Assembly: GCF_004302915.1 (NCBI RefSeq)
Contig: NZ_QQBI01000001.1
Location: 216,267 to 280,266 of the forward strand
Direction: 5' to 3'
Origin: Komagataeibacter xylinus
GTDB taxonomy: Bacteria > Pseudomonadota > Alphaproteobacteria > Acetobacterales > Acetobacteraceae
DNA: 64,000 nucleotides
Shown: piece by piece, positions 1 to 64,000 of the stretch
Numbering within the stretch: the stretch's first letter is position 1
How the letters are laid out: each line of letters opens with the position of its first letter
Translations under genes and position numbers: made by a program
Notes under the pieces: model-generated
The model's input: only the letters and a program-made list of their open reading frames with translations
What the model was told of the DNA's origin: nothing
Database searches by the model: none

Positions 1-169
1 TGGCCTGTCCATGCGTCGTGCCGACAGCGTGAAGGCTGAACTGATCCGTGACGGCGTGCCCGCCAACGCCATCGACATCCATGGCTACGGCGAAGCCCAC
101 CCGCTGGTGCCCACCGGTCCCGATACCCGTGAGCCCCAGAACCGTCGCGTCGAGATCATCCTGCACTGA
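1..169 (+). CDS. OmpA-family protein, C-terminal fragment (gene cut by window edge)
   Basis: The first 55 complete codons before a TGA read as the end of an OmpA-like peptidoglycan-binding domain. The visible pattern is LSMRRADSVKAELI, then a GYGE segment, then the terminal NRRVEIIL that closes this fold. In this family the domain anchors an outer-membrane protein or lipoprotein to peptidoglycan. The N-terminal part lies outside the window, so it cannot be said whether this is a beta-barrel porin, a Pal-like lipoprotein or another envelope protein. A strong intrinsic terminator follows directly. Confidence 0.85.
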   Translation, partial: GLSMRRADSVKAELIRDGVPANAIDIHGYGEAHPLVPTGPDTREPQNRRVEIILH

Positions 170-178
170 TCCCGACTC

Positions 179-210
179 AAAAAAGGAAGCCTGCACAGGC
201 TTCCTTTTTT
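179..210 (+). terminator. Intrinsic terminator of the OmpA-like gene
   Basis: A perfect inverted repeat (AAAAAAGGAAGCCTG and its complement) with a very small loop is followed by a T-rich tract, starting 9 bp after the stop codon. The A and T flanks make it potentially bidirectional. Confidence 0.9.
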
Positions 211-316
211 ACTTTTATTCTTACTCTACCTATTCTATGACATGACCACTTCACCTTAATGACAGGCCCGTCGCGCGCCCTGGCACGATCCCATACTCGG
301 GAATAAGGATTATCTT

Positions 317-841
317 TTGTCCAGACCTTCCTCTCAAAAAATCATGCAATTCCTTAAATTCGGGATTGTTGGTGCATTGGGGCTGGTGTGGGACACGACA
401 ACCGTTTACTCGCTGCGCCCCTTTGTCGGCCTGACAACCGCAACCATTGCCGCGTATTTCATCGCAGCCTCCATCAACTGGCTGATCAACCGGCTCTGGA
501 CCTTCCGCAATGCGGGCAACCAGCATCATTTCATTATCCAGTGGCTCCGCTTTCTCGCGGCGAACTCCCTGGGCTTTTTCCTGAACCGCGGCTGCGTGTT
601 CATGCTGTTCCACACATCGCCCGTGTTCAAGGCCTATCCGGTGCTGGCGCTCGCGGCCGGTGCGTTAGCCGGCATGATGTCGAACTTCCATATCAGTCGT
701 AAGCTGGTCTTCCATAAGGAACACCCCGCAGCGGAACTGAAAACAGCGGAAATCGTGCCCTTTCAGCCCGAGCGCCCCGTGCCCCAGAAAGCAGTCTCGA
801 GCCGCACCGCCGTAGTGAACACACGCAACAAGGTCGGATAA
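317..841 (+). CDS. GtrA-like small membrane protein
   Basis: A 174-residue protein of the GtrA/DPMS-type family. It has four hydrophobic segments (about residues 13-33, 38-60, 75-97, 103-125) and the typical short motifs NWLINRLWTFR and SNFHISRKLVF. Family members help move polyprenyl-phosphate-linked sugars across the inner membrane for surface polysaccharide modification. The start is a TTG: AAGGA lies 7 nt upstream (305-309), and the nearest ATG (344) would remove the first nine residues. The hydrophilic C-terminal tail of about 45 residues is unusually long. The 3' end overlaps the convergent tenA gene by 79 bp. No glycosyltransferase partner is next to it, so its substrate is unknown. 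Confidence 0.8.
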   Translation: MSRPSSQKIMQFLKFGIVGALGLVWDTTTVYSLRPFVGLTTATIAAYFIAASINWLINRLWTFRNAGNQHHFIIQWLRFLAANSLGFFLNRGCVFMLFHTSPVFKAYPVLALAAGALAGMMSNFHISRKLVFHKEHPAAELKTAEIVPFQPERPVPQKAVSSRTAVVNTRNKVG

Positions 842-1467
842 CGCGCCTGCGCCCCATAAGGGGTGGCCAGCGCATCAAGCTGGCGAATGCCGTCCTCCAC
901 CAGTTGTGTATACTCAGCCCCCCCATAAAGCGTGATCCATGACCAGTATGGATTGCCCTCCCGCACGGTCAGCGGACTGGCATGCAGCCGTGCGCCGACT
1001 TCCGCATAGCCGATCAGGCATGGGGCCATGGTCACCATCAGGTCAAGCAGGTCGCCTGTCTGGGCTCGATCAAGTATAAAGCGACTATAGGCAAGTAATT
1101 CGAGCGATTCCTCGGCGTTTTCCAGTGCCGTTTCTTCTATGCCCCAATGGCGGCAATAACCCACATGCATGGCCAGTTCCGTATCGAGTATGCCCGCCAT
1201 CAGCCCTGCCGCATGGCGCATGCTGGCCACCGTATCGGCCTTGTACACCGCCAGCGCGCAGGCGCGGGCATACTGGATGAGGTACAGGTAGTCCTGAATC
1301 AGGAAATTGCGAAACGCCTCGGGCGGTAATGTGCCATCCGCAATACCGCGCACGAAGGGGTGGCGCACGAAGCCCAGCCACTGCGCCATGCAGTCACGCC
1401 GCAGGCGGCCGGCAAGCCCCGTGGTCAGCAGGGGCCAGTCGCGTTCGGCCTGCCATTCATCATCCAT
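763..1467 (-). CDS. tenA: TenA-family thiaminase II / aminopyrimidine aminohydrolase
   Basis: A 234-residue all-helical TenA protein. It has the family signatures LIQDYLYLIQYA near the N-terminus, the APCLIGYAEVG segment carrying the conserved active-site cysteine, and YGGAEYTQLV near the end. TenA enzymes hydrolyse aminopyrimidine breakdown products of thiamine so that the pyrimidine can be salvaged. The start at 1467 (MDDEW) is preferred over the upstream ATG at 1503 because AAAGGA lies 8 nt before it. The gene stands alone, and its last 79 bp are antisense to the end of the gtrA-like gene. Confidence 0.85.
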   Translation of the reverse strand: MDDEWQAERDWPLLTTGLAGRLRRDCMAQWLGFVRHPFVRGIADGTLPPEAFRNFLIQDYLYLIQYARACALAVYKADTVASMRHAAGLMAGILDTELAMHVGYCRHWGIEETALENAEESLELLAYSRFILDRAQTGDLLDLMVTMAPCLIGYAEVGARLHASPLTVREGNPYWSWITLYGGAEYTQLVEDGIRQLDALATPYGAQARYPTLLRVFTTAVRLETAFWGTGRSG

Positions 1468-1623
1468 TGGTTGTGTCCTTTCGTGCTGGGGCGTGCATGT
1501 CACGCATTCGCCATCTGGGGTTTACGCGCATGTTGGCACTTCCGGTCTGGTGCTACGTGCGCTAGGTGAATGAATCCGGTTTTACATCTATATCTTTCAA
1601 TACAGGATCGTCTGTTTCCCGCC

Positions 1624-4275
1624 ATGCCCACAACAAACGACATTCGTGCCACCTTCCTCGACTATTTTGCCGGGAACGGGCACCAGATCGTGCCGTCCTC
1701 GTCACTGGTGCCGCATAACGATCCGACACTGCTCTTTACCAATGCGGGTATGGTGCAGTTCAAGAACGTGTTCACAGGGCAGGAAACGCGCCCCTATTCC
1801 CGCGCCACCACGGCCCAGAAGGTCGTGCGCGCAGGCGGCAAGCACAACGACCTGGACAATGTGGGCTACACCGCCCGCCATCATACCTTCTTCGAGATGA
1901 TGGGGAATTTCTCGTTCGGGGACTATTTCAAGGCGGAAGCCATTGAACTGGCCTGGAAGCTGGTCACCGGCACCTTCGGCCTGCCCAAGGAAAAGCTGCT
2001 GACCACCGTCTATGCCGATGATGAGGAAGCCGCCAGCCTGTGGCGCAAGATTGCCGGCCTGTCCGATGACCGCATCATCCGCATCCCTACCTCCGACAAT
2101 TTCTGGCGCATGGGCGATACCGGCCCCTGCGGCCCGTGCTCGGAAATCTTCTACGACCACGGCCCCGAAGTGGCGGGCGGCCCTCCCGGCTCGCCTGATG
2201 AGGACGGCGACCGGTTTACCGAGATCTGGAACCTCGTGTTCATGCAGTATTTCGAGAACCCGCCCGGCACGCGCTCGCCGCTGCCGCGCCCCTCGATTGA
2301 CACCGGGCTGGGGCTGGAGCGCTTTGCCGCCATCCTGCAGGGCAAGCGCGACAATTATGATACCGACACCTTCCGCGCGCTGATCCTGGCCTCGGCCGAG
2401 GTCACGGGGCAGGACCCCGATGGCCCGTTCAACGCCAGCCACCGCGTGGTGGCCGACCACCTGCGCTCGACCTCGTTCCTGATTGCCGATGGCGTGCTGC
2501 CATCCAAGGACGGTCGTGGCTACGTGCTGCGCCGCATCATGCGCCGCGCCATGCGCCACCTGCACCTTATGGGCACGACGGAGCCGACCTTCTACCGGCT
2601 GGTCCCCGCACTGATCCGGCAGATGGGCGAGGCCTATCCCGAGCTGATCCACGCCCGCGCCCTGATCGAGGAGACGATGAAGGGCGAGGAACTGCGCTTC
2701 AAGGCGATGCTCGACCGTGGCCTGTCGCTGCTGGCCGACGAAACCGAGCGCCTGGGCGATGGCGCGCCGCTCCCCGGCGATGTGGCCTTCAAGCTGTATG
2801 ACACCTTCGGCTTCCCGCTTGACCTGACACAGGACGCCCTGCGCGGCACCAGCCACGGCGTGGACGTGGAAGGCTTCAACGAGGCGATGGACGTGCAGCG
2901 CAAGCGCGCCCGCGCCGCCTGGAGCGGCTCGGGCGACAGCGCGACCGAGACCGTGTGGTTCGAGGCGCGCGACACCTTCGGTGCAACCGAGTTCCTGGGC
3001 TACACCACCGAGACCTCGGATGCCGAGGTGCAGACCGTGGTGGTGGATAACGCGCAGGTCGAAGCCGCAGGCCCCGGCACCAAGGTGGCCCTGCTGCTCA
3101 ACCAGACCCCGTTTTATGGCGAGAGCGGCGGCCAGGTGGGCGATACCGGCACCATCACGGCACCCGGCCTGCACATTGCCGTAACCGATACCCAGAAGAA
3201 GCTGGGCGACCTGCTGGTGCATTACGGCACCGTCATCGAAGGCACGGTCAGGCCCGGCATGGCCGTGACCGCGCAGGTGGATCACGACCGTCGCAGCGCC
3301 ATCCGCGCCCACCATTCGGCAACGCACCTGCTGCACGAGGCCCTGCGCCGCAGGCTTGGCGCGCATGTAACCCAGAAGGGCAGCCTGAACGCGCCCGACC
3401 GCCTGCGCTTTGACGTAAGCCAGCCCCGCCCGATCACGCCCGAGGAACTGGCCGAGATCGAGGCCGAGGTGAATGCCCGCATCCGCGAGAACACGGATGT
3501 GACCACACGGAGCATGACGCCGGAAGAAGCCATCGAGCAGGGTGCGATGGCCCTGTTCGGCGAGAAATATGGCGATGAGGTCCGCGTTGTTTCCATGGGT
3601 GGCCCGGAAGAAGGCCGCGCGGGCTGGTCGATCGAACTGTGTGGTGGCACGCATGTGCGCCGCACGGGCGATATCGGGCTGTTCCGCATCACGTCCGAAA
3701 GTGGCGTATCCTCCGGCGTGCGCCGCATCGAGGCCGTGACCGGGCTTGCCGCGCAGAACGCGACACTGGCCACCGAGGAACGCCTGAACCAGATCGCCGC
3801 CATGCTGCGCGTGCCCGCAGCCGAGGCGCCCGAGCGCCTGGCCGTGGTGCTGGAAGAACGCAAGGCGATGGAGCGCCAGATTTCCGACCTGCAGCGCAAG
3901 CTGGCCTCGGGCAGCCAGGCGGCGGCCACCATTGCCGAGATCGGCGGTATCAGGCTCGATGCCCGCAACGTGGGCGAACTGCCGCCCAAGGAACTCAAGC
4001 CGCTGGCGGATTCGCTGCGCAAGGAAATCGGCTCGGGCGTGATTGCGCTCGTCTCGACCGCCGATGGCAAGGGCAGCATCGTCGTTGCCGCAACGCCTGA
4101 CCTGGCCGAGAAGGTCGATGCCGTCACCCTGGTGCGCGCGGCCAGTGCCGCCATGGATGGCAAGGGCGGCGGCGGCCGGCGTGACATGGCGCAGGCGGGC
4201 GGCCCCGACATCAGCAAGGCCGATGCCGCCCTTGAGGCGGTGCGTGCCGCCCTGGCACAGGCGGCTGGCGCCTGA
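1624..4275 (+). CDS. alaS: Alanine--tRNA ligase
   Basis: An 883-residue AlaRS that charges tRNA-Ala. The N-terminal class II catalytic core starts with the expected [10 protein letters not shown] and [20 protein letters not shown]-type sequence. The editing domain has the metal-binding HxxxH pair (H564, H568) and the downstream CGGTHV motif (C673). A C-terminal coiled-coil/DHHA1 region ends in the glycine-rich [11 protein letters not shown] segment. The length fits the family (about 875 aa). The reading frame extends to an ATG at 1570, but homologues begin near the ATG at 1624. No strong Shine-Dalgarno decides it: CAGGA at 1603-1607 is rather far away. Confidence 0.97.
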
Positions 4276-4306
4276 ACGGGCCATCCGGCGTTTTCATATA
4301 TCAATG

Positions 4307-4332
4307 CAACGGCGCATCTCGGTGCGCCGTTG
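4307..4332. terminator. Stem-loop downstream of alaS
   Basis: A 10-bp perfect stem (CAACGGCGCA and its complement) with a 6-nt loop lies 31 bp after the alaS stop. It has no U-tract, so a terminator or 3'-stabilising role is inferred. The rest of 4276-4570 becomes AT-rich (about 4370-4460), which suits the promoter region of the carbonic anhydrase gene. It also holds a spaced inverted repeat, GACCGGTG at 4492-4499 and CACCGGTC at 4536-4543. Confidence 0.5.
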
Positions 4333-4570
4333 TGCTGTACGGCACTTGCCGCAAGACAGAAATACTTCAATGCATAAAGTTAATATTCATTAACTATATT
4401 ATGATAACATAGTATTTCCGTATAACTTCATAGCGAAACAAATGGGACTGCCAGATGTTTCCATGATATAGATGAAGCGGGACATGCCTCCGACCGGTGC
4501 ATTGCCCCTTGATGCCACGACAGGACATGACTTCACACCGGTCCGGACATTCAGGTGACAGGATATTACA

Positions 4571-5260
4571 ATGGCCCATACCAATACTGCCCGGGAAACC
4601 CTCATCGAACTGCTGCACGGGGTGGAGCGTTTCAATACCGAAGTCTTTCCCCAGAACCGCGACCTCTTCGCCAGCCTGGCCGAGAGCCAGTCCCCCGATA
4701 CGCTGTTCATCGCCTGCGCCGACAGCCGGGTGAACCCCAGCATGATCACCCAGACCCAGCCGGGCGACCTGTTCGTGCTGCGTAATATCGGCAACATCGT
4801 GCCCGCCTATGGCGAGATGCTGGGCGGCGTGTCGTCGGCCATCGAATACGCGGTCAGCGCGCTCAAGGTGTCGCACATCATCGTCTGCGGGCATTCCAAC
4901 TGCGGCGCGATGAAGGCCCTGCTCGACCCGCAGGCCAGCCACCTCGACAAGATGCCCACCGTGGCAAGCTGGCTGCGCAATGCCGAGGCCGCGCGCGCCG
5001 TGCTCGAGGCCACCGATGCCGGGCCGGCCACCGTGCGCAGCCTGTCCGAGCAGAACGTGCAGCTCCAGATCGCGCACCTGCGCACCCACCCCGCCGTGGC
5101 GGCAGGGCTTGCCCGCGGCACCCTGACATTGCAGGGATGGTTCTATGATATTGCCAGCGGGGAAGTGGTGGTGCTCGATGAAACCTCGCGCACCTTCATC
5201 CATGTCGATGAAGCCATTGCCAAGCTGCGCGCCCAGCAGGCTGACAGCGCCACGGCGTAA
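4571..5260 (+). CDS. Beta-class carbonic anhydrase
   Basis: A 229-residue beta-carbonic anhydrase that interconverts CO2 and bicarbonate in the cytoplasm. The zinc ligands and catalytic dyad are visible: C49 with D51 and R53 in CADSR, then H108 and C111 in CGHSNCGA. The C-terminal segment GWFYDIASGEV is also typical. The start ATG follows CAGGATATTACA. In acidophilic fermenters such enzymes supply bicarbonate for carboxylations, but that role here is inferred. The last ~50 bp overlap the start region of the next gene, which suggests translational coupling. Confidence 0.95.
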   Translation: MAHTNTARETLIELLHGVERFNTEVFPQNRDLFASLAESQSPDTLFIACADSRVNPSMITQTQPGDLFVLRNIGNIVPAYGEMLGGVSSAIEYAVSALKVSHIIVCGHSNCGAMKALLDPQASHLDKMPTVASWLRNAEAARAVLEATDAGPATVRSLSEQNVQLQIAHLRTHPAVAAGLARGTLTLQGWFYDIASGEVVVLDETSRTFIHVDEAIAKLRAQQADSATA

Positions 5261-6134
5261 CCTGCGGCCCAGGGCCGCCGTAGCCCTGGCCGGGCTGGCT
5301 ATGATCTGGGCTGCCTGCCCCGCATGGGCGGCAGGCAGCCTGAAGGTTACGACATGGAACCTGGAATGGCTGACCACGCGCGCGCAGGGTGATCCCGCCC
5401 TGCCGCCCGATGTGAGGCCCCGCACGCCCACCGACATGGCGCGGCTGGCGCATTATGCCAGCCGCCTTGCCCCCGATATCGTAGCCCTTGAGGAAGTGGA
5501 CGACCCGGCCCTTGCCGCCAGCCTCTTCCCGGCACCTGCCTATCATCTCTTCATAACCGGGGATTCCGTGGTGCAGCGGGTCGCCGCCGCCGTGCGGGCC
5601 GACCTGACCGTGATGCGCCACCCCGATGTCACGGCGCTCGATGTCTATGCCACCGATGCGCCGCGCCACCTGCGCGCGGGGCTGGACCTGACCATAGGCA
5701 CGGGTGCTGACAGCCTGCGCGTGCTGGTGGTGCACCTCAAGGCCGGATGCCGCGATTCCAGCCCCACCGACCGCAGGCCCGCCTGCGCCACCCTGCGGCG
5801 GCAGGTGGCCGTGGTGGAGGACTGGATCATGGAGCGGCAGGATGAAGGCGAGCCCTTCGCCGTAATGGGCGATTTCAACCGCCTGTTCGCCCCCGATGAC
5901 CCGATGCTGCACATTTTAGGCGAAAACGGCCCCCTCACGCTGGCCACGGCCGGGCACGCCAGCCCGTGCGGGGCGGGAACCTATTTCATTGATCATATCA
6001 TCATGGGGGGTGCTGCGCGCGACTGGCTGCAGCCGGGCAGCCTGCGCGTGATGCTCTATCGTGACCGGGCGGCCGACGGCACCGCCCACCTGTCCGATCA
6101 CTGCCCGGTCTCGGTGCGGCTTTCGCTTCCCTGA
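5208..6134 (+). CDS. Exported endonuclease/exonuclease/phosphatase-family protein
   Basis: About 308 residues with the DNase I-like (EEP) fold. Motifs in order are TTWNLEW, ALEEVDD (metal-binding Glu), VVHLKAGC, MGDFNR and the terminal SDHCPVSV. A hydrophobic segment (AAVALAGLAMIWAACPAWAA) just before the domain looks like a signal peptide, so the protein is probably periplasmic or secreted. The start is uncertain. The reading frame is open from inside the carbonic anhydrase gene, and ATGs at 5178, 5202 and 5208 all lack a good ribosome-binding site; 5208 gives the shortest sensible signal sequence. Substrate (DNA, phosphoester or phospholipid) cannot be told from sequence. Translation is probably coupled to the carbonic anhydrase. 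Confidence 0.8.
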   Translation: MKPLPSCAPSRLTAPRRNLRPRAAVALAGLAMIWAACPAWAAGSLKVTTWNLEWLTTRAQGDPALPPDVRPRTPTDMARLAHYASRLAPDIVALEEVDDPALAASLFPAPAYHLFITGDSVVQRVAAAVRADLTVMRHPDVTALDVYATDAPRHLRAGLDLTIGTGADSLRVLVVHLKAGCRDSSPTDRRPACATLRRQVAVVEDWIMERQDEGEPFAVMGDFNRLFAPDDPMLHILGENGPLTLATAGHASPCGAGTYFIDHIIMGGAARDWLQPGSLRVMLYRDRAADGTAHLSDHCPVSVRLSLP

Positions 6135-6144
6135 GGGGCGGGCC

Positions 6145-6492
6145 TTATTCGGGCCAGATGCCCGAGGCGTGCAGGGCGCTCCACCCCACCATCACCACGA
6201 TCATCACGAACACCACCGCCCCCATGAGCTGGAACAGTTCCTTATAGGGCATGAATGGCGGGGCTCCCGCCGCATCAACCGCCGCCTGCGTGGTGGCCAC
6301 GGCATCATGCGGGGTGGCGACAACCTGCGTCTGCGCCTCGGGCACGGGGCCGGGATCGGGGGTCGTGCTCGCGGCCATGGCCGCTTCATCTTCCTGCACG
6401 GCTTCATGCAGGGCCTCAACCGGGTGTTCCACCCCTACGGGCACAGCGGACTGCGCCACCACGGCCGGATCCTGATCGGGGGTATCGGTCAT
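6145..6492 (-). CDS. Small single-TM protein of unknown function
   Basis: A 115-residue protein not recognised as a known family. The first ~75 residues are acidic and Ala/Pro/Val-rich with low complexity. A transmembrane helix follows near the C-terminus (LMGAVVFVMIVVMVGWSAL), with a short tail ending in IWPE. The start at 6492 is chosen because CAGGAG lies 10 nt upstream; the frame is open further but lacks support. It converges with the preceding gene and is divergent from the next one. Confidence 0.6.
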   Translation of the reverse strand: MTDTPDQDPAVVAQSAVPVGVEHPVEALHEAVQEDEAAMAASTTPDPGPVPEAQTQVVATPHDAVATTQAAVDAAGAPPFMPYKELFQLMGAVVFVMIVVMVGWSALHASGIWPE

Positions 6493-6614
6493 CGACGCTG
6501 TACTCCTGCTTTCGCCAAGTCTGTGCCATATATAGCAGCCCGGCACGGTAACGAGGGCACACGATAGGACATCCCGTGCCATACTGCCACATGCCCCATG
6601 AACAGGAGAGACGC

Positions 6615-7388
6615 ATGCCAGCCCTGAAACCGACCCGCCGGGAGTGCCTCGCAGCCCTGGCTGCCAGCCTGCTGCCCCTGGCCGTGCCCGGCATGGCCCA
6701 TGCGGGCAGGCCGCTGCGCATCGGCATGATCGGGGCGGGGCATGTCGGCACCACGCTGGGGCGGTTATGGACGCGGGCGGGCCATCAGGTCATGTTCAGC
6801 GCGCTCGAGCACAAGGAGGCGGAAAAACGGGCATCGGAGTTCTATCCCCTCGCCCGCGCGGGCACGGTGCAGGAGGCCGCGAAGTTTGGCGATGCCGTGG
6901 TGCTGGCCGTGCCCTATGGCGCCCTGCCCCAGCTTGGCCACACCATTGGCTCCATCGTGGGCGCGAAGCCGCTGATTGACGTGACCAACCCCTATGGCTG
7001 GCGCGATGGCAAGATCGGGCGGCTGGCACTGCGCAACGGGGCGGGTATTACCACGCAGTCGCTCTTCCCTGCCGCATCCGTGGTGCGGGCCTTCAACTCC
7101 GAGGACATGACCACGCTTGCCGCCCAGACCTGGCGGCGGCCGCCGCGCCTGGCCCTGCCCATGGCGGGCGACGTGATCCAGGCGCTGTACGTGGCGGGCT
7201 GGCTGATCCATGACGCGGGGTTTGACCCGGTCATGGCGGGCCCGCTTTCAACGGCCAGCCTGTTCCAGCCCGGCGGCCCGGCGTTCGAGGCGCAGATGAA
7301 CGCCACCGACCTGCGCCACCTGCTTGGTGTTACGGCCAACAACCCCGTTGACCGCGCGCTTGCCACTCAGTTTGCGGGCGGGATGTAA
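6615..7388 (+). CDS. Exported NAD(P)-binding oxidoreductase of the F420-dependent NADP reductase type
   Basis: A 257-residue protein with a Rossmann fold starting RIGMIGAGHVGTTLGRLW (GxGxxG). It then has VLAVPYGALPQ and DVTNPYG, as in the 'NADP oxidoreductase, coenzyme F420-dependent' family. Unusually for this cytoplasmic family, it begins with a signal peptide carrying a twin arginine (TRRECLAALAASLLPLAVPGMAHA). That fits Tat export of a folded cofactor-bound protein. The start at 6615 follows AGGAGAGACGC. Substrate and cofactor (NADP rather than F420) are unknown. Its 3' end overlaps the convergent HdeD-like gene by 22 bp. Confidence 0.75.
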   Translation: MPALKPTRRECLAALAASLLPLAVPGMAHAGRPLRIGMIGAGHVGTTLGRLWTRAGHQVMFSALEHKEAEKRASEFYPLARAGTVQEAAKFGDAVVLAVPYGALPQLGHTIGSIVGAKPLIDVTNPYGWRDGKIGRLALRNGAGITTQSLFPAASVVRAFNSEDMTTLAAQTWRRPPRLALPMAGDVIQALYVAGWLIHDAGFDPVMAGPLSTASLFQPGGPAFEAQMNATDLRHLLGVTANNPVDRALATQFAGGM

Positions 7389-7915
7389 TTCGCCTGCCGT
7401 AGCGCGAAGCCGAACTGCACCCAGCCAATGCCCGCCGCAATCAGTTCAACGGCAATGAACGTACCGATCAGCCACAGCCCCGACCACGGCAGGGTCACGT
7501 ACAGGCACACCCCCACCAGCAGGCTGATCAGCCCGCCAAGCAGAATGAACCACCACCCCTGCAGCCCGCGCTGCTGGAACGCCATGATGATGCGCGCAAT
7601 GCCCGACACCACCAGGCAGGCGGAAATGAAGAGGGTGATGACCATGGAGCCGGTGCTCGGCTCCTCCATCATCATCGTGCCTGCAAGGATATAGAGCGCA
7701 CCGCCCGCAATCGACATGAGCCGCCCGCTCCAGTCGCGCACCACGAAGGCGTGCACAAGCTGCACCGTGCCCGCCACGAACAGGAGCACGCCAAACAGGA
7801 TGGTGCTGGCAAGTGATACGGCCAGCGCATCCACCCATGCCATGATGCCCAGCCCGAACGAGATCGCGCCCAGCCCCACAAAGAGCGGCCAGCGCTGCGT
7901 CAGTGACGTATCCAT
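7367..7915 (-). CDS. HdeD-family (DUF308) membrane protein
   Basis: A 182-residue integral membrane protein with six predicted transmembrane helices. It matches the repeated DUF308 pattern (for example FGVLLFVAGTVQLVHAF and SACLVVSGIARIIMAF). The E. coli homologue HdeD is linked to acid resistance at high cell density, and an acid-stress role would suit an acetic acid producer, but that is inference. It overlaps the convergent upstream gene by 22 bp. The region 7916-8221 that follows contains the rpsD leader. Confidence 0.85.
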   Translation of the reverse strand: MDTSLTQRWPLFVGLGAISFGLGIMAWVDALAVSLASTILFGVLLFVAGTVQLVHAFVVRDWSGRLMSIAGGALYILAGTMMMEEPSTGSMVITLFISACLVVSGIARIIMAFQQRGLQGWWFILLGGLISLLVGVCLYVTLPWSGLWLIGTFIAVELIAAGIGWVQFGFALRQANYIPPAN

Positions 7916-8128
7916 TGAGTGAATCCCCGTGTCTGTTGATGGATGTGGTTCATCCGCATGCTGCCCGTTTCATAACAGGCCGCGCCCCATATGCGATACA
8001 GGCTTTGTGGCAATGATTGACACGCACCCCCCGGTACTTCTATACGCGCCCGACTGCCGGGAACGTGGACGATACGGCTGGTGCCCATGGGTGATTGCTC
8101 CCCGGTGCCGGTAATACGGATCGCGCCC

Positions 8129-8151
8129 GCCCTGTTCATGGGGAACAGGGC
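8129..8151 (+). promoter_or_regulatory. Hairpin in the rpsD leader
   Basis: A 9-bp perfect stem (GCCCTGTTC and its complement) with a 5-nt loop lies 70 bp upstream of the rpsD start, inside the otherwise gene-free stretch 7916-8221. Ribosomal protein S4 autoregulates through mRNA structure in other bacteria, so a leader role is plausible but unproven. The sequence just upstream (about 8087-8110) resembles part of the rpoH leader. Confidence 0.4.
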
Positions 8152-8221
8152 CTACCGGTGCCACACCATGGCCCAGGGCTCACGCCGCAGGCCATGCAGA
8201 TTGAAGAGAAGAGAGCGCACC

Positions 8222-8839
8222 ATGAGCAAGCGCCTTGAGAGCAAGTATAAAATCAACCGCCGCCTTGGCGTAAACCTGTGGGGCCGCGCCAAGTCGCCGG
8301 TCAACAAGCGCGAGTATGGCCCCGGCCAGCACGGCCAGCGCCGCAAGCAGAAGCCTTCTGACTTCTCCGTGCAGCTGATGGCCAAGCAGAAGCTCAAGGG
8401 CTACTACGGCAACATCGGCGAGAAGCAGTTCCGCAAGTATTACGATGAGGCCGTGCGCCGCAAGGGTGATACCTCGGAGAACCTGATCGACCTGCTCGAG
8501 CGCCGGCTGGATGCGGTGGTGTACCGCCTGAAGTTCGCGATCACCCCGTTTGCCGCGCGCCAGTTCATCAGCCACGGCCACATCACGGTCAATGGCCGCA
8601 AGGTCAACATCCCCTCCTTCCTGGTGCGTGATGGCGACGTGATCGAAGTGCGCGAGAAGTCCAAGCAGCTCGCCATCGTGCTCGATGCCGCCCAGAGCGG
8701 CGAGCGTGACGTGCCGGAATACATGGAAGTGGACCACCGCCAGATGAAGGGCTCCTTCCTGCGCAGCCCCAAGCTGTCGGATGTGCCCTATCCGGTGCAG
8801 ATGGAACCGAACCTGGTCATCGAATTCTACTCTCGCTGA
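8222..8839 (+). CDS. rpsD: 30S ribosomal protein S4
   Basis: A 205-residue S4 primary 16S rRNA-binding protein. It begins [10 protein letters not shown] and has the S4 RNA-binding domain around [13 protein letters not shown] and [15 protein letters not shown]. It lacks the N-terminal zinc-binding cysteines. The frame stays open upstream to 8081, but the start at 8222 is set by a purine-rich site (GAGAAGAGAG) and by the conserved N-terminus. It is monocistronic here rather than in the alpha operon. Confidence 0.97.
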
Positions 8840-8865
8840 TCAAGTCCCGGAACCGGGCAGGCGTG

Positions 8866-8901
8866 ACGCCGGGCGTGGGGATTTTTCCCTGCGTCCGGCG
8901 T
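8866..8901 (+). terminator. Stem-loop between rpsD and prfC
   Basis: ACGCCGG (8866-8872) pairs with CCGGCGT (8895-8901). A GGGGA/TCCC inner pairing lies around a T-rich loop. No U-tract follows, so termination is possible rather than certain. Confidence 0.4.
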
Positions 8902-8957
8902 CCGCGTTTCTGGCCCCTGCCCGCTTCCGCCTCCCTTCCGCCAGGCCAGCCGCAGGA

Positions 8958-10520
8958 ATGGACAAGACCGTGACCGCCACCGCCGCCGAAACCCCGCTTG
9001 CCGCCGAAATTACCCGCCGGCGCACATTCGCCATCATCTCGCACCCTGATGCGGGCAAGACCACGCTGACCGAGCGCATCCTGCGCGCGGGCGGCGCGAT
9101 CCAGATGGCAGGCAACGTGCGGGCCAAGGGCGAGCGGCGGCGCACGCGCTCGGACTGGATGGGAATCGAGCGCGACCGCGGCATTTCGGTCGTGACCTCG
9201 GTCATGACGTTCGAGTATGGCGGCTGCATCTTCAACCTGCTCGACACGCCGGGCCATGAAGACTTCTCGGAAGATACCTACCGCACGCTGACGGCAGTGG
9301 ACGCCGCCGTGATGGTGATCGACGCCGCCAAGGGCATCGAGGCCCGCACGCGCAAGCTGTTCGAGATCTGCCGCCTGCGCGATATTCCCATCGTCACCTT
9401 CATCAACAAGATGGACCGCGAATCGCAGGATCCGTTTGCCCTGCTTGATGAAATCTCGTCCTCGCTCGCACTTGATGTCTCGCCTGCCACATGGCCGGTG
9501 GGCCGTGCCGCCAAGTTTGTCGGCACCTACGATATCCACAAGCGCGAACTGCATGTGACCGAGGAGCTGGACCAAAGCGACCCGCGCATGGTGCAGCTGG
9601 GCGAGGAACTGGAACTCGTTGAGGCCGCCCTGCCGGAATTCGATCTTGAAAGCTTCAATGCGGGCCACCTGACCCCGGTGTTCTTCGGCAGTGCGATGAA
9701 GGAAATCGGTGTGACCGACCTGCTCGACGCGCTGGCCGCCTTCGGCCCGCCCCCGCGCGACCAGGCCACCGAAACACGCAACGTGCGCGCTGATGAACCG
9801 GCACTCACCGCCCTGGTGTTCAAGATCCAGGCCAACATGGACCCCAACCACCGCGACCGCATGGCCTTCGCGCGCATCTGCTCGGGCAAGTTGCAGCGCG
9901 GCATGCGGCTCAAGCATGTGCGCATTGGCAAGCAGTTCGCGCTGCACACGCCGCAGTTCTTCTTCGCCCGCGACCGGCAACTGGCCGAGGAAGCATTCGC
10001 GGGCGACGTGGTGGGCATTCCCAACCACGGCACGCTGCGCATTGGCGACACGCTGACCGAGGGCGAGGACCTGCGCTTTACCGGCGTGCCCTATTTCGCG
10101 CCTGAAATCCTGCGCCGCGTGCGGCTTGATGATGCGATGAAGGCCAAGAAGCTGCGCCAGGCCCTGACCGAACTGGCTGAGGAAGGCGTGGTCCAGCTCT
10201 TCCGCCCGCAAGATGGTGCACCGCCGATCGTGGGCGTGGTCGGCACGCTGCAGCTTGATGTGCTGCAATCACGCCTCAAGGGCGAATACGGGGTGGCTAT
10301 CGGCTTCGAGTCGACGCCCTATAACCTCGCCCGCTGGGTCACCGGCCCGCGTGACAGGCTGGAGGCCTTCTGCATGGCCAACCGCACGGCCATGGCGGAT
10401 GATATTGATGGCGACCCGGTCTTCCTCGCCTCATCGGCGTTCATGATGAAGCGCACGGCTGAGGGCAACCCGGAGCTGACCTTCCACGACATCAAGCAGA
10501 TCGGCCAGGAAATCGGCTGA
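8958..10520 (+). CDS. prfC: Peptide chain release factor 3
   Basis: A 520-residue translational GTPase that recycles RF1 and RF2 from terminated ribosomes. G1 is SHPDAGKTTLTE, the switch I region contains GIERDRGISVVTS, G3 is DTPGHEDFSEDTYR and G4 is NKMDRE. The RF3-specific C-terminal domain contains PQFFFARDR and QLDVLQSRLKGEYG. The ATG at 8958 sits almost on top of CAGGA; the in-frame GTG at 8970, about 11 nt after that site, is an alternative start. The length matches E. coli RF3 closely. Confidence 0.95.
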   Translation: MDKTVTATAAETPLAAEITRRRTFAIISHPDAGKTTLTERILRAGGAIQMAGNVRAKGERRRTRSDWMGIERDRGISVVTSVMTFEYGGCIFNLLDTPGHEDFSEDTYRTLTAVDAAVMVIDAAKGIEARTRKLFEICRLRDIPIVTFINKMDRESQDPFALLDEISSSLALDVSPATWPVGRAAKFVGTYDIHKRELHVTEELDQSDPRMVQLGEELELVEAALPEFDLESFNAGHLTPVFFGSAMKEIGVTDLLDALAAFGPPPRDQATETRNVRADEPALTALVFKIQANMDPNHRDRMAFARICSGKLQRGMRLKHVRIGKQFALHTPQFFFARDRQLAEEAFAGDVVGIPNHGTLRIGDTLTEGEDLRFTGVPYFAPEILRRVRLDDAMKAKKLRQALTELAEEGVVQLFRPQDGAPPIVGVVGTLQLDVLQSRLKGEYGVAIGFESTPYNLARWVTGPRDRLEAFCMANRTAMADDIDGDPVFLASSAFMMKRTAEGNPELTFHDIKQIGQEIG

Positions 10521-10585
10521 CCGCGCAGGCGAGGCCCTTATGGGGTCTTGCCTATCCCTGCCTGTCTGCCCCATCTAGGCGCATC

Positions 10586-11949
<1,364 letters not shown>

Positions 11950-11953
<4 letters not shown>

Positions 11954-12732
11954 CCGGCCGTGATGGCGGGGCGGATATCGGCCCCATTGGCAACAGCCCT
12001 GTCGTGATCCTTGTCCGGCCCCAGATGGCCGAGAACATTGGCACCACCGCGCGCGCCATGGCCAATGGCGGGCTGTTCCACATGCGCCTCGTCGCCCCGC
12101 GCGATGGCTGGCCGCTGGAGCGCGCATGGCGCAGCGCCTCCGGCGCCGACCGCATCCTTGAATCCGCCCAGGTATTCGAAACCGTGGATGACGCGGTGGC
12201 CGACCTGCACCACGTATTTGCCACCTGCCCGCGCCCGCGCCACATCGTCAAGCCCGTGCTGACGGCACGCGGCGGCGCTGCCGAATTGCGCGAGATGACC
12301 GATCGCGGCCTGAAGGTAGGGTTGATGTTCGGCCCCGAACGCGCGGGGCTGGATAATGAGGACATGGCCCGCGCCGATGCGCTGATCCGTTACCCGCTCA
12401 ACCCCGCCTTCATGTCGCTCAACCTGGCACAGGCGGTGATGATCATGGCCTATGAGTGGTGGATGGCGAAGGATGACACCCCGCCGCGCACGCTCATGAC
12501 CAACGAGACGCATGTGGCCACCCGGGGCGAGCTCGACAACTTCATGCGCCACCTGATTGGCGACCTTGATGAATGCGGCTTCCTGCGCAATGAGCAGAAG
12601 CGGGCAGGCATGGTGCGCAACCTGCGGCACTTCTTCCTGCGCGGTGAGGTCACCGAGCAGGAACTGCGCACGCTGCATGGCGTGGTGACCGAGCTTTCAC
12701 GCGGGCGCAAGGCGCGGCAGGACAGGAAATAA
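11950..12732 (+). CDS. trmJ: tRNA (cytidine/uridine-2'-O)-methyltransferase TrmJ
   Basis: A 260-residue SPOUT-class methyltransferase that methylates the ribose at position 32 of tRNAs. Motifs are VRPQMAENIGTTARAMANFG-like sequence near the N-terminus, then LMFGPERAGLDNEDM, then RYPLNPAFMSLNLAQAV, which forms the trefoil-knot SAM site. A C-terminal helical extension (residues ~175-250) is present, as in TrmJ. The start at 11950 is favoured over 11938 by GGAGG 5 nt upstream and by the 4-bp ATGA overlap with cysS. Confidence 0.93.
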
Positions 12733-12733
12733 C

Positions 12734-12812
12734 AAAAGCTTTCGGGTGCCGCCTTTTTCCAAAAAGGCGGTGTTTCCCGAAGCTTTTTGAAAAAAGCTTC
12801 ACCAAAAACTTT
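12734..12812 (-). repeat. Structured intergenic repeat, copy A
   Basis: Full-length element in the reverse orientation relative to copy I. It has a left terminus AAAAGCTTTCGGG, a GCCGCC/GGCGG hairpin, a GAAGCTTTTT/AAAAAAGCTTC hairpin and a right terminus CCAAAAACTTT. It lies 1 bp after the trmJ stop, in the convergent trmJ/gltX gap and before the gltX terminator. Confidence 0.85.
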
Positions 12813-12818
12813 CAATCC

Positions 12819-12850
12819 AAAAAGGCCCGGTTTTCATGCCGGGCCTTTTT
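12819..12850. terminator. Bidirectional terminator between trmJ and gltX
   Basis: AAAAAGGCCCGG and CCGGGCCTTTTT flank an 8-nt loop. Each strand ends in a U-tract, so it can stop both trmJ and gltX transcription. Confidence 0.92.
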
Positions 12851-12854
12851 CGTA

Positions 12855-14192
12855 TCAGCGTGCGGCGATCTGGAGCCGGTCGGCCACCCGGGCGCGGCCC
12901 ATCAGCGGCAGCAGGTCGCGCATTTCCGGCCCGCTCTCCTCACCCGTCAGCGCCAGGCGCAGGGGGTGGAACAGGCCTCGGCCTGTTCGGCCCGTGCTCT
13001 CTTTCACTGCGGCGGTCCACGTCTTCCACGTGGTTTCATCCCACGGCTCGGCAGGCAGCGACTCGAGTGCGTGCAGCAGGAAGGGGCGGTCCGCCTCCTC
13101 GATCACCGGCGGCACGATGTCGCCTGCCACCACATCCCACCAGTGGCGCAGTTCGCCCGCCATATCCACATTGCCCCGCACGGCCAGCCAGAAGGCTTCG
13201 GTCGCCCCTTCGGGCAGGCGGGCGCGGATTTCCTCAAACGGCATGGCGTGCATGATGCGCCGGTTCAGCCCCAGCAGTTGCCGCATGTCAAACCGCGCCG
13301 CTGAACGGGAAACACGCCCGGGGTCATAGGTCCTGGCCAGTTCATCAAACGAAAGTGGCGCCGGGTCATCCGCGCTGCCCAGCCGGGCAAGGTAGGAGAC
13401 GATGGCCGAAGGCTCGACCCCATCCTGCCGCAATGCGCGAATCGACAGCCCGTCGAACCGCTTGGACAGCTTGCCGCCGCCCTCATCAAGCAGCAGCGGC
13501 AGGTGCGCGAAGGTGAAGCGGTTGCGCTTCGCCCCCAGCGCCTCGGCAATGTCGATCTGCACGCCGGTATTGGTCACATGGTCCTCGCCACGGATGATGT
13601 GGGTGATGCCCAGCTCCATGTCATCCACCACCGAGGCCAGCGTGTACAGCACCGTGCCATCGGCCCGCACCAGAACGGGGTCGGAAATGGCGGGCAGCTT
13701 GACCCGGCAAGACCCCATGACAAGGTCATTCCACTCCACCGTGCGGTGATCGGACAGCTTGAAGCGCCAGTACGGCACCTTGCCATTGGCCTCGGCCTGC
13801 GCGCGCTGCGCGGGGGTCATGCGCAGCATGGCGCGGTCATAGACCGGCGGCTTGCGCATGCGGATGCGCGCCTCGCGCTTTGAGGCCAGCTCCTGCTCGC
13901 TCTCGAAACACGGGTAAAGCCGCCCGCTGGCCTTGAGCGCCTCGATGGCCAGCGCGTAGCGGTCCAGCCGGTCGGACTGGCGCACGAATTCATCCCACTC
14001 CATGCCCAGCCAGTGCAGGTCGTCCTGCAGGGCCTGCACGTATTCCTCCTTCGAGCGGGCGCGATCGGTATCGTCAATCCGCAGCAGGAAGCGGGCCTTG
14101 TGGCGGCGGGCGAACAGGGCATTGGCAATGGCCTGACGCGCATTGCCAACATGGATCAGCCCGGTCGGGCTAGGCGCAAAACGGAGTTTCAT
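12855..14192 (-). CDS. gltX: Glutamate--tRNA ligase
   Basis: A 445-residue class I GluRS. It starts RFAPSPTGLIHVGN, with the HIGH-equivalent HVGN at 14-17. The catalytic-domain RGEDHV follows at about 201-206, and the KMSKS-equivalent KLSKR is at 241-245. The anticodon-binding C-terminus is present. Alphaproteobacteria often carry two GltX paralogues, one discriminating and one not, and sequence alone does not say which this is. The gene stands between two copies of the intergenic repeat. Confidence 0.95.
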   Translation of the reverse strand: MKLRFAPSPTGLIHVGNARQAIANALFARRHKARFLLRIDDTDRARSKEEYVQALQDDLHWLGMEWDEFVRQSDRLDRYALAIEALKASGRLYPCFESEQELASKREARIRMRKPPVYDRAMLRMTPAQRAQAEANGKVPYWRFKLSDHRTVEWNDLVMGSCRVKLPAISDPVLVRADGTVLYTLASVVDDMELGITHIIRGEDHVTNTGVQIDIAEALGAKRNRFTFAHLPLLLDEGGGKLSKRFDGLSIRALRQDGVEPSAIVSYLARLGSADDPAPLSFDELARTYDPGRVSRSAARFDMRQLLGLNRRIMHAMPFEEIRARLPEGATEAFWLAVRGNVDMAGELRHWWDVVAGDIVPPVIEEADRPFLLHALESLPAEPWDETTWKTWTAAVKESTGRTGRGLFHPLRLALTGEESGPEMRDLLPLMGRARVADRLQIAAR

Positions 14193-14242
14193 GCCCCTTA
14201 TATGCGGCGATTACGCCCCGAACGCCAGAGAACACATGCATG

Positions 14243-14316
14243 AAACGGGTGTCGCCTTTTTTCAGGAAGGCGGCGTTCCCTGAAGCTTTCTGAAAAAAGC
14301 TTCACCAGAAATTTTT
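14243..14316 (-). repeat. Structured intergenic repeat, copy B
   Basis: A slightly diverged full copy in the same orientation as copy A. It has a CGCC/GGCG hairpin, the GAAGCTTTCT/GAAAAAAGCTTC hairpin and a terminus CCAGAAATTTTT. It lies upstream of gltX and 18 bp downstream of the gene ending at 14335. Confidence 0.8.
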
Positions 14317-14334
14317 CTCTGCCCTGCTGGGCTT

Positions 14335-14700
14335 TCAGGCCTCTTCCTCATCATCGCCCCGGCGGGGGTCGAAGGCACGCCAGTCGCGCTCCATGGGGGT
14401 GGCGGCGTGGGCTGCGAAATCATCGAGTTCATTGGCCGAACGCCAGCCCTGCTCGCCCGCTTCAAGCACCTCCGCATCCTCGCCAAACGCGAACCAGGCC
14501 TTGAGGATGTCGGCTGCCGAAAGGCCAGCCATGCGGCAACGCTCGATGCTGTCGCGCACATAGGCGCGCGCAAAGGCGTTGGCCTGGATCAGGTCGGGAA
14601 AGCCGCCCACCTCCTCGACGATATTGTCCTCGGCGCCGCCGGACAGGTCGATGATGCGCACGCGCCAGCCGCCCTCGGGGGCAAAGATGTTTTCTGACAA
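14335..14700 (-). CDS. Conserved hypothetical protein
   Basis: A 120-residue soluble, acidic protein with no signal peptide or membrane segment and no recognised domain. It contains VEEVGGFPDLIQANAFARAYV and a helical SAADILKAWFAFGEDAEVLE segment, and ends in an acidic GDDEEEA tail. It follows the nicotinate phosphoribosyltransferase gene by 14 bp on the same strand and probably shares its transcript. Function unknown. Confidence 0.75.
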   Translation of the reverse strand: MSENIFAPEGGWRVRIIDLSGGAEDNIVEEVGGFPDLIQANAFARAYVRDSIERCRMAGLSAADILKAWFAFGEDAEVLEAGEQGWRSANELDDFAAHAATPMERDWRAFDPRRGDDEEEA

Positions 14701-14714
14701 GATGAAGCCTTTCG

Positions 14715-15884
14715 TTATTCGGGAGCGGGGGGCGCGCGGCGCAGCAGGAACTCCCGCCCCACCTTGACCCGGGGCACGTCGTCATACGCCACGATATCCG
14801 CCGTGGCGTAAGTCTCGGACCAGCGGTCAGGGATGAACGAGCCCGTGCCGATCACATCCACCGGGGCATGGGCATCGGCCATGCTCAGGCATTTCTCAAC
14901 GCTGAAACCCGAGGAAGCGATAATGCGCACATGCGGGAATCCCGCCTCGTCCAGCACCTCGCGCATGCGCCAGATGGCCGCAGCCGAGACCCCGGTGCCG
15001 ACAAGGTGGCTGAGTTCCTTGTCCGAGCGGTAGCGCCGGATGGTGCCCGGCGTGTAGCGCTCCAGCACGTCATAGGAGGATTGCGGGTCCAGCCCTTCAA
15101 GGAAGCGGCCGCCATGCGTATCGAGCCGCACGGCCAGCCGCCCCTGCGCCGCAAGCTCGGGAAAGTGCCGGCACACTTCCAGCGCATCCGTCACCTCGCG
15201 GCCAAAATAGTCAACCAGCACCACCAGGTCCATTGCGGGATAGACCTCATGGAACATCTCGGCCGCCCGCAGGGTCGAGCCCGCATAGCCCACCAGCGCA
15301 TGCGGCATGGTGCCCAGGCCGTGGGTGGTGCCGAAATAATGCGCCGTGGCGTCATTCGCGCCGCCAATGAAGCCATGCGCCCCTTCCTTCTGGGCGGCAT
15401 GGCTGCCGACGGAGGCGGCATAGGCCATCTGCTCCTGCATGCCAAAGCCCGCGCAATGGCGGGCCTCCATGGCCAGAAAACGCACATGGGGCAGCGCCAT
15501 GGCCATCTGGTAGGCATTATGGGCCGCGACGCAGGCCGGGCCGAGGCGCTGGAGCAACAGCGTCTCGAGCGGGGCAAGGGCTGCGAACGAGCCGGATATG
15601 TAAGCCAGCGGCTCGCCCGCCCCCACCCATGTGCCCTCGGGGTAGAGGAGCGTGGTGTCAATGGCGATGCCACGCGCGCTGCCGACCGCGCGCAGCCACT
15701 CGGTCATGAGCCGGGGGGCGGAAATGGCGGGGCGGCGGAGGAAGACGGCATAGGTCACCTTCCTGTCGCCGAAATGCTCCACGATGGCGCGCGTGCGGTT
15801 GAAATACACATCCGTGCGAGCTGCGATCATATCATCCGCTGCACTGGCCAGCCTGTCACGGCCCGCCGGTTCACCCTGGGTCAT
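14715..15884 (-). CDS. pncB: Nicotinate phosphoribosyltransferase
   Basis: A 389-residue enzyme of NAD salvage that converts nicotinate and PRPP to nicotinate mononucleotide. Supporting segments are LMTEWLRAVG, LPHVRFLAMEARHCAG, FIGGANDATAHYFGT, RLDTHGGRFLEGLD and the phosphate-binding VDVIGTGSFIPD. The start at 15884 (MTQGEP) is preferred because GAGAGGGGAA is directly upstream; the frame extends 44 codons further without support. It sits 29 bp after the DAHP synthase gene and is likely cotranscribed with it. Confidence 0.88.
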   Translation of the reverse strand: MTQGEPAGRDRLASAADDMIAARTDVYFNRTRAIVEHFGDRKVTYAVFLRRPAISAPRLMTEWLRAVGSARGIAIDTTLLYPEGTWVGAGEPLAYISGSFAALAPLETLLLQRLGPACVAAHNAYQMAMALPHVRFLAMEARHCAGFGMQEQMAYAASVGSHAAQKEGAHGFIGGANDATAHYFGTTHGLGTMPHALVGYAGSTLRAAEMFHEVYPAMDLVVLVDYFGREVTDALEVCRHFPELAAQGRLAVRLDTHGGRFLEGLDPQSSYDVLERYTPGTIRRYRSDKELSHLVGTGVSAAAIWRMREVLDEAGFPHVRIIASSGFSVEKCLSMADAHAPVDVIGTGSFIPDRWSETYATADIVAYDDVPRVKVGREFLLRRAPPAPE

Positions 15885-15913
15885 TTCCCCTCTCTTCCCG
15901 CTTCCCGGCGGGG

Positions 15914-17317
15914 TCAGCGTGCCCCGCCAGCCATCCGGTGCATCCGCGTCTTCAGTTCCTCGGCCAGACGGAATGCCATCTCCAGCGACTGTTCCGCATT
16001 CAGGCGCGGATCGCAAAAGGTTTCATACCGCTCGCCCAGATCATCTTCCGTCAGGCGGTGGGCGCCACCGATGCATTCGGTCACGTTCTGGCCCGTCATT
16101 TCAAAATGCACGCCACCGGGGCTGGCGCCCGCGGCCTCGAACACATCAAAGAAACCATGGATCTCGGAGAGGATGGCATCAAACGAGCGGGTCTTCACAC
16201 CCGTCGAGGTCGAGCTGGTGTTGCCGTGCATGGGGTCGCACAGCCACGTGACCGTGCGGCCCGTGGCCATCACTTTCTCAAGCAGCGGCGGCAGGTGGTC
16301 GCGCACCTTGCCCGCCCCCATGCGCGAGATGAGCGAGATGCGCCCGGCCTCATCGGTGGGGTTGAGAATGTCGAGCAGCTGCTCGAGGTCCCCGATGGTG
16401 GTGGAAGGGCCAACCTTGATGCCAATGGGGTTGCGCACGCCGCGCAGGAACTCGACATGCGCGCCATCGGGCTGGCGGGTGCGGTCACCGATCCACACGA
16501 AATGGGCCGAGCAGTCATACCATTCGCCCGATGTCGAATCGATGCGGGTCAGCGCCTGCTCGTAGGGCAGCAGCAGCGCCTCGTGCGAGGTGTAGAACTC
16601 GGTCTCGTCGATCTGGGGCGTGGTGGTGGCGTTCAGGCCGCATGCCGCCATGAAGTCCAGCGTCTCGCCAATGCGCCCGGCCAGTTCGCCATAACGCTGT
16701 GCCAGCGGCGAGCGCTCGACAAAGCCGAGGTTCCAGCGATGCACCTCATGCAGGTTGGCATAACCGCCGCTGGCGAAGGCGCGCAGCAGATTCATGGTGC
16801 CGACCGACTGGAAGTAGCCGGTTTCCATGCGCCTGGGGTCGGGAATGCGCGCGGCCTCGGTGAAGTCGGAGCCGTTGATGATGTCGCCGCGATAGGATGG
16901 CAGGGTCACGCCGTCCTTGGTCTCGGTATCCGATGAGCGCGGCTTGGCGTACTGGCCGGCCATGCGCCCGATCTTGATGACCGGCACTTTGGCGCCAAAG
17001 GTCAGCACCACCGCCATCTGCAACAGCACGCGGAAGGTGTCGCGCACGATATCGGCGGTGAATTCGCTGAAGCTCTCGGCGCACGCGCCGCCCTGCAGCA
17101 CGAAGGCCTGCCCCGTGGCGGCCTTGGCCAGGTGGGCGCGCAGGCGGCGGGCCTCACCGGCGAAGACCAGCGGCGGGTAGCGGCGCAGGCGGGCTTCCAC
17201 GCCGCCCAGGGCTGTCTCGTCGGGGTATCGCGGCATCTGCCGCGCGGGAAACGACCGCCAGCTCTCCGGCGTCCAGGCCTGCCGGGAAGAACTGTTGTGG
17301 CTGTGCGTCGCACTCAT
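15914..17317 (-). CDS. Class II 3-deoxy-7-phosphoheptulonate (DAHP) synthase
   Basis: A 467-residue class II (plant/actinobacterial type) DAHP synthase, the first step of the shikimate pathway, condensing PEP and erythrose 4-phosphate. Signatures are [12 protein letters not shown] (metal-binding Cys), [24 protein letters not shown] and [15 protein letters not shown]. The start at 17317 (MSATHSHN) follows AGGAT with an 8-nt gap; the frame is open upstream but lacks family similarity. The class II form is common in alphaproteobacteria. Confidence 0.95.
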
Positions 17318-17626
17318 GGGTCGGATCCTAATTCCTCTTGATACAAGACACTCCTTTCCGCCCACGGGCGGAAGGGCCGCCTTTATGTCGAAAAAACCGG
17401 CATATGGCAAAGCCTGTTCGCGGCGCTTTGTGATATGGGTGGCCAGGCAGGCCCCATAAATGTTGCATGGCGGCCACAACCCGGCTTGCGCGCGTCCCTC
17501 TGGGGGTCGTATTGCGCGGCAGGACGGCCCATATGTAAAAGAGGCATGGTTGGCCTGCCACGGCCCTGCTTCCCTTGGCAAGGAAGCCTTGGCATGCTGC
17601 TCCCTCAGGTAAAAGGATTACGGATC
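17318..17626. other. Divergent intergenic region
   Basis: A 309-bp gap between two divergent genes, so promoters for both should lie here. No ORF with a ribosome-binding site, no clear palindrome and no repeat copy was found. Only the Shine-Dalgarno sites next to each start are evident. Confidence 0.5.
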
Positions 17627-17971
17627 ATGGCCACCTCACGTGGGAAACTCATAACCGCCCTCTCGGCCGGGCTGTGCCTGTTGAGCGTGACGGCCATGGC
17701 CGCCCCGGCCAGCCAGGACGACACCAGCAGCTCCGACCAGGACCGGATGACCGTTCACGGCCAGCGCGGCCACCTGCCGCCCGGCTATGAGGAAGCGCCG
17801 TCGATGGAACTCAATCACGGCCCGGACCCCGACCATCTGGAGCATGTGCATCGGGATTCGGTCACGGGCACGGACCTGTCGCGCTTCGGCACGGCCTACC
17901 AGAGCAGCGGCATCAACGGCGATGGGCAGCTTGGCGATTCCACCGGCAATGGCTGGGTGGCCCCGCGCTAA
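17627..17971 (+). CDS. Small exported protein of unknown function
   Basis: A 114-residue protein with a clear Sec signal peptide (GKLITALSAGLCLLSVTAMAAPA). The short polar mature part, rich in Asp, His and Gly, contains LEHVHRDSVTGTDLSRFGTAY and ends NGWVAPR. No known domain was recognised. The start follows AAAAGGA with a 9-nt gap. It is followed by repeat copy C and converges on gor. Confidence 0.7.
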   Translation: MATSRGKLITALSAGLCLLSVTAMAAPASQDDTSSSDQDRMTVHGQRGHLPPGYEEAPSMELNHGPDPDHLEHVHRDSVTGTDLSRFGTAYQSSGINGDGQLGDSTGNGWVAPR

Positions 17972-17984
17972 CCGGAATACAGAT

Positions 17985-18064
17985 AAACGTTTTTGGTGAA
18001 GCTTTTTTCAAAAAGCTTCACAAGACGCCGCCTTTTTGAAAAAAGGCGGCATCCGGAAACTTTT
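17985..18064 (+). repeat. Structured intergenic repeat, copy C
   Basis: Full-length copy in the same orientation as copy I. Order is AAACGTTTTTGG terminus, GAAGCTTTTTT/AAAAAGCTTC hairpin, GCCGCCTTTTT/AAAAAAGGCGGC hairpin, CCGGAAACTTTT terminus. It fills the convergent gap between the 17627 gene and gor. Confidence 0.85.
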
Positions 18065-18071
18065 ATTATTT

Positions 18072-19472
18072 TTAACCCGCGCTGCGCGGCGTGACCCGCG
18101 TGCGGGTGCGCATGGTTACGAATTCCTCCGCAGCCGTGGGGTGGATGCCGATCGTGCGGTCCCAGTCGGTCTTTTTCAGCCTGGCCGTCACGGCCACGGC
18201 CAGCCCCTGCATGATCTCGGGTGCATCGTCGCCCAGCATGTGGGCACCGACCACCACCTGGCTGGCCTGATCGACCACCAGCTTCATCAACGTGCGCTGC
18301 TCGCGCCCGCTCAGCGTGTTGCGCATGGGGCGGAAGCGGCTGACATACACATCCACATCCCCTTCCTTCGCGGCCTCCGCCTCGGTCAGGCCAACGCTGG
18401 ACAGCGTGGGCGTGAAGAACACCGCCTTGGGCGTAGTGGCGTAGCACCACTGCCGCGGCGGCGCCTTGCCAAACAGGCGGTCGGCCAGGTTATGGCCCTC
18501 GGCAATGGCCACGGGGGTCAGGTTGAGGCGGTTGGTCACGTCGCCTATGGCGTAAATGCCGGGCACCGTCGTCTCGCTATTGTCATCAACGATGATGCGC
18601 CCGTTCTCCTCCATCGCCACGCCAAGCTGCGTCAGCCCCAGCCCGGTCACCTTGGGGTGGCGGCCGGTGGCGAAGAACACGCAGTCGGTCTCGATGCGGG
18701 TGCCGTTATCAAGATTGACGATAAAGCTGCCATCAGCCTGTTTTTCAATGGCGGTGGGCGAGGCCGCGACGTGCTGGCGGATGCCACGCAGGTCGATCGC
18801 ATCATGCAGGGCATGGCGCAGGTCGGCATCGAAGCCACGCAGCGGCAGGTTCTGGCGGTAGACCAGATCAACCGATGAGCCCAACCCACGGAAGATACCG
18901 GCGAACTCCACGCCAATATAACCACCCCCCACCAGGCACACGCGGGCGGGGCGCTCTTCAAGGTGGAAGGCCTGGTCGGACGAGATGGCATATTCCACGC
19001 CCGGCAATTTGGGCAGGGTGGGCGTGGAGCCGACCGCAATGACAATGCGCGCGGCAGTCACGCGGCGCGGGGCCTCATGCGGGGCGAGTGGCGAGGGGTC
19101 GATGCGCAGGGTGTGCGCATCCTCGATGGTGGCATGGCCGGTGAACAGGGCCACACTGGCCTTTTCCAGCATCGAGACATAAATGCCGTTCAGCCGGGCA
19201 ATCTCACGGTCCTTGGCGGCGATCAGGGCGGCCCAGTCATTTTGGCCGCGCTGCGTGTTCCAGCCAAAGCCGTGGCTGTCATCCACCCAGTCGCCATAGT
19301 CGCTGGCCTGCACCATCAGCTTCTTGGGCACGCAGCCCAGATTGACGCAGGTGCCACCCCAGTGGCGGCTTTCGGCTACGGCAACCTTCGCCCCGTGGCT
19401 GGCGGCCACGCGCGCGCAGCGCACGCCGCCGGAGCCCGCGCCAATAACGAACAGATCAAAATCATAACTCAT
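18072..19472 (-). CDS. gor: Glutathione-disulfide reductase
   Basis: A 466-residue FAD/NADPH flavoprotein that regenerates reduced glutathione. It has the FAD-binding GAGSGG (11-16), the redox-active pair C42/C47 in TCVNLGC, the NADPH-binding GGGYIGVEFAG, and the C-terminal active-site histidine region IHPTAAEEFV. The start at 19472 follows AGGATG. The GGGYIGVEFA sequence and the length distinguish it from lipoamide dehydrogenase. It lies upstream of repeat copy C on its own strand. Confidence 0.92.
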   Translation of the reverse strand: MSYDFDLFVIGAGSGGVRCARVAASHGAKVAVAESRHWGGTCVNLGCVPKKLMVQASDYGDWVDDSHGFGWNTQRGQNDWAALIAAKDREIARLNGIYVSMLEKASVALFTGHATIEDAHTLRIDPSPLAPHEAPRRVTAARIVIAVGSTPTLPKLPGVEYAISSDQAFHLEERPARVCLVGGGYIGVEFAGIFRGLGSSVDLVYRQNLPLRGFDADLRHALHDAIDLRGIRQHVAASPTAIEKQADGSFIVNLDNGTRIETDCVFFATGRHPKVTGLGLTQLGVAMEENGRIIVDDNSETTVPGIYAIGDVTNRLNLTPVAIAEGHNLADRLFGKAPPRQWCYATTPKAVFFTPTLSSVGLTEAEAAKEGDVDVYVSRFRPMRNTLSGREQRTLMKLVVDQASQVVVGAHMLGDDAPEIMQGLAVAVTARLKKTDWDRTIGIHPTAAEEFVTMRTRTRVTPRSAG

Positions 19473-19557
19473 GCTGGTTGTGCATCCTGTCTCGGCCGGA
19501 CGGGACACAGCACGCCGCCTTCCGGCACTGACCCGCCATGCGCGCGGCGGGGCCAAT

Positions 19558-19588
19558 AAAAAACCCCGGCCATGGTGAATGGCCGGGG
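19558..19588 (-). terminator. Intrinsic terminator of fpr
   Basis: A 10-bp GC-rich perfect stem (ATGGCCGGGG paired with CCCCGGCCAT) with a 5-nt loop is followed on the minus strand by TTTTTTATT. Confidence 0.93.
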
Positions 19589-19600
19589 GCGTGGGCGGGA

Positions 19601-20479
19601 TCAGCGCTCGGCGAACGCTTTTTCCACCACATAGGCGCCGGGGTGGGAGTTGTTGCCCTCGTCGAAGCCACGCTCCTGGAGCATCTTCTCGGTATCGGCC
19701 AGCATCTCGGGCGAACCGCAGATCATCACGCGGTCATGCTCGGGGTCGAGTGCGGGGATGTTGAGGTCGGTGAAGATCCTGCCGGTCTCGATCAGCTTGG
19801 TGATGCGGTCGGTTACGGCAAATTCCTCACGGGTCACGGCCGGGTAGTACAGCAGCTTGCCCTTCACGTCCTCGCCCAGGAATTCATGCTCGGGCAGCTC
19901 GTGGCGGATGTGGTTGGAATAGGCCAGCTCACCCGAGATGCGCACCGTATGGCTTAGGATCACGTGCTCGTAACGCTCGTAGCATTCCGGGTCCTTGATC
20001 AGGCTCATGAAGGGCGCAAGCCCCGTGCCGGTGGACAGGAAATACAGGTTGCGGCCCGGGCGCAGGTTATCAAGCAGCAGCGTGCCCACGGGCTTGCGGC
20101 CGATCAGCACCTTGTCACCCACCTTGACGTGGCGCAGGCGCGAGGTCAGCGGGCCATCGGGCACGGCGATGGACAGGAATTCGAGGTGGTCCTCGTAATT
20201 GGCGCTGGCGATGCTGTAGGCGCGCAGCAGCGGCTTGCCCTCGACCTCGATGCCGATCATCGTGAACTGGCCGTTCTCGAAGCGCAGCGCGGGGTCGCGC
20301 GTGGTGGTGAAGGTGAACAGCCGGTCGGTCCAGTGATGCACGGACAGCACGGTCTCGGCATTCAGGTGGCCGTATTCCTTGGTGGGTTCGGCAAGGTGGA
20401 ACACGCCGGGCTGCCCCTCGACCGGGGCGAGGCCGGTGAGCATGGTCTCACTGGTTGGCATAATCAACGTATCGGACAT
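19601..20479 (-). CDS. fpr: Ferredoxin/flavodoxin--NADP+ reductase
   Basis: A 292-residue FNR-family flavoprotein. The FAD-binding segment is LRAYSIASANYEDHLEF, the NADP-binding STGTGLAPFMSLI follows, and VMICGSPEM precedes the C-terminal VEKAFAER typical of bacterial Fpr. It shuttles electrons between NADPH and ferredoxin or flavodoxin. The start at 20479 follows GGGAGAG by about 10 nt; an in-frame ATG six codons later is possible. It is divergent from the helicase gene. Confidence 0.92.
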   Translation of the reverse strand: MSDTLIMPTSETMLTGLAPVEGQPGVFHLAEPTKEYGHLNAETVLSVHHWTDRLFTFTTTRDPALRFENGQFTMIGIEVEGKPLLRAYSIASANYEDHLEFLSIAVPDGPLTSRLRHVKVGDKVLIGRKPVGTLLLDNLRPGRNLYFLSTGTGLAPFMSLIKDPECYERYEHVILSHTVRISGELAYSNHIRHELPEHEFLGEDVKGKLLYYPAVTREEFAVTDRITKLIETGRIFTDLNIPALDPEHDRVMICGSPEMLADTEKMLQERGFDEGNNSHPGAYVVEKAFAER

Positions 20480-20772
20480 CTGGTTATCACTCTCCCGGCT
20501 GGATATGACGCAGACACAGGATTTCCTGAAACATGCGCCGCCCACAACGATATGGCTAAGGCGGGCATGTTTAGGCCATCCACAACGTGGATTTCCAGCA
20601 CAAAACAAACATATCACGCACCATGGGTGGCAGAATTCGCCGCATGAGGCCCATTCCGGGGCGCGCCTGTCACGTCACACATGTACAATGCGCGCTTCTA
20701 TTCAATGATTTCCCATGCCGATGCAAGCCGGAGTCCATTGTCCCCGCCGCATGGATGACGCACATAGGAAGC

Positions 20773-23241
20773 ATGAGTTCAGAATTTTCCGATCGCGACG
20801 CGCCCACCGCAGCCCCTGCCGCGCTGGCGCTTGATGCGGCCATCGCCGCCACCGGCCTGCATGTTGAAACCCGCGAGCGCCCCAAGCTCGAGCGCGTGAT
20901 CGCCCGCAAGCTGGCCCCCGGCGCCGACCGGGTGGATGACGCCACCTTCCGCGCAGCATTGTGCACCGTGCGCCGCAAGCCGTGGGGCTCGCGCCTGATG
21001 GACCTGACCCGCCGGGCAGGCCAGGTCTGGGTCACCCGCGCGGATACGGAGGCTGCCGCCAGAACGGTCGAGACCCCCGAACCCGATGACGCCACCCTGC
21101 TCGCAGCCCTCAGCCCCGTGCTGCACGAAAAACTGCGCGCCCAGGGCGAGACCCCGCAAATGGCGGTGGAGAACATCCGCTCCGACCTGTTTGATGGCAC
21201 CGGGCGCATGCTCTCGCCCGGTGAACTGCACACCCTGGCCCTGGCCGTGGCCGATGCGTTCGCCCTGCCCGACCCGGCCGCCTTTGCCGCAGGCCTCGAT
21301 GCGGCGGAAAGCAGCCGCAAGGACCGCGATGCCCGCATAGAAGACACCGCACGGACCCGTCGGCGCGAGGAAGTGCAGCGCCTGCGCGATTGGGAAAAGA
21401 GCCTCGTGCCCTTCAGCGATGTGCCCGGCCTGCTGCGCTGCTCGCAGCGCGAGGCCCTGCGCTGGATTGCGGAAAACCGCCTGCCCGTCGCCCGCCGCGT
21501 GCCGCAGGCGGGCGGGCAGGAACGCTGGGAGTTCGACCCCACCGAACTCATGGCCCTACGCCAGAACCTGCCTGAGTGGCGGCGCGAAGGGCCGGAAAGC
21601 GATAAACGCGCCCCCCTCGCCCCCGACCTTGGCAACAGGCGCGTGGGCAATGCCGTGATTGCGCAGGTGGCCGCCCTTGACCGCTACGCAGCCCACTTCC
21701 GCACCGCGCGCGCGCTCAACCGGCGCATCACGCTGGTGACCGGGCCAACCAATAGCGGCAAGTCGCACACCGCGCTTGATGCGCTGGCGCGGGCCGAAAG
21801 CGGGCTGGCACTGGCCCCACTGCGGCTGCTGGCCCATGAGTTCCGCGAGTCGCTGACCGCGCGCGGCGTGCCGACATCGCTCGCCACGGGCGAGGAACGC
21901 ATCGACGTGCCCGGCAGCCGCCATCTTGCCGCCACCGTGGAGATGTGCCCGCTGAACAACCCTGTCGATGTCGCCATCATCGACGAGGCCCAGATGCTCA
22001 CCGACCCCGACCGGGGCGCTGCGTGGACGGCGGCCATCATGGGCGCCCCCGCGCGGCACCTGTTCATTCTTGGCGCACCGGACTGCATCCCCATGGTCCG
22101 GCGCATTGCCGAACTGTGCGGCGACCCGGTGGATGAAATCCGCCTTGAGCGCAAAAGCCCGCTGGTCGCCGCCGAGCGCGCGGTCAGCCTGCCTGAATTG
22201 CAGAAGCATGATGCGTTGATCGCCTTCTCGCGCCGCGAGGTGCTCGACCTGCGCGCCCTGCTGCTGGCCCACGGCAAGCGGGTGGCGGTGGTGTATGGCG
22301 CGCTCAGCCCCGAGGTGCGCCGGGCGGAGGCGCAGCGCTTCAATAATGGCGATGCCGACATCCTGATCGCGACCGACGCCATCGGCATGGGGCTCAACCT
22401 GACCATCCGCCGCGTGGTGTTTGCAGCCCTGCGCAAATATGACGGCAACCAGACCCGCGACCTCAACCCGCAGGAGGTCAAGCAGATCGGTGGCCGCGCC
22501 GGGCGCTTTGGCAAGCATGAGCAGGGAATCGTGGCCGTGCTGGAGGGCGTGGGCAGCCCGTCCTTCATCCACGCCATGCTGGCAGCGCCCCCCCAGCCGA
22601 TCGAGGACATGCGCCCGCAGGTGCAGCCCGATGCCGATATCGTGCAGGCCGTCGCTGCCGAGATCGGGTCCGACAGCCTGTTCGGCGTGCTGGTGCGCAT
22701 CCGCCGTGCGGTGCTGCGGCGCGATGACCCCAATTACCGGCTGGCCAACATGGAGCAGGCCTTCGCCATCGCCACAGCGCTCGAAGGCGTGCCGGATCTG
22801 ACACTGGCCCAGCGCTGGGTCTATGCCATGTGCCCGGTTGATGACCGTGACAACGGCATCCAGCGCCTCGTGCACTGGGCGGCGGACCACGCCGCGGGCA
22901 ACAGCGTGCCGCCACCGGGCACGGGCCGCCTGCCGCCTGCCGAACGCGCCGAGCGCACGGAACTTGAACGCGCCGAAAAGCGCCACAAGCGGCTGGTGGC
23001 ATGGCGGTGGCTGGCCCTGCGCTTCCCCGAGGCCTACGTCAACCGCGAGGACGCGGAGGAAACCACCGCACGGCTCAATGACTGGATCGAGGACGTGCTG
23101 CGCCAGCAGAGCGTGCGCGCGCGGGCCACGTCCGCCTCCCCCTTCCGCCCCGACAGCCGCGCCAACCCACCGGGCCGCAGGGGAGCCAACCGCGATGGCG
23201 GGCCACCCAAGGGCAAACGCCCGCACCGCAAGAGGCGGTAA
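20773..23241 (+). CDS. SUV3-like DEAD/DEAH-box RNA helicase
   Basis: An 822-residue superfamily 2 helicase of the mitochondrial SUV3 type, which is restricted mainly to alphaproteobacteria and mitochondria. Walker A is GPTNSGKS (~324), motif II is DEAQ (~404), LIATDAIGMGLNL lies in the C-terminal RecA domain, and motif VI QIGGRAGRFG is at ~571. In mitochondria SUV3 works with PNPase in RNA decay. The first ~300 residues contain an HTH-like segment (VPGLLRCSQREALRWIAENRL), unlike eukaryotic SUV3, and the tail is a basic Arg/Gly/Pro-rich extension likely to bind RNA. The start is uncertain between 20773 and the in-frame ATG at 20755. Confidence 0.88.
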   Translation: MSSEFSDRDAPTAAPAALALDAAIAATGLHVETRERPKLERVIARKLAPGADRVDDATFRAALCTVRRKPWGSRLMDLTRRAGQVWVTRADTEAAARTVETPEPDDATLLAALSPVLHEKLRAQGETPQMAVENIRSDLFDGTGRMLSPGELHTLALAVADAFALPDPAAFAAGLDAAESSRKDRDARIEDTARTRRREEVQRLRDWEKSLVPFSDVPGLLRCSQREALRWIAENRLPVARRVPQAGGQERWEFDPTELMALRQNLPEWRREGPESDKRAPLAPDLGNRRVGNAVIAQVAALDRYAAHFRTARALNRRITLVTGPTNSGKSHTALDALARAESGLALAPLRLLAHEFRESLTARGVPTSLATGEERIDVPGSRHLAATVEMCPLNNPVDVAIIDEAQMLTDPDRGAAWTAAIMGAPARHLFILGAPDCIPMVRRIAELCGDPVDEIRLERKSPLVAAERAVSLPELQKHDALIAFSRREVLDLRALLLAHGKRVAVVYGALSPEVRRAEAQRFNNGDADILIATDAIGMGLNLTIRRVVFAALRKYDGNQTRDLNPQEVKQIGGRAGRFGKHEQGIVAVLEGVGSPSFIHAMLAAPPQPIEDMRPQVQPDADIVQAVAAEIGSDSLFGVLVRIRRAVLRRDDPNYRLANMEQAFAIATALEGVPDLTLAQRWVYAMCPVDDRDNGIQRLVHWAADHAAGNSVPPPGTGRLPPAERAERTELERAEKRHKRLVAWRWLALRFPEAYVNREDAEETTARLNDWIEDVLRQQSVRARATSASPFRPDSRANPPGRRGANRDGGPPKGKRPHRKRR

Positions 23242-23249
23242 GCAGAACA

Positions 23250-23329
23250 GAAGTTTTTGGTGAAGCTTTCTTCAAAAAGCTTCAGAAGAACGCCGCCTTT
23301 TTGAAAAAAGGCGGCCCCCGGAAACTTCT
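23250..23329 (+). repeat. Structured intergenic repeat, copy D
   Basis: Full copy oriented like copies C and I: AAGTTTTTGG terminus, GAAGCTTTCT/AAAAAGCTTC hairpin, GCCGCC/GGCGGC hairpin, CCGGAAACTT terminus. It begins 8 bp after the helicase stop and fills the convergent gap with serS. Confidence 0.85.
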
Positions 23330-23338
23330 ATCCTGTTT

Positions 23339-24604
23339 TTAACGGATGACTTCAATTCCGCCCATATAGGGTCGCAGCACCTCAGGCACGGTGATGCTGC
23401 CATCCTCGTTCTGGTAGTTTTCCATTACCGCGATCAGGGTGCGGCCCACGGCGAGGCCGGACCCGTTGAGCGTGTGCACGAAGGCAGGCTTGCCATCGGC
23501 CGCGCGGTAGCGGGCATTCATGCGCCGGGCCTGGAAGTCGCGCGTGGTGGAGCATGACGAGATCTCGCGCCATGCCTTCTGGCCGGGCAGCCAGGCTTCA
23601 AGGTCGAAAGTTTTTGCCGCGCCAAAGCCTGTGTCACCCGCGCACAGCAGCAGGCGGCGATAGGGAATGCCCAGCTTCTCCAGCACCATCTCCGCGCAGC
23701 GGGTCATGCGCTCGTGCTCGGCGTCACTCTCCTCGGGCGTGGTGATGCTGACCATCTCCACCTTCTGGAACTGGTGCTGGCGCAGCATGCCGCGCGTATC
23801 GCGCCCCGCCGCCCCCGCCTCGCTGCGAAAGCACGAGGAAAGGGCCACCAGACGACGCGGCAGCACATTGGCGGGCAGGATCTGGCCCGAGACGCTGGCC
23901 GTCAGCGGCACCTCGGCGGTGGGGATGAGCCAGCGGCCATCTTCGGTGCGGAAGGACTGGTCCGCGAATTTGGGCAGCTTGTCGGTGCCGTACATGGCCT
24001 CATTATTGACCAGCACCGGCACGGCGGTTTCCTCATAGCCGTTATCGGTGGTGTGCAGGTCGAGCATGAACTGGCCAAGGGCACGCTCCATGCGGGCCAG
24101 TGCGCCGCGCAGCACCACGAAGCGCGCGCCCGACAGGCGCGAGGCGGTCTCGAAATCCATCAGGCCCAGCGCTTCGCCAAGCTCGAAATGCTCGCGCGGG
24201 GTAAAGCTGAATTCGCGCACCACGCCGTTGCGGTGCACTTCCACATTGGCACTTTCATCCGCCCCATCGGGCACGGAGGCGTCAAGCTGGTTGGGCAGGC
24301 GCTCGAGCGTGCCGCGGATCTGGCCATCGAGCTCGGCAACGCGGGTCTGGAGTTCTTCCATCCGGGCCTTGCCGTGGGCCACGCGCTCTTCCAGCGCCGA
24401 GGTATCCGCGCCGGATTTGCGCAGGCCCCCGATTTCCTTGGAGATCTTCTTGCGGCTGGCCTGAAGCTCCTGCAGTTCGGTCTCGGCGGCGCGGCGCTCC
24501 GTGTCCAGCAGCAGCACGCCATCGGCCACGGCGGGCGCCCCGCGCCGTTTCAGGGCGGCGTCAAAGCCTGCGGGGTCGGCGCGTAGGGCACGCAGGTCGT
24601 GCAT
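23339..24604 (-). CDS. serS: Serine--tRNA ligase
   Basis: A 421-residue class II SerRS. The N-terminal two-helix coiled coil that holds the tRNA variable arm is at about residues 30-105. Motif 2 is [21 protein letters not shown], broken here as [14 protein letters not shown] plus MLRQHQF, and the motif 3 region is [19 protein letters not shown]. Its ATG overlaps the tatC stop by 1 nt (TGATG), so it is translated from the tatBC transcript, as in other alphaproteobacteria. Confidence 0.96.
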
Positions 24605-25413
24605 CAGGGGGTCTCCTCGGTTTCTTCAGGCAGTCTGCGCGGCTCGACAAGGCGGGCGCAGAAAATGGAAATTTCGTACAGCCCGATCAGCGGCACGGCC
24701 AGGCCGGTCTGGGTAATGACATCGGGCGGGGTCAGGATGGCGGCGGCCACGAACGCGCCCACATAGGCGTAGCGCCGCACCTTCGCCAGTCCCTTTGACG
24801 TGACCAGCCCCACGCGGGCCATCAGCGTCAGCACCACCGGCAGCTCGAACGCCATGCCGAACGCCAGGATCAGCTTCATGACCAGCGACAGGTATTCCGA
24901 CACCTTGGCCTGGAGTTCGATCTGCAGCCCGTCCTGCCCGTCCGCCGTCTGGAACGACAGGAAGAACTTCCACGCGGCGGGGAAGATGAAGTAGTAGGCC
25001 AGCGCCGCACCCATGGCGAACATGATGGGCGTTGCGACAAGGAAGGGTGCGAAAGCCCGCTTCTCGCTCTTGTACAGGCCGGGTGCGATGAAGATCCATG
25101 CCTGCACCGCCACCATGGGAAACGACAGGCAGGCCGCGCCAAAAAAGGCGACCTTCATGTAGGTGAAGAAGGCCTCGTACAGCGCGGTATAGATCAGGTG
25201 CGGCTGCTCGCCCTTCTGGCGCATGATGTCGCCAAGCGGCTTGGCGAGGAAGAAATAGATCTGCTCGGAATAGTAGTAGCAGACCGCAAAGCACGCCACG
25301 AACGACACCATCGACCACAGCAGCCTGCGCCGCAGTTCAACAAGGTGTTCGAGCAGCGGCATGGGCTGGTCATCAATGGCGTCCGGGTTGGGGTTTTCGT
25401 CTTGGGCGTCCAT
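24604..25413 (-). CDS. tatC: Sec-independent protein translocase TatC
   Basis: A 269-residue inner-membrane core of the Tat translocase, with six transmembrane helices. It has the conserved N-terminal [15 protein letters not shown], which recognises the twin-arginine signal, and a periplasmic loop with a FxxxE-like glutamate. The start at 25413 follows AGGAACACG. It is coupled to serS downstream and lies 7 bp after tatB. No tatA is adjacent. Likely clients in this window are the exported Rossmann protein at 6615 and CmcAx. Confidence 0.95.
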
Positions 25414-25420
25414 CGTGTTC

Positions 25421-25984
25421 CTATTCCTGCCCTGCATGGGTCACGCCAACGCGCTGGCCATTATGAATGACCCGCACCGGCGGCAGGAAGGCGGGGGGGG
25501 TAAGGCGCGGCAGTTCGGCGGCGATGCGCCGGGCGGTGCGCGGCGGCAGGAAATCGGGCGCATCGGGTGCGTCAACCTCCGCAGGGCCGGCATCCACAAG
25601 CGGGGGGATGTAATGGCGCGAGGGGATGGCCTGTTCGGGCAGCGATGATGCAGCAGGCATTGCCGCAGTTGCCGACATGGCGGACTGCGCGGCCTCATGC
25701 GTATCATCAAGCGAGCGGCGCAGCGCGCCATCCCCGTCAATCGCGTTCATGATCTTGTCGCGCACGTTCATGCGCTTGAGCTTGCCAAGCTGGTCGCGGG
25801 CCTCGGTCAGGTCGGCCTCGCGCACCATTTCATCCACATGCGACTGGAACTCGGTGGCGAGCCCGCGGGCCTTCTTGATCAGCCCGGTTACGGTGCGGAT
25901 GGCGACGGGCATGTCCTTCGGCCCGATCAGCAGCAGGCCCACCACCCCGATCAGGGCAAATTCAGACCATGCGAAATCGAACAT
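25421..25984 (-). CDS. tatB: Twin-arginine translocase subunit TatB
   Basis: A 187-residue membrane-anchored Tat receptor subunit. The N-terminus MFDFAWSEFALIGVVGLLLIGP has the TatB-type glutamate at residue 8 and a GP hinge. An amphipathic helix (PVAIRTVTGLIKKARGLATEF) and a variable Pro/Ala-rich tail follow. The start at 25984 follows AAGGAACGGCTG. An 8-base G run (25493-25500) near its 3' end could be slippage-prone. It sits between scpB and tatC, with no room for tatA. Confidence 0.92.
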   Translation of the reverse strand: MFDFAWSEFALIGVVGLLLIGPKDMPVAIRTVTGLIKKARGLATEFQSHVDEMVREADLTEARDQLGKLKRMNVRDKIMNAIDGDGALRRSLDDTHEAAQSAMSATAAMPAASSLPEQAIPSRHYIPPLVDAGPAEVDAPDAPDFLPPRTARRIAAELPRLTPPAFLPPVRVIHNGQRVGVTHAGQE

Positions 25985-26063
25985 CAGCCGTTCCTTCCCT
26001 ACCGCGCCCGCTCCCTGCGGCCCGCGCAAGACCGTACACCATCATCCTGCCCCCGCACACCTA

Positions 26064-26765
26064 TCACGCCCCGGGCGCGTCAGGAACCTCATCCGGCGCA
26101 TCATCCCTGCCCTCCGCCACGGGCAGGCCATCGGGCGGTTCGGGCGCAGGAGCTGCATCGGGCACATCCACCAGCAGCTCCTCGCGCCGGGGCAGGTCGC
26201 CCAGGTCCTTGAGGCCAAAATGGCGCAGGAAGCCGTTTGACGTGCCCCACAGGATCGGCCGCCCCGGCACTTCCTTGCGGCCCAGCGGCATGATGAGCTC
26301 GGCCTCGAGCAGGGTGTCGAGCACCTGCTGGCTCAGGCTCACGCCGCGAATGTCCTCGATCTCGGCACGCGTGCAGGGCTGGTGATAGGCGATGATGGCC
26401 AGCGTTTCCATGGTCGAGCGCGCCAGCCTGCGCGGGCGCGGCATGACGCGGGTCAGGCGCGGGGCAAGGTCAGGAGCGGTGCGGAACTGCCAGCCCCCCG
26501 CCACCTCCACAAGTTCCACCCCGCGCCCGGCATACTGCGCGCCAAGGGCGGCCAGCGTTGCCGCCACATAGGCATCGCGGTCGGCGGTATCATGCGGGAT
26601 GCCGCCCTGCGCGCCGAGCACCTCGGCAATGGCGCGGGTACTGAGTGGGTCGGCCCGGGCGAAGATCAGCGCCTCGACAAGGCGGAGCGAAAAGTCCCGC
26701 ACCGTAATGTCTTCCACCGCCCCTGGCGCGGGCGCAATGAGGTCAGGCTGCTCGGGGTCGTTCAT
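26064..26765 (-). CDS. scpB: Segregation and condensation protein B
   Basis: A 233-residue ScpB that forms the SMC-ScpA-ScpB condensin complex for chromosome organisation. Two winged-helix domains are visible, with characteristic LIFARADPLSTRAIAEVLG and LETLAIIAYHQPCTRAEIEDIRGV sequences. An acidic Pro/Ala-rich tail follows position ~190. It overlaps scpA by 1 nt (TGATG), so the two are coupled. Confidence 0.93.
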   Translation of the reverse strand: MNDPEQPDLIAPAPGAVEDITVRDFSLRLVEALIFARADPLSTRAIAEVLGAQGGIPHDTADRDAYVAATLAALGAQYAGRGVELVEVAGGWQFRTAPDLAPRLTRVMPRPRRLARSTMETLAIIAYHQPCTRAEIEDIRGVSLSQQVLDTLLEAELIMPLGRKEVPGRPILWGTSNGFLRHFGLKDLGDLPRREELLVDVPDAAPAPEPPDGLPVAEGRDDAPDEVPDAPGA

Positions 26766-27625
26766 CAGGTCCTCTCCCCTTCAGGTTGCATTGGGGCGGC
26801 GGGGTCTTGCCCCATCCGCTCACGCAGCAGGATGCGGCCAAACTGTTCCGCCTGCCGCAGTTCGATCGTGCCATTGCGCGCCATCTCCAGGCTGGCCAGC
26901 AGCGTGCCCGCCACGGCGGCCCTCCGGCCGGTCTCGGCCTGGGGGCCGGCACTGTCCGCCGCCGTGGCGGGGGGCAGGAAGGCCTCAAGCCCACACCAGC
27001 CCGCGGGCATGAGCGTGCCCAGCATGCGCCGCAGCCGCGCCAGCGCGTCCTGCACGGTCCAGAACCGTGGCGGGCGCGGCTGGTAGGTGGCCTTGCGCGC
27101 GCGCCGCCGCATGGCCGCCATGTAACCGCGCATGAGCTGCGGCACATCCACCGCCAGCCCCGAGCGGTCGATGGCCACGAGGCTTTCGGGCTGCCCGCGT
27201 TCAAACACCTCATGGCCAAGCTGGTCGCGCGCGCCAAGCCACCGCCCAAGCTGCATCATGCGCTCAAGCTCGAGCAGGCGCTCGTGCAGGAGGGCTGCCG
27301 CATCCTCGGCATCGGTGTCCGCGCCATCATCCTCGGGCAGCAGCAGGCGCGACTTGAGCCATGCAAGCCATGCCGCCATGACCAGCCAGTCCGCCGCCTG
27401 CTCCAGCCGCACGGCGGGAATGGCGCGGACCACCGCCAGGAACTGCTCGACAAGCTGCAGGATGGAAATGCGCCACAGATCCACCTTCTGCGCCCGGGCG
27501 AGTTCAAGCAGCAGGTCCATCGGCCCGTCAAACCCGTCAAGATGCACGATGGGCGAGGTCGGCTGCCCTTCAGCCATGGGGGCGGGCGTGCCAGCCGCCC
27601 ACCCTGCCTCCTCTGGCTGGGTCAT
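26765..27625 (-). CDS. scpA: Segregation and condensation protein A
   Basis: A 286-residue kleisin that bridges SMC heads. The diagnostic N-terminal FDGPMDLLLELARAQKVDLW is visible (split as FDGPMDLLLEL plus ARAQKVDLW), then AAWLAWLKSRLLLP. The C-terminal winged helix contains LLASLEMARNGTIELRQAE, next to EQFGRILL. Gene order scpA-scpB-tat is the alphaproteobacterial standard, but nagZ, usual between the SPOR gene and scpA, is absent. Confidence 0.93.
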   Translation of the reverse strand: MTQPEEAGWAAGTPAPMAEGQPTSPIVHLDGFDGPMDLLLELARAQKVDLWRISILQLVEQFLAVVRAIPAVRLEQAADWLVMAAWLAWLKSRLLLPEDDGADTDAEDAAALLHERLLELERMMQLGRWLGARDQLGHEVFERGQPESLVAIDRSGLAVDVPQLMRGYMAAMRRRARKATYQPRPPRFWTVQDALARLRRMLGTLMPAGWCGLEAFLPPATAADSAGPQAETGRRAAVAGTLLASLEMARNGTIELRQAEQFGRILLRERMGQDPAAPMQPEGERT

Positions 27626-27634
27626 GGAATGCGC

Positions 27635-28606
27635 TCAGGAATGGACCGGTTCGCACGGCAGGCTTTTGGCCTTGACCTTCTCGCACACCGATGCGGCCTG
27701 CGCCTTGCTCAGCCCCTTGATGCGCAGGCGGTAGAACGTCTTGCCGCCCCGCTCCGCCTTGATGACGGCAGGCTGGTAGGAACCGAACACGCCGGGGTAA
27801 CGGCTGAGCAGCTGGCTCCAGCTCTTGAGTGCCGCCTCCTGCGAATCAAGGGCGGCCAGCTGCACGCCGTAGGCGCCACTGCCCTCATTGAGCGCGCGCG
27901 GCACCGGCGGCGGCAGGGTGGCGGGCGATTCCTCGGCCTGCCTTGCCGGTTCCGCGGGCTTCTGGGCGGGCTCCTGCGGGGCAGGGCCGGACGGGGCGGG
28001 CGTTTCAGCCGGAGCCGGGGCAGTGGCAGGCGGCGGGGAAGCATTGCCGCCATCAGCGCTGTCGCTACCCGGTGGCGGGGCATACTGCCGGGCCATGGCA
28101 TCGGGCTGGGGCTGCTCGGGCGGGGGCGAGAGACGCATCACGCCACCATCGGCGGCCATGCCATCGCCCGCGCCCAGAATCTGCATGCCCCCCGGATCGG
28201 CGGGCTTGACGCGCACCGGCCCCGGCGGGGGGCCGAGCACCGCGATGCCGCCTTCATGATGGCCAAACAGTGACCAGCCGCCAATCGCGATGACCAGAAT
28301 GCCGCCAAGCCCCGCCGCGCCATAGACCAGCTTGCGCGTGAGCGGGTCATCGCCCAGCAGGCTGCTGCCGGCAAAGCGCGCCAGCAGGGCCCTGAAATCG
28401 GTGCCGCCCCTGCCGCCACGGGGGGGCGTGGCACGCGGGCCGATGTCATCGGCTGGCTCCATGGGCGCGCGCGCGTTCAGGTCGGGATTGGAATCCGTGC
28501 CCATGCGCTCGCGCGCGGTCGGGCGCTCGGCATAGGGATCGGGTGCGGCGGGGTTGTTCCGAAGATCATCGGGACCACCATTACGCGGCGTATCGTCAGG
28601 ACTCAT
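27635..28606 (-). CDS. SPOR-domain membrane protein
   Basis: A 323-residue bitopic protein. The cytoplasmic disordered N-terminus is followed by one transmembrane helix (~95-115, LVYGAAGLGGILVIAIGGWSL) and a long Pro/Ala-rich periplasmic linker. The C-terminal SPOR domain (~245-320) has YGVQLAALDSQEAALKSW and TFYRLRIKGLSKAQAASVC. SPOR domains bind denuded glycan strands at the division septum. Its ATG overlaps the argS stop (ATGA), matching the conserved alphaproteobacterial argS-SPOR pairing. Confidence 0.88.
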   Translation of the reverse strand: MSPDDTPRNGGPDDLRNNPAAPDPYAERPTARERMGTDSNPDLNARAPMEPADDIGPRATPPRGGRGGTDFRALLARFAGSSLLGDDPLTRKLVYGAAGLGGILVIAIGGWSLFGHHEGGIAVLGPPPGPVRVKPADPGGMQILGAGDGMAADGGVMRLSPPPEQPQPDAMARQYAPPPGSDSADGGNASPPPATAPAPAETPAPSGPAPQEPAQKPAEPARQAEESPATLPPPVPRALNEGSGAYGVQLAALDSQEAALKSWSQLLSRYPGVFGSYQPAVIKAERGGKTFYRLRIKGLSKAQAASVCEKVKAKSLPCEPVHS

Positions 28607-30408
28607 CGCATCTCCTCGACCGGCTGCACGCCGAGCACGTTCAGGCCCGAACGCAGCACGGTTGCCGTCGCCTCGACAAGGGCAAGTTTCGTACGGGTTG
28701 CGGCCACGTCATCTTCCTGCACGAAGCGCAGGGTCGTGTCATCCTTGCCCCGGTTCCACAATGCATGGAAATCGGAGGCCAGTTCATTGAGATAGAACGC
28801 AATGCGGTGCGGCTCATGCGCGCTTGCGGCCGACTCGACCATGCGCGGCCACTGCGCCATGCGCTGCAAAAGCGCCAGTTCCGCATCCGAGCCCAGCCCC
28901 GACAGGTCGGCGGTAGCAAGTTCGGCAGGCGTGAGGCCGCCGGGCAGTTTGCCCGCATTGGCAAGGCCTGCCGCCGCCCGCAGCACCGAGCAGCAGCGCG
29001 CATGGGCGTACTGCACGTAGAACACCGGGTTGTCGCGGCTCTGGGCCACAACCTGGTCGAGGTCGAATTCCATCTGCGCATCGGCCTTGCGGGTGAGCAT
29101 GGTAAAGCGCACCGCGTCACGCCCCACCTCGTCAATCAGGTCGCGCAGGGTCACGAACGTGCCCGCGCGCTTGGACATGCGCACCGGCTGGCCATCGCGC
29201 ACGATGCGCACGATCTGGCACAAAAGCACGTCAAGCACCGGGCGGCCATCGGTGGCCAGCGCCGCAACAGCAGCCTTCATGCGCGTGACGTAGCCGCCAT
29301 GATCCGCGCCCCATACATCGACCAGCACGTCAGCGCCCCGGCGGATCTTATCGGCATGGTAGCCGATATCGTTGGCGAAATAGGTGTTCGAGCCATCGGA
29401 CTTGCGCAGGGGGCGATCGACATCATCGCCAAATTCGGTCGAGCGGAACAGGGTCTGGGGGCGGGCTTCCCAGTCATCGGGCAGCTTGCCCTTGGGGGGG
29501 GCGAGCACGCCTTCGTAGATCAGGCCCTTTTCCTCAAGCTTTTTGATGGCGCGGTCGGTCTCGCCATCAGCCAGGATCTTCGCCTCGCTGGTGAACACGT
29601 CATGATGCACGCCAAGGGCGGCCAGATCCTCGCGGATCATGCCCATCATGGTATCGACCGCCTCTTTCTTCACGGTCTCGAGCCACAGGGCGGGGTCGGC
29701 GGGCTTCAGGCCGGGGGCGGCGAGGCTTTCGCCATGTTTGCGGGCCAGCGCCTCGCCCACGGGCACCAGATAGTCGCCGCCGTACTGGATGGCGCCGCCG
29801 GGCACCACGGCTGCGAATTCCTCCTGTGTCATGGTGGTGTGCAGCGCCTGCAGGTAGCGCCAGTACGTGGCCCAGGCCAGCGCGATCACCTGCGCGCCCG
29901 CATCGTTGATGTAATATTCCTTGGTGACTTCATAACCCGCCTTGGCCAGCAGGTTGGCCAGCACGTCACCCACCACGGCGCCACGGCAATGGCCCACATG
30001 CATCGGCCCCGTGGGGTTGGCCGAGACATATTCCACATTCACCTTCACGCCCCGGCCCGCGCTGCTCGTGCCGTAGGCCTCGCCCGTGCGCAGCACGTCA
30101 CGCGCCACGGCCTGCCACACGGCGGGGGCAAGGCGCATGTTGACAAAGCCCGGGCCCGCTACCTCGGCCTGCGCAATGCCGGGCACGGAGGCCAGCGCCG
30201 TGACCAGTTCACCCGCGATCTCGGCGGGGCGGCGGCGGGCCGCCTTGGAGATGACCAGCGCCGCATTGGTGGCCAGGTCGCCATGGGCGGGGTCGCGGGT
30301 GGGCGTGACCTCGACGCGCTCAAGGGCTGCTGGGGGCAGGTCGGGCATGATGGTGCGCAGCGCATCGCGCACATGGGTGAGGTAACGGGCGAACAGACTG
30401 TCTGACAT
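28603..30408 (-). CDS. argS: Arginine--tRNA ligase
   Basis: A 601-residue class I ArgRS. The HIGH-equivalent region is NPTGPMHVGHCRGAVVGD, and a degenerate KMSKS appears as RMSKRAGTFVTL. The C-terminal anticodon-binding helical bundle contains YVQYAHARCCSVLR. The start at 30408 (MSDSLF) is the conserved one; no strong ribosome-binding site decides it. It lies downstream of the dgt remnant and is coupled to the SPOR gene. Confidence 0.95.
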   Translation of the reverse strand: MSDSLFARYLTHVRDALRTIMPDLPPAALERVEVTPTRDPAHGDLATNAALVISKAARRRPAEIAGELVTALASVPGIAQAEVAGPGFVNMRLAPAVWQAVARDVLRTGEAYGTSSAGRGVKVNVEYVSANPTGPMHVGHCRGAVVGDVLANLLAKAGYEVTKEYYINDAGAQVIALAWATYWRYLQALHTTMTQEEFAAVVPGGAIQYGGDYLVPVGEALARKHGESLAAPGLKPADPALWLETVKKEAVDTMMGMIREDLAALGVHHDVFTSEAKILADGETDRAIKKLEEKGLIYEGVLAPPKGKLPDDWEARPQTLFRSTEFGDDVDRPLRKSDGSNTYFANDIGYHADKIRRGADVLVDVWGADHGGYVTRMKAAVAALATDGRPVLDVLLCQIVRIVRDGQPVRMSKRAGTFVTLRDLIDEVGRDAVRFTMLTRKADAQMEFDLDQVVAQSRDNPVFYVQYAHARCCSVLRAAAGLANAGKLPGGLTPAELATADLSGLGSDAELALLQRMAQWPRMVESAASAHEPHRIAFYLNELASDFHALWNRGKDDTTLRFVQEDDVAATRTKLALVEATATVLRSGLNVLGVQPVEEMR

Positions 30409-30519
30409 GCGGCTTGGTTTCCCAACAGATAACGGTAACAGGCCCGGTGGCCCGGCATGGTATGGCCCGCCGGCATCGCGCAAAAGCGGTGGCAGGCGGA
30501 TGATCGTGCTGCGCGTGTT

Positions 30520-31050
30520 TCACCCCGGCGGGGACAGGTCCGTCAACCGTCGATATGCCTCCATCGCGCAGCGATCGGTCATCCCGGCACTATAATCGGC
30601 CACCACCCGGCACGCACCAGCCATATCACCCCCCGCGCGGGCGGCAGGGGCAGGCGCGCTGGTGACATCGGGCAGCGGGGTCATGTCGCTGCCGGGGATG
30701 GCAAGGATCGATTCGACCCTAAGCCGCGCCTTGCGCGCCATGCGGTTGACACGCCAGTGGCGGTACGGCCGGGCATACAGGAAATGGCGGATGGCCGGGC
30801 TGCTGGCCACCACGGGGCGGGCGGCATGGCGGATGCCATCGGCGCAGCACGCCGCCATACGGCCAAGGTCGGACCGCGCTGCGCCGATCTGGTCCATGGC
30901 CAGCGTGTTGATGACGTGGCGGATCGCCTCGTGGCGCAGGCATGGGCCGGCATTGCCGGCATCATGCGCGGGGGCGGCCGCACGGGCGGCGGGTGGGCGC
31001 ACCAGCCACGGGGTGGAGCCTGCCACGGACCGTAGCGGTCTGGACAGCAT
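30520..31050 (-). pseudogene. dgt: Remnant of deoxyguanosinetriphosphate triphosphohydrolase (dgt)
   Basis: The minus-strand frame encodes at most 176 residues. From about residue 38 it matches the C-terminal part of alphaproteobacterial Dgt-like proteins: LRHEAIRHVINTL, FLYARPYRHWRVNRMARKA and the terminal VVADYSAGMTDRCAMEAYRRL. Intact family members are about 380-400 residues and carry an HD-type metal site in the N-terminal half. None of that is present, and only ~140 bp separate this frame from the divergent erpA. Its position between argS and erpA is exactly where dgt lies in other alphaproteobacteria, so this is a 5'-deleted relic. The preceding ~37 residues look unrelated. A translated small protein cannot be excluded. 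Confidence 0.8.
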
Positions 31051-31193
31051 AGGGTGCAGTGCTCATATAGGATCAGGACCAAGCCATGGATGAAACGGTA
31101 AAAGCCATACCGCCGTGCATCCATAACCCGCCCGCAGCCCGCAGCCAACATGAAGTGGCCCCGGCCTGCGGGCACAGATCATGGTGAAACCCG

Positions 31194-31559
31194 ATGTCCA
31201 CGCCCCCTTCCCCCCCGGCCGAGATGTTCCGCGTATCGGATTCGGCAGCACAGCGCCTGCGTGAGATCCTTGATGAACAGCCCCCCACCCCAACGGGCGA
31301 ACCGGCGCTGCGGGTGGCGGTCGAGGCGGGGGGCTGCAACGGCTTTCAGTATAAATTCGCGCTCGAGCCTGAAACCCGGCCCGATGATATCGTCATTGCC
31401 GCAGGCACCGCCCGCGTGCTCGTTGACCCCGCCAGCATGGACCTGCTGAGCGGTGCCGTGCTCGATTTTGATGACAGCCTGATGGGCGCGCATTTCACCG
31501 TGCGCAACCCGCATGCGGCCTCCTCGTGCGGGTGTGGCACCAGCTTCTCGGTGGAATGA
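31194..31559 (+). CDS. erpA: Iron-sulfur cluster insertion protein, ErpA/HesB/IscA type
   Basis: A 121-residue A-type carrier that delivers Fe-S clusters to apoproteins. The three conserved cysteines are C48 in GGCNGFQY and C112/C114 in the terminal SSCGCGTSF. Its stop overlaps the xthA start (TGATG), giving a coupled pair. Context (xthA, dgt, argS) supports ErpA rather than IscA of an isc operon. Confidence 0.9.
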   Translation: MSTPPSPPAEMFRVSDSAAQRLREILDEQPPTPTGEPALRVAVEAGGCNGFQYKFALEPETRPDDIVIAAGTARVLVDPASMDLLSGAVLDFDDSLMGAHFTVRNPHAASSCGCGTSFSVE

Positions 31560-32341
31560 TGAAATTCGTTACCTGGAACGTCAATTCCATCCGCCAGCGC
31601 CTCGACCATGTGCTTGACTACCTCGCCCGCGAGCAGCCCGACGTGCTGGCCCTGCAGGAGATCAAGTGCGCCACCGAGATCTTCCCCGCCGATGCGTTCA
31701 GGGCGGCAGGCTATGACAGCATCGTGGTGGGGCAGAAAAGCTATAACGGCGTGGCCATCCTCACGCGCCTGCCCCACGAGGTCACCCACACCGCCCTGCC
31801 CGGCTGGGAAACCGACCCGCCGCAGGCCCGCTATGTGGAAATTCGCGCAGGCGGGCTGATCTTTGGCAATCTGTACCTGCCCAACGGCAATTCAGGCGGC
31901 AGTGCGGGCTACGATTCCAAGCTTGCCTTCATGGATGCCCTTGCGCTGCACGCCCACGCCATGCTCGCGGCCGGGCAGGACTTCGTGCTGCTGGGTGACT
32001 ACAATGTCTGCCCCACCGATGAGGACTGCGCGCCCGGCGCGCTTGCGCCGGATGATGCGCTGGTGCGCCCGGCCACCCGTGCGGCCTTCCGCCGCCTGCT
32101 GTGGCTGGGCCTGACCGATGCGCTGCGCGCGCTGCACCCGGCGGGGCGGTTCTATACGTTCTGGGATTACCAGGCCGCCGCCTGGCAGCGTGACAGCGGG
32201 CTGCGCATCGACCATGCCCTGCTCTCGCCCCGCGTGGCCGAACGGCTGCTGACCGCCCTGCCCGCGCGCGATGAACGCGGCAAGGCCCAGCCATCGGACC
32301 ACGTGCCGCTGGCCGTTACAGTGGCTGGTGCTGCGGGCTGA
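31559..32341 (+). CDS. xthA: Exodeoxyribonuclease III
   Basis: A 260-residue AP endonuclease/3'-5' exonuclease of base-excision repair. Motifs are FVTWNVNSIRQR, ALQEIKC (metal-binding Glu), LLGDYNVCPTDEDC and the terminal PSDHVPLAV. The length is close to E. coli Xth. The start at 31559 overlaps the erpA stop; an ATG 3 bp earlier is equally possible. The last 26 bp overlap the convergent EipB-like gene. Confidence 0.93.
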   Translation: MKFVTWNVNSIRQRLDHVLDYLAREQPDVLALQEIKCATEIFPADAFRAAGYDSIVVGQKSYNGVAILTRLPHEVTHTALPGWETDPPQARYVEIRAGGLIFGNLYLPNGNSGGSAGYDSKLAFMDALALHAHAMLAAGQDFVLLGDYNVCPTDEDCAPGALAPDDALVRPATRAAFRRLLWLGLTDALRALHPAGRFYTFWDYQAAAWQRDSGLRIDHALLSPRVAERLLTALPARDERGKAQPSDHVPLAVTVAGAAG

Positions 32342-33206
32342 GCGGGGCTGATGCCGGGCAGTGGTCGGGCACCGGCAGCAGCCGGAACTCGCGCAACGTG
32401 CCCGCCAGCCGGAACTGCCCGAAATCAAGGTCAAGCCGGTCGGCCACGCCGTTGGTGAAATAGCGCATGCCCTGCTCGAATATCGGCCCCATGTCGCGCG
32501 TGGTGGGGTTGTAGTAGGCAATATGCACTCGCTGCGCCCCAAGGGGGGCGAGGGCTGCAAAAGGCGTTGCCACCGGCGGCACCTCGCGCGCAAGCAGCAG
32601 CACATAGGTGTTCAGCGCCCCGGTCTCGACCGTGCCATCGAACAGGGGCGGCGCGATTTCGGTCCGGCCCGCCTGCCCTGCCGCAATCACGCTGGTGGTG
32701 TGCGCCACGGGGAACAGCGTGCCCGCGGGCAGCGCCACGTCATGCACGCTGGGCGCGGTATAATGCACCCTGCCGCCTGAGGGCCTCATATGGGCCTCGC
32801 CCGCTATGCGCGGGCTGGACTGGCCGTTTTCGCTCTGGTCGGCGCGGAAGATGAGGGATGAGCCATCCTTGTCCTCCAGCACCGCGTAATCGGAATCGCT
32901 GTCGTGTTCATCACCACCCCGGCCCACGGTGCGCACATGCAACTGCTGCTGGGTGGACCAGGCCGTGCACATGTCAGACAGCACGAAGGTCAGCCTGCCC
33001 TCCGCCGTCACCACATCGCCATTCCCCACGGCGGAAAGGGCAAGGTCATACACCGCCCGGTGCGCGGCCATGCCCGCAGGCGGGGCGGCCAGCGCCTGGC
33101 CGTGCCACAGCCCCACCGCCACCATGCCCGCCATCATGCCGCGATGAAACGCTCGCCGCACCCTGATGCGGCGCGCCGTGAGGGAGGGGTCCATCACGGC
33201 GTGCAT
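32316..33206 (-). CDS. EipB-like (DUF1849) periplasmic cell-envelope protein
   Basis: A 296-residue protein with an N-terminal signal peptide (MMAGMVAVGLWHGQALAAP), then MAAHRAVYDLALSAV and a long beta-rich domain. The start of that domain resembles the DUF1849 family. The Brucella member EipB is a periplasmic beta-spiral protein needed for envelope integrity, with a conserved disulfide; candidate cysteines here are in MCTAWSTQQQ and near the C-terminus (DHCPAS). The start could be the ATG at 33206 or 33194. It follows aspS by 5 bp on the same strand, so cotranscription is likely. Confidence 0.72.
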   Translation of the reverse strand: MHAVMDPSLTARRIRVRRAFHRGMMAGMVAVGLWHGQALAAPPAGMAAHRAVYDLALSAVGNGDVVTAEGRLTFVLSDMCTAWSTQQQLHVRTVGRGGDEHDSDSDYAVLEDKDGSSLIFRADQSENGQSSPRIAGEAHMRPSGGRVHYTAPSVHDVALPAGTLFPVAHTTSVIAAGQAGRTEIAPPLFDGTVETGALNTYVLLLAREVPPVATPFAALAPLGAQRVHIAYYNPTTRDMGPIFEQGMRYFTNGVADRLDLDFGQFRLAGTLREFRLLPVPDHCPASAPLSPQHQPL

Positions 33207-33211
33207 GGCGC

Positions 33212-35008
33212 TCAGTCCTTCTTCTGGCCGGGCTTGGGGCGCGGCAGGTCGAGGGCAAGCGAGAGTTCCTTGAGCCGCTGCGGCTCGACGGGGGCGGGTG
33301 CGCCCATCATCAGGTCCTCGCCCTGCTGGTTGAGCGGGAACAGGATGACTTCGCGGATGTTCGGCTCATCGGCCAGCAGCATCACGATGCGGTCCACGCC
33401 CGGCGCCGAGCCACCATGCGGCGGCGCGCCATAGCGGAAGGCGTTGAGCATGCCGCCAAAGCGGGCCTCGACCTCGCTGGCCGGGTAGCCCGCGATCTCG
33501 AACGCGCGGATCATCACATCGGGCTGGTGGTTACGGATCGCGCCTGACGAGAGTTCGATGCCGTTGCACACGATATCGTACTGATAGGCCTTGATGGTCA
33601 GCGGGTCCTGGTTGAGCAGCGCGTCCATGCCACCCTGCGGCATGGAGAACGGATTGTGCGAGAAGTCGATCTCGCCCGTTTCCTCATTGCGCTCGTACAT
33701 CGGGAAATCCGTGATCCAGCAGAAGCGGAAGGCGTTCTGTTCGATCAGGTCGAGTTCGGTCGCAACGCGGGTGCGCACGGCGCCCGAGAACTTGACCATC
33801 TCATCGCCCTTGCCCGCAACGAAGAACACGGCATCGCCTGCCTTCAGCCCCGTCTTGGCGCGGATGGCCTCGATGCGTTCGGCCTCGAGGTTCTTGGCGA
33901 TCGGGCCCTTGCCGCCCTCTTCAGCGAAGATGATGTAGCCCAGCCCGCCAGCACCCGATTCACGCGCCCAGTTATTGAGCTTGTCAAAGAACGCACGCGG
34001 GCGGTCGCCCGCGCCGGGGGCGGGGATGGCGCGGATCTGGCCGCCATCGGCGGCGATGCGGGCAAACAGGCCAAAGCCGGAACCGGCAAACGCCTCGGTC
34101 ACATCCGAGAGCCTGAGCGGGTTGCGCAGGTCGGGCTTGTCGCTGCCATAGACTTCCATGGCCGTGGCGTAGGGAATGCGCTCGAACGGGCCCTTGCTCA
34201 CGATACGGCCACCGCCGAACTCACGGAACACGCCTTCCATCACCGGCTCGAGGGTGGCGAACACATCTTCCTGTGTGGCGAACGCCATCTCGAAATCGAG
34301 CTGGTAGAACTCACCGGGCGAGCGGTCGGCACGCGCCGCTTCATCACGGAAGCAGGGCGCGATCTGGAAATAGCGGTCAAACCCCGCCACCATGGCCAGC
34401 TGCTTGAACTGCTGCGGGGCCTGCGGCAGGGCGTAGAACTTGCCCGGATGCATGCGCGCAGGCACGAGGAAGTCGCGCGCGCCCTCGGGCGAGGAGGCGG
34501 TCAGGATGGGGGTCTGGAACTCGACAAAGCCAAGGTCCGTCATGCGCTTGCGCAGGCTCGCGATCACCTGCGCGCGCAGCATGATGTTGCGGTGCACCTT
34601 CTCGCGCCGCAGGTCGATGTAGCGGTAGGTCAGGCGCAGGTCTTCGGGGTAGTGCTCGTTGCCCGCCACCTGCAGCGGCAGCACGTCGGCGCTGGACTGG
34701 ACCTCGATCTCTTTCGCGCGCAGCTCGATCTCGCCCGTGGGCAGGTTGGGGTTCTTGGTGGCGCCATCGCGCAGCACCACCTCGCCCGTCACGGTCAGCA
34801 CGCTTTCCACGCGCACGCGCTCGGCGGTTTCCAGCACGGGGGAGCCCGCGGGGATCACGATCTGCGTCATGCCGAAATGGTCGCGCAGGTCAATGAACAG
34901 CAGGCCGCCATGGTCGCGCTTGGAGTGTACCCATCCGGAAAGGCGGGCCGTCTGCCCGGCATCGGCAGCCCGCAGGGCCGCGCAGCTATGGGTACGATAG
35001 GGATGCAT
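33212..35008 (-). CDS. aspS: Aspartate--tRNA ligase
   Basis: A 598-residue bacterial-type class IIb AspRS. The N-terminal OB-fold anticodon domain contains [19 protein letters not shown]-type sequence. Motif 2 is [19 protein letters not shown], a GAD insertion domain sits in the middle, and motif 3 is [18 protein letters not shown]. In many bacteria lacking asparaginyl-tRNA synthetase this enzyme is non-discriminating; that cannot be settled here. Confidence 0.96.
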
Positions 35009-35142
35009 GCTCTTGTCCTGATTCTACCAGATTTGGGGGGCACGGCCACAAGGGGCCGCACCCGGTTGCAGGCGCGACAAAGCCAATCCCGCCCGCGCCT
35101 GTCAAGGTCATAGGTAAGCAGCCCCGGCCTGCGGGGCCATGC

Positions 35143-36234
<1,092 letters not shown>

Positions 36235-36443
36235 ATAAGATTTGCCGCCATTCAAAAACCGGAACACACAAAAGGGCGCATAGGGAAGCATCCAGCCGGA
36301 CCACGTTCAAGGCCCTGTTGCCTGAATACTTTGAATAAAGCCGCAGTTGCGGTTTTTCTGCCATAAGGCAGCGTAACCCGTGCCCGCATGGGCTGGGATC
36401 ATACAGGCAGTCAGCCCGCAGGGCTAGCCGCGCGCCTCAAGCC

Positions 36444-36486
36444 TGAAAAAAAGAACATCCCGCCATGCAGGGCGCATGGCGGGATG
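36444..36486 (-). terminator. Intrinsic terminator of htpG
   Basis: A 13-bp stem (CATCCCGCCATGC at 36456-36468 and its complement) with a 5-nt loop is followed on the minus strand by TTCTTTTTTTC. The rest of the 280-bp htpG-mtnA gap (36235-36516) shows no gene and should contain the mtnA promoter. Confidence 0.92.
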
Positions 36487-36516
36487 GTCGTGACGCATCA
36501 TTCAGCGCGGGGCAGT

Positions 36517-38403
<1,887 letters not shown>

Positions 38404-38454
38404 GGCTTATCCAGTCTGTCTGTTGCGTTGTCGTCGGGTTACAATTTGTATTGG

Positions 38455-38482
38455 ATATGGAAAGCCCGGTCGGTTTTTCAAT
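38455..38482 (-). promoter_or_regulatory. Sigma-32 (RpoH)-type promoter of htpG
   Basis: Read on the minus strand, ATTGAAA (38476-38482), a 14-nt spacer and TCCATAT (38455-38461) match the sigma-32 consensus CTTGAAA-N13-17-CCCATNT in 6 of 7 positions in each box. It ends 51 bp upstream of the htpG start. Use of the site is inferred. Confidence 0.7.
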
Positions 38483-38524
38483 GGCCTGCCTTTAGGTTGG
38501 CGCTTTTGATCCAGCGGCCCTGCA

Positions 38525-38566
38525 AAACGCCGCCTTTTTGAAAAAAGGTGGCCCCCAGAAACTTTT
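38525..38566 (+). repeat. Structured intergenic repeat, copy E (half element)
   Basis: Only the right half is present: the GCCGCCTTTTT/AAAAAAGGTGGC hairpin and a CCAGAAACTTTT terminus. It lies 32 bp downstream of the NUDIX gene, between it and htpG. Confidence 0.75.
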
Positions 38567-38598
38567 CCATTTTATCAAGTTATTGTTTTCAAACGGTT

Positions 38599-39228
38599 TC
38601 AGTCAAAATCCGTAGGCAGGTCGGGGTTGGCGGCATGCTCGAACATGCGGGTCAACTGGCTGGGCAGCACGCGGCCAAGCGAGAGGTCGGTGGGCAGTTG
38701 GTCTGCCGCAAACCAGCCGATCTCCGATGTTTCGATACTGGTCTCGGCGCTGCCGCCGGTCAGTTGGCAGATGAAATACAGCGTGCAGCATGAAAACAGT
38801 CCGGGCGGGTGGCCCTGCCGGTCGCGGTCCCACACGGCGGCGAGCTTGGTCACGCGCACGCTAAACCCGCTCTCCTCGCGCACTTCCTTCACCGTATTTT
38901 CCACCGGGGTCAGGTTCACATCCGCCCAGCCGCCCGGCAGGGTCCAGCGGTCACGGTCCAGCACCTCGCGCACCAGCAGCATGCGGCCCTGCGCATCGAA
39001 CACGGCGGCGCGCACCGTCAGCTTGGGTGTGGCATAGCCGTCCTGATCGCTGAACAGGTCAAGCACGCGCGCTATGTCGGCATCGCTGCCCGCGGCCATC
39101 ATGTCGGCTGCGATCTGCCTTATGCTTTCATAACGCTCGCGATCAAACGGGCTTTCGGCATAGGCCAGGCCACTCTGGGCCAGTGCCTGCAGGTCACGGG
39201 CCCAGATGAGCCATTGCGGGGTTGTCAT
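38599..39228 (-). CDS. NUDIX hydrolase with atypical Nudix box
   Basis: A 209-residue protein with the N-terminal helical domain common to YjhB-type ADP-ribose pyrophosphatase-like NUDIX proteins, then a NUDIX fold from about residue 70. The box reads GGWADVNLTPVENTVKEVREESGF. The catalytic EExxG part is intact, but the first conserved Glu is Leu and the usual Arg of REU is Lys. Such changes may alter metal binding or substrate. It starts inside the end of the DUF985 gene (ATGA overlap) and probably forms an operon with it. Confidence 0.83.
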   Translation of the reverse strand: MTTPQWLIWARDLQALAQSGLAYAESPFDRERYESIRQIAADMMAAGSDADIARVLDLFSDQDGYATPKLTVRAAVFDAQGRMLLVREVLDRDRWTLPGGWADVNLTPVENTVKEVREESGFSVRVTKLAAVWDRDRQGHPPGLFSCCTLYFICQLTGGSAETSIETSEIGWFAADQLPTDLSLGRVLPSQLTRMFEHAANPDLPTDFD

Positions 39229-39683
39229 GCGTTTTCTCCTTGTGGCGACCAGCCGGGCGGAGCCAGTTCAAACTGGCTGAAAACAAAGGCGGGCGCCACC
39301 TGGCAGCCCATCAGGCTCCACGCTCCCGCGCTTTGGGCCGCCTGCCATGCCCCCGGCGGCACCACCGCCTGCAGCACCTGGCCTTGCGTGGGCAGCGGGC
39401 CGAGCATGATCCGCTCGATCGGGCCCCCCTCCCCGTCCGCAATTTCAAGCAGCAATGGGCTGCCACCCTGCCAGCACCAGATCTCGGCTGCATCAACACG
39501 GTGCCAGTGCGAGCGCTCGCCGGCTGCCAGCAGGAAGCTGATGGTCGAGACCGCGCCGCGCGGGCCATCGGCGGGGGTGTCACGCCATATTTCGCGGTAG
39601 CTTCCCCCTTCAGGGTGGGGGCGCAGGCCCAGCAGGTGCCGCACGGTCTCGGCAGGGATGTTGGGGTCTCGCAAATCTGTCAT
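39225..39683 (-). CDS. Cupin-like DUF985 protein
   Basis: A 152-residue cupin-fold protein of the DUF985 family. It begins with the signature LLGLRPHPEGGSYREIWRD and continues with SHWHRVDAAEIWCWQGG and the C-terminal GCQVAPAFVFSQFELA. Members bind small molecules, but no activity is established. It is translationally coupled to the downstream NUDIX gene, which suggests a shared substrate or housecleaning role (inference). Confidence 0.87.
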   Translation of the reverse strand: MTDLRDPNIPAETVRHLLGLRPHPEGGSYREIWRDTPADGPRGAVSTISFLLAAGERSHWHRVDAAEIWCWQGGSPLLLEIADGEGGPIERIMLGPLPTQGQVLQAVVPPGAWQAAQSAGAWSLMGCQVAPAFVFSQFELAPPGWSPQGENA

Positions 39684-39765
39684 GGGGTGTGGCTCCGGTC
39701 ATGATCGCATGCTCCGGCGTAGCCCTCCTGCCGCCGGGCTGCAAACGGCAGGGAAATAAAGAATG

Positions 39766-39842
39766 AAAGTTTCTGGGTGCCACCTTTTTTCAAGAATGCA
39801 GTGTTCTTCGAAGCTTTTTGAAAAAAGCTTCACCAAAAACTT
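39766..39842 (-). repeat. Structured intergenic repeat, copy F
   Basis: Full-length copy in reverse orientation. The left hairpin is degenerate (CCACCTTTTT facing GAATGCAGTG). The GAAGCTTTTT/AAAAAAGCTTC hairpin and the termini AAAGTTTCTGGG and CCAAAAACTT are intact. It lies between the 39889 gene and the DUF985 gene start. Confidence 0.8.
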
Positions 39843-39888
39843 CCTTATGATTCCTGGACGTTTGCTGAGCTGGCTTTTCAAACAGTCT

Positions 39889-40563
39889 CTAAGGGCGGGC
39901 TGGCCCTCTTGCCTGCCCTTCTGGCGCAAAAGCGAGAGTCTGGTCGGTATAGGTTTCCACCACCTCGCTAAAGGCACGTCCCTGCCCGTCGCGCAGCACG
40001 GCGCGCTGGCGCACGATCTCGGTCGGGGCCACGATCATTGTCCCCGCGGCCCCTCCCGGCCACGGTGACCACAGCCGCGTAAATTCCAGCCGCTCGCGGG
40101 TAAAATGCAGGGGCGCCACCACATGGCCGAAGGATGTATCGGTCTGCTCGAGCGTGGCATTCATCTGCGGGGTCAGCAGGCCGGGCACATACCAGTTATC
40201 CGCCACCGAAAGCACATACGGGCCGCAGGCCAGCTGCACCTGTCGGTGCCGCACGGGTTGCGTGGCACTCACGCCCAGATCGGCCCGCACCCGCGCGGGC
40301 ACGGGGTCAGGCTGCGGCAGGGCTGCCTTGCGCGCCACCACCACGGGGCGGGCAGCCATATGATGGGTTGCACACCAGTCCTCCAGCGCCAGCGTGGCGC
40401 TGGGGTGGGTGAGCAGGGTTATTTCCAGCTCCTGCACGCTCATCATCAGGCGCGCGCGGTGATCTGGCGTATCGGGCCATGAAAGGCCGGCTGCCTGTAC
40501 AGGGCTGGCAGCCAGCAGGCCAGCCCCCATGGTCGCAGCTACCAGCAGCCCCCTGCCCATCAC
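39889..40563 (-). CDS. Exported protein with chorismate-lyase-like fold (tentative)
   Basis: A 224-residue protein with a signal peptide (GLLVAATMGAGLLAASPVQAAG). The middle and end recall the UbiC/chorismate lyase-like fold: ADNWYVPGLLTPQMNATL, TDTSFGHVV and RAVLRDGQGRAFSEVVETYT. Canonical UbiC is cytoplasmic and makes 4-hydroxybenzoate for ubiquinone, whereas this one is predicted to be exported, so the activity is doubtful. It ends 46 bp from repeat copy F and begins 8 bp after bglxA on the same strand, so it may be read through from bglxA. Confidence 0.6.
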   Translation of the reverse strand: MMGRGLLVAATMGAGLLAASPVQAAGLSWPDTPDHRARLMMSVQELEITLLTHPSATLALEDWCATHHMAARPVVVARKAALPQPDPVPARVRADLGVSATQPVRHRQVQLACGPYVLSVADNWYVPGLLTPQMNATLEQTDTSFGHVVAPLHFTRERLEFTRLWSPWPGGAAGTMIVAPTEIVRQRAVLRDGQGRAFSEVVETYTDQTLAFAPEGQARGPARP

Positions 40564-40571
40564 GTTCCGCC

Positions 40572-42779
40572 TCAGGGCGCCATGGTCCGGCCATGCAGGT
40601 GCATGGTGGCCTGCTGGCTGTCATCAGTAGCGCATGATGCAAGCCACACGCGGAAGCTGCCTGAGGGTACGCTCCACCGGTTATGCCTGCCATCGAAATG
40701 CGCCAGCAGGCGCGGGTCAATCTGCACCGAAACTTGGCGGCTCTCGCCAGGTGCCAGGCTGATGCGCTGCCAGCCCGCAAGGCGGCGCGCACCGCCGTCG
40801 GGCAGGCCGACATAGACCTGTGGCACATCCACGCCCGGCCGCGTGCCAGTATTGTGCACGTTGAACGTGGCCGTCACCTGCCCGTGGCGTTCGGCCACCT
40901 TCAGCCCATCGGTGCTGAACGTGGTGTAGGTCAGGCCATAACCGAACGGATAGAGCGGCTTGAAGTGGTTGCGGTCGAACCAGCGGTAACCGACATCGCT
41001 GCCTTCATCGTAAACCAGTTCCTGATCGGTGTGGAACTGCATCTCGAACACGTTATCCGCCGTCACCCCTGCAATATCGGGGTGGGCAAGCTGCGATTCC
41101 GCCTGCGGGAAGGTCATGGTCAGATGGCCCGAAGGGGCCACCTTGCCAAACAGCAGCCGGGCAATGGCCGGGCCACCGCCAGAACCGGGGAACCATGCCT
41201 CGAGCACGCCCGCAACACTGTTGTTCCACGGCATCAGCACCGGATCGCCGGTTTCCATCACCACCACCGTGCGCGGGTTGGCGGCGGCCACCGCCGTAAT
41301 CAGCGCATCGGCATTGTCATCAAGGTGCATGCTCGGCGCGTCCATCCCCTCGAAGGTGAACTGCGTGGCGTACACCACCACCACGTCGGCCGCCCGCGCC
41401 GCCCGCACGGCAGAGGCGATATTGGTGCCGGAATCATAGGTGATCCGGGCGTTCGGCGCCTCGGCCTTCATGGCCTTGAGCGGCGAGGACGGGAAATAGA
41501 CCGGATCGCCCGGCCATTCCTTCTTGCCCGGTCCCTTCACCGCCTCGCCACCGATGGGCTCGACCTGGCTCGAGCCCCCGCCCGAAATCACGCCCGCATC
41601 GGCATGGCCACCAATGACGGCAATGCGCGCGGTAGGCGAAAGCGGCAGGATGTTGCCCTGGTTGCGCAACAGGACCGCGCCTTCCTCCTCGTCCTTCTGG
41701 GCCACGAGGGTGTCGGTCACCACATCAAGCGGCTGGCGCTGCGGCGGCTGGTCGACAAGCCCGACTGCAAGCAGCGAGCGCACGATACGCTGCGCCATGT
41801 CATCAATGCGCGCCTGGGGCACGCGGCCTGCCTTCACATCGGCTGCAAGCAGGGTGCGGAAATAGGGTCGGGCATCGGTATGATCGCCCGCCGATTCCTG
41901 GTCCAGCCCCGCCAGCGCCGCGCGCGCGGAGGAATGCGTGCCTCCCCAGTCGGACATGACAAAGCCGGGATAATGCCAGTCCTGCTTCAGCGTCTTGGTC
42001 AGCAGGTAGGGGTTTTCACACGCATACAGGTCATTGACGCGGTTGTACGAGCACATGACCGCACCGGGATGACCGGTTTCAAGCGCGATCTCGAAGCCCA
42101 GCAGGTCACTCTCGCGCATGGCCACGGGGTCGATATCGGCACTCATGGTCATGCGCGAGGTTTCGAGGTCGTTCATCGCATAATGCTTGAGCGTGGAGAT
42201 CACATGCTGCGACTGCACGCCCGCAATGGTGCTGCCCACCATGCGCCCGGTCTGCAGCGGATCCTCGCCCGCATATTCAAAGTTGCGGCCGCCGCGCGGG
42301 TCGCGCGTCAGGTCAGCCCCGCCGCCAAGCAACACGTTAAAGCCGCTCTGCCACGCCTCACGCCCGATCATGACACCGGCCTGCCGCGCCATGTCCATAT
42401 CCCACGTGCTGGCCGTGGACAGGCCGGACGGCAGCGAGACCGCCGCACCATTCTTGCGGATATGCGCCGGGTTGCGCACGCCAAGCCCCGCATCCGAAAT
42501 CTGCAGGTCAGGCAGGCCCGAGCCCTTGGGCGCGCGCAGGTAAGCCGCCGAACCCAGGCCCCCCGGCGGTGCCACGCTGCCGTTGAAGCCTCCGCCATCA
42601 ACGCTGAACAGCAGGGACATCTTGTCCTCAAGGCTCATCGAGGCGAGCATCTGCCGCGCCCGCGTGTCTGCCGGGTCGCCCCCGTTATCATGGGCATGCC
42701 GCGCGAAGGCAGGCGCCTGGGCCAGCGCCATGCCACACGCCACGGCGGATAACAGGAATATCTTGCGGGACAGTCTCAT
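40572..42779 (-). CDS. bglxA: Beta-glucosidase BglxA (GH3) of the cellulose locus
   Basis: A 735-residue exported glycoside hydrolase family 3 enzyme. Signal peptide is residues 1-27. The (beta/alpha)8 domain includes KHYAMND (~198-204) and the nucleophile D277 in VMSDWGGTHS. The alpha/beta sandwich and a C-terminal fibronectin III-like domain follow. The start at 42779 has a strong GGAGGAG. In Komagataeibacter this gene lies just downstream of bcsD and encodes a periplasmic or secreted glucosidase acting on cello-oligosaccharides. Its loss reduces but does not abolish cellulose output in related strains. A terminator after bcsD implies its own promoter. Confidence 0.94.
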   Translation of the reverse strand: MRLSRKIFLLSAVACGMALAQAPAFARHAHDNGGDPADTRARQMLASMSLEDKMSLLFSVDGGGFNGSVAPPGGLGSAAYLRAPKGSGLPDLQISDAGLGVRNPAHIRKNGAAVSLPSGLSTASTWDMDMARQAGVMIGREAWQSGFNVLLGGGADLTRDPRGGRNFEYAGEDPLQTGRMVGSTIAGVQSQHVISTLKHYAMNDLETSRMTMSADIDPVAMRESDLLGFEIALETGHPGAVMCSYNRVNDLYACENPYLLTKTLKQDWHYPGFVMSDWGGTHSSARAALAGLDQESAGDHTDARPYFRTLLAADVKAGRVPQARIDDMAQRIVRSLLAVGLVDQPPQRQPLDVVTDTLVAQKDEEEGAVLLRNQGNILPLSPTARIAVIGGHADAGVISGGGSSQVEPIGGEAVKGPGKKEWPGDPVYFPSSPLKAMKAEAPNARITYDSGTNIASAVRAARAADVVVVYATQFTFEGMDAPSMHLDDNADALITAVAAANPRTVVVMETGDPVLMPWNNSVAGVLEAWFPGSGGGPAIARLLFGKVAPSGHLTMTFPQAESQLAHPDIAGVTADNVFEMQFHTDQELVYDEGSDVGYRWFDRNHFKPLYPFGYGLTYTTFSTDGLKVAERHGQVTATFNVHNTGTRPGVDVPQVYVGLPDGGARRLAGWQRISLAPGESRQVSVQIDPRLLAHFDGRHNRWSVPSGSFRVWLASCATDDSQQATMHLHGRTMAP

Positions 42780-42923
42780 ATGGCAGGCTCCTCCTTCAGG
42801 GGCTGGACAGTGGCGGCACGGGCGGCCTGCACCCGTCATTTCCTCAACCCAGTTGTGAAGCACCCTGCCCCCGCGCCGCATGATCTAGCGCAAAAACAGG
42901 GCAAAGAGTGGGGGCCATATATG

Positions 42924-42971
42924 CAAAAACCCTGCCTACAGGGCATGAACACGCCTGTGGGCAGGGTTTTG
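42924..42971 (-). terminator. Terminator of the bcs operon, downstream of bcsD
   Basis: A long imperfect inverted repeat around CAAAAACCCTGCC and GGCAGGGTTTTG, with a secondary ACAGGG/CCTGTG pairing, ends on the minus strand in TTTTTG. It separates bcsABCD from bglxA. The rest of 42780-42996 has no gene. Confidence 0.88.
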
Positions 42972-42996
42972 ACGCAAATGGCGCGACTGACAGGGA

Positions 42997-43467
42997 TCAG
43001 GTCGCGGCGCTGCGGGTGCGCATGTACAGGATAACCGTCTGGGCCGGGACCGAGTTCAGGTCTTCCGCGTCGATATCACGCGTCACGACATAATCACCGA
43101 ATGCGCCGGGCTGCGACGTGATCCAGCGGCCATAAAGCCCTTCCAGCACCGGGGCGAGCCATGTGCCGGCAGGCTCACCGGCGCTGCCCACCTGCGGCAG
43201 GTCTTCATGCACGATGCGCATGGCCTGTTCTTCCGCCAGCAGGTCCAGCTTCACGTAGCCCCAGTTGATCATGGACAGCAGGGCGTTCAGCTCGATCTGA
43301 AGCTGGTGGATGGTGTTGCACAGCGGCGGCTGGAAACGACCAGCCATACCCCGGCCGACCTCGCGCAACAGGTCATTGCGGACCTCGATCCCGGCCTGAT
43401 CATCGATCTCCCAGGACAGGGCCTGCAGGAAAAGCGAAAAGTCCGGTTTTGCGTTCAAAGTTGTCAT
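42997..43467 (-). CDS. bcsD: Cellulose synthase subunit D
   Basis: A 156-residue periplasmic protein. In Komagataeibacter it forms an octameric cylinder that guides nascent glucan chains and is needed for normal crystallinity and yield. Diagnostic segments are QALSWEIDDQAGIEVRNDLLREVGRG (split as SWEIDDQAGIEVRN and LLREVGRGM) and VGSAGEPAGTWLAPVLEGLYG, with a C-terminal AQTVILYMRTRSAAT. It has no signal peptide, as is normal for BcsD. Its ATG overlaps the bcsC stop (TAATG). Confidence 0.97.
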   Translation of the reverse strand: MTTLNAKPDFSLFLQALSWEIDDQAGIEVRNDLLREVGRGMAGRFQPPLCNTIHQLQIELNALLSMINWGYVKLDLLAEEQAMRIVHEDLPQVGSAGEPAGTWLAPVLEGLYGRWITSQPGAFGDYVVTRDIDAEDLNSVPAQTVILYMRTRSAAT

Positions 43468-46400
43468 TACTGGTCCATAATAAGATAGTGTGCGGAAATC
43501 ATGGCGCCGCTTTCAGTCCAGTTACCGGCCTTCTGATAGCGCCCCGACAGATCAAGACGAACATTGCGTGTAAAGCGATAGCCCACCCTAGCATTAAAGC
43601 CACCGGTAAGACCAGCAATACTATCCCCAGGATAGTAGGCGCTGTTCACCGTTTCCTCCGACAGATATTCCGCCGGCGTGGCGCTCGCCGAGTAATTCGA
43701 GGCGATGGTATTGGCGCCGGACTGCAGCAGCGATGACGTGGGGAAGAAGGGTGCCGAGTGCTCGTGGAACACCTGGTAGCCCACGCTGCCCGTCACGTCC
43801 CAGTCCAGCCGCTTGTGCTGGCCCGCATAGCGCACCGGCACGGTCGCCGCGTAATAGGATTGCGGCGAGAAGTAACCACCCTGCCCGTAGGTGTAGAAAT
43901 CCTCGTTCTTGGCATAACCGAAATAGGTCAGGCTCACGCCAATGCGCACCAGCATGTTGGCGTTATGCCACACCAGCGTATTGGCGCCGATGCCCGCTTC
44001 ACGCTCGCTGTTGCGCTGCACGTTCTTGCCGGTCTGGATGGCGTAGCCACCGCCACCATACAGGATGGTGTTGCCCAGTGTCGCCTCGACCTGCCCATGG
44101 AAGTGGTTGGTCACGACGCCGCCCCATTCGCTGCCCCACTGCTTGGACAGTGCCTGACCATAGACCTGGCGGGCATACCGGCCAAGCGCGCTGTTGTAGT
44201 TCGTGTCACGCAGGCCACCATAGGACAGCACGCTGTTGGTGATTGACCGGCGCTCGGCACTGACACGGAACGTGACCGGCCCCACGCGCGGCGAGAACTC
44301 GACACCGCCCAGCACGTTGGTGATGGGGAAGCCGATGGGCGACGCACCCACATCGGCCCGCACCCAGCTATTGCCAAACTGCACATCCGGCGCAAACCCG
44401 GCCTCGGCCGTGCCAGCGGCGATGCGCTGCTGGTTCTTGCCCGCATTGGCATAGCTGTCGTACTGGTTATACGCCTCCACGCCCATCATCGTGCCATAAC
44501 GCGGCACATCATAGACGGAGCCTGCGTTGAGGTTGCCCGACCAGATCATCGTTGGCGTGATCGAGAAGGTCAGGGCGGAAGCACCGGCCTGCAGCGGCAG
44601 GCGGCCCACAATGGGGATGTTCGCTTCCGTCAGGCGGCCCATGCCGTGCTCGCCCGAACGTGACCGGAACCCGAGGCCACCATCGATGGAGGGGGCAAGG
44701 TTCTCACGCAGCGTACGGATCTGCCCGGCAATGGAGGAGAGCATCTGGTCCGACGTATCGGGCGATGCCGCCTCGGCGCTGTAGGAGCCACCGGTCACAG
44801 GCGCACCGAGTTCCGTCTGGTGCCCGTAGCCACGCGGGCGGAACGGGTTGGTCGACGGCGGGGCAAGCGCCTCTTCCTGCGCCACGGCCGGGCTGGACGA
44901 AGCCCGCGTACCCTCAACCTGCTGCAGGCGCAGGTCATAGGCCCGACGCAGATCCTCGATGGTGCGCTGTCCATGGCCATCGGCCTGGTCGGCCACAGCC
45001 ATGGCCAGCCAGGCACGTGCATCCATCGGGCTTTCCTGCACGCCATCCATGGCGAGGCGGGTGGCAAGGCTGTTGTGGTCGCTGTTGACCGCGGCCTGCA
45101 CCGCAGCCTGCCGCGCATCAAGATCCTGCGGGTTGTGCCGCAGCACCGCGAGGTCGATCTCGAGCGCCTTGCCCGGCTTGCCGTGGCCGTTATACAGCCG
45201 CGCGAGCGCCAGCTTGGGCGATGTCGCCTCCGGGTCGGCCTGCAGGGCGGGTGCCAGATGATCATAGGCCTGCGCCTGGTCGCCACGCTGGTTGAGCAGG
45301 TCGGACTGCGCCACCGAGATGCCCATGCGCAGCTGCTGCAGCGTCTGTACCTGCTCGGGCAGCAGCGCATTGCCCGCCGCCGAGCCCGTGCCATCACCCA
45401 GCGGGGCCAGCAGGCGCGCGGCCGCCACAGGGTTGCTGATCTTCATGTATTCGGTCGCGTAGGACAGGCGCTGGTCGGGCGAAAGATCGATGGTGCGCGT
45501 CGAAGCGATACGTAGCGCCATGCGGGCATGCACCATGTCGCCACGCTGGCGGAACAGGTCTGCCACCGCCACGCCACGCGCGCCGGTCGGATCAGGCTGG
45601 GAAAGGGCCTCGCGGATCAGCGGCACCGGGTTGGACACCATGGACAGGCGGCTGGCCAGATCCTGCTTGATTTCCATTTCCTCGGCAATAGAGCGGATCG
45701 CGGGGGAATAGTCCGCAGGCGACAGGCCGGCCAGAAGCCGGCGGGTCATCGCATCATTGCCACTGCCATAGGTGTACAGGATGCCAGCCTGACGGTCCTG
45801 CGCGGTCACGGGATTGGCCAGGATGGGCTGCATCACGCGCCCTGCTTCAGCCACGTCACCCTGCTGCTGCAGCGCATTGGCAAGGTTGATTCGTACCCAC
45901 GGGTCCCGCGGGGCCTGGGCCATCGCTTCGCGCAGGATGGAAACCTTGCGTGCTGAATCCGATGTCTGGGACGCAGCCGCCATCAGGCCGGAAACCTCGA
46001 TTTCGCCCACCTGGCTGGCATATTGCGGGCTGACACGCGAGAGGAGCTGGCGTGCTTCCGCCGTGTTGCCCTGCGCCATGTCCACCCGCGCCAGCCCCAT
46101 CAGGGCCAGCTGGTTATTGGGCTCACGCGACAGGATGCCACGATATTCCTGCTCGGCGGCGGCGACCTGCCCGGTCGAGCGCTGCAGGTCGGCCAGCATG
46201 AGCGTCGCGCCGGTGTACTGCCCGGGCTCGCGGGCCAGCGTGGCGAGCTTCTGCTTGGCCTCGGTATACTGGTGGGCTGCGATCAACTGGCGAACGGCGG
46301 CATAATCCCCGCTCACCGCCATGCCCGCCAGCGCCGGGCGCCAGCGATCCGCGGTCTTGGGGTCGGCGGCCATCGCTTCTTCAAAATAGCGGTGCGCCTC

Positions 46401-47429
46401 GGCGGTATCGCCCTGCCGCATGCTCACGAGCCCCATGCCGCCAAGCGAATCAGCATCATGGGAGTTGATCTGCAACGCCGACTGGAAAGACTGCTCGGCA
46501 GCGGAAAGACGGCCCGCATTAAGCTGCTGGTAACCGGCCTGGCGCGCAAGGCCCGCCTTGTCCGGCGGACCGCCGGGGGGATGGAGCATATGCTCGCGCA
46601 GCGCGGTATCATTGGGGTGGGCTGAAAGCCACTGCTCCATGAGGGGCTGCGTATCCGCATTGACCGGCAGCCAGCTCAGGGTCTGGCGGTAGGATTGCGT
46701 CGCGGCGGCGGCCTCGACCGGGGCCTGGCTGCGGAAGGATTGCAGGTCCTTGAGCCGGGTCAGGCCTTCCATGCGGGTCGAGGTGTTATAGGTCAGGGTC
46801 TGGGCAAAGGCGAGCTGGGCGCGGTAGTCCTGCGGGTTGGATGCAACGATCCCGGCAAGCCCGGCGCGGGCCTGGTCCCACTGCGACGGCACGCCCGCCA
46901 TGGTCTGGTAGTATTCCACCGCGAGCGAACGGGGCGGCTTGCCACCGTGGAACAGCTTCTGGTACCCCGCCACCGCCTGCGCGTTCTGGCCCGAACCCGC
47001 CAGCGAGCGGATCTGTGTCAGGTCGCCCTGGGAAATGGCCCGCTCGCTGAGCAGGTCACTCAGGTTGCTGGCCGCAGCACTGCCCGGTGCCACCTGCTGC
47101 AGGTGGCGCAGCGTATCGGCGGCCGCTTCGCGGTTGCCAATGGCCGTCTGGTATTCACCCTTTACTTCCAGCACGTCAGGGGAATTGGGGGCGATGCCTT
47201 CCGCATTCTGCAGAGCCTGGCGGGCATTCTCATATTGCTGCTGCTGAAGCCAGAAGCGTGCCTGCTGCAACAGGATCTGCCGTGGTGCCGCGGCAGAAGG
47301 GCTGGCGGCGGCGGTGGTCATGGCAGTGGAAGCCTGCTGCGCGCGCGCAACAGGAACCGCCACCAGAACCGTCATGCAACTGCTGGCCAGCAGGGCACCT
47401 GAAAGCGAAAGGGCGTATCGCCTGTTCAT
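43467..47429 (-). CDS. bcsC: Cellulose synthase operon protein C
   Basis: A 1320-residue secretion component. It has a signal peptide (1-31), then a long array of tetratricopeptide repeats (about 35-830) forming a periplasmic solenoid, a Pro/Ala-rich linker, and a C-terminal outer-membrane beta-barrel (BCSC_C, roughly the last 350 residues, ending SAHYLIMDQ). It exports the polymer through the outer membrane. The start at 47429 is an ATG; a GTG two codons earlier overlaps the bcsB stop. Size is typical for Komagataeibacter (about 1300-1330). Confidence 0.96.
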   Translation of the reverse strand: MNRRYALSLSGALLASSCMTVLVAVPVARAQQASTAMTTAAASPSAAAPRQILLQQARFWLQQQQYENARQALQNAEGIAPNSPDVLEVKGEYQTAIGNREAAADTLRHLQQVAPGSAAASNLSDLLSERAISQGDLTQIRSLAGSGQNAQAVAGYQKLFHGGKPPRSLAVEYYQTMAGVPSQWDQARAGLAGIVASNPQDYRAQLAFAQTLTYNTSTRMEGLTRLKDLQSFRSQAPVEAAAATQSYRQTLSWLPVNADTQPLMEQWLSAHPNDTALREHMLHPPGGPPDKAGLARQAGYQQLNAGRLSAAEQSFQSALQINSHDADSLGGMGLVSMRQGDTAEAHRYFEEAMAADPKTADRWRPALAGMAVSGDYAAVRQLIAAHQYTEAKQKLATLAREPGQYTGATLMLADLQRSTGQVAAAEQEYRGILSREPNNQLALMGLARVDMAQGNTAEARQLLSRVSPQYASQVGEIEVSGLMAAASQTSDSARKVSILREAMAQAPRDPWVRINLANALQQQGDVAEAGRVMQPILANPVTAQDRQAGILYTYGSGNDAMTRRLLAGLSPADYSPAIRSIAEEMEIKQDLASRLSMVSNPVPLIREALSQPDPTGARGVAVADLFRQRGDMVHARMALRIASTRTIDLSPDQRLSYATEYMKISNPVAAARLLAPLGDGTGSAAGNALLPEQVQTLQQLRMGISVAQSDLLNQRGDQAQAYDHLAPALQADPEATSPKLALARLYNGHGKPGKALEIDLAVLRHNPQDLDARQAAVQAAVNSDHNSLATRLAMDGVQESPMDARAWLAMAVADQADGHGQRTIEDLRRAYDLRLQQVEGTRASSSPAVAQEEALAPPSTNPFRPRGYGHQTELGAPVTGGSYSAEAASPDTSDQMLSSIAGQIRTLRENLAPSIDGGLGFRSRSGEHGMGRLTEANIPIVGRLPLQAGASALTFSITPTMIWSGNLNAGSVYDVPRYGTMMGVEAYNQYDSYANAGKNQQRIAAGTAEAGFAPDVQFGNSWVRADVGASPIGFPITNVLGGVEFSPRVGPVTFRVSAERRSITNSVLSYGGLRDTNYNSALGRYARQVYGQALSKQWGSEWGGVVTNHFHGQVEATLGNTILYGGGGYAIQTGKNVQRNSEREAGIGANTLVWHNANMLVRIGVSLTYFGYAKNEDFYTYGQGGYFSPQSYYAATVPVRYAGQHKRLDWDVTGSVGYQVFHEHSAPFFPTSSLLQSGANTIASNYSASATPAEYLSEETVNSAYYPGDSIAGLTGGFNARVGYRFTRNVRLDLSGRYQKAGNWTESGAMISAHYLIMDQ

Positions 47430-47431
47430 GA

Positions 47432-49840
47432 TCACGTTCCCTGCCTTTCTTCCTGCAACTCACGACGGCGGCGCAGAGCATGCTTGGCCAGGGCGCGCAC
47501 CAGGACAGCCACCACCAGAATGCACCCGAACAGGCCAACCAAGATCACGCGGCCGGGATGGTTGTGCATATACCAGTCAGGCTTGAGCCACAGCGGCACG
47601 GTGCCAACCGTATACAGCGGCGAACTGCGGTAGGATGTCAGATCATCACCATGCGCCAGCACCAGGTCACCCTGGATCTTGGCCTGGTTCTTGCGTTGCG
47701 CCAGGATCTGCACGAGGTTGTTGAGCCCCTGCCCGTCACCCGAAAGCAGCGCGAGCACCGTCCGTCCCGATGCCAGCGGCGATTCCGCCTCGACCATCGC
47801 GGCGACGCCACCGGTCAGCGTGCTCTCGACCTCGGTCGGAGCCGTCTTGCTGATGGCCGACATGGGATCCTGGAACAGGTTCCACACACCGCTCAGCGTC
47901 GAGCGCAGGGCCATGTGCAGCCGTCCATCCGAAATCTGATAGGCCGAATTGCTCAGCAACTGCGAAACGTCACCGCTATTGGCCAGCGTGGACAGGACAA
48001 TCAGGTTCCGGTCCGCCACGTCATTCACATGGTCGCTCGAGACCACATCCACGCCGGACACCGGATACCATGTCGTCGCCCCCATGAAGCCCATGAGGTC
48101 GAGATAGGCGCTGACTATCATGCCATTGGGGTGCGCGGGCAGCACCACGGCCGAGCGCGACAGGTCGGCATAGGTCGTGAACGGATAGCCGGCACTGGCC
48201 ATGAAGGCGAGGTTGGGCATCTGGGTGATGTGATAGGAGTTGGACAGATCGATCGTCGAATCCGGGTCAACGCCCATATGGAAGGTGCTCGGGCCGGGTT
48301 TGCAGCCCGGCTCGGCCATTGCCGCCATCTCGAAATAGAACAGCAGCTGGTTCTGGCCAAAGACCCGGTAGGGCGGGATGGCCATGGTGTGCTGCTGCAC
48401 GCTGTCATTACGACGGCCAATGCCCACGCGCCGCAGGATCTGGTCCAGCGTTGAATCCGGCTCACGCAGCGGATAGGCCTCAAGATAGGTGTCGTTGATA
48501 CCGATATTGAGCGATGAGCGCGACACATCGACGATCGGCCCCGGCGGCGCGCGGAAACGGACGTTCAGCTTGTACGGCCGATCGCGCCACGTATACAGAT
48601 CAGGCGAGACACGGAACGGCACCGATAGCGGGCCAGGCGCGTAACCTTCAGCCTGCAGGGAACTGTCTGGCACCAGCTCACCCAGGCGGACCGGACGGTT
48701 GGTGGGAATGAAGGAAGGCGCGTCATTCGCCACGCGGGCACCCACATCAATCGGCGCCACGTCCATGCGGTTGGCTGTTGGCAGGGTGCTCGAGCCGAAA
48801 CCGATGCCCTTGCTCGCGGTCATGACCTCATCACGGTCGCGCCCCGTCACAAGCAGCACCGTGCCGTTGGGATCGGACGGGTTGGCCACTTCCATGAGCG
48901 TGGGGCCATTGACCGACTGGCGCCCGAGGGCGGAAGGCAGCTCGTCGGCCACGCCAACGACAACGGCATTGCCCGTTTGCGGAATGGTGGAGAAGACCGG
49001 GAAGGTCACGCCACGGAAATCGGTCTGCTGACCGAACCACGATGCCAGGATGCCCGTCGCCTTCAGCACTTCGGGATCAAATGTCTGTGCGAGAACGAAC
49101 GGAATCACGATCTTCTGCTTTACGTTCTTGTCGAAGAACGGCTGGGGCAGGCGTGACAGCTGGCGATGGGGGGGAAGCGGTATGGTGGTGATCTGCAGTT
49201 CGGAGTGCTCGGACACGCTGGCCCAGAGCAACCCGTTGCTGGGGTCCGTGCAGCCCTTCGAGCTTGAAGCGAAGCTGAAGTTCAGCCGGTTGCCGCTGAT
49301 GAAGAAGATGGGGTTGATATCAAACGAAAGCGGCCCAAATGTAGGATGGGTGGGGTCAGGCCGCAGCGTGCCGATGAACTGCTCGTTCAGCGTGATCGTA
49401 ACCGCGCTGGTATCCGGCTGGAGGCTGGGCGACATCGCACCCGACACGACAAGCCGCGCCGACGTGACCAGCTGGTCGGCCGGAATGCCGAACTGCAGGC
49501 CCTGCAGCGTGGCGGCGCCCTGCATTTTCAGGGCACTCTGCGCACCGAGTTCCTGCAGTGAGTATGTATGCACCGTTGCAACGTCAGACGCGGCAATGGC
49601 GTTCTCGGCATTATCCACGACCGCATCAGCCGCGCTGGCTGACGTGGCATCCGCCGCCGGGGCGGTTGTGGCGGGCTGGCCCGCGCTCGCGGCGGCGGGC
49701 GTGGCAGCCTGCGGTGCGGCGGCGGGGAGAGGCGGCAGGTCGGAACCTGCGGGCTGCGAGGCTGGCGCCTTGGAGGCAACAGGCGCAGCCTGTGCCCCCG
49801 TTGCAAAGACCAGCAGCGCGATCAGGGACACCATTTTCAT
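47432..49840 (-). CDS. bcsB: Cellulose synthase regulatory subunit B
   Basis: An 802-residue periplasmic partner of BcsA. It has a signal peptide ([19 protein letters not shown]) and an Ala/Pro-rich linker. Alternating carbohydrate-binding and flavodoxin-like domains contain [39 protein letters not shown] and [12 protein letters not shown]-terminal transmembrane anchor ([20 protein letters not shown]) docks on BcsA. It starts 1 nt after the bcsA stop and in a different frame, so A and B are separate here, unlike strains with a fused AB polypeptide. Confidence 0.96.
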
Positions 49841-49841
49841 A

Positions 49842-52106
49842 TCACGAGGCCGCACGGCTGATCTTTCCTTCCTGTGTCTGTCCACTCTGGATGGTTGTGG
49901 GCTCCCTGCGCTCAACCGGTAGTGCAAGTGGTTTATTTTTTGGACGACTATTGGCCATCATTTTGCCTTTTTTGCGGAACAGCGCCTTGATGCTGAGCAG
50001 CAGACTCCACAGGCTGCGTAGCGGCCGGTCTTCCTCGTAATTGTTCCATTGCAGCCAGGCATCGGCCCGCCCGAACACGAAGCGGACAATATCGCGTTCC
50101 GTATCAAGGTCATTATTGTCCCATGTGAACACGGCCTTGCCGCCCTTGCAGCGCAGCATGGTGGCGGGGATATCGATCTCCTCGCCATCAAGCACGGCAT
50201 GGAGGCGTGTCTTGATCGGCCCCGTGGTTATGTCGGGCCAGGGCATGTGGACGGCGACACCACCCATGGAAACATCCTGGGTCATGCCCGGCGTCGCGTT
50301 ATGGTAGGTATTGGGCTGCCCCTCGGCCGGTGCTTCATAGACCGTGACCGGGATATGCGCCTCGATACGATGGCTGTAACGGACCTGTTTCGTCTCACGC
50401 CCCACGGCAATGGCCGCAAGGAGGATGATGAGACTGATCATCGCCCAGATGCAGTTGAGTATGTAAGCACGCATGGCAATGCCATCGAGCTGGCTGTAAT
50501 GCACGATCAGCTCGAACAGACCGATCAGCAGCCCCAACGTCATGATGCCGGCAAAAATGATGTTGGGGTAGGTCGCGCCAAGGTCGAATTCCTCCTCCTC
50601 CAGCACGCCACCCTTTTCCGTCACGTTGAACTTGCCCTTGGAGGGGAACATCAGGGTGATGATGGTCACGCGTACCAGGAACAGCGCCATGGTGGTTTCG
50701 TACACTTCACTCCAGAACGAATAGCGCCAGCCCTTGTTCACCTTGGCGGCGGTTGCGATGGAGTGGAACATGTGCGGAAGGGCGTAGGCCGCCACGGCCG
50801 TCACCGAGGCGGCGATGATGTTCTGGCCGAAGAACAGGAACGCCAGCGGCGAGGCAAGGAAGCTGACGCGCGGAATGGCGAAGAAGAACGACGTCATGGC
50901 CGAGAGGTAGCACAGCCGCTGCCCCATCTTCAGGCCGCGCCCGAGCATCGGGTTATCCACGCGGAAGATCTGGATCATGCCACGCGCCCAGCGCATGCGC
51001 TGGCCGATATGGGTTGTCAGGCGCTCGGTGGCCAGGCCACTGGCAACGGGAATGCGCAGGTAGGCGGTGGACCAGCCACGGCGCTGCATGCGCAGGGCGG
51101 TATGGGCATCTTCCGTCACGGTTTCAACCGCGAAGCCGCCAATCGATTCAATGGCTTCACGCCGCAGGATGGCGCACGAACCGCAGAAGAAGGTGGCATC
51201 CCAGAAGTCGTTGCCATCCTGAATGACGCCGTAGAACAGGTTGCCTTCCGGCGGGGTGCGATACCCCACGGCCAGGTTACGCTGGAACGGATCGGGGGAA
51301 TAGAAGTGATGCGGCGTCTGCATCAGGGCAATCTTGCGGTCAGCGACCATCCACCCCATGGCGATCTGCAGGAACGCGCGTGTCGGAATATGGTCACAAT
51401 CCAGGATGAGAATGTAATCGCCGGAAGTCTGCTTAATGGCGTGGTTGAGGTTACCGGCCTTGGCGTGAGCACTCTCTACGCGCCCGATGTAGAGACAGCC
51501 GCACTCCTCAGCGAACTGCTTGAATTCATCGCGCACGCCATCATCAAGAATATAGACATTCACTTTATCGGGCGGCCAGTCGATGCCCAGAGCGCCCAGC
51601 ACGGTCAGGCGCACAATGCTCAGCTGTTCATCATAGGTCGGGATGAAGATATCGACGGTCGGCCAGTCATCAACATTGTCAGGCAGGAGCAGCGGGGCAC
51701 GATGGAGCGGCTGGATGGTCTGGAAATAGCTGAGAAACAGCATGTACAGGGCATACAGCTCGGCCATGAGCAGGGTTACGCCCAAGCCCCCCTGAATCCA
51801 GGTGTCGAAGTCCAGCGTCTCGGTCAGGCGCCATGTCAGGTAACGCAGCGAGACCAGCGCCGAGAGCACTTCGAGAAAGATCTGGGTGCGCCTGCTCTTG
51901 CCACGCCCGACAATAAAAAAGACGAGCACACACACAAGTGCCACAATAAGCTGTTCATTAATGGACAGCGTAACCGTGGTTGCGGCGATAAGTGCACAAA
52001 GCCCCAGCGCTCCAACTATGTAGCTGGCCCCACGCAGTGACAGTATCTTGTTGGAAAAGCGGTCTAGCCTACTCTCCGCGGGTACTGGCGACTGAACCTC
52101 TGACAT
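49842..52106 (-). CDS. bcsA: Cellulose synthase catalytic subunit A (UDP-forming)
   Basis: A 754-residue GT2 processive glycosyltransferase of the inner membrane that polymerises UDP-glucose and translocates the beta-1,4-glucan. N-terminal transmembrane helices precede the GT domain with D,D,D,QxxRW: DDG 188-190, DCD 236-238, TED 331-333, QRMRW 369-373, plus FFCGS. More helices follow, then a C-terminal PilZ domain with RYSHR (R576, R580) and DVSMGG (611-616), which bind cyclic di-GMP and activate synthesis. The start is the ATG at 52106; a TTG one codon earlier is weaker. It is the first gene of the core bcsABCD operon. Confidence 0.98.
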
Positions 52107-52283
52107 CAATAGCTCGTCCGATAATAAATACTGATAAAACAGGTAGTTATATATTCAAAAGAAAACCGTCAGACGCATTCGGTCCGTCATGTCGCCTTTC
52201 GGCCCGCAGCGAGCGCGGGGCGGGGGAAAACCTTCCCCCTTCTTTCCTTTGGCAGGCCGGGAGCAGGTGACCCCGGCTCGGTT
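52107..52283 (-). promoter_or_regulatory. ccpAx-bcsA intergenic region
   Basis: This gap of 177 bp separates the cmcAx-ccpAx pair from bcsA. Near ccpAx it is GC-rich with a GGGGGAA/TTCCCCC stem-loop (about 52222-52240). Near bcsA it is AT-rich (about 52110-52165), compatible with a separate promoter for bcsABCD. No clean -35/-10 pair was found. Confidence 0.45.
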
Positions 52284-53279
52284 TCAGGATTCGCCGTTCG
52301 CGTCTTCACGCTTGCGCGACAGGGCGTCGCGCAGGCTGGGCTTGGGCACCAACCGGTCCGTGGCCCGACCACCAAGGGTCATGAACACTTCGGTCAGGGT
52401 AGGAGAATTGTCGGTCGGCGCAGGGCGGCCAGCCTGACTGCCATTCGGGGAAATCTTGTCAACTTTGGTCATTGTGGTCACCTTGGAAACAGGTTTTGAA
52501 ACAGACCGGGACACCGGCGCCGACTGGAACAGCCTTGCTGCGGGCGCCCGCTCGCTGGCTGCACCAAAAAAGAAGCCTGGCCCCGTCAAACGCTGCCCGC
52601 GCTGCTGCTGGGCCTTGGGCACGGGGGCCCAGTCCTCCGCCGCGACGGGGGGCGTGGCCGGAGCCATGCCGGAAACCGGGGCAGGACGGGGCGCCATGAA
52701 GGAAGACACCGCAGGTTTGGGGGACACTGGCGATAGCGCGGGCGGCTCGTGGCTAACGGACTGCGGCGCAGCCTGCGCAACGGGAGCCGCAGCGGGCTGT
52801 GGCGCAGGCGCGTAGCTCGGAACCGCTACGGTTTCGGCGTGGGTGGCCACATATGTCTCGGGTTCGGCTGCGGGCGTATCATCATGCGTGACATCAGCCT
52901 CGGGCGCGGCCTGTTCAGGCTCCGGCTGCGCTGCATAGGCATCATGCGCAGCGGGCGTATATGTCGTTTCCGCGTAGTCATGTGTCTGCTGCGCAACCTC
53001 GGCGGGTGCGGTCTCAGGCGCGGAGTGTGTGGAATAGGACTCGTCATACGACGAAACCGGATGCTGGGAGGCTTCTTCAGCCGCATGCCCCGTCGCCGTA
53101 GCCTGCGCTGCGCCGGACTCGTCATGCCTGACCTCAGGCTTGGGTGGACGCTTCTGCTTGAAAGGGCGGTAATGAAAACCTGCGCTGCTGATACCGTAGC
53201 CATCCGTCAGCATACGATCGACATCCTGCTGGCTGTCGATATTCACCTGCGTTCCCGCTTCCTTTTCAGGTGTGCTCAC
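52284..53279 (-). CDS. ccpAx: Cellulose-complementing protein CcpAx
   Basis: A 331-residue protein found only in Komagataeibacter-type cellulose producers. The middle (about 55-230) is low-complexity and rich in Ala, Pro, Glu and Thr, probably disordered. The short conserved ends (VDRMLTDGYGISSAGFHYRPF and NSPTLTEVFMTLGGRATDR) mark the family. CcpAx interacts with BcsD and is needed for high cellulose yield and crystallisation. No signal peptide is seen. Its ATG overlaps the cmcAx stop by 4 bp, so the two are coupled. Confidence 0.93.
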   Translation of the reverse strand: MSTPEKEAGTQVNIDSQQDVDRMLTDGYGISSAGFHYRPFKQKRPPKPEVRHDESGAAQATATGHAAEEASQHPVSSYDESYSTHSAPETAPAEVAQQTHDYAETTYTPAAHDAYAAQPEPEQAAPEADVTHDDTPAAEPETYVATHAETVAVPSYAPAPQPAAAPVAQAAPQSVSHEPPALSPVSPKPAVSSFMAPRPAPVSGMAPATPPVAAEDWAPVPKAQQQRGQRLTGPGFFFGAASERAPAARLFQSAPVSRSVSKPVSKVTTMTKVDKISPNGSQAGRPAPTDNSPTLTEVFMTLGGRATDRLVPKPSLRDALSRKREDANGES

Positions 53280-54367
53280 ATTCCATCTCCCTGGTTCCGG
53301 GCGATATAGGCCAGCATCGTCAACGCGGCCGAATAATAATCGGGCGCATGATCGAGCGTGGGCAGTTCACCCGCCGAGGCCAGGCCCGAGCATGATGCCA
53401 CGGCCAGATAGCCCGGCGGTGCATTATAGGGCGAACGCGCACCAGTGTTCAGATCAACCCAGCCCGGCAGGGCGGATGCGCCATAATGGTTCCAGAACCG
53501 GCTGAAATCCGCCTGCAGCTCCGGAGTCAGCATATGCGCCCAGGCAAGGTAGAGCGGCACGCGAATCGCATCATACGAGAAGCGCGGCGGCCAGCCCTTG
53601 GCGATGGAGAAGGCATTGGTGTGCAGGTTGATCGACAGCCAGTCCGGCGGCAGCTTCCACTCACCGAATCGCCCCTTGGCGATGATGAGCAGCCCGTCGC
53701 CCATCACCTTTGTCCACTGCGCGTCACCTGTCAGCTGGAAGGCCTGCATGAGCGAGGGCATGACGTAATAGGACAGGTTGAGGGTGACCGTATCCTTGGT
53801 CATGAACCCGACTGCGCCCGGCAGCAGCACCGTATAGGGGCCGACAGTCTTGGTCATGAGTTTCAGCACATCTCTGTAGATGGCCATGGCGTCCTGGATA
53901 TAGTCGGCACGCTTCCAGCGCTTGCCGGCCCAGGCCAGGCCGAGGGCGATCAGCAGGTCGCCATCCGTTGCGTTGTTCTTGTCGGCTACGGGTGGGTTGT
54001 GCCCGTCAAGGTAACGCCAGGAGAACAGGGCGTCATCCTTGTGCTGCAGGTTGGTGTGCGCCCAGGCCCAGATCGCCTCGAACGCCGCCCGGTCACCCGC
54101 CGCGGCGGAGAAGAGCATGCCGTAGCCCTGCCCCTCGCTGTGGGATTCACCGCTGTTGCCCGTATCGACGATGCGCCCGTCAGGATGGAAATACTTGTTG
54201 CGGAAAATGGCCCATTGCTGGGCGATCTGCGGGTTCATGCCGATGGCGTCATCGGCCTGGGCGCCAGAAATCATGGGAAAGCTGCCAGCCACAGCCATGA
54301 CGGACAGAAAGGAGCGACGCCCCATTCCCGATACATGTTTTTGCAGCTTCATAAAATCCAACAGCAT
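53276..54367 (-). CDS. cmcAx: Endo-beta-1,4-glucanase CMCax (GH8)
   Basis: A 363-residue exported GH8 endoglucanase, equivalent to BcsZ. The proton donor lies in ESHSEGQGYGM (E78), the aromatic DGDLLIALGLAWAGKRW and YVMPSLMQAF segments are typical, and the second acidic residue is in RFSYDAIRVPLY. It cuts less-ordered glucan and promotes normal ribbon assembly. The N-terminus MGRRSFLSVMAVAGSFPM carries a twin arginine, which suggests Tat export. ATGs at 54367, 54352 and 54325 are possible starts; 54367 has AAGG about 11 nt upstream. It is the first gene of the cellulose locus. Confidence 0.94.
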   Translation of the reverse strand: MLLDFMKLQKHVSGMGRRSFLSVMAVAGSFPMISGAQADDAIGMNPQIAQQWAIFRNKYFHPDGRIVDTGNSGESHSEGQGYGMLFSAAAGDRAAFEAIWAWAHTNLQHKDDALFSWRYLDGHNPPVADKNNATDGDLLIALGLAWAGKRWKRADYIQDAMAIYRDVLKLMTKTVGPYTVLLPGAVGFMTKDTVTLNLSYYVMPSLMQAFQLTGDAQWTKVMGDGLLIIAKGRFGEWKLPPDWLSINLHTNAFSIAKGWPPRFSYDAIRVPLYLAWAHMLTPELQADFSRFWNHYGASALPGWVDLNTGARSPYNAPPGYLAVASCSGLASAGELPTLDHAPDYYSAALTMLAYIARNQGDGM

Positions 54368-54898
54368 CTACCACCACACCTTCAAGAAGTCTGAACCCAT
54401 GCAACTGCCTGGCGAAACGCTTGCCGCGCCCTCGATACCCTGCCGTGCCATGACGCCTTAATCGGAAACTCCTCCATCCTGCAAGTCGAAGGTGACCATT
54501 CCGGGACAGACTTTATTACTGAAAAGGACCATAACGTCTCTCCCCCCGGCGGCGAAACCGCCACCAGCGCCACAACTGGTTACAGGCAGGGAGAAGTTGC
54601 ATTTTTGTCACGCAGGGGCAGATGCCCCTCCTACAAAAACCGTTGATAATTCCTAGAGAAATTAAAGAAGAGAAATATGGCAAATGATCGCCGTTCACTA
54701 TGGTGCCATCTTTCGTAAAATTAAAAGACGGAAAATATTTTAAATTTCAGACCCGCTTGATCTGAATCAATGCTTTTTGGAGGATGGGTGGCGGCAGTAT
54801 ATAAGATGCCTTTATTATATATTAATATAAAAAAAGTTGCCTTGCCATAGCCCGTCAGCATTTCACGCAAAGATATTTGTAAAAATGCAGTACATACG
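54368..54898 (-). promoter_or_regulatory. Upstream regulatory region of the cellulose locus
   Basis: About 530 bp without a convincing gene. The half nearest tRNA-Glu (about 54640-54900) is strikingly AT-rich compared with the genome and has A/T tracts that could bend DNA. It contains an FNR-type palindrome. The half nearest cmcAx is GC-rich and may be a long 5' leader. No -10/-35 pair was assigned with confidence. Confidence 0.6.
54757..54770. promoter_or_regulatory. FNR/Anr-type binding site
   Basis: TTGAT-CTGA-ATCAA is a perfect match to the FNR-family consensus TTGATN4ATCAA. It lies 390 bp upstream of the cmcAx start, within the AT-rich region. CRP/FNR-family regulators have been linked to cellulose production in Komagataeibacter hansenii, so it is a plausible operator, but binding is not shown by the sequence. 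Confidence 0.65.
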
Positions 54899-54923
54899 AA
54901 AAACCCGCCTTGCGGCGGGTTTT
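54899..54923 (-). terminator. Terminator of tRNA-Glu
   Basis: CCCGCC (54904-54909) and GGCGGG (54914-54919) flank TTGC. On the minus strand a TTTTT tract follows. The A/T flanks make it potentially bidirectional. Confidence 0.9.
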
Positions 54924-54957
54924 CATTCAATCAGTCTTTTATCCAGCCATAGCAGGC

Positions 54958-55033
54958 TGGCGTCCCGTAGGGGATTCGAACCCCTGTTGCCGCCGTGAGA
55001 GGGCAGTGTCCTAGGCCTCTAGACGAACGGGAC
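54958..55033 (-). tRNA. tRNA-Glu (anticodon CTC)
   Basis: A 76-nt cloverleaf including an encoded 3' CCA. The acceptor GTCCCGT pairs with ACGGGAC. The T-arm has GGTTCGAATCC. The anticodon stem CTGCC/GGCGG holds loop CTCTCAC, giving CTC. It is transcribed toward the cellulose locus but has its own terminator. Confidence 0.97.
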
Positions 55034-55109
55034 AAAAGGCCGGTAGCCGCGTTCTAGGCGATGTCGCGGCGGCATGCAAGCAAATAATCATGCCGCCGTG
55101 CATTCCTGT

Positions 55110-55463
55110 TTACGGCTGCCCCAGCACAAGCCGCGCCGTGATGCGGCGCGTGGCCGGGTCCCACACGATAATGCGCTCGGCCACGCCGCCGCCCGTCAGC
55201 GCCACCGCCAGCAATCCGTCCGCCCGTGCCGTGACCGAACGCACGGTCGTGCCGGGCGGCTCGTCAACCACAAGCGCTGGCTGTGCCGCCATGTCCGGCG
55301 CAGGCGCCATAGGCGCCGCCACGGCCAGCGCGGGCTTTGCCGGGGGGGCCGGATGCATCATGCGATGCACCAGCACGCCCACCAGCGCCAGCGACCCGAG
55401 GAACAGCAGAACCCCCATGCCGATCACTGCGGCGAGCAGCGCGCGCGATCCCTGTTTTTCCAT
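55110..55463 (-). CDS. Small membrane-anchored protein (DUF6476-like)
   Basis: A 117-residue protein with a short basic N-terminus and one transmembrane helix (ALLAAVIGMGVLLFLGSLALVGV). An Ala/Pro linker and a small beta-rich domain (RSVTARADGLLAVALTGGG, then RIIVWDPATRRITARL) follow. This resembles the alphaproteobacterial DUF6476 family, whose function is unknown. The start at 55463 (MEKQGS) follows GGAAAG. It is divergent from rluD, as commonly seen in alphaproteobacteria. Confidence 0.72.
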   Translation of the reverse strand: MEKQGSRALLAAVIGMGVLLFLGSLALVGVLVHRMMHPAPPAKPALAVAAPMAPAPDMAAQPALVVDEPPGTTVRSVTARADGLLAVALTGGGVAERIIVWDPATRRITARLVLGQP

Positions 55464-55511
55464 TCCGTGCTTTCCGTTCCCGAATACCGTTTTTTCCGAT
55501 AGACACATGCC

Positions 55512-56483
55512 ATGAACGACACTGCCCCCCCTGCCCCGATCATCGCCACTGCCGATGATGCAGGCCAGCGCACCGACCGCTTTCTTGCCAACGCGGTCGA
55601 AAGCCTTTCGCGCTCGCGCGTCAAGTCCCTCATGGAAAGCGGGCACCTGCTACGCAATGGCGAACCGCTGCGCGACCCGGCCGAACCCGTGCGGGCAGGC
55701 ATGTGTTATGAAATTCACCTCCCCCCCGCAATCCCCGCAACGCCACAGGGGCAGGACATCGCACTCACCATACTATATGAGGACCGCGACCTGATCGTGC
55801 TCGACAAGCCCGCCGGCATGGTGGTGCACCCCGCACCGGGCAACGAGGATGGCACGCTCGTCAATGCCCTGCTCGCCCATTGCGGCGAGAGCCTGACCGG
55901 CATTGGCGGCGAGAGGCGCCCCGGAATCGTGCACCGGCTGGACAAGGACACATCGGGCCTCATGGTTGCCGCCAAGACCGAGATGGCACACCAGGCCCTG
56001 TCCCTCGCCTTTGCCGAGCGGCGGATCGACCGCGCTTACGAGGCCCTGTGCTGGGGCATCCCCACACCGGGCAGCGGGTCGTTTGATGGTGCGATCGGGC
56101 GCGACAAACGCGACCGCAAGCGCATGGCGGTGGTGACCGGCACCAGCGGCAAGCACGCGCTCACCCATTACCGGGTGCTGAACACCTTCCACGGCGGCCT
56201 TGCGCATGTGCAGTGCAAGCTCGCCACCGGGCGCACGCACCAGATCCGGGTGCATTTTGCCCATGCCGGGCATGCGCTGGTGGGCGACCCGGTCTATCTG
56301 CGCCGCATTCCCGCTGCCGCCCGCGCCCTCCCACCCGCGGCAAAAACCGCGGCGCTGGACTTTGGCCGCCAGGCGCTGCATGCGCGCAGGCTGGGCTTCA
56401 TCCACCCGCGCAGTGGCGAGGAGATGCTGTTTGAAAGCGCGCCGCCGGAAGACTTCCGCCAGCTACTGGCCGATATTGCCTGA
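55512..56483 (+). CDS. rluD: 23S rRNA pseudouridine synthase RluD
   Basis: A 323-residue RluA-family pseudouridine synthase. The N-terminal S4-like domain is at residues 18-70. The catalytic motif HRLDKDTSG is at 141-149 with the active-site Asp144. GRTHQIRVHFAHAGHALVGD marks the second conserved block. RluD modifies helix 69 of 23S rRNA. Its position just upstream of rpoH is the common alphaproteobacterial arrangement. Confidence 0.93.
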   Translation: MNDTAPPAPIIATADDAGQRTDRFLANAVESLSRSRVKSLMESGHLLRNGEPLRDPAEPVRAGMCYEIHLPPAIPATPQGQDIALTILYEDRDLIVLDKPAGMVVHPAPGNEDGTLVNALLAHCGESLTGIGGERRPGIVHRLDKDTSGLMVAAKTEMAHQALSLAFAERRIDRAYEALCWGIPTPGSGSFDGAIGRDKRDRKRMAVVTGTSGKHALTHYRVLNTFHGGLAHVQCKLATGRTHQIRVHFAHAGHALVGDPVYLRRIPAAARALPPAAKTAALDFGRQALHARRLGFIHPRSGEEMLFESAPPEDFRQLLADIA

Positions 56484-56517
56484 TTAACAGGCATATTCAT
56501 TGACAGGAGCACGAACA

Positions 56518-56565
56518 ATGCCTATGTTCGGTGATTGTTCGCCGGGGCCGACGCCCCCAGGCTAA
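56518..56565 (+). CDS. Putative 15-codon leader peptide upstream of rpoH
   Basis: An ATG preceded by AGGAG with an 8-nt gap opens a 15-residue frame (MPMFGDCSPGPTPPG) ending in TAA, in the 243-bp gap between rluD and rpoH. The stop codon overlaps the base of the predicted RNA stem that follows. The ribosome-binding site is better than that of many real genes here. Nucleotides 56530-56550 resemble a stretch of the rpsD leader. A regulatory leader peptide is inferred; it may instead be fortuitous. Confidence 0.4.
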   Translation: MPMFGDCSPGPTPPG

Positions 56566-56640
56566 CTGGACGTCCTGCATGGAACTGCCCAGGATGGGGG
56601 TTGCGTGCGGGGACGTGAGAAGTCCAGTCGTGCGTCTAGC
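56561..56640 (+). promoter_or_regulatory. Structured RNA leader of rpoH
   Basis: Nested pairings are visible: GCTA/TAGC (56561-56564 with 56637-56640), ACTGG/CCAGT (56565-56569 with 56624-56628) and ACGTCC/GGACGT (56570-56575 with 56611-56616), with a GC-rich interior. Closer to the gene, CTCT can pair with the GGAG of the rpoH ribosome-binding site across a 6-nt loop. A thermosensor or attenuator is possible; no known RNA family was recognised. Confidence 0.45.
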
Positions 56641-56726
56641 AGAGTGATGATGCAACCCGCCCGGTCACAATGACGTTGAGCCGGATTACAGCTGCATCCA
56701 TCCCTCTGGTACAGGAGTCCGTTGCA

Positions 56727-57623
56727 ATGGCCTCTTCTGCTCTTATTTCCGGTCCCGAAAACAACCTCTCCAAATACCTTCGGGATATCCGCAAATTCCC
56801 CATGCTCTCCCCCGAGGAGGAGCTCCGCCTTTCCCATCGCTGGAAGGACAAGGGCGACACCGAAGCCGCCCACAAGCTTGTCACCTCCCATCTGCGCCTC
56901 GTGGCCAAGATCGCCATGGGCTATCGTGGCTATGGCCTGCCGGTGGGCGAGTTGATCAGCGAAGGCAATATCGGGATGATGCAGGCCGTGCGCCGCTTCG
57001 ACCCCGATCGGGGCTTCCGCCTGGCCACATATGCCATGTGGTGGATCCGTGCCGCGATACAGGAATACATCCTGCATAGCTGGTCACTGGTGAAGATCGG
57101 CACAACCGCCGCCCAGAAAAAACTTTTCTTCAACCTGCGTCGCCTCAAGGGCCAGATGCAGGCCATTGACGATGGCGACCTCCAGCCCGAGCAGGTCAAC
57201 AAGATTGCCCAGTCCCTCGGCGTGCCCGAGCAGGACGTGGTGAACATGAACCGCCGCCTCGCCGCCCCCGACCACAGCCTGAACGCGCCCCTGCGCATGG
57301 ATGGCGAAGGCGAGTGGCAGGACTGGCTGGTGGATGACAACGACAACCAGGAACAGACCCTGGCCGAGAGCGAGGAATATTCCGGCCGCCAGGCGCTTCT
57401 GGCCAATGCCATGAAGTCGCTCAACGAGCGCGAGCGCCACATCCTGACCGAGCGCAGGCTCAAGGATGAACCCGCCACGCTGGAGGAACTTTCGCACGTC
57501 TACAACATCTCGCGCGAGCGGGTGCGCCAGATCGAGGTCCGCGCCTTTGAAAAGGTGCAGGCCGCGATGAAGGCCGAAGTCGCCTCCCGTCGCGCCCGGC
57601 ATGCCGAAGAGGCGGAAGCCTGA
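56727..57623 (+). CDS. rpoH: RNA polymerase sigma-32 factor
   Basis: A 298-residue heat-shock sigma factor. Region 2 contains GNIGMMQAVRRFDPDRGFRL and TYAMWWIRAAIQEYI. The RpoH-specific box is AQKKLFFNLRRLK. Region 4 contains NERERHILTERRL and the helix-turn-helix TLEELSHVYNISRERVRQIE (split as TLEELSHVYNIS and RERVRQIE). The start at 56727 follows AGGAG with a 9-nt gap; the upstream extension to 56670 lacks support. It should drive the htpG promoter at 38455. Confidence 0.95.
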   Translation: MASSALISGPENNLSKYLRDIRKFPMLSPEEELRLSHRWKDKGDTEAAHKLVTSHLRLVAKIAMGYRGYGLPVGELISEGNIGMMQAVRRFDPDRGFRLATYAMWWIRAAIQEYILHSWSLVKIGTTAAQKKLFFNLRRLKGQMQAIDDGDLQPEQVNKIAQSLGVPEQDVVNMNRRLAAPDHSLNAPLRMDGEGEWQDWLVDDNDNQEQTLAESEEYSGRQALLANAMKSLNERERHILTERRLKDEPATLEELSHVYNISRERVRQIEVRAFEKVQAAMKAEVASRRARHAEEAEA

Positions 57624-57626
57624 AAT

Positions 57627-57676
57627 AAAGGTGGCGCTCTTTAAAGCTTTTTGAAAAAAGCTTGACCAGGAACTTT
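57627..57676 (-). repeat. Structured intergenic repeat, copy G (deleted form)
   Basis: A shortened copy just after rpoH. It keeps AAAGGTGGCG, the AAAGCTTTTT/AAAAAAGCTT hairpin and a CCAGGAACTTT terminus, while the rest of the left hairpin is lost. Confidence 0.7.
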
Positions 57677-57678
57677 AA

Positions 57679-57714
57679 AAAAAGCCCCGCAAGCCAATGG
57701 CTGCGGGGCTTTTT
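57679..57714. terminator. Bidirectional terminator between rpoH and purA
   Basis: AAAAAGCCCCGC and GCGGGGCTTTTT flank a 12-nt loop, with U-tracts in both directions. Confidence 0.93.
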
Positions 57715-57745
57715 CTTTGAGATACCATCAGTTTTTAAACAACAA

Positions 57746-57824
57746 GACGTTTTTGGCGAAGCTTTTCCCAAAATCTCCAAGGAAATGCCGCCTTTCCAGA
57801 AAAAAGGCGACCTCCAGAAACGTC
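57746..57824 (+). repeat. Structured intergenic repeat, copy H (diverged)
   Basis: A degenerate full-length copy. Its internal hairpins are partly decayed, but the termini GACGTTTTTGG and CCAGAAACGTC still pair. The GACG/CGTC ends differ from other copies in a compensatory way. It lies 13 bp downstream of purA. Confidence 0.7.
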
Positions 57825-57837
57825 CATCCGGCCCCGA

Positions 57838-59127
57838 TCAGTCCTCGAACGGGTCACGCATCAGGATGGTGTCATCACGCTCGGGGCTGGTGGAGAGCAG
57901 GGTCACCGGCGCTTCCACCAGTTCCTCGATGCGGCGGACATACTTGATGGCCTGTGCAGGCAGTTCGGCCCAGGAGCGCGCGCCCTTCGTGCTGTCCTTC
58001 CAGCCTTCCATCGTCTCGAACACGGGGCGGATGCGCTGCTGCGCACCGGGCGCCGAGGGAAAGTGCTTCGTGATCTTGCCGTCGAGTTCATAGCCCACGC
58101 AGATGCTGATCTCGTCCAGCCCGTCCAGCACGTCCAGCTTGGTCAGGGCCAGGCCGTTCACGCCACCCACGCGCACCGCGCGGCGCACCAGCACGGCATC
58201 AAACCAGCCACAGCGGCGGGGGCGGCCCGTCACCGTGCCGAATTCATGCCCGCGCTCGCCCAGCGTGCGGCCCATCTCATCATGCAGTTCGCTGGGGAAA
58301 GGCCCTTCGCCCACACGGGTGGTGTAGGCCTTGGCAATGCCCAGCACGAATCCGATGCTCGTCGGCCCCACGCCCGCACCCGTGCCCGCATTGGCGGCAA
58401 CGGTGTTCGATGAGGTCACATACGGGTAGGTGCCATGGTCCACATCGAGCATAACCGCCTGCGCGCCTTCAAACAGGATGCGCGATCCGCTGCGGCGGCT
58501 GTCATCGAGCAGATCCCACACCGGCGCCATGAAGGGCAGCACGCGCGGGGCCACGGTGTTGAGGAAATCGAGCAGTTCCTGCTTGGTGAAGGTCTCGGCA
58601 CCCAGCCCCTTGAGTAGGGTATTGTGGTGCAGCAGCAGCTCGTCGAGCTTCCAGTCCAGCGTTTCGGGCTCGGCCAGGTCACACAGGCGGATGGCGCGGC
58701 GGGCGACCTTGTCCTCATAGGCGGGACCGATGCCGCGCCCGGTCGTGCCGATCTTGCGCTCGCCGCGCGCGGCCTCGCGCGCACGGTCAAGCGCGCCATG
58801 CACGGGCAGGATCAGGGGGGCGTTTTCCGCAATCTTCAGCGTCTCGGGCGTAACCTTCAGGCCCTGGGCGGTCACGCGGTCGATTTCCTTGAGCAGCGCC
58901 TCGGGGTCAACCACCACGCCATTGCCGATCACGCCCATCTTGCCGCGCACCAGCCCCGAGGGCAGCAGGGAGAGCTTGTAGGTCTGCTCGCCCACAACCA
59001 GCGTATGGCCCGCATTGTGGCCACCCTGAAAGCGCACGACCACATCGGCGCGGCTGGCCAGCCAGTCCACGATCTTTCCCTTGCCCTCGTCACCCCACTG
59101 GGTGCCGATCACGGTGACGTTGGACAT
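57838..59127 (-). CDS. purA: Adenylosuccinate synthetase
   Basis: A 429-residue GTP-dependent ligase, the first committed step from IMP to AMP. It has [17 protein letters not shown] at the N-terminus, [47 protein letters not shown] (split as [10 protein letters not shown] and [11 protein letters not shown]), and the GTP-binding [12 protein letters not shown] near the C-terminus. The start at 59127 (MSNVTV) follows AAGGAG with a 7-nt gap. It lies downstream of hisZ on the same strand, an order common in alphaproteobacteria. Confidence 0.96.
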
Positions 59128-59224
59128 TTCATGCTCCTTGATATGCTGCCCGGCGGCCACTATGCGGCCAGCCGGAAAAACGGGGTCGGTTCAGAAAAAA
59201 AGAAATCAGTCGAAACTTCAGGCG

Positions 59225-60385
59225 TCATTCACCGTCACGGGCTGGCACGGGCACAAGCTGGCCATCCACCACCACCAGCGTGCAGGCCAGCAGGGCCGCC
59301 TGCGCCAGCGGGTCTTCATCCGGCCCGAGGGCGCTGACCGTGGCATAGCCCGCCGCCCGCAGGGCGGCCGCCTTTTCCGCCGGCGTGCCCCACGGCACGA
59401 AGATGCGCGTGCGGCTGGGCAGGGGCGGTGCCGCGCGCAGGATGATGTCGGGCCGCAGGGTGATGCCGCAGGCCGGTTCATCATTATTGGACAGGTAGCG
59501 CCCGCCGCGGCCCAGCTCCTCGCGCTGGCCCGCGGCATAAATGCTCACGCACACGCCGGTATGATACTGCCAGCCCCGGAACTCCACCGGGTCCACCGTC
59601 AGGCGGATGCCGGGCACGCGGGCCTCGATGGCCGCAACGGTGGCCGCCAGCCGCTCGCTCAAGGCGCGCACGGCAGGCGGCAGGTCAACCGCCGCAAGCT
59701 CCGCCAGCGCGCCCTGCGCCGGGCCCGCCGCGTGCAGGAGGCGGATCAGCACATCGGCTAGGTCGCCGCCATGCCGCGCCACGGCGGCCGCATCCTTGCG
59801 GTCAAGCGCGCGCATGAGCATGCCACGCACGGTGCTCTCGAACCCGCCTGCATCAAGCAGGGCGGTGGTGAGTGCTGGCATGGTCAGGTCAAAGGAGACG
59901 CCGCGCACCTGCAGGGTAGCCAGGCACTCGGCGGCAAGGGCCACGATTTCCGCATCCGCGTGCGGGCCGTCGGGGCCGATCAGCTCCACGCCCGCCTGCG
60001 AGATCTGCCGATCCCCTTCGCCCCGGTTGCTGGCCATGAGAATGCACGGCCCGGCATAGGACAGGCGCAGCGGGCGCGGCACGTCAGGCAGGCGCGTTGC
60101 GGCAATGCGGGCGATCTGAGGTGTCATGTCGGGCCGCAGGGCCATCATGCGCCGCGTATCGGGGTCCATCAGGCGGAAGGTCTGCGCCGCCACTGCCGCG
60201 CCTGCGCCCGACAGCAGGGTGGTCTCGAATTCCAGCAGCGGCGGGGTCACGCGGTCATAACCATGGGCCGCGAACACGCGCATCAGGGTCTCGACGCCCA
60301 CAGCCTCGGCCTCGGCCTCGGGGGGGAGCCGGTCCACGAACCCTGCGGGCAGAAGGGCTGGGTTGAACGGCGGGTCATCAGTCAT
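59225..60385 (-). CDS. hisZ: ATP phosphoribosyltransferase regulatory subunit HisZ
   Basis: A 386-residue HisRS-like paralogue that activates and confers histidine feedback on the short form of HisG. It has the class II core (ALRPDMTPQIARIAATRL) and a GRGGRY segment, but no anticodon-binding C-terminal domain. Its presence implies a short-form HisG elsewhere in the genome. It precedes purA by about 100 bp. Confidence 0.9.
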   Translation of the reverse strand: MTDDPPFNPALLPAGFVDRLPPEAEAEAVGVETLMRVFAAHGYDRVTPPLLEFETTLLSGAGAAVAAQTFRLMDPDTRRMMALRPDMTPQIARIAATRLPDVPRPLRLSYAGPCILMASNRGEGDRQISQAGVELIGPDGPHADAEIVALAAECLATLQVRGVSFDLTMPALTTALLDAGGFESTVRGMLMRALDRKDAAAVARHGGDLADVLIRLLHAAGPAQGALAELAAVDLPPAVRALSERLAATVAAIEARVPGIRLTVDPVEFRGWQYHTGVCVSIYAAGQREELGRGGRYLSNNDEPACGITLRPDIILRAAPPLPSRTRIFVPWGTPAEKAAALRAAGYATVSALGPDEDPLAQAALLACTLVVVDGQLVPVPARDGE

Positions 60386-60469
60386 GGCAGGGCCTATCGT
60401 GCTGCATCATGGCCCAGCGCACGTGGCTCAGGGCATGATGGATCGGACATGGAAGGAGAATGGGAGGGA

Positions 60470-61642
60470 TCAGGCGTGTTCGCGCCGCACCTGCTCATAA
60501 GCCCAGTCAAGCCACGGCAGCACGGCCACGAGGTCCGCCGTCTCGACCGTGGCGCCACCCCACAGCCGCAGGCCCGGCGGGGCATCGCGGTAGCTGCCCA
60601 CATCCATGGCAACGCCTTCGCTGCCCAGCAGGGAGACAATCTTCTTGGCCACCGCCGTCTGGGCCGCATGATCGCGTGCTGCAAACCAGGGGGCGACAAT
60701 ACGCAGGCAGATGGCCGTGCTTGAGCGGTGCGCCGGGTTGGGGGCAAGGAACTGCGCCCAGTCGGATTTAGCCTCCCATGCCGCAATCGCGGCCAGATTG
60801 GCTTCGCTGCGCGCGATCAGCCCCTTCAGCCCGCCAATGCCCTCAGCCCATTTCAGGCCATCGAGCGCATCTTCCACGCACAGCATGGAGGGCGTGTTGA
60901 TGGTGTCGCCCCTGAAGATGCCGTCTATCAGGCCCTTGGCGTTGGTCAGGCGGAATATCTTGGGCAGCGCACGGGGGGCTGGCGTGGAGACCAGCCGCTC
61001 CACCGCGCGCGGGGAAAGGGCCAGCATGCCGTGGGCCGCCTCACCGCCGAGCACCTTCTGCCACGACCATGTCACCACATCGAGCTTCTCCCACGGCAGG
61101 TCCATGGCGAAGGCGGCGGATGTGGCATCACAGATCACCAGCCCGTCACGCGTGGTGGGAATGGCGGCATCATAGGGCAGGCGCGCGCCCGATGTGGTGC
61201 CGTTCCAGGTCAGAACCACGTCGCGCGACCAGTCCACCTGGGCCAGGTCCGGGATCTCGCCATACTCGGCCTTGAGCACGCGGGCCTCGGGCAGCCTGAG
61301 CTGGGCAATGATGTCATTGGCCCATGTGGCGGAGAAGCTCTCGAACGCCAGCACGTCCACCGGGCGCGTGCCGAGGATGGACCACAGCACCATTTCGACC
61401 GCGCCTGTGTCAGATGCGGGCACGATGCCCAGCACCCAGTCCTCCGGCATGCCCAGCATGGCCCTGGAGCGGGTAATGACCTCGTTGAGCCGGGCGCGCC
61501 CCTCGGCCGAGCGGTGCGAGCGCCCCACCAGCGCACCCGACAGGGCATCGAGCGACCAGCCCGGGCGCTTGGCACACGGACCGGAGGAAAAACGCGGATT
61601 GGCAGGCCGCACGGACGGCTTTGCAGTAAGGGCTTCAGGCAA
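60470..61642 (-). CDS. serC: Phosphoserine aminotransferase
   Basis: A 390-residue PLP enzyme of serine biosynthesis, of the alphaproteobacterial type. The N-terminal [15 protein letters not shown], the PLP-binding lysine in [16 protein letters not shown], and [25 protein letters not shown] (split as [13 protein letters not shown] and GDTINTPSM) support it. No ATG or GTG exists in a sensible place. The start is taken as TTG at 61642, with AGGA about 11 nt upstream; the open frame beyond runs into tRNA-Leu and cannot be coding. It ends 84 bp before hisZ. Confidence 0.92.
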
Positions 61643-61708
61643 GGGAGATAACGTCCTGTTCGCGACACGGGCATTGGCACGGCAACACCGCCAACCGGTG
61701 CGCCAGAC

Positions 61709-61792
61709 TGGTGCGAGAGGGGGGATTCGAACCCCCATGCCTTGCGGCGGTCGATTTTGAGTCGACTACGTCTACCGTTCCGTCACTCTCGC
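61709..61792 (-). tRNA. tRNA-Leu (anticodon CAA)
   Basis: An 84-nt gene with encoded CCA. The acceptor GCGAGAG pairs with CTCTCGC. The anticodon stem GTCGA/TCGAC holds loop CTCAAAA, giving CAA. A long variable arm (CGCC..GGC) follows, and the T-arm contains GGTTCGAATCC, as expected of class II tRNA-Leu. It is 66 bp upstream of serC. Confidence 0.97.
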
Positions 61793-61868
61793 ATACAGGC
61801 ACCCCGCCCGGAGCGGGACGGATGATACCACGGCAATCAGTCCATGGACGTCTTGCGGACCCGCTATA

Positions 61869-62804
61869 TCACACCGGCGGCGGCGGCTCCAGTCCCAGCA
61901 TCAACGCCAGATTCTGGATCGCGGCCCCCGAGGCCCCCTTGCCCAGATTGTCCAGCCGCGCGGTCAGCACGGCGTGGCCCAGCTCTTCATTGCCATGCAC
62001 GCGCAGCTCCATCCGGTCGGTGCCCGCCAGCGTATCGGCCACCAGCTTGGTGCAGGGCTCGGCCACCGTAATGCGGTCGGAGCCTGCGTAATGCGCGGCC
62101 AGCACCCCGTGCAGATCGGCCAGGCCGACAGTGCCGGGCAGCAGGTCGAGATGCAGCGGCACGGACACGATCATGCCCTGCGGAAAATGCCCGACCGAAG
62201 GCACGAACAAAGGCAGTTGCGCAAGGCCCGCATACAGCTTCATTTCCGGTATGTGCTTGTGGCCAAGCCCCAGCCCGTACAGCTCGAAGGCGGGGCCGCC
62301 ATCGCGTTCATGCGCCTCGATCATGCTGCGGCCACCGCCGCTGTAGCCGCTGACGGCATTGACCGTGACGGGATAGTCATCAGGCACCAGCCCGGCCTTG
62401 ACCAGCGGGCGCAGCAGGCCCACCAGCCCGGTGGGGTAGCAGCCGGGGTTGGACACGCGCGCCGCCCTGCGGATGCGCTCCGGCTGGGCCGCATCCATTT
62501 CGGGGAAACCGTAAACCCAGGCCGGGTCGGTGCGGAACGCGGTGCTGGCGTCGAGAATGCGGGGGGCCTCCGCGCCCATGGCATCGGCCATGGCCACGGC
62601 TTCCTTCGCGGCCGCATCGGGCAGGCACAGCACCACCACATCGGCGGCGGCCATCATCTCGCGCCTTGCATCGGCGTCCTTGCGGCGGGCGGGGTCGATG
62701 GAGCGCAGCGTGACCGGCAGGTGCCGCAGCCGCTCGCGGATGCCCAGCCCCGTGGTGCCTGCCTCGCCATCGATAAAGACCGTTGCCTGTCCGTCGCTGC
62801 TCAT
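61869..62804 (-). CDS. argC: N-acetyl-gamma-glutamyl-phosphate reductase (type 2)
   Basis: A 311-residue NADPH enzyme of arginine biosynthesis. FIDGEAGTTGLGIRERL starts the Rossmann fold. VSNPGCYPTG holds the catalytic cysteine. AVSGYSGGGRSMIE and KHIPEM mark the catalytic domain. The short length and the N-terminal IDGxxGTTG pattern indicate the type 2 form. It stands alone and is divergent from mazG. Confidence 0.94.
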   Translation of the reverse strand: MSSDGQATVFIDGEAGTTGLGIRERLRHLPVTLRSIDPARRKDADARREMMAAADVVVLCLPDAAAKEAVAMADAMGAEAPRILDASTAFRTDPAWVYGFPEMDAAQPERIRRAARVSNPGCYPTGLVGLLRPLVKAGLVPDDYPVTVNAVSGYSGGGRSMIEAHERDGGPAFELYGLGLGHKHIPEMKLYAGLAQLPLFVPSVGHFPQGMIVSVPLHLDLLPGTVGLADLHGVLAAHYAGSDRITVAEPCTKLVADTLAGTDRMELRVHGNEELGHAVLTARLDNLGKGASGAAIQNLALMLGLEPPPPV

Positions 62805-62899
62805 GTGCCATCCATCCTGATAAGAACTTCCCGCCCTGCGGTGCGCGATCTATACAAAACCTGCGCCCGACCGCAACACAAACAGGCAGGAACCACCCC

Positions 62900-63694
62900 A
62901 TGCAAGACGCCACAGCCCCCCTCCAACGCCTGCTGGGCATCATGGCCCGCCTGCGTGACCCCGAGAGCGGCTGCCCGTGGGACAGGGCGCAGGATTTTGC
63001 CTCGATCGCGCCCTACAGCATTGAAGAAGCCTATGAAGTGGCCGACACCATTGCGCGCGAGGACTGGGAGGGCCTGCCCGATGAACTGGGCGACCTGCTG
63101 CTCCAGGTCGTCTATCACGCGCAGATGGCCGATGAGAAAGGCCTGTTCGACTTCGCCACCGTGGCCACCCTGATCGGCGACAAGATGGTCCGCCGCCACC
63201 CCCATGTCTTTGGCGAGGCCGAAGCCGCACCCGGCCAGTGGGAAAGCGGCAAGGCGCTCGAACGCCTCGCCCGCAACCGGCGCGGCACGCTCGATGACGT
63301 GCCCGTGGGCCTGCCGGCCCTCATGCGCGCGCGCAAGCTCTCGGCCCGCGCCGCCCGCGTGGGGTTTGACTGGGATACGGTGGGCGAGGTCGCCGCCAAG
63401 GTGGATGAGGAACTCGATGAACTGAAGGTCGAGCTTGAAAGCGGTGACCGCGACAAGATCTTCGATGAACTCGGCGACGTGCTGTTCACGCTGGCAACCC
63501 TGGCCCGCAAGCTCGACATGGACCCCGAGGCCTGCCTGCGCCAGGCCAATGCCAAGTTCACCCGCCGCTTTACCGCCGTCGAGCACGATCTGGCTGACCG
63601 GGGGCTGGCACTGGCCGATGTGGATGTAAAAACCATGGAGGAAGGCTGGCAGGCGGTGAAACGCCGCGAGCGTGCAGCAACAAAAAAGACTTAA
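62900..63694 (+). CDS. mazG: Nucleoside triphosphate pyrophosphohydrolase MazG
   Basis: A 264-residue housecleaning NTP pyrophosphatase with two MazG domains. The first has CPWDRAQ, YSIEEAYEVADTI and DELGDLLLQVVYHAQ; the second has VDEELDELKVELESG and DELGDVLFTLATLAR. The EExxE/D metal-binding motifs are intact in both halves. The start at 62900 follows AGGAA by 8 nt. It is followed by repeat copy I. Confidence 0.94.
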   Translation: MQDATAPLQRLLGIMARLRDPESGCPWDRAQDFASIAPYSIEEAYEVADTIAREDWEGLPDELGDLLLQVVYHAQMADEKGLFDFATVATLIGDKMVRRHPHVFGEAEAAPGQWESGKALERLARNRRGTLDDVPVGLPALMRARKLSARAARVGFDWDTVGEVAAKVDEELDELKVELESGDRDKIFDELGDVLFTLATLARKLDMDPEACLRQANAKFTRRFTAVEHDLADRGLALADVDVKTMEEGWQAVKRRERAATKKT

Positions 63695-63699
63695 AAATC

Positions 63700-63780
63700 A
63701 AAAGTTTTTGGTGAAGCTTTTTTCAAAAAGCTTCGAAAGAACGCCGCCTTTTTGAAAAAAGGCGGCACCCAAAAACTTTT
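63700..63780 (+). repeat. Structured intergenic repeat, copy I (best-preserved)
   Basis: An 81-bp reference copy. Termini AAAAGTTTTTGG and CCAAAAACTTTT are perfect 12-bp inverted repeats. Between them lie hairpin 1 (GAAGCTTTTTT/AAAAAGCTTC) and hairpin 2 (GCCGCCTTTTT/AAAAAAGGCGGC). It starts 5 bp after mazG and fills the convergent gap to the next gene. Confidence 0.9.
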
Positions 63781-63785
63781 ATCTT

Positions 63786-64000
63786 TTATGCCACCGTCAG
63801 CAGCAGGTCATGCAGCGCCTGCCAGCTTGCCCGGTCAGGCGCATAAAGCAGCCCGCCGCTGCGATCCGTCACGCGGTAGGGCGTGCCATCAAAATGGGCG
63901 CTGTAGCCGCCTGCTTCCTGATGGATCAGCCAGCCCGCCAGATGGTCCCACGGCAGGGTGCGGTTGAACAGCAGGAAATGGCAGCGCCCATCGACCAGCA
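63786..64000 (-). CDS. Inositol monophosphatase-family protein, C-terminal fragment
   Basis: About 70 residues before the TAA stop at 63786-63788, with the 5' part beyond the window. The segment LPWDHLAGWLIHQEAGGYSA contains the conserved WD(x)AAG-like metal-site region of the inositol monophosphatase superfamily, written here PWDHLAGWLI. The end runs GGLLYAPDRASWQALHDLL. The family includes inositol and histidinol phosphatases and CysQ; which one cannot be decided from this piece. Confidence 0.8.
   Translation of the reverse strand, partial: LVDGRCHFLLFNRTLPWDHLAGWLIHQEAGGYSAHFDGTPYRVTDRSGGLLYAPDRASWQALHDLLLTVA

Follow-up and report, generated by a model that had tools for sequence, protein, structure and literature searches.

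The repeat at positions 63700-63780 of the window, the analysed 64,000-nucleotide stretch of Komagataeibacter xylinus DNA, belongs to a high-copy interspersed family that in Komagataeibacter and Novacetimonas lies within a MITE of approximately 162 bp with IS5-type ends. This is directly supported by the copy number, the ends, the TTA/TAA duplication, one insertion polymorphism, the preference for 3' ends of genes and for convergent gaps, covariation, and changes of orientation between species. There is about an even chance that this mobile REP/BIME-like repeat is kept as a terminator or 3'-end module, which would act more strongly in one direction. A selfish element that is tolerated at gene ends is the main rival.

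The nine sites listed in the initial annotation all carry the repeat, as established by inspection and by a covariance model; seven are full, and those at 38525 and 57627 are truncated. The seven full copies were used to build this model, designated R1, which rescored them at 70-102 bits and the fragments at 40 (38525) and 29 bits (57627), and all 18 rows up to E=1 in the window search fell on the nine sites. Full cores occur on the plus strand at 63700-63780 (102 bits), in a convergent gap with the L head towards a mazG-like gene, at 17985-18064 (100 bits), and at 23250-23329 (99 bits), in the convergent gap between an SUV3 helicase gene, whose protein is 96-99% identical to those of K. xylinus and K. 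nataicola, and serS. A further full core lies on the minus strand at 12734-12812 (98 bits), in a convergent gap and 1 nt past the stop codon of a SpoU-methylase gene. The gap at 17985 is convergent according to the gene caller, since its left gene lacks a Pfam match. Two more minus-strand cores are found in tandem gaps: that at 14242-14316 (76 bits) has a shortened right stem and lies behind a minus-strand gene, and that at 39765-39843 (86 bits) has retained its left MITE arm (39844-39889, minus), with the IS5-type end GAGACTGTTTGAAAA at 39875-39889 followed by TAA. The fragment at 38525-38566 (plus) consists of the right half only, a single REP-like unit, in a tandem gap with its head towards the upstream gene, and a decayed right MITE arm follows at 38567-38603 (plus). 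Finally, one convergent gap holds both the partial copy at 57627-57676 (minus), which starts 4 bases past a sigma-factor stop codon and is followed by a canonical terminator, and a full, diverged core at 57746-57824 (plus, 70 bits). Where five of seven occupied gaps had been counted as convergent, the gene calls give eight gaps, five convergent and three tandem.

In common orientation the full copies align over approximately 80 bases and share one layout. From the A/T-rich L head AAAAGTTTTTGG onwards they comprise hairpin 1 GAAGCTTTTTTCAAAAAGCTTC, a linker rich in purines, hairpin 2 GCCGCCTTTTTGAAAAAAGGCGGC, and the R head CCAAAAACTTTT, and the two heads pair with each other. The core matches its own opposite strand with 76% identity over 81 bases, and it is an inverted pair of head-plus-hairpin (REP-like) units, because its halves are alike once one is reverse-complemented. 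The three-armed fold proposed earlier was recovered for both strands of 63700-63780: the plus strand forms a three-way junction of -36.5 kcal/mol (z -6.2; 0 of 200 shuffles match) and the opposite strand folds at -36.9 kcal/mol (z -5.8). It does not extend to every copy, as among the six that were folded (14243 was left out) the 12734 copy folds differently on both strands and the 57746 and 39766 copies have one damaged arm each. Covariation of the stems was at chance level within the seven window copies alone (2 pairs versus 1.4 in shuffles) and was evident on 97 copies, in which 13 of 31 pairs had changed on both sides, compared with 7.0 in shuffles and at most 11 in slid controls, and 42 two-sided cells were counted, compared with 18.6 in shuffles, none of 500 of which reached 42, and at most 25 in slid controls. 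A known RNA family was rejected for the repeat, as all Rfam scores were below gathering, the best weak match at 63600-63900 reaching 28.5 bits against a gathering score of 50. The only Rfam matches in the window above the gathering score were two tRNA genes, at 54961-55033 and 61712-61792 (-).

Some copies have longer conserved flanks, arranged as GAGACTGTTTGAAAA, arm, core, arm, and TTTTCAAACAGTCTC over approximately 162 bp, and the 80-bp unit that had been taken for the full element is only the core of this form. The end GAGACTGTTTGAAAA occurs 24 times in the window's genome with at most one mismatch, as opposed to 0 occurrences of the reversed pattern, and in eight distinct copies it is present at both ends as terminal inverted repeats, allowing up to 4 mismatches in the second. 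TTA or TAA adjoins 20 of the 24 ends, and seven of the eight two-ended copies have the identical triplet on both sides, as a target site duplication; one is without it. Duplication of TNA is typical of IS5/IS1031-type elements. Taken with the inverted REP-like units, these ends and duplications bear out the earlier suggestion of a non-autonomous mobile element of MITE/REP-like type. The accompanying idea that it targets terminators found no support, as insertion is at TTA/TAA and this triplet is a called stop codon at 4 of the 24 ends. Such insertion can recreate or supply stop codons. At 39875-39892 the first G of the MITE end completes the TAG of the neighbouring gene (39889-40560, minus strand), which lacks a Pfam match.

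Among the long-form matches listed genus-wide, most end at GAGACTGTTTGAAAA-type ends, and the 162-bp form was found on six plasmids, all from Komagataeibacter or Novacetimonas. A phage origin was rejected, the 162-bp form being unmatched among 50,697 phage records. In A. musti a recognisable end (at most 4 mismatches) is present on the L side of 6 of 11 copies and on the R side of none of the 11. A search for insertion polymorphism covered six loci, three of which were alignable, and revealed one MITE of the window's genome that G014 and G003, two of the three alignable species, lack at the orthologous site, the third being too divergent to judge. This polymorphic MITE sits at a TTA in the loop of an older core hairpin. 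A second long-form site, compared in four species, yielded no unambiguous empty allele: it has one shortened related insert, two copies in opposite orientation, and one species without a copy. For core-only copies, no clean empty site was found among the orthologous sites compared.

Of 30 loci with an IS5-type transposase that were examined, two, both from Komagataeibacter genomes and encoding a transposase of the IS5 family, have MITE-like ends. The first, L208 (genome G012), spans 2.7 kb between ends GTGACTGTTTGAAAA with 1 mismatch each and has TGA on both sides; the second, L209 (G014), shows one MITE-like end with 1 mismatch. These two loci are candidate autonomous partners of the MITE. 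No transposon of this type was seen in the window's genome, nor was any of its 24 ends observed to have, within 1.5 kb, a matching partner with a transposase in between. Beside the transposase both loci have a conserved structured stretch (L208:1173-1303 and L209:1162-1292, minus), weakly like sRNA-Xcc1 (31 bits versus a gathering score of 53), and L208 also carries a passenger gene with a bacterial PH domain (698-1114 (-), PF03703) and two small genes without a Pfam match. Mobilisation by a RAYT/IS200 system was rejected for the window's genome, where the Y1 (RAYT) transposase domain PF01797 had 0 matches, while 5 of 14 control genomes were positive. The GTAG or CGTC head tag is likewise absent, the head reading AAAAGTTTTTGG/AAAAGTTTTTTG in the alignments.

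As shown by a genome-wide search, copies extend well beyond the window. R1 gave at least 150 positives in the window's genome, all 150 examined candidates being positive, and 63 places were occupied in 459 kb of it (better strand kept from 101 rows), which extrapolates to approximately 500 per 3.63 Mb. All 18 other genomes of the same genus were positive, with 38 to at least 118 matches each, as were Novacetimonas cocois (at least 150), Acetobacter garciniae (140), A. musti (at least 150), and A. sicerae (42), and no R1 matches were found in the genomes of Gluconacetobacter johannae and G. diazotrophicus. Across Acetobacteraceae, 31 of 200 genomes and 18 of 102 genera were positive with R1. 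Many weaker matches follow the same plan with other stems, for example CTCCC/GGGAG and CTTC/GAAG compared with GAAGC/GCTTC. A second model, R2, was built from eight such loci from other genera, picked for clean alignment and including no sequence of the window's own genus; these loci had themselves been found by R1. R2 matched 56 of 200 genomes and 30 of the 102 sampled genera, including the own genus at 5e-10, and an element confined to one genus was thereby rejected. The R2 set showed covariation in 6 pairs and 11 cells. These relatives may have one shared origin, or the plan may have arisen repeatedly.

Organisation of the REP/BIME type, with single units as well as inverted pairs of head plus hairpin, was encountered in G095 and G101, two genomes of other genera in which single units are common beside inverted pairs; half elements are also present in the window's genome. 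The intergenic DNA of G095 and G101 holds 20 and 25 units, respectively, compared with 0 in 10 order-1 Markov shuffles of each. Together their occupied gaps comprise 14 of 70 convergent, 22 of 234 tandem, and 2 of 78 divergent gaps (p=0.0009, convergent versus divergent). With R2 alone the same convergent-divergent comparison was not significant, giving 3/42 versus 0/46 (p=0.10) and 2/28 versus 1/32 (p=0.59) in the two genomes, in which 8 of 29 R2 matches overlap called genes.

Enrichment 3' of genes was borne out in two independent samples. Genes were called with a hexamer gene caller, which agrees with Pfam for most neighbours tested, and gaps of at least 20 bp were counted, leaving out copies that overlap called genes (3 of 63 in the window's genome, 2 of 52 in G018). 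In the window's genome the core occupies 31 of 49 convergent, 26 of 170 tandem, and 2 of 59 divergent gaps (p=3e-12, convergent versus divergent), and in 400 kb of G018, which has no alignable stretch above 600 nt in common with the first sample, 25 of 50, 24 of 149, and 0 of 56. The corresponding counts in A. musti (400 kb, 11 copies) are 5 of 35, 4 of 135, and 0 of 36. Most copies in tandem gaps are no more than 30 nt away from the stop codon upstream (19 of 26 in the window's genome, 18 of 25 in G018). It is possible, and deserves serious attention, that the repeat is purely selfish, inserts at any TTA/TAA, and survives where it is harmless, in convergent gaps and behind genes, its palindrome being kept by recombination between copies together with the mechanism of transposition, and not by use. 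TTA/TAA sites would give such an element its targets and, in some copies, a stop codon, and divergent gaps are avoided, as harm would predict. Moreover, the pneumococcal RUP, BOX, SPRITE, and IS share the convergent bias, which their authors read partly in this way in the accessible text of their paper (PMC3049150). Convergent gaps are, however, preferred over tandem gaps although TTA/TAA sites outside cores in the window's genome number 82 in convergent, 513 in tandem, and 186 in divergent gaps; target supply therefore fails to explain the convergent excess.

The persistence of the core also speaks against a purely selfish repeat. Among 45 cores of at least 70 bits from the window's genome and G018, with a median identity of 91% to the consensus, a terminal inverted repeat with up to 3 substitutions was recognised at both ends of one and at one end of five. 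No MITE ends were found on the other 39, and arm identity was near background beyond 15-20 nt from the core. Since 39 of 45 well-preserved cores lack a recognisable end, the core persists longer than the mobile ends. This retention may reflect either selection on a useful core or recombination confined to the core that the copies share.

Comparison of orthologous sites bears on the selfish reading in both directions. Every window site has a copy or remnant in close species wherever the compared stretch covers the site, which speaks against a purely selfish element. Orthologous cores differ by 2.5-23% from the window copy, compared with 16-19% at 4-fold sites in purA in the five of six close species with a usable alignment; core divergence is thus close to that of 4-fold sites and makes no case for purifying selection on the sequence, in agreement with a selfish origin. 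The same holds for the observation that, among 45 copies at seven sites, 24 were at least as similar to a copy elsewhere as to their best orthologue (ties counted). Orientation at these sites varies between species. The copy at site 23250 is in plus orientation in the window, two strains of K. xylinus, K. nataicola, K. melomenusus, and A. garciniae, and in minus orientation in K. rhaeticus, K. melaceti, K. swingsii, K. oboediens, K. diospyri, N. cocois, and N. hansenii; K. saccharivorans and N. maltaceti have no copy there. Within the group of six close species, whose purA is 94-95% identical, G014 alone has the 63700 copy reversed and G015 alone the 17985 copy. The flanking bases are largely kept around both reversed copies, and their linkers are unlike those of orthologues that have not flipped. 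This points to replacement by another copy of the family, but simple inversion with later change may also account for the flips. The flips, together with orthologues that are often no more alike than other copies, indicate that the family is renewed in place, and homogenisation between copies could maintain the core sequence.

When the core is read from its R side, the linker comes after hairpin 2 as GUUCUUU or AUUCUUUUU, and this is the layout of an intrinsic terminator. With U-tract score weights from the terminator literature, the mean score after hairpin 2 was 1.64 right to left, and 1.36 and 1.66 beyond the two sides of the outer stem, compared with 0.63 at random intergenic positions. 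Hairpin 1 lacked a following U-tract in either reading (0.08 left to right and 0.10 right to left), as did hairpin 2 when read left to right (0.15). The R head points towards the upstream gene in 18 of 26 tandem-gap copies of the window's genome (p=0.08) and in 18 of 25 of G018 (p=0.04; pooled p=0.005), and counting by single units gives 18:9 and 11:12, respectively. As a general rule this bias is unsupported: it was not seen in A. musti (2 of 5), and two distant genera showed the opposite (9 head-first against 18 hairpin-first, p=0.12).

Separate canonical terminators were found in 9 of 31 convergent gaps with a core versus 10 of 18 without (p=0.08) in the window's genome, and in 2 of 26 tandem gaps with a core versus 20 of 144 without, or 0 of 17 versus 15 of 66 when only gaps of 90-300 bp are considered. 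The convergent comparison is weaker than its figures, because in one of the ten core-less gaps the terminator that was scored is the hairpin of a half core, and several more of these ten gaps hold remnants. The canonical bidirectional terminator hairpin at 12819-12850, as read from the sequence, is separate from the adjoining 12734 copy and argues against the core as the only terminator at that site. The earlier idea that the repeat replaces terminators or serves as a terminating module has support of an indirect and mixed kind from its position, the U-rich tails, and the somewhat lower number of separate terminators, and it is weakened by the 9 of 31 convergent gaps that have a terminator of their own.

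A terminator or 3'-end module would arise as follows. An IS5-family transposase would insert the MITE at TTA/TAA, insertions into promoters or genes would be lost, and behind genes the outer arms would decay. The core would be kept because transcription of one or both strands would end at its hairpins and the U-rich tracts that follow them, and the genome would thereby re-use a mobile repeat as an interchangeable terminator, the family being kept uniform by recombination between copies or by re-insertion. A more far-reaching version, which must be regarded as doubtful, is a self-renewing pool of terminators, in which one mobile family supplies the ends of at least half of the convergent pairs of Komagataeibacter, sites are overwritten, also in reverse, while function stays, and the two-unit design is kept with other stems across much of Acetobacteraceae.

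It is improbable that the repeat acts instead as a stabiliser or processing site of RNA 3' ends, with a junction in the mRNA tail that would block 3' exonucleases or be cut by RNase III, as proposed for REPs. The high stability of the fold in the 63700 copy, whichever strand is folded, the covariation of the stems, and the copies directly past stop codons would suit such a role, which by itself leaves the U-rich flanks unexplained. A DNA-level role, as a cruciform or protein-binding site that would absorb supercoils between converging transcription units, would fit the palindrome on both strands, the use of either orientation at convergent sites, and the tolerance of flips, and is very improbable, as it predicts neither the U-rich tails nor the placement behind single genes in tandem gaps.

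Bacterial IS5-family MITEs have terminal inverted repeats and a TNA duplication, lack an ORF, and are shorter than 200 bp. The present family differs in that most copies are without ends and keep an internal structured core, which also exists as separate families in other genera. The nearest in kind, in the accessible parts of the sources, are pneumococcal SPRITE and RUP, paired uptake terminators, and GTAG/CGTC REPs, none of which has this sequence, head, or mobile end. In Streptococcus pneumoniae, SPRITE, RUP, and BOX (30, 110, and 125 copies) are MITE-like repeats that are interspersed and over-represented in gaps between convergent genes; SPRITE, with AAAA/TTTT ends, is similar to a Rho-independent terminator, and the ends of RUP resemble the ends of a known IS (PMC3049150). 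The Komagataeibacter repeat is likewise MITE-like, interspersed, and biased to convergent gaps, but it has approximately 500 copies (extrapolated), another sequence, IS5-type ends, and two hairpins within an outer stem, and it spans many genera of another phylum. Furthermore, the accessible text on the pneumococcal repeats (PMC3049150) makes no mention of replacement in place as noted here.

GTAG/CGTC REPs and BIMEs are short head-plus-hairpin units, single or in inverted pairs, extragenic and present in hundreds per genome; the accessible text states that CGTC repeats are missing from Acetobacteraceae (PMC3733652). The Komagataeibacter repeat shares the head-plus-hairpin units, single or as inverted pairs, the high copy number, and the extragenic location, and differs in its AAAAGTTTTTTG-like head without GTAG/CGTC tag and in the lack of a Y1 (RAYT-type) match in the window's genome. 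Paired DNA uptake sequences of Neisseria and Pasteurellaceae form terminator hairpins that are enriched tail-to-tail, with T/A tails matching gene orientation (PMC1852404). In both cases a repeat family of other origin supplies terminator hairpins, putatively so here; uptake sequences are, in contrast, 10-bp words that are not transposon-borne, and no uptake role is known for the Komagataeibacter repeat. A 2024 review of MITEs, as far as its accessible text goes, calls a terminator role of bacterial MITEs "conceivable". The core, head, and end strings were unmatched in the literature searched, and none of the MITE, REP, or palindrome literature naming Komagataeibacter, Acetobacter, or Gluconacetobacter seems, from its accessible text, to describe the repeat; subscription papers were outside the scope of both searches.

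Should a terminator role be correct, a transposable element would rank among the main 3'-end signals of an entire bacterial genus, and its domestication, in which sites exchange family members in place, would be unusually complete. Annotators would then learn what several hundred unlabelled intergenic repeats are in Komagataeibacter, Novacetimonas, and Acetobacter, the bacteria of cellulose, vinegar, and kombucha, and synthetic biologists would gain a native set of insulating parts. Moreover, the old question of whether REP-like repeats are selfish or useful would become testable genome-wide.

Two further observations concern the relatives in other genomes. In G101 (L372-L391) several single units are followed by further shared flank like TCCGTTGGGCAGTGCC, which is perhaps the arm of another mobile carrier. 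Copies in A. musti (G045, L250-L269) are clustered, with none in C1 from approximately 76 to 217 kb or in C4:1-140000 and several in C4:154-210 kb, and this clustering could mark recently acquired segments.
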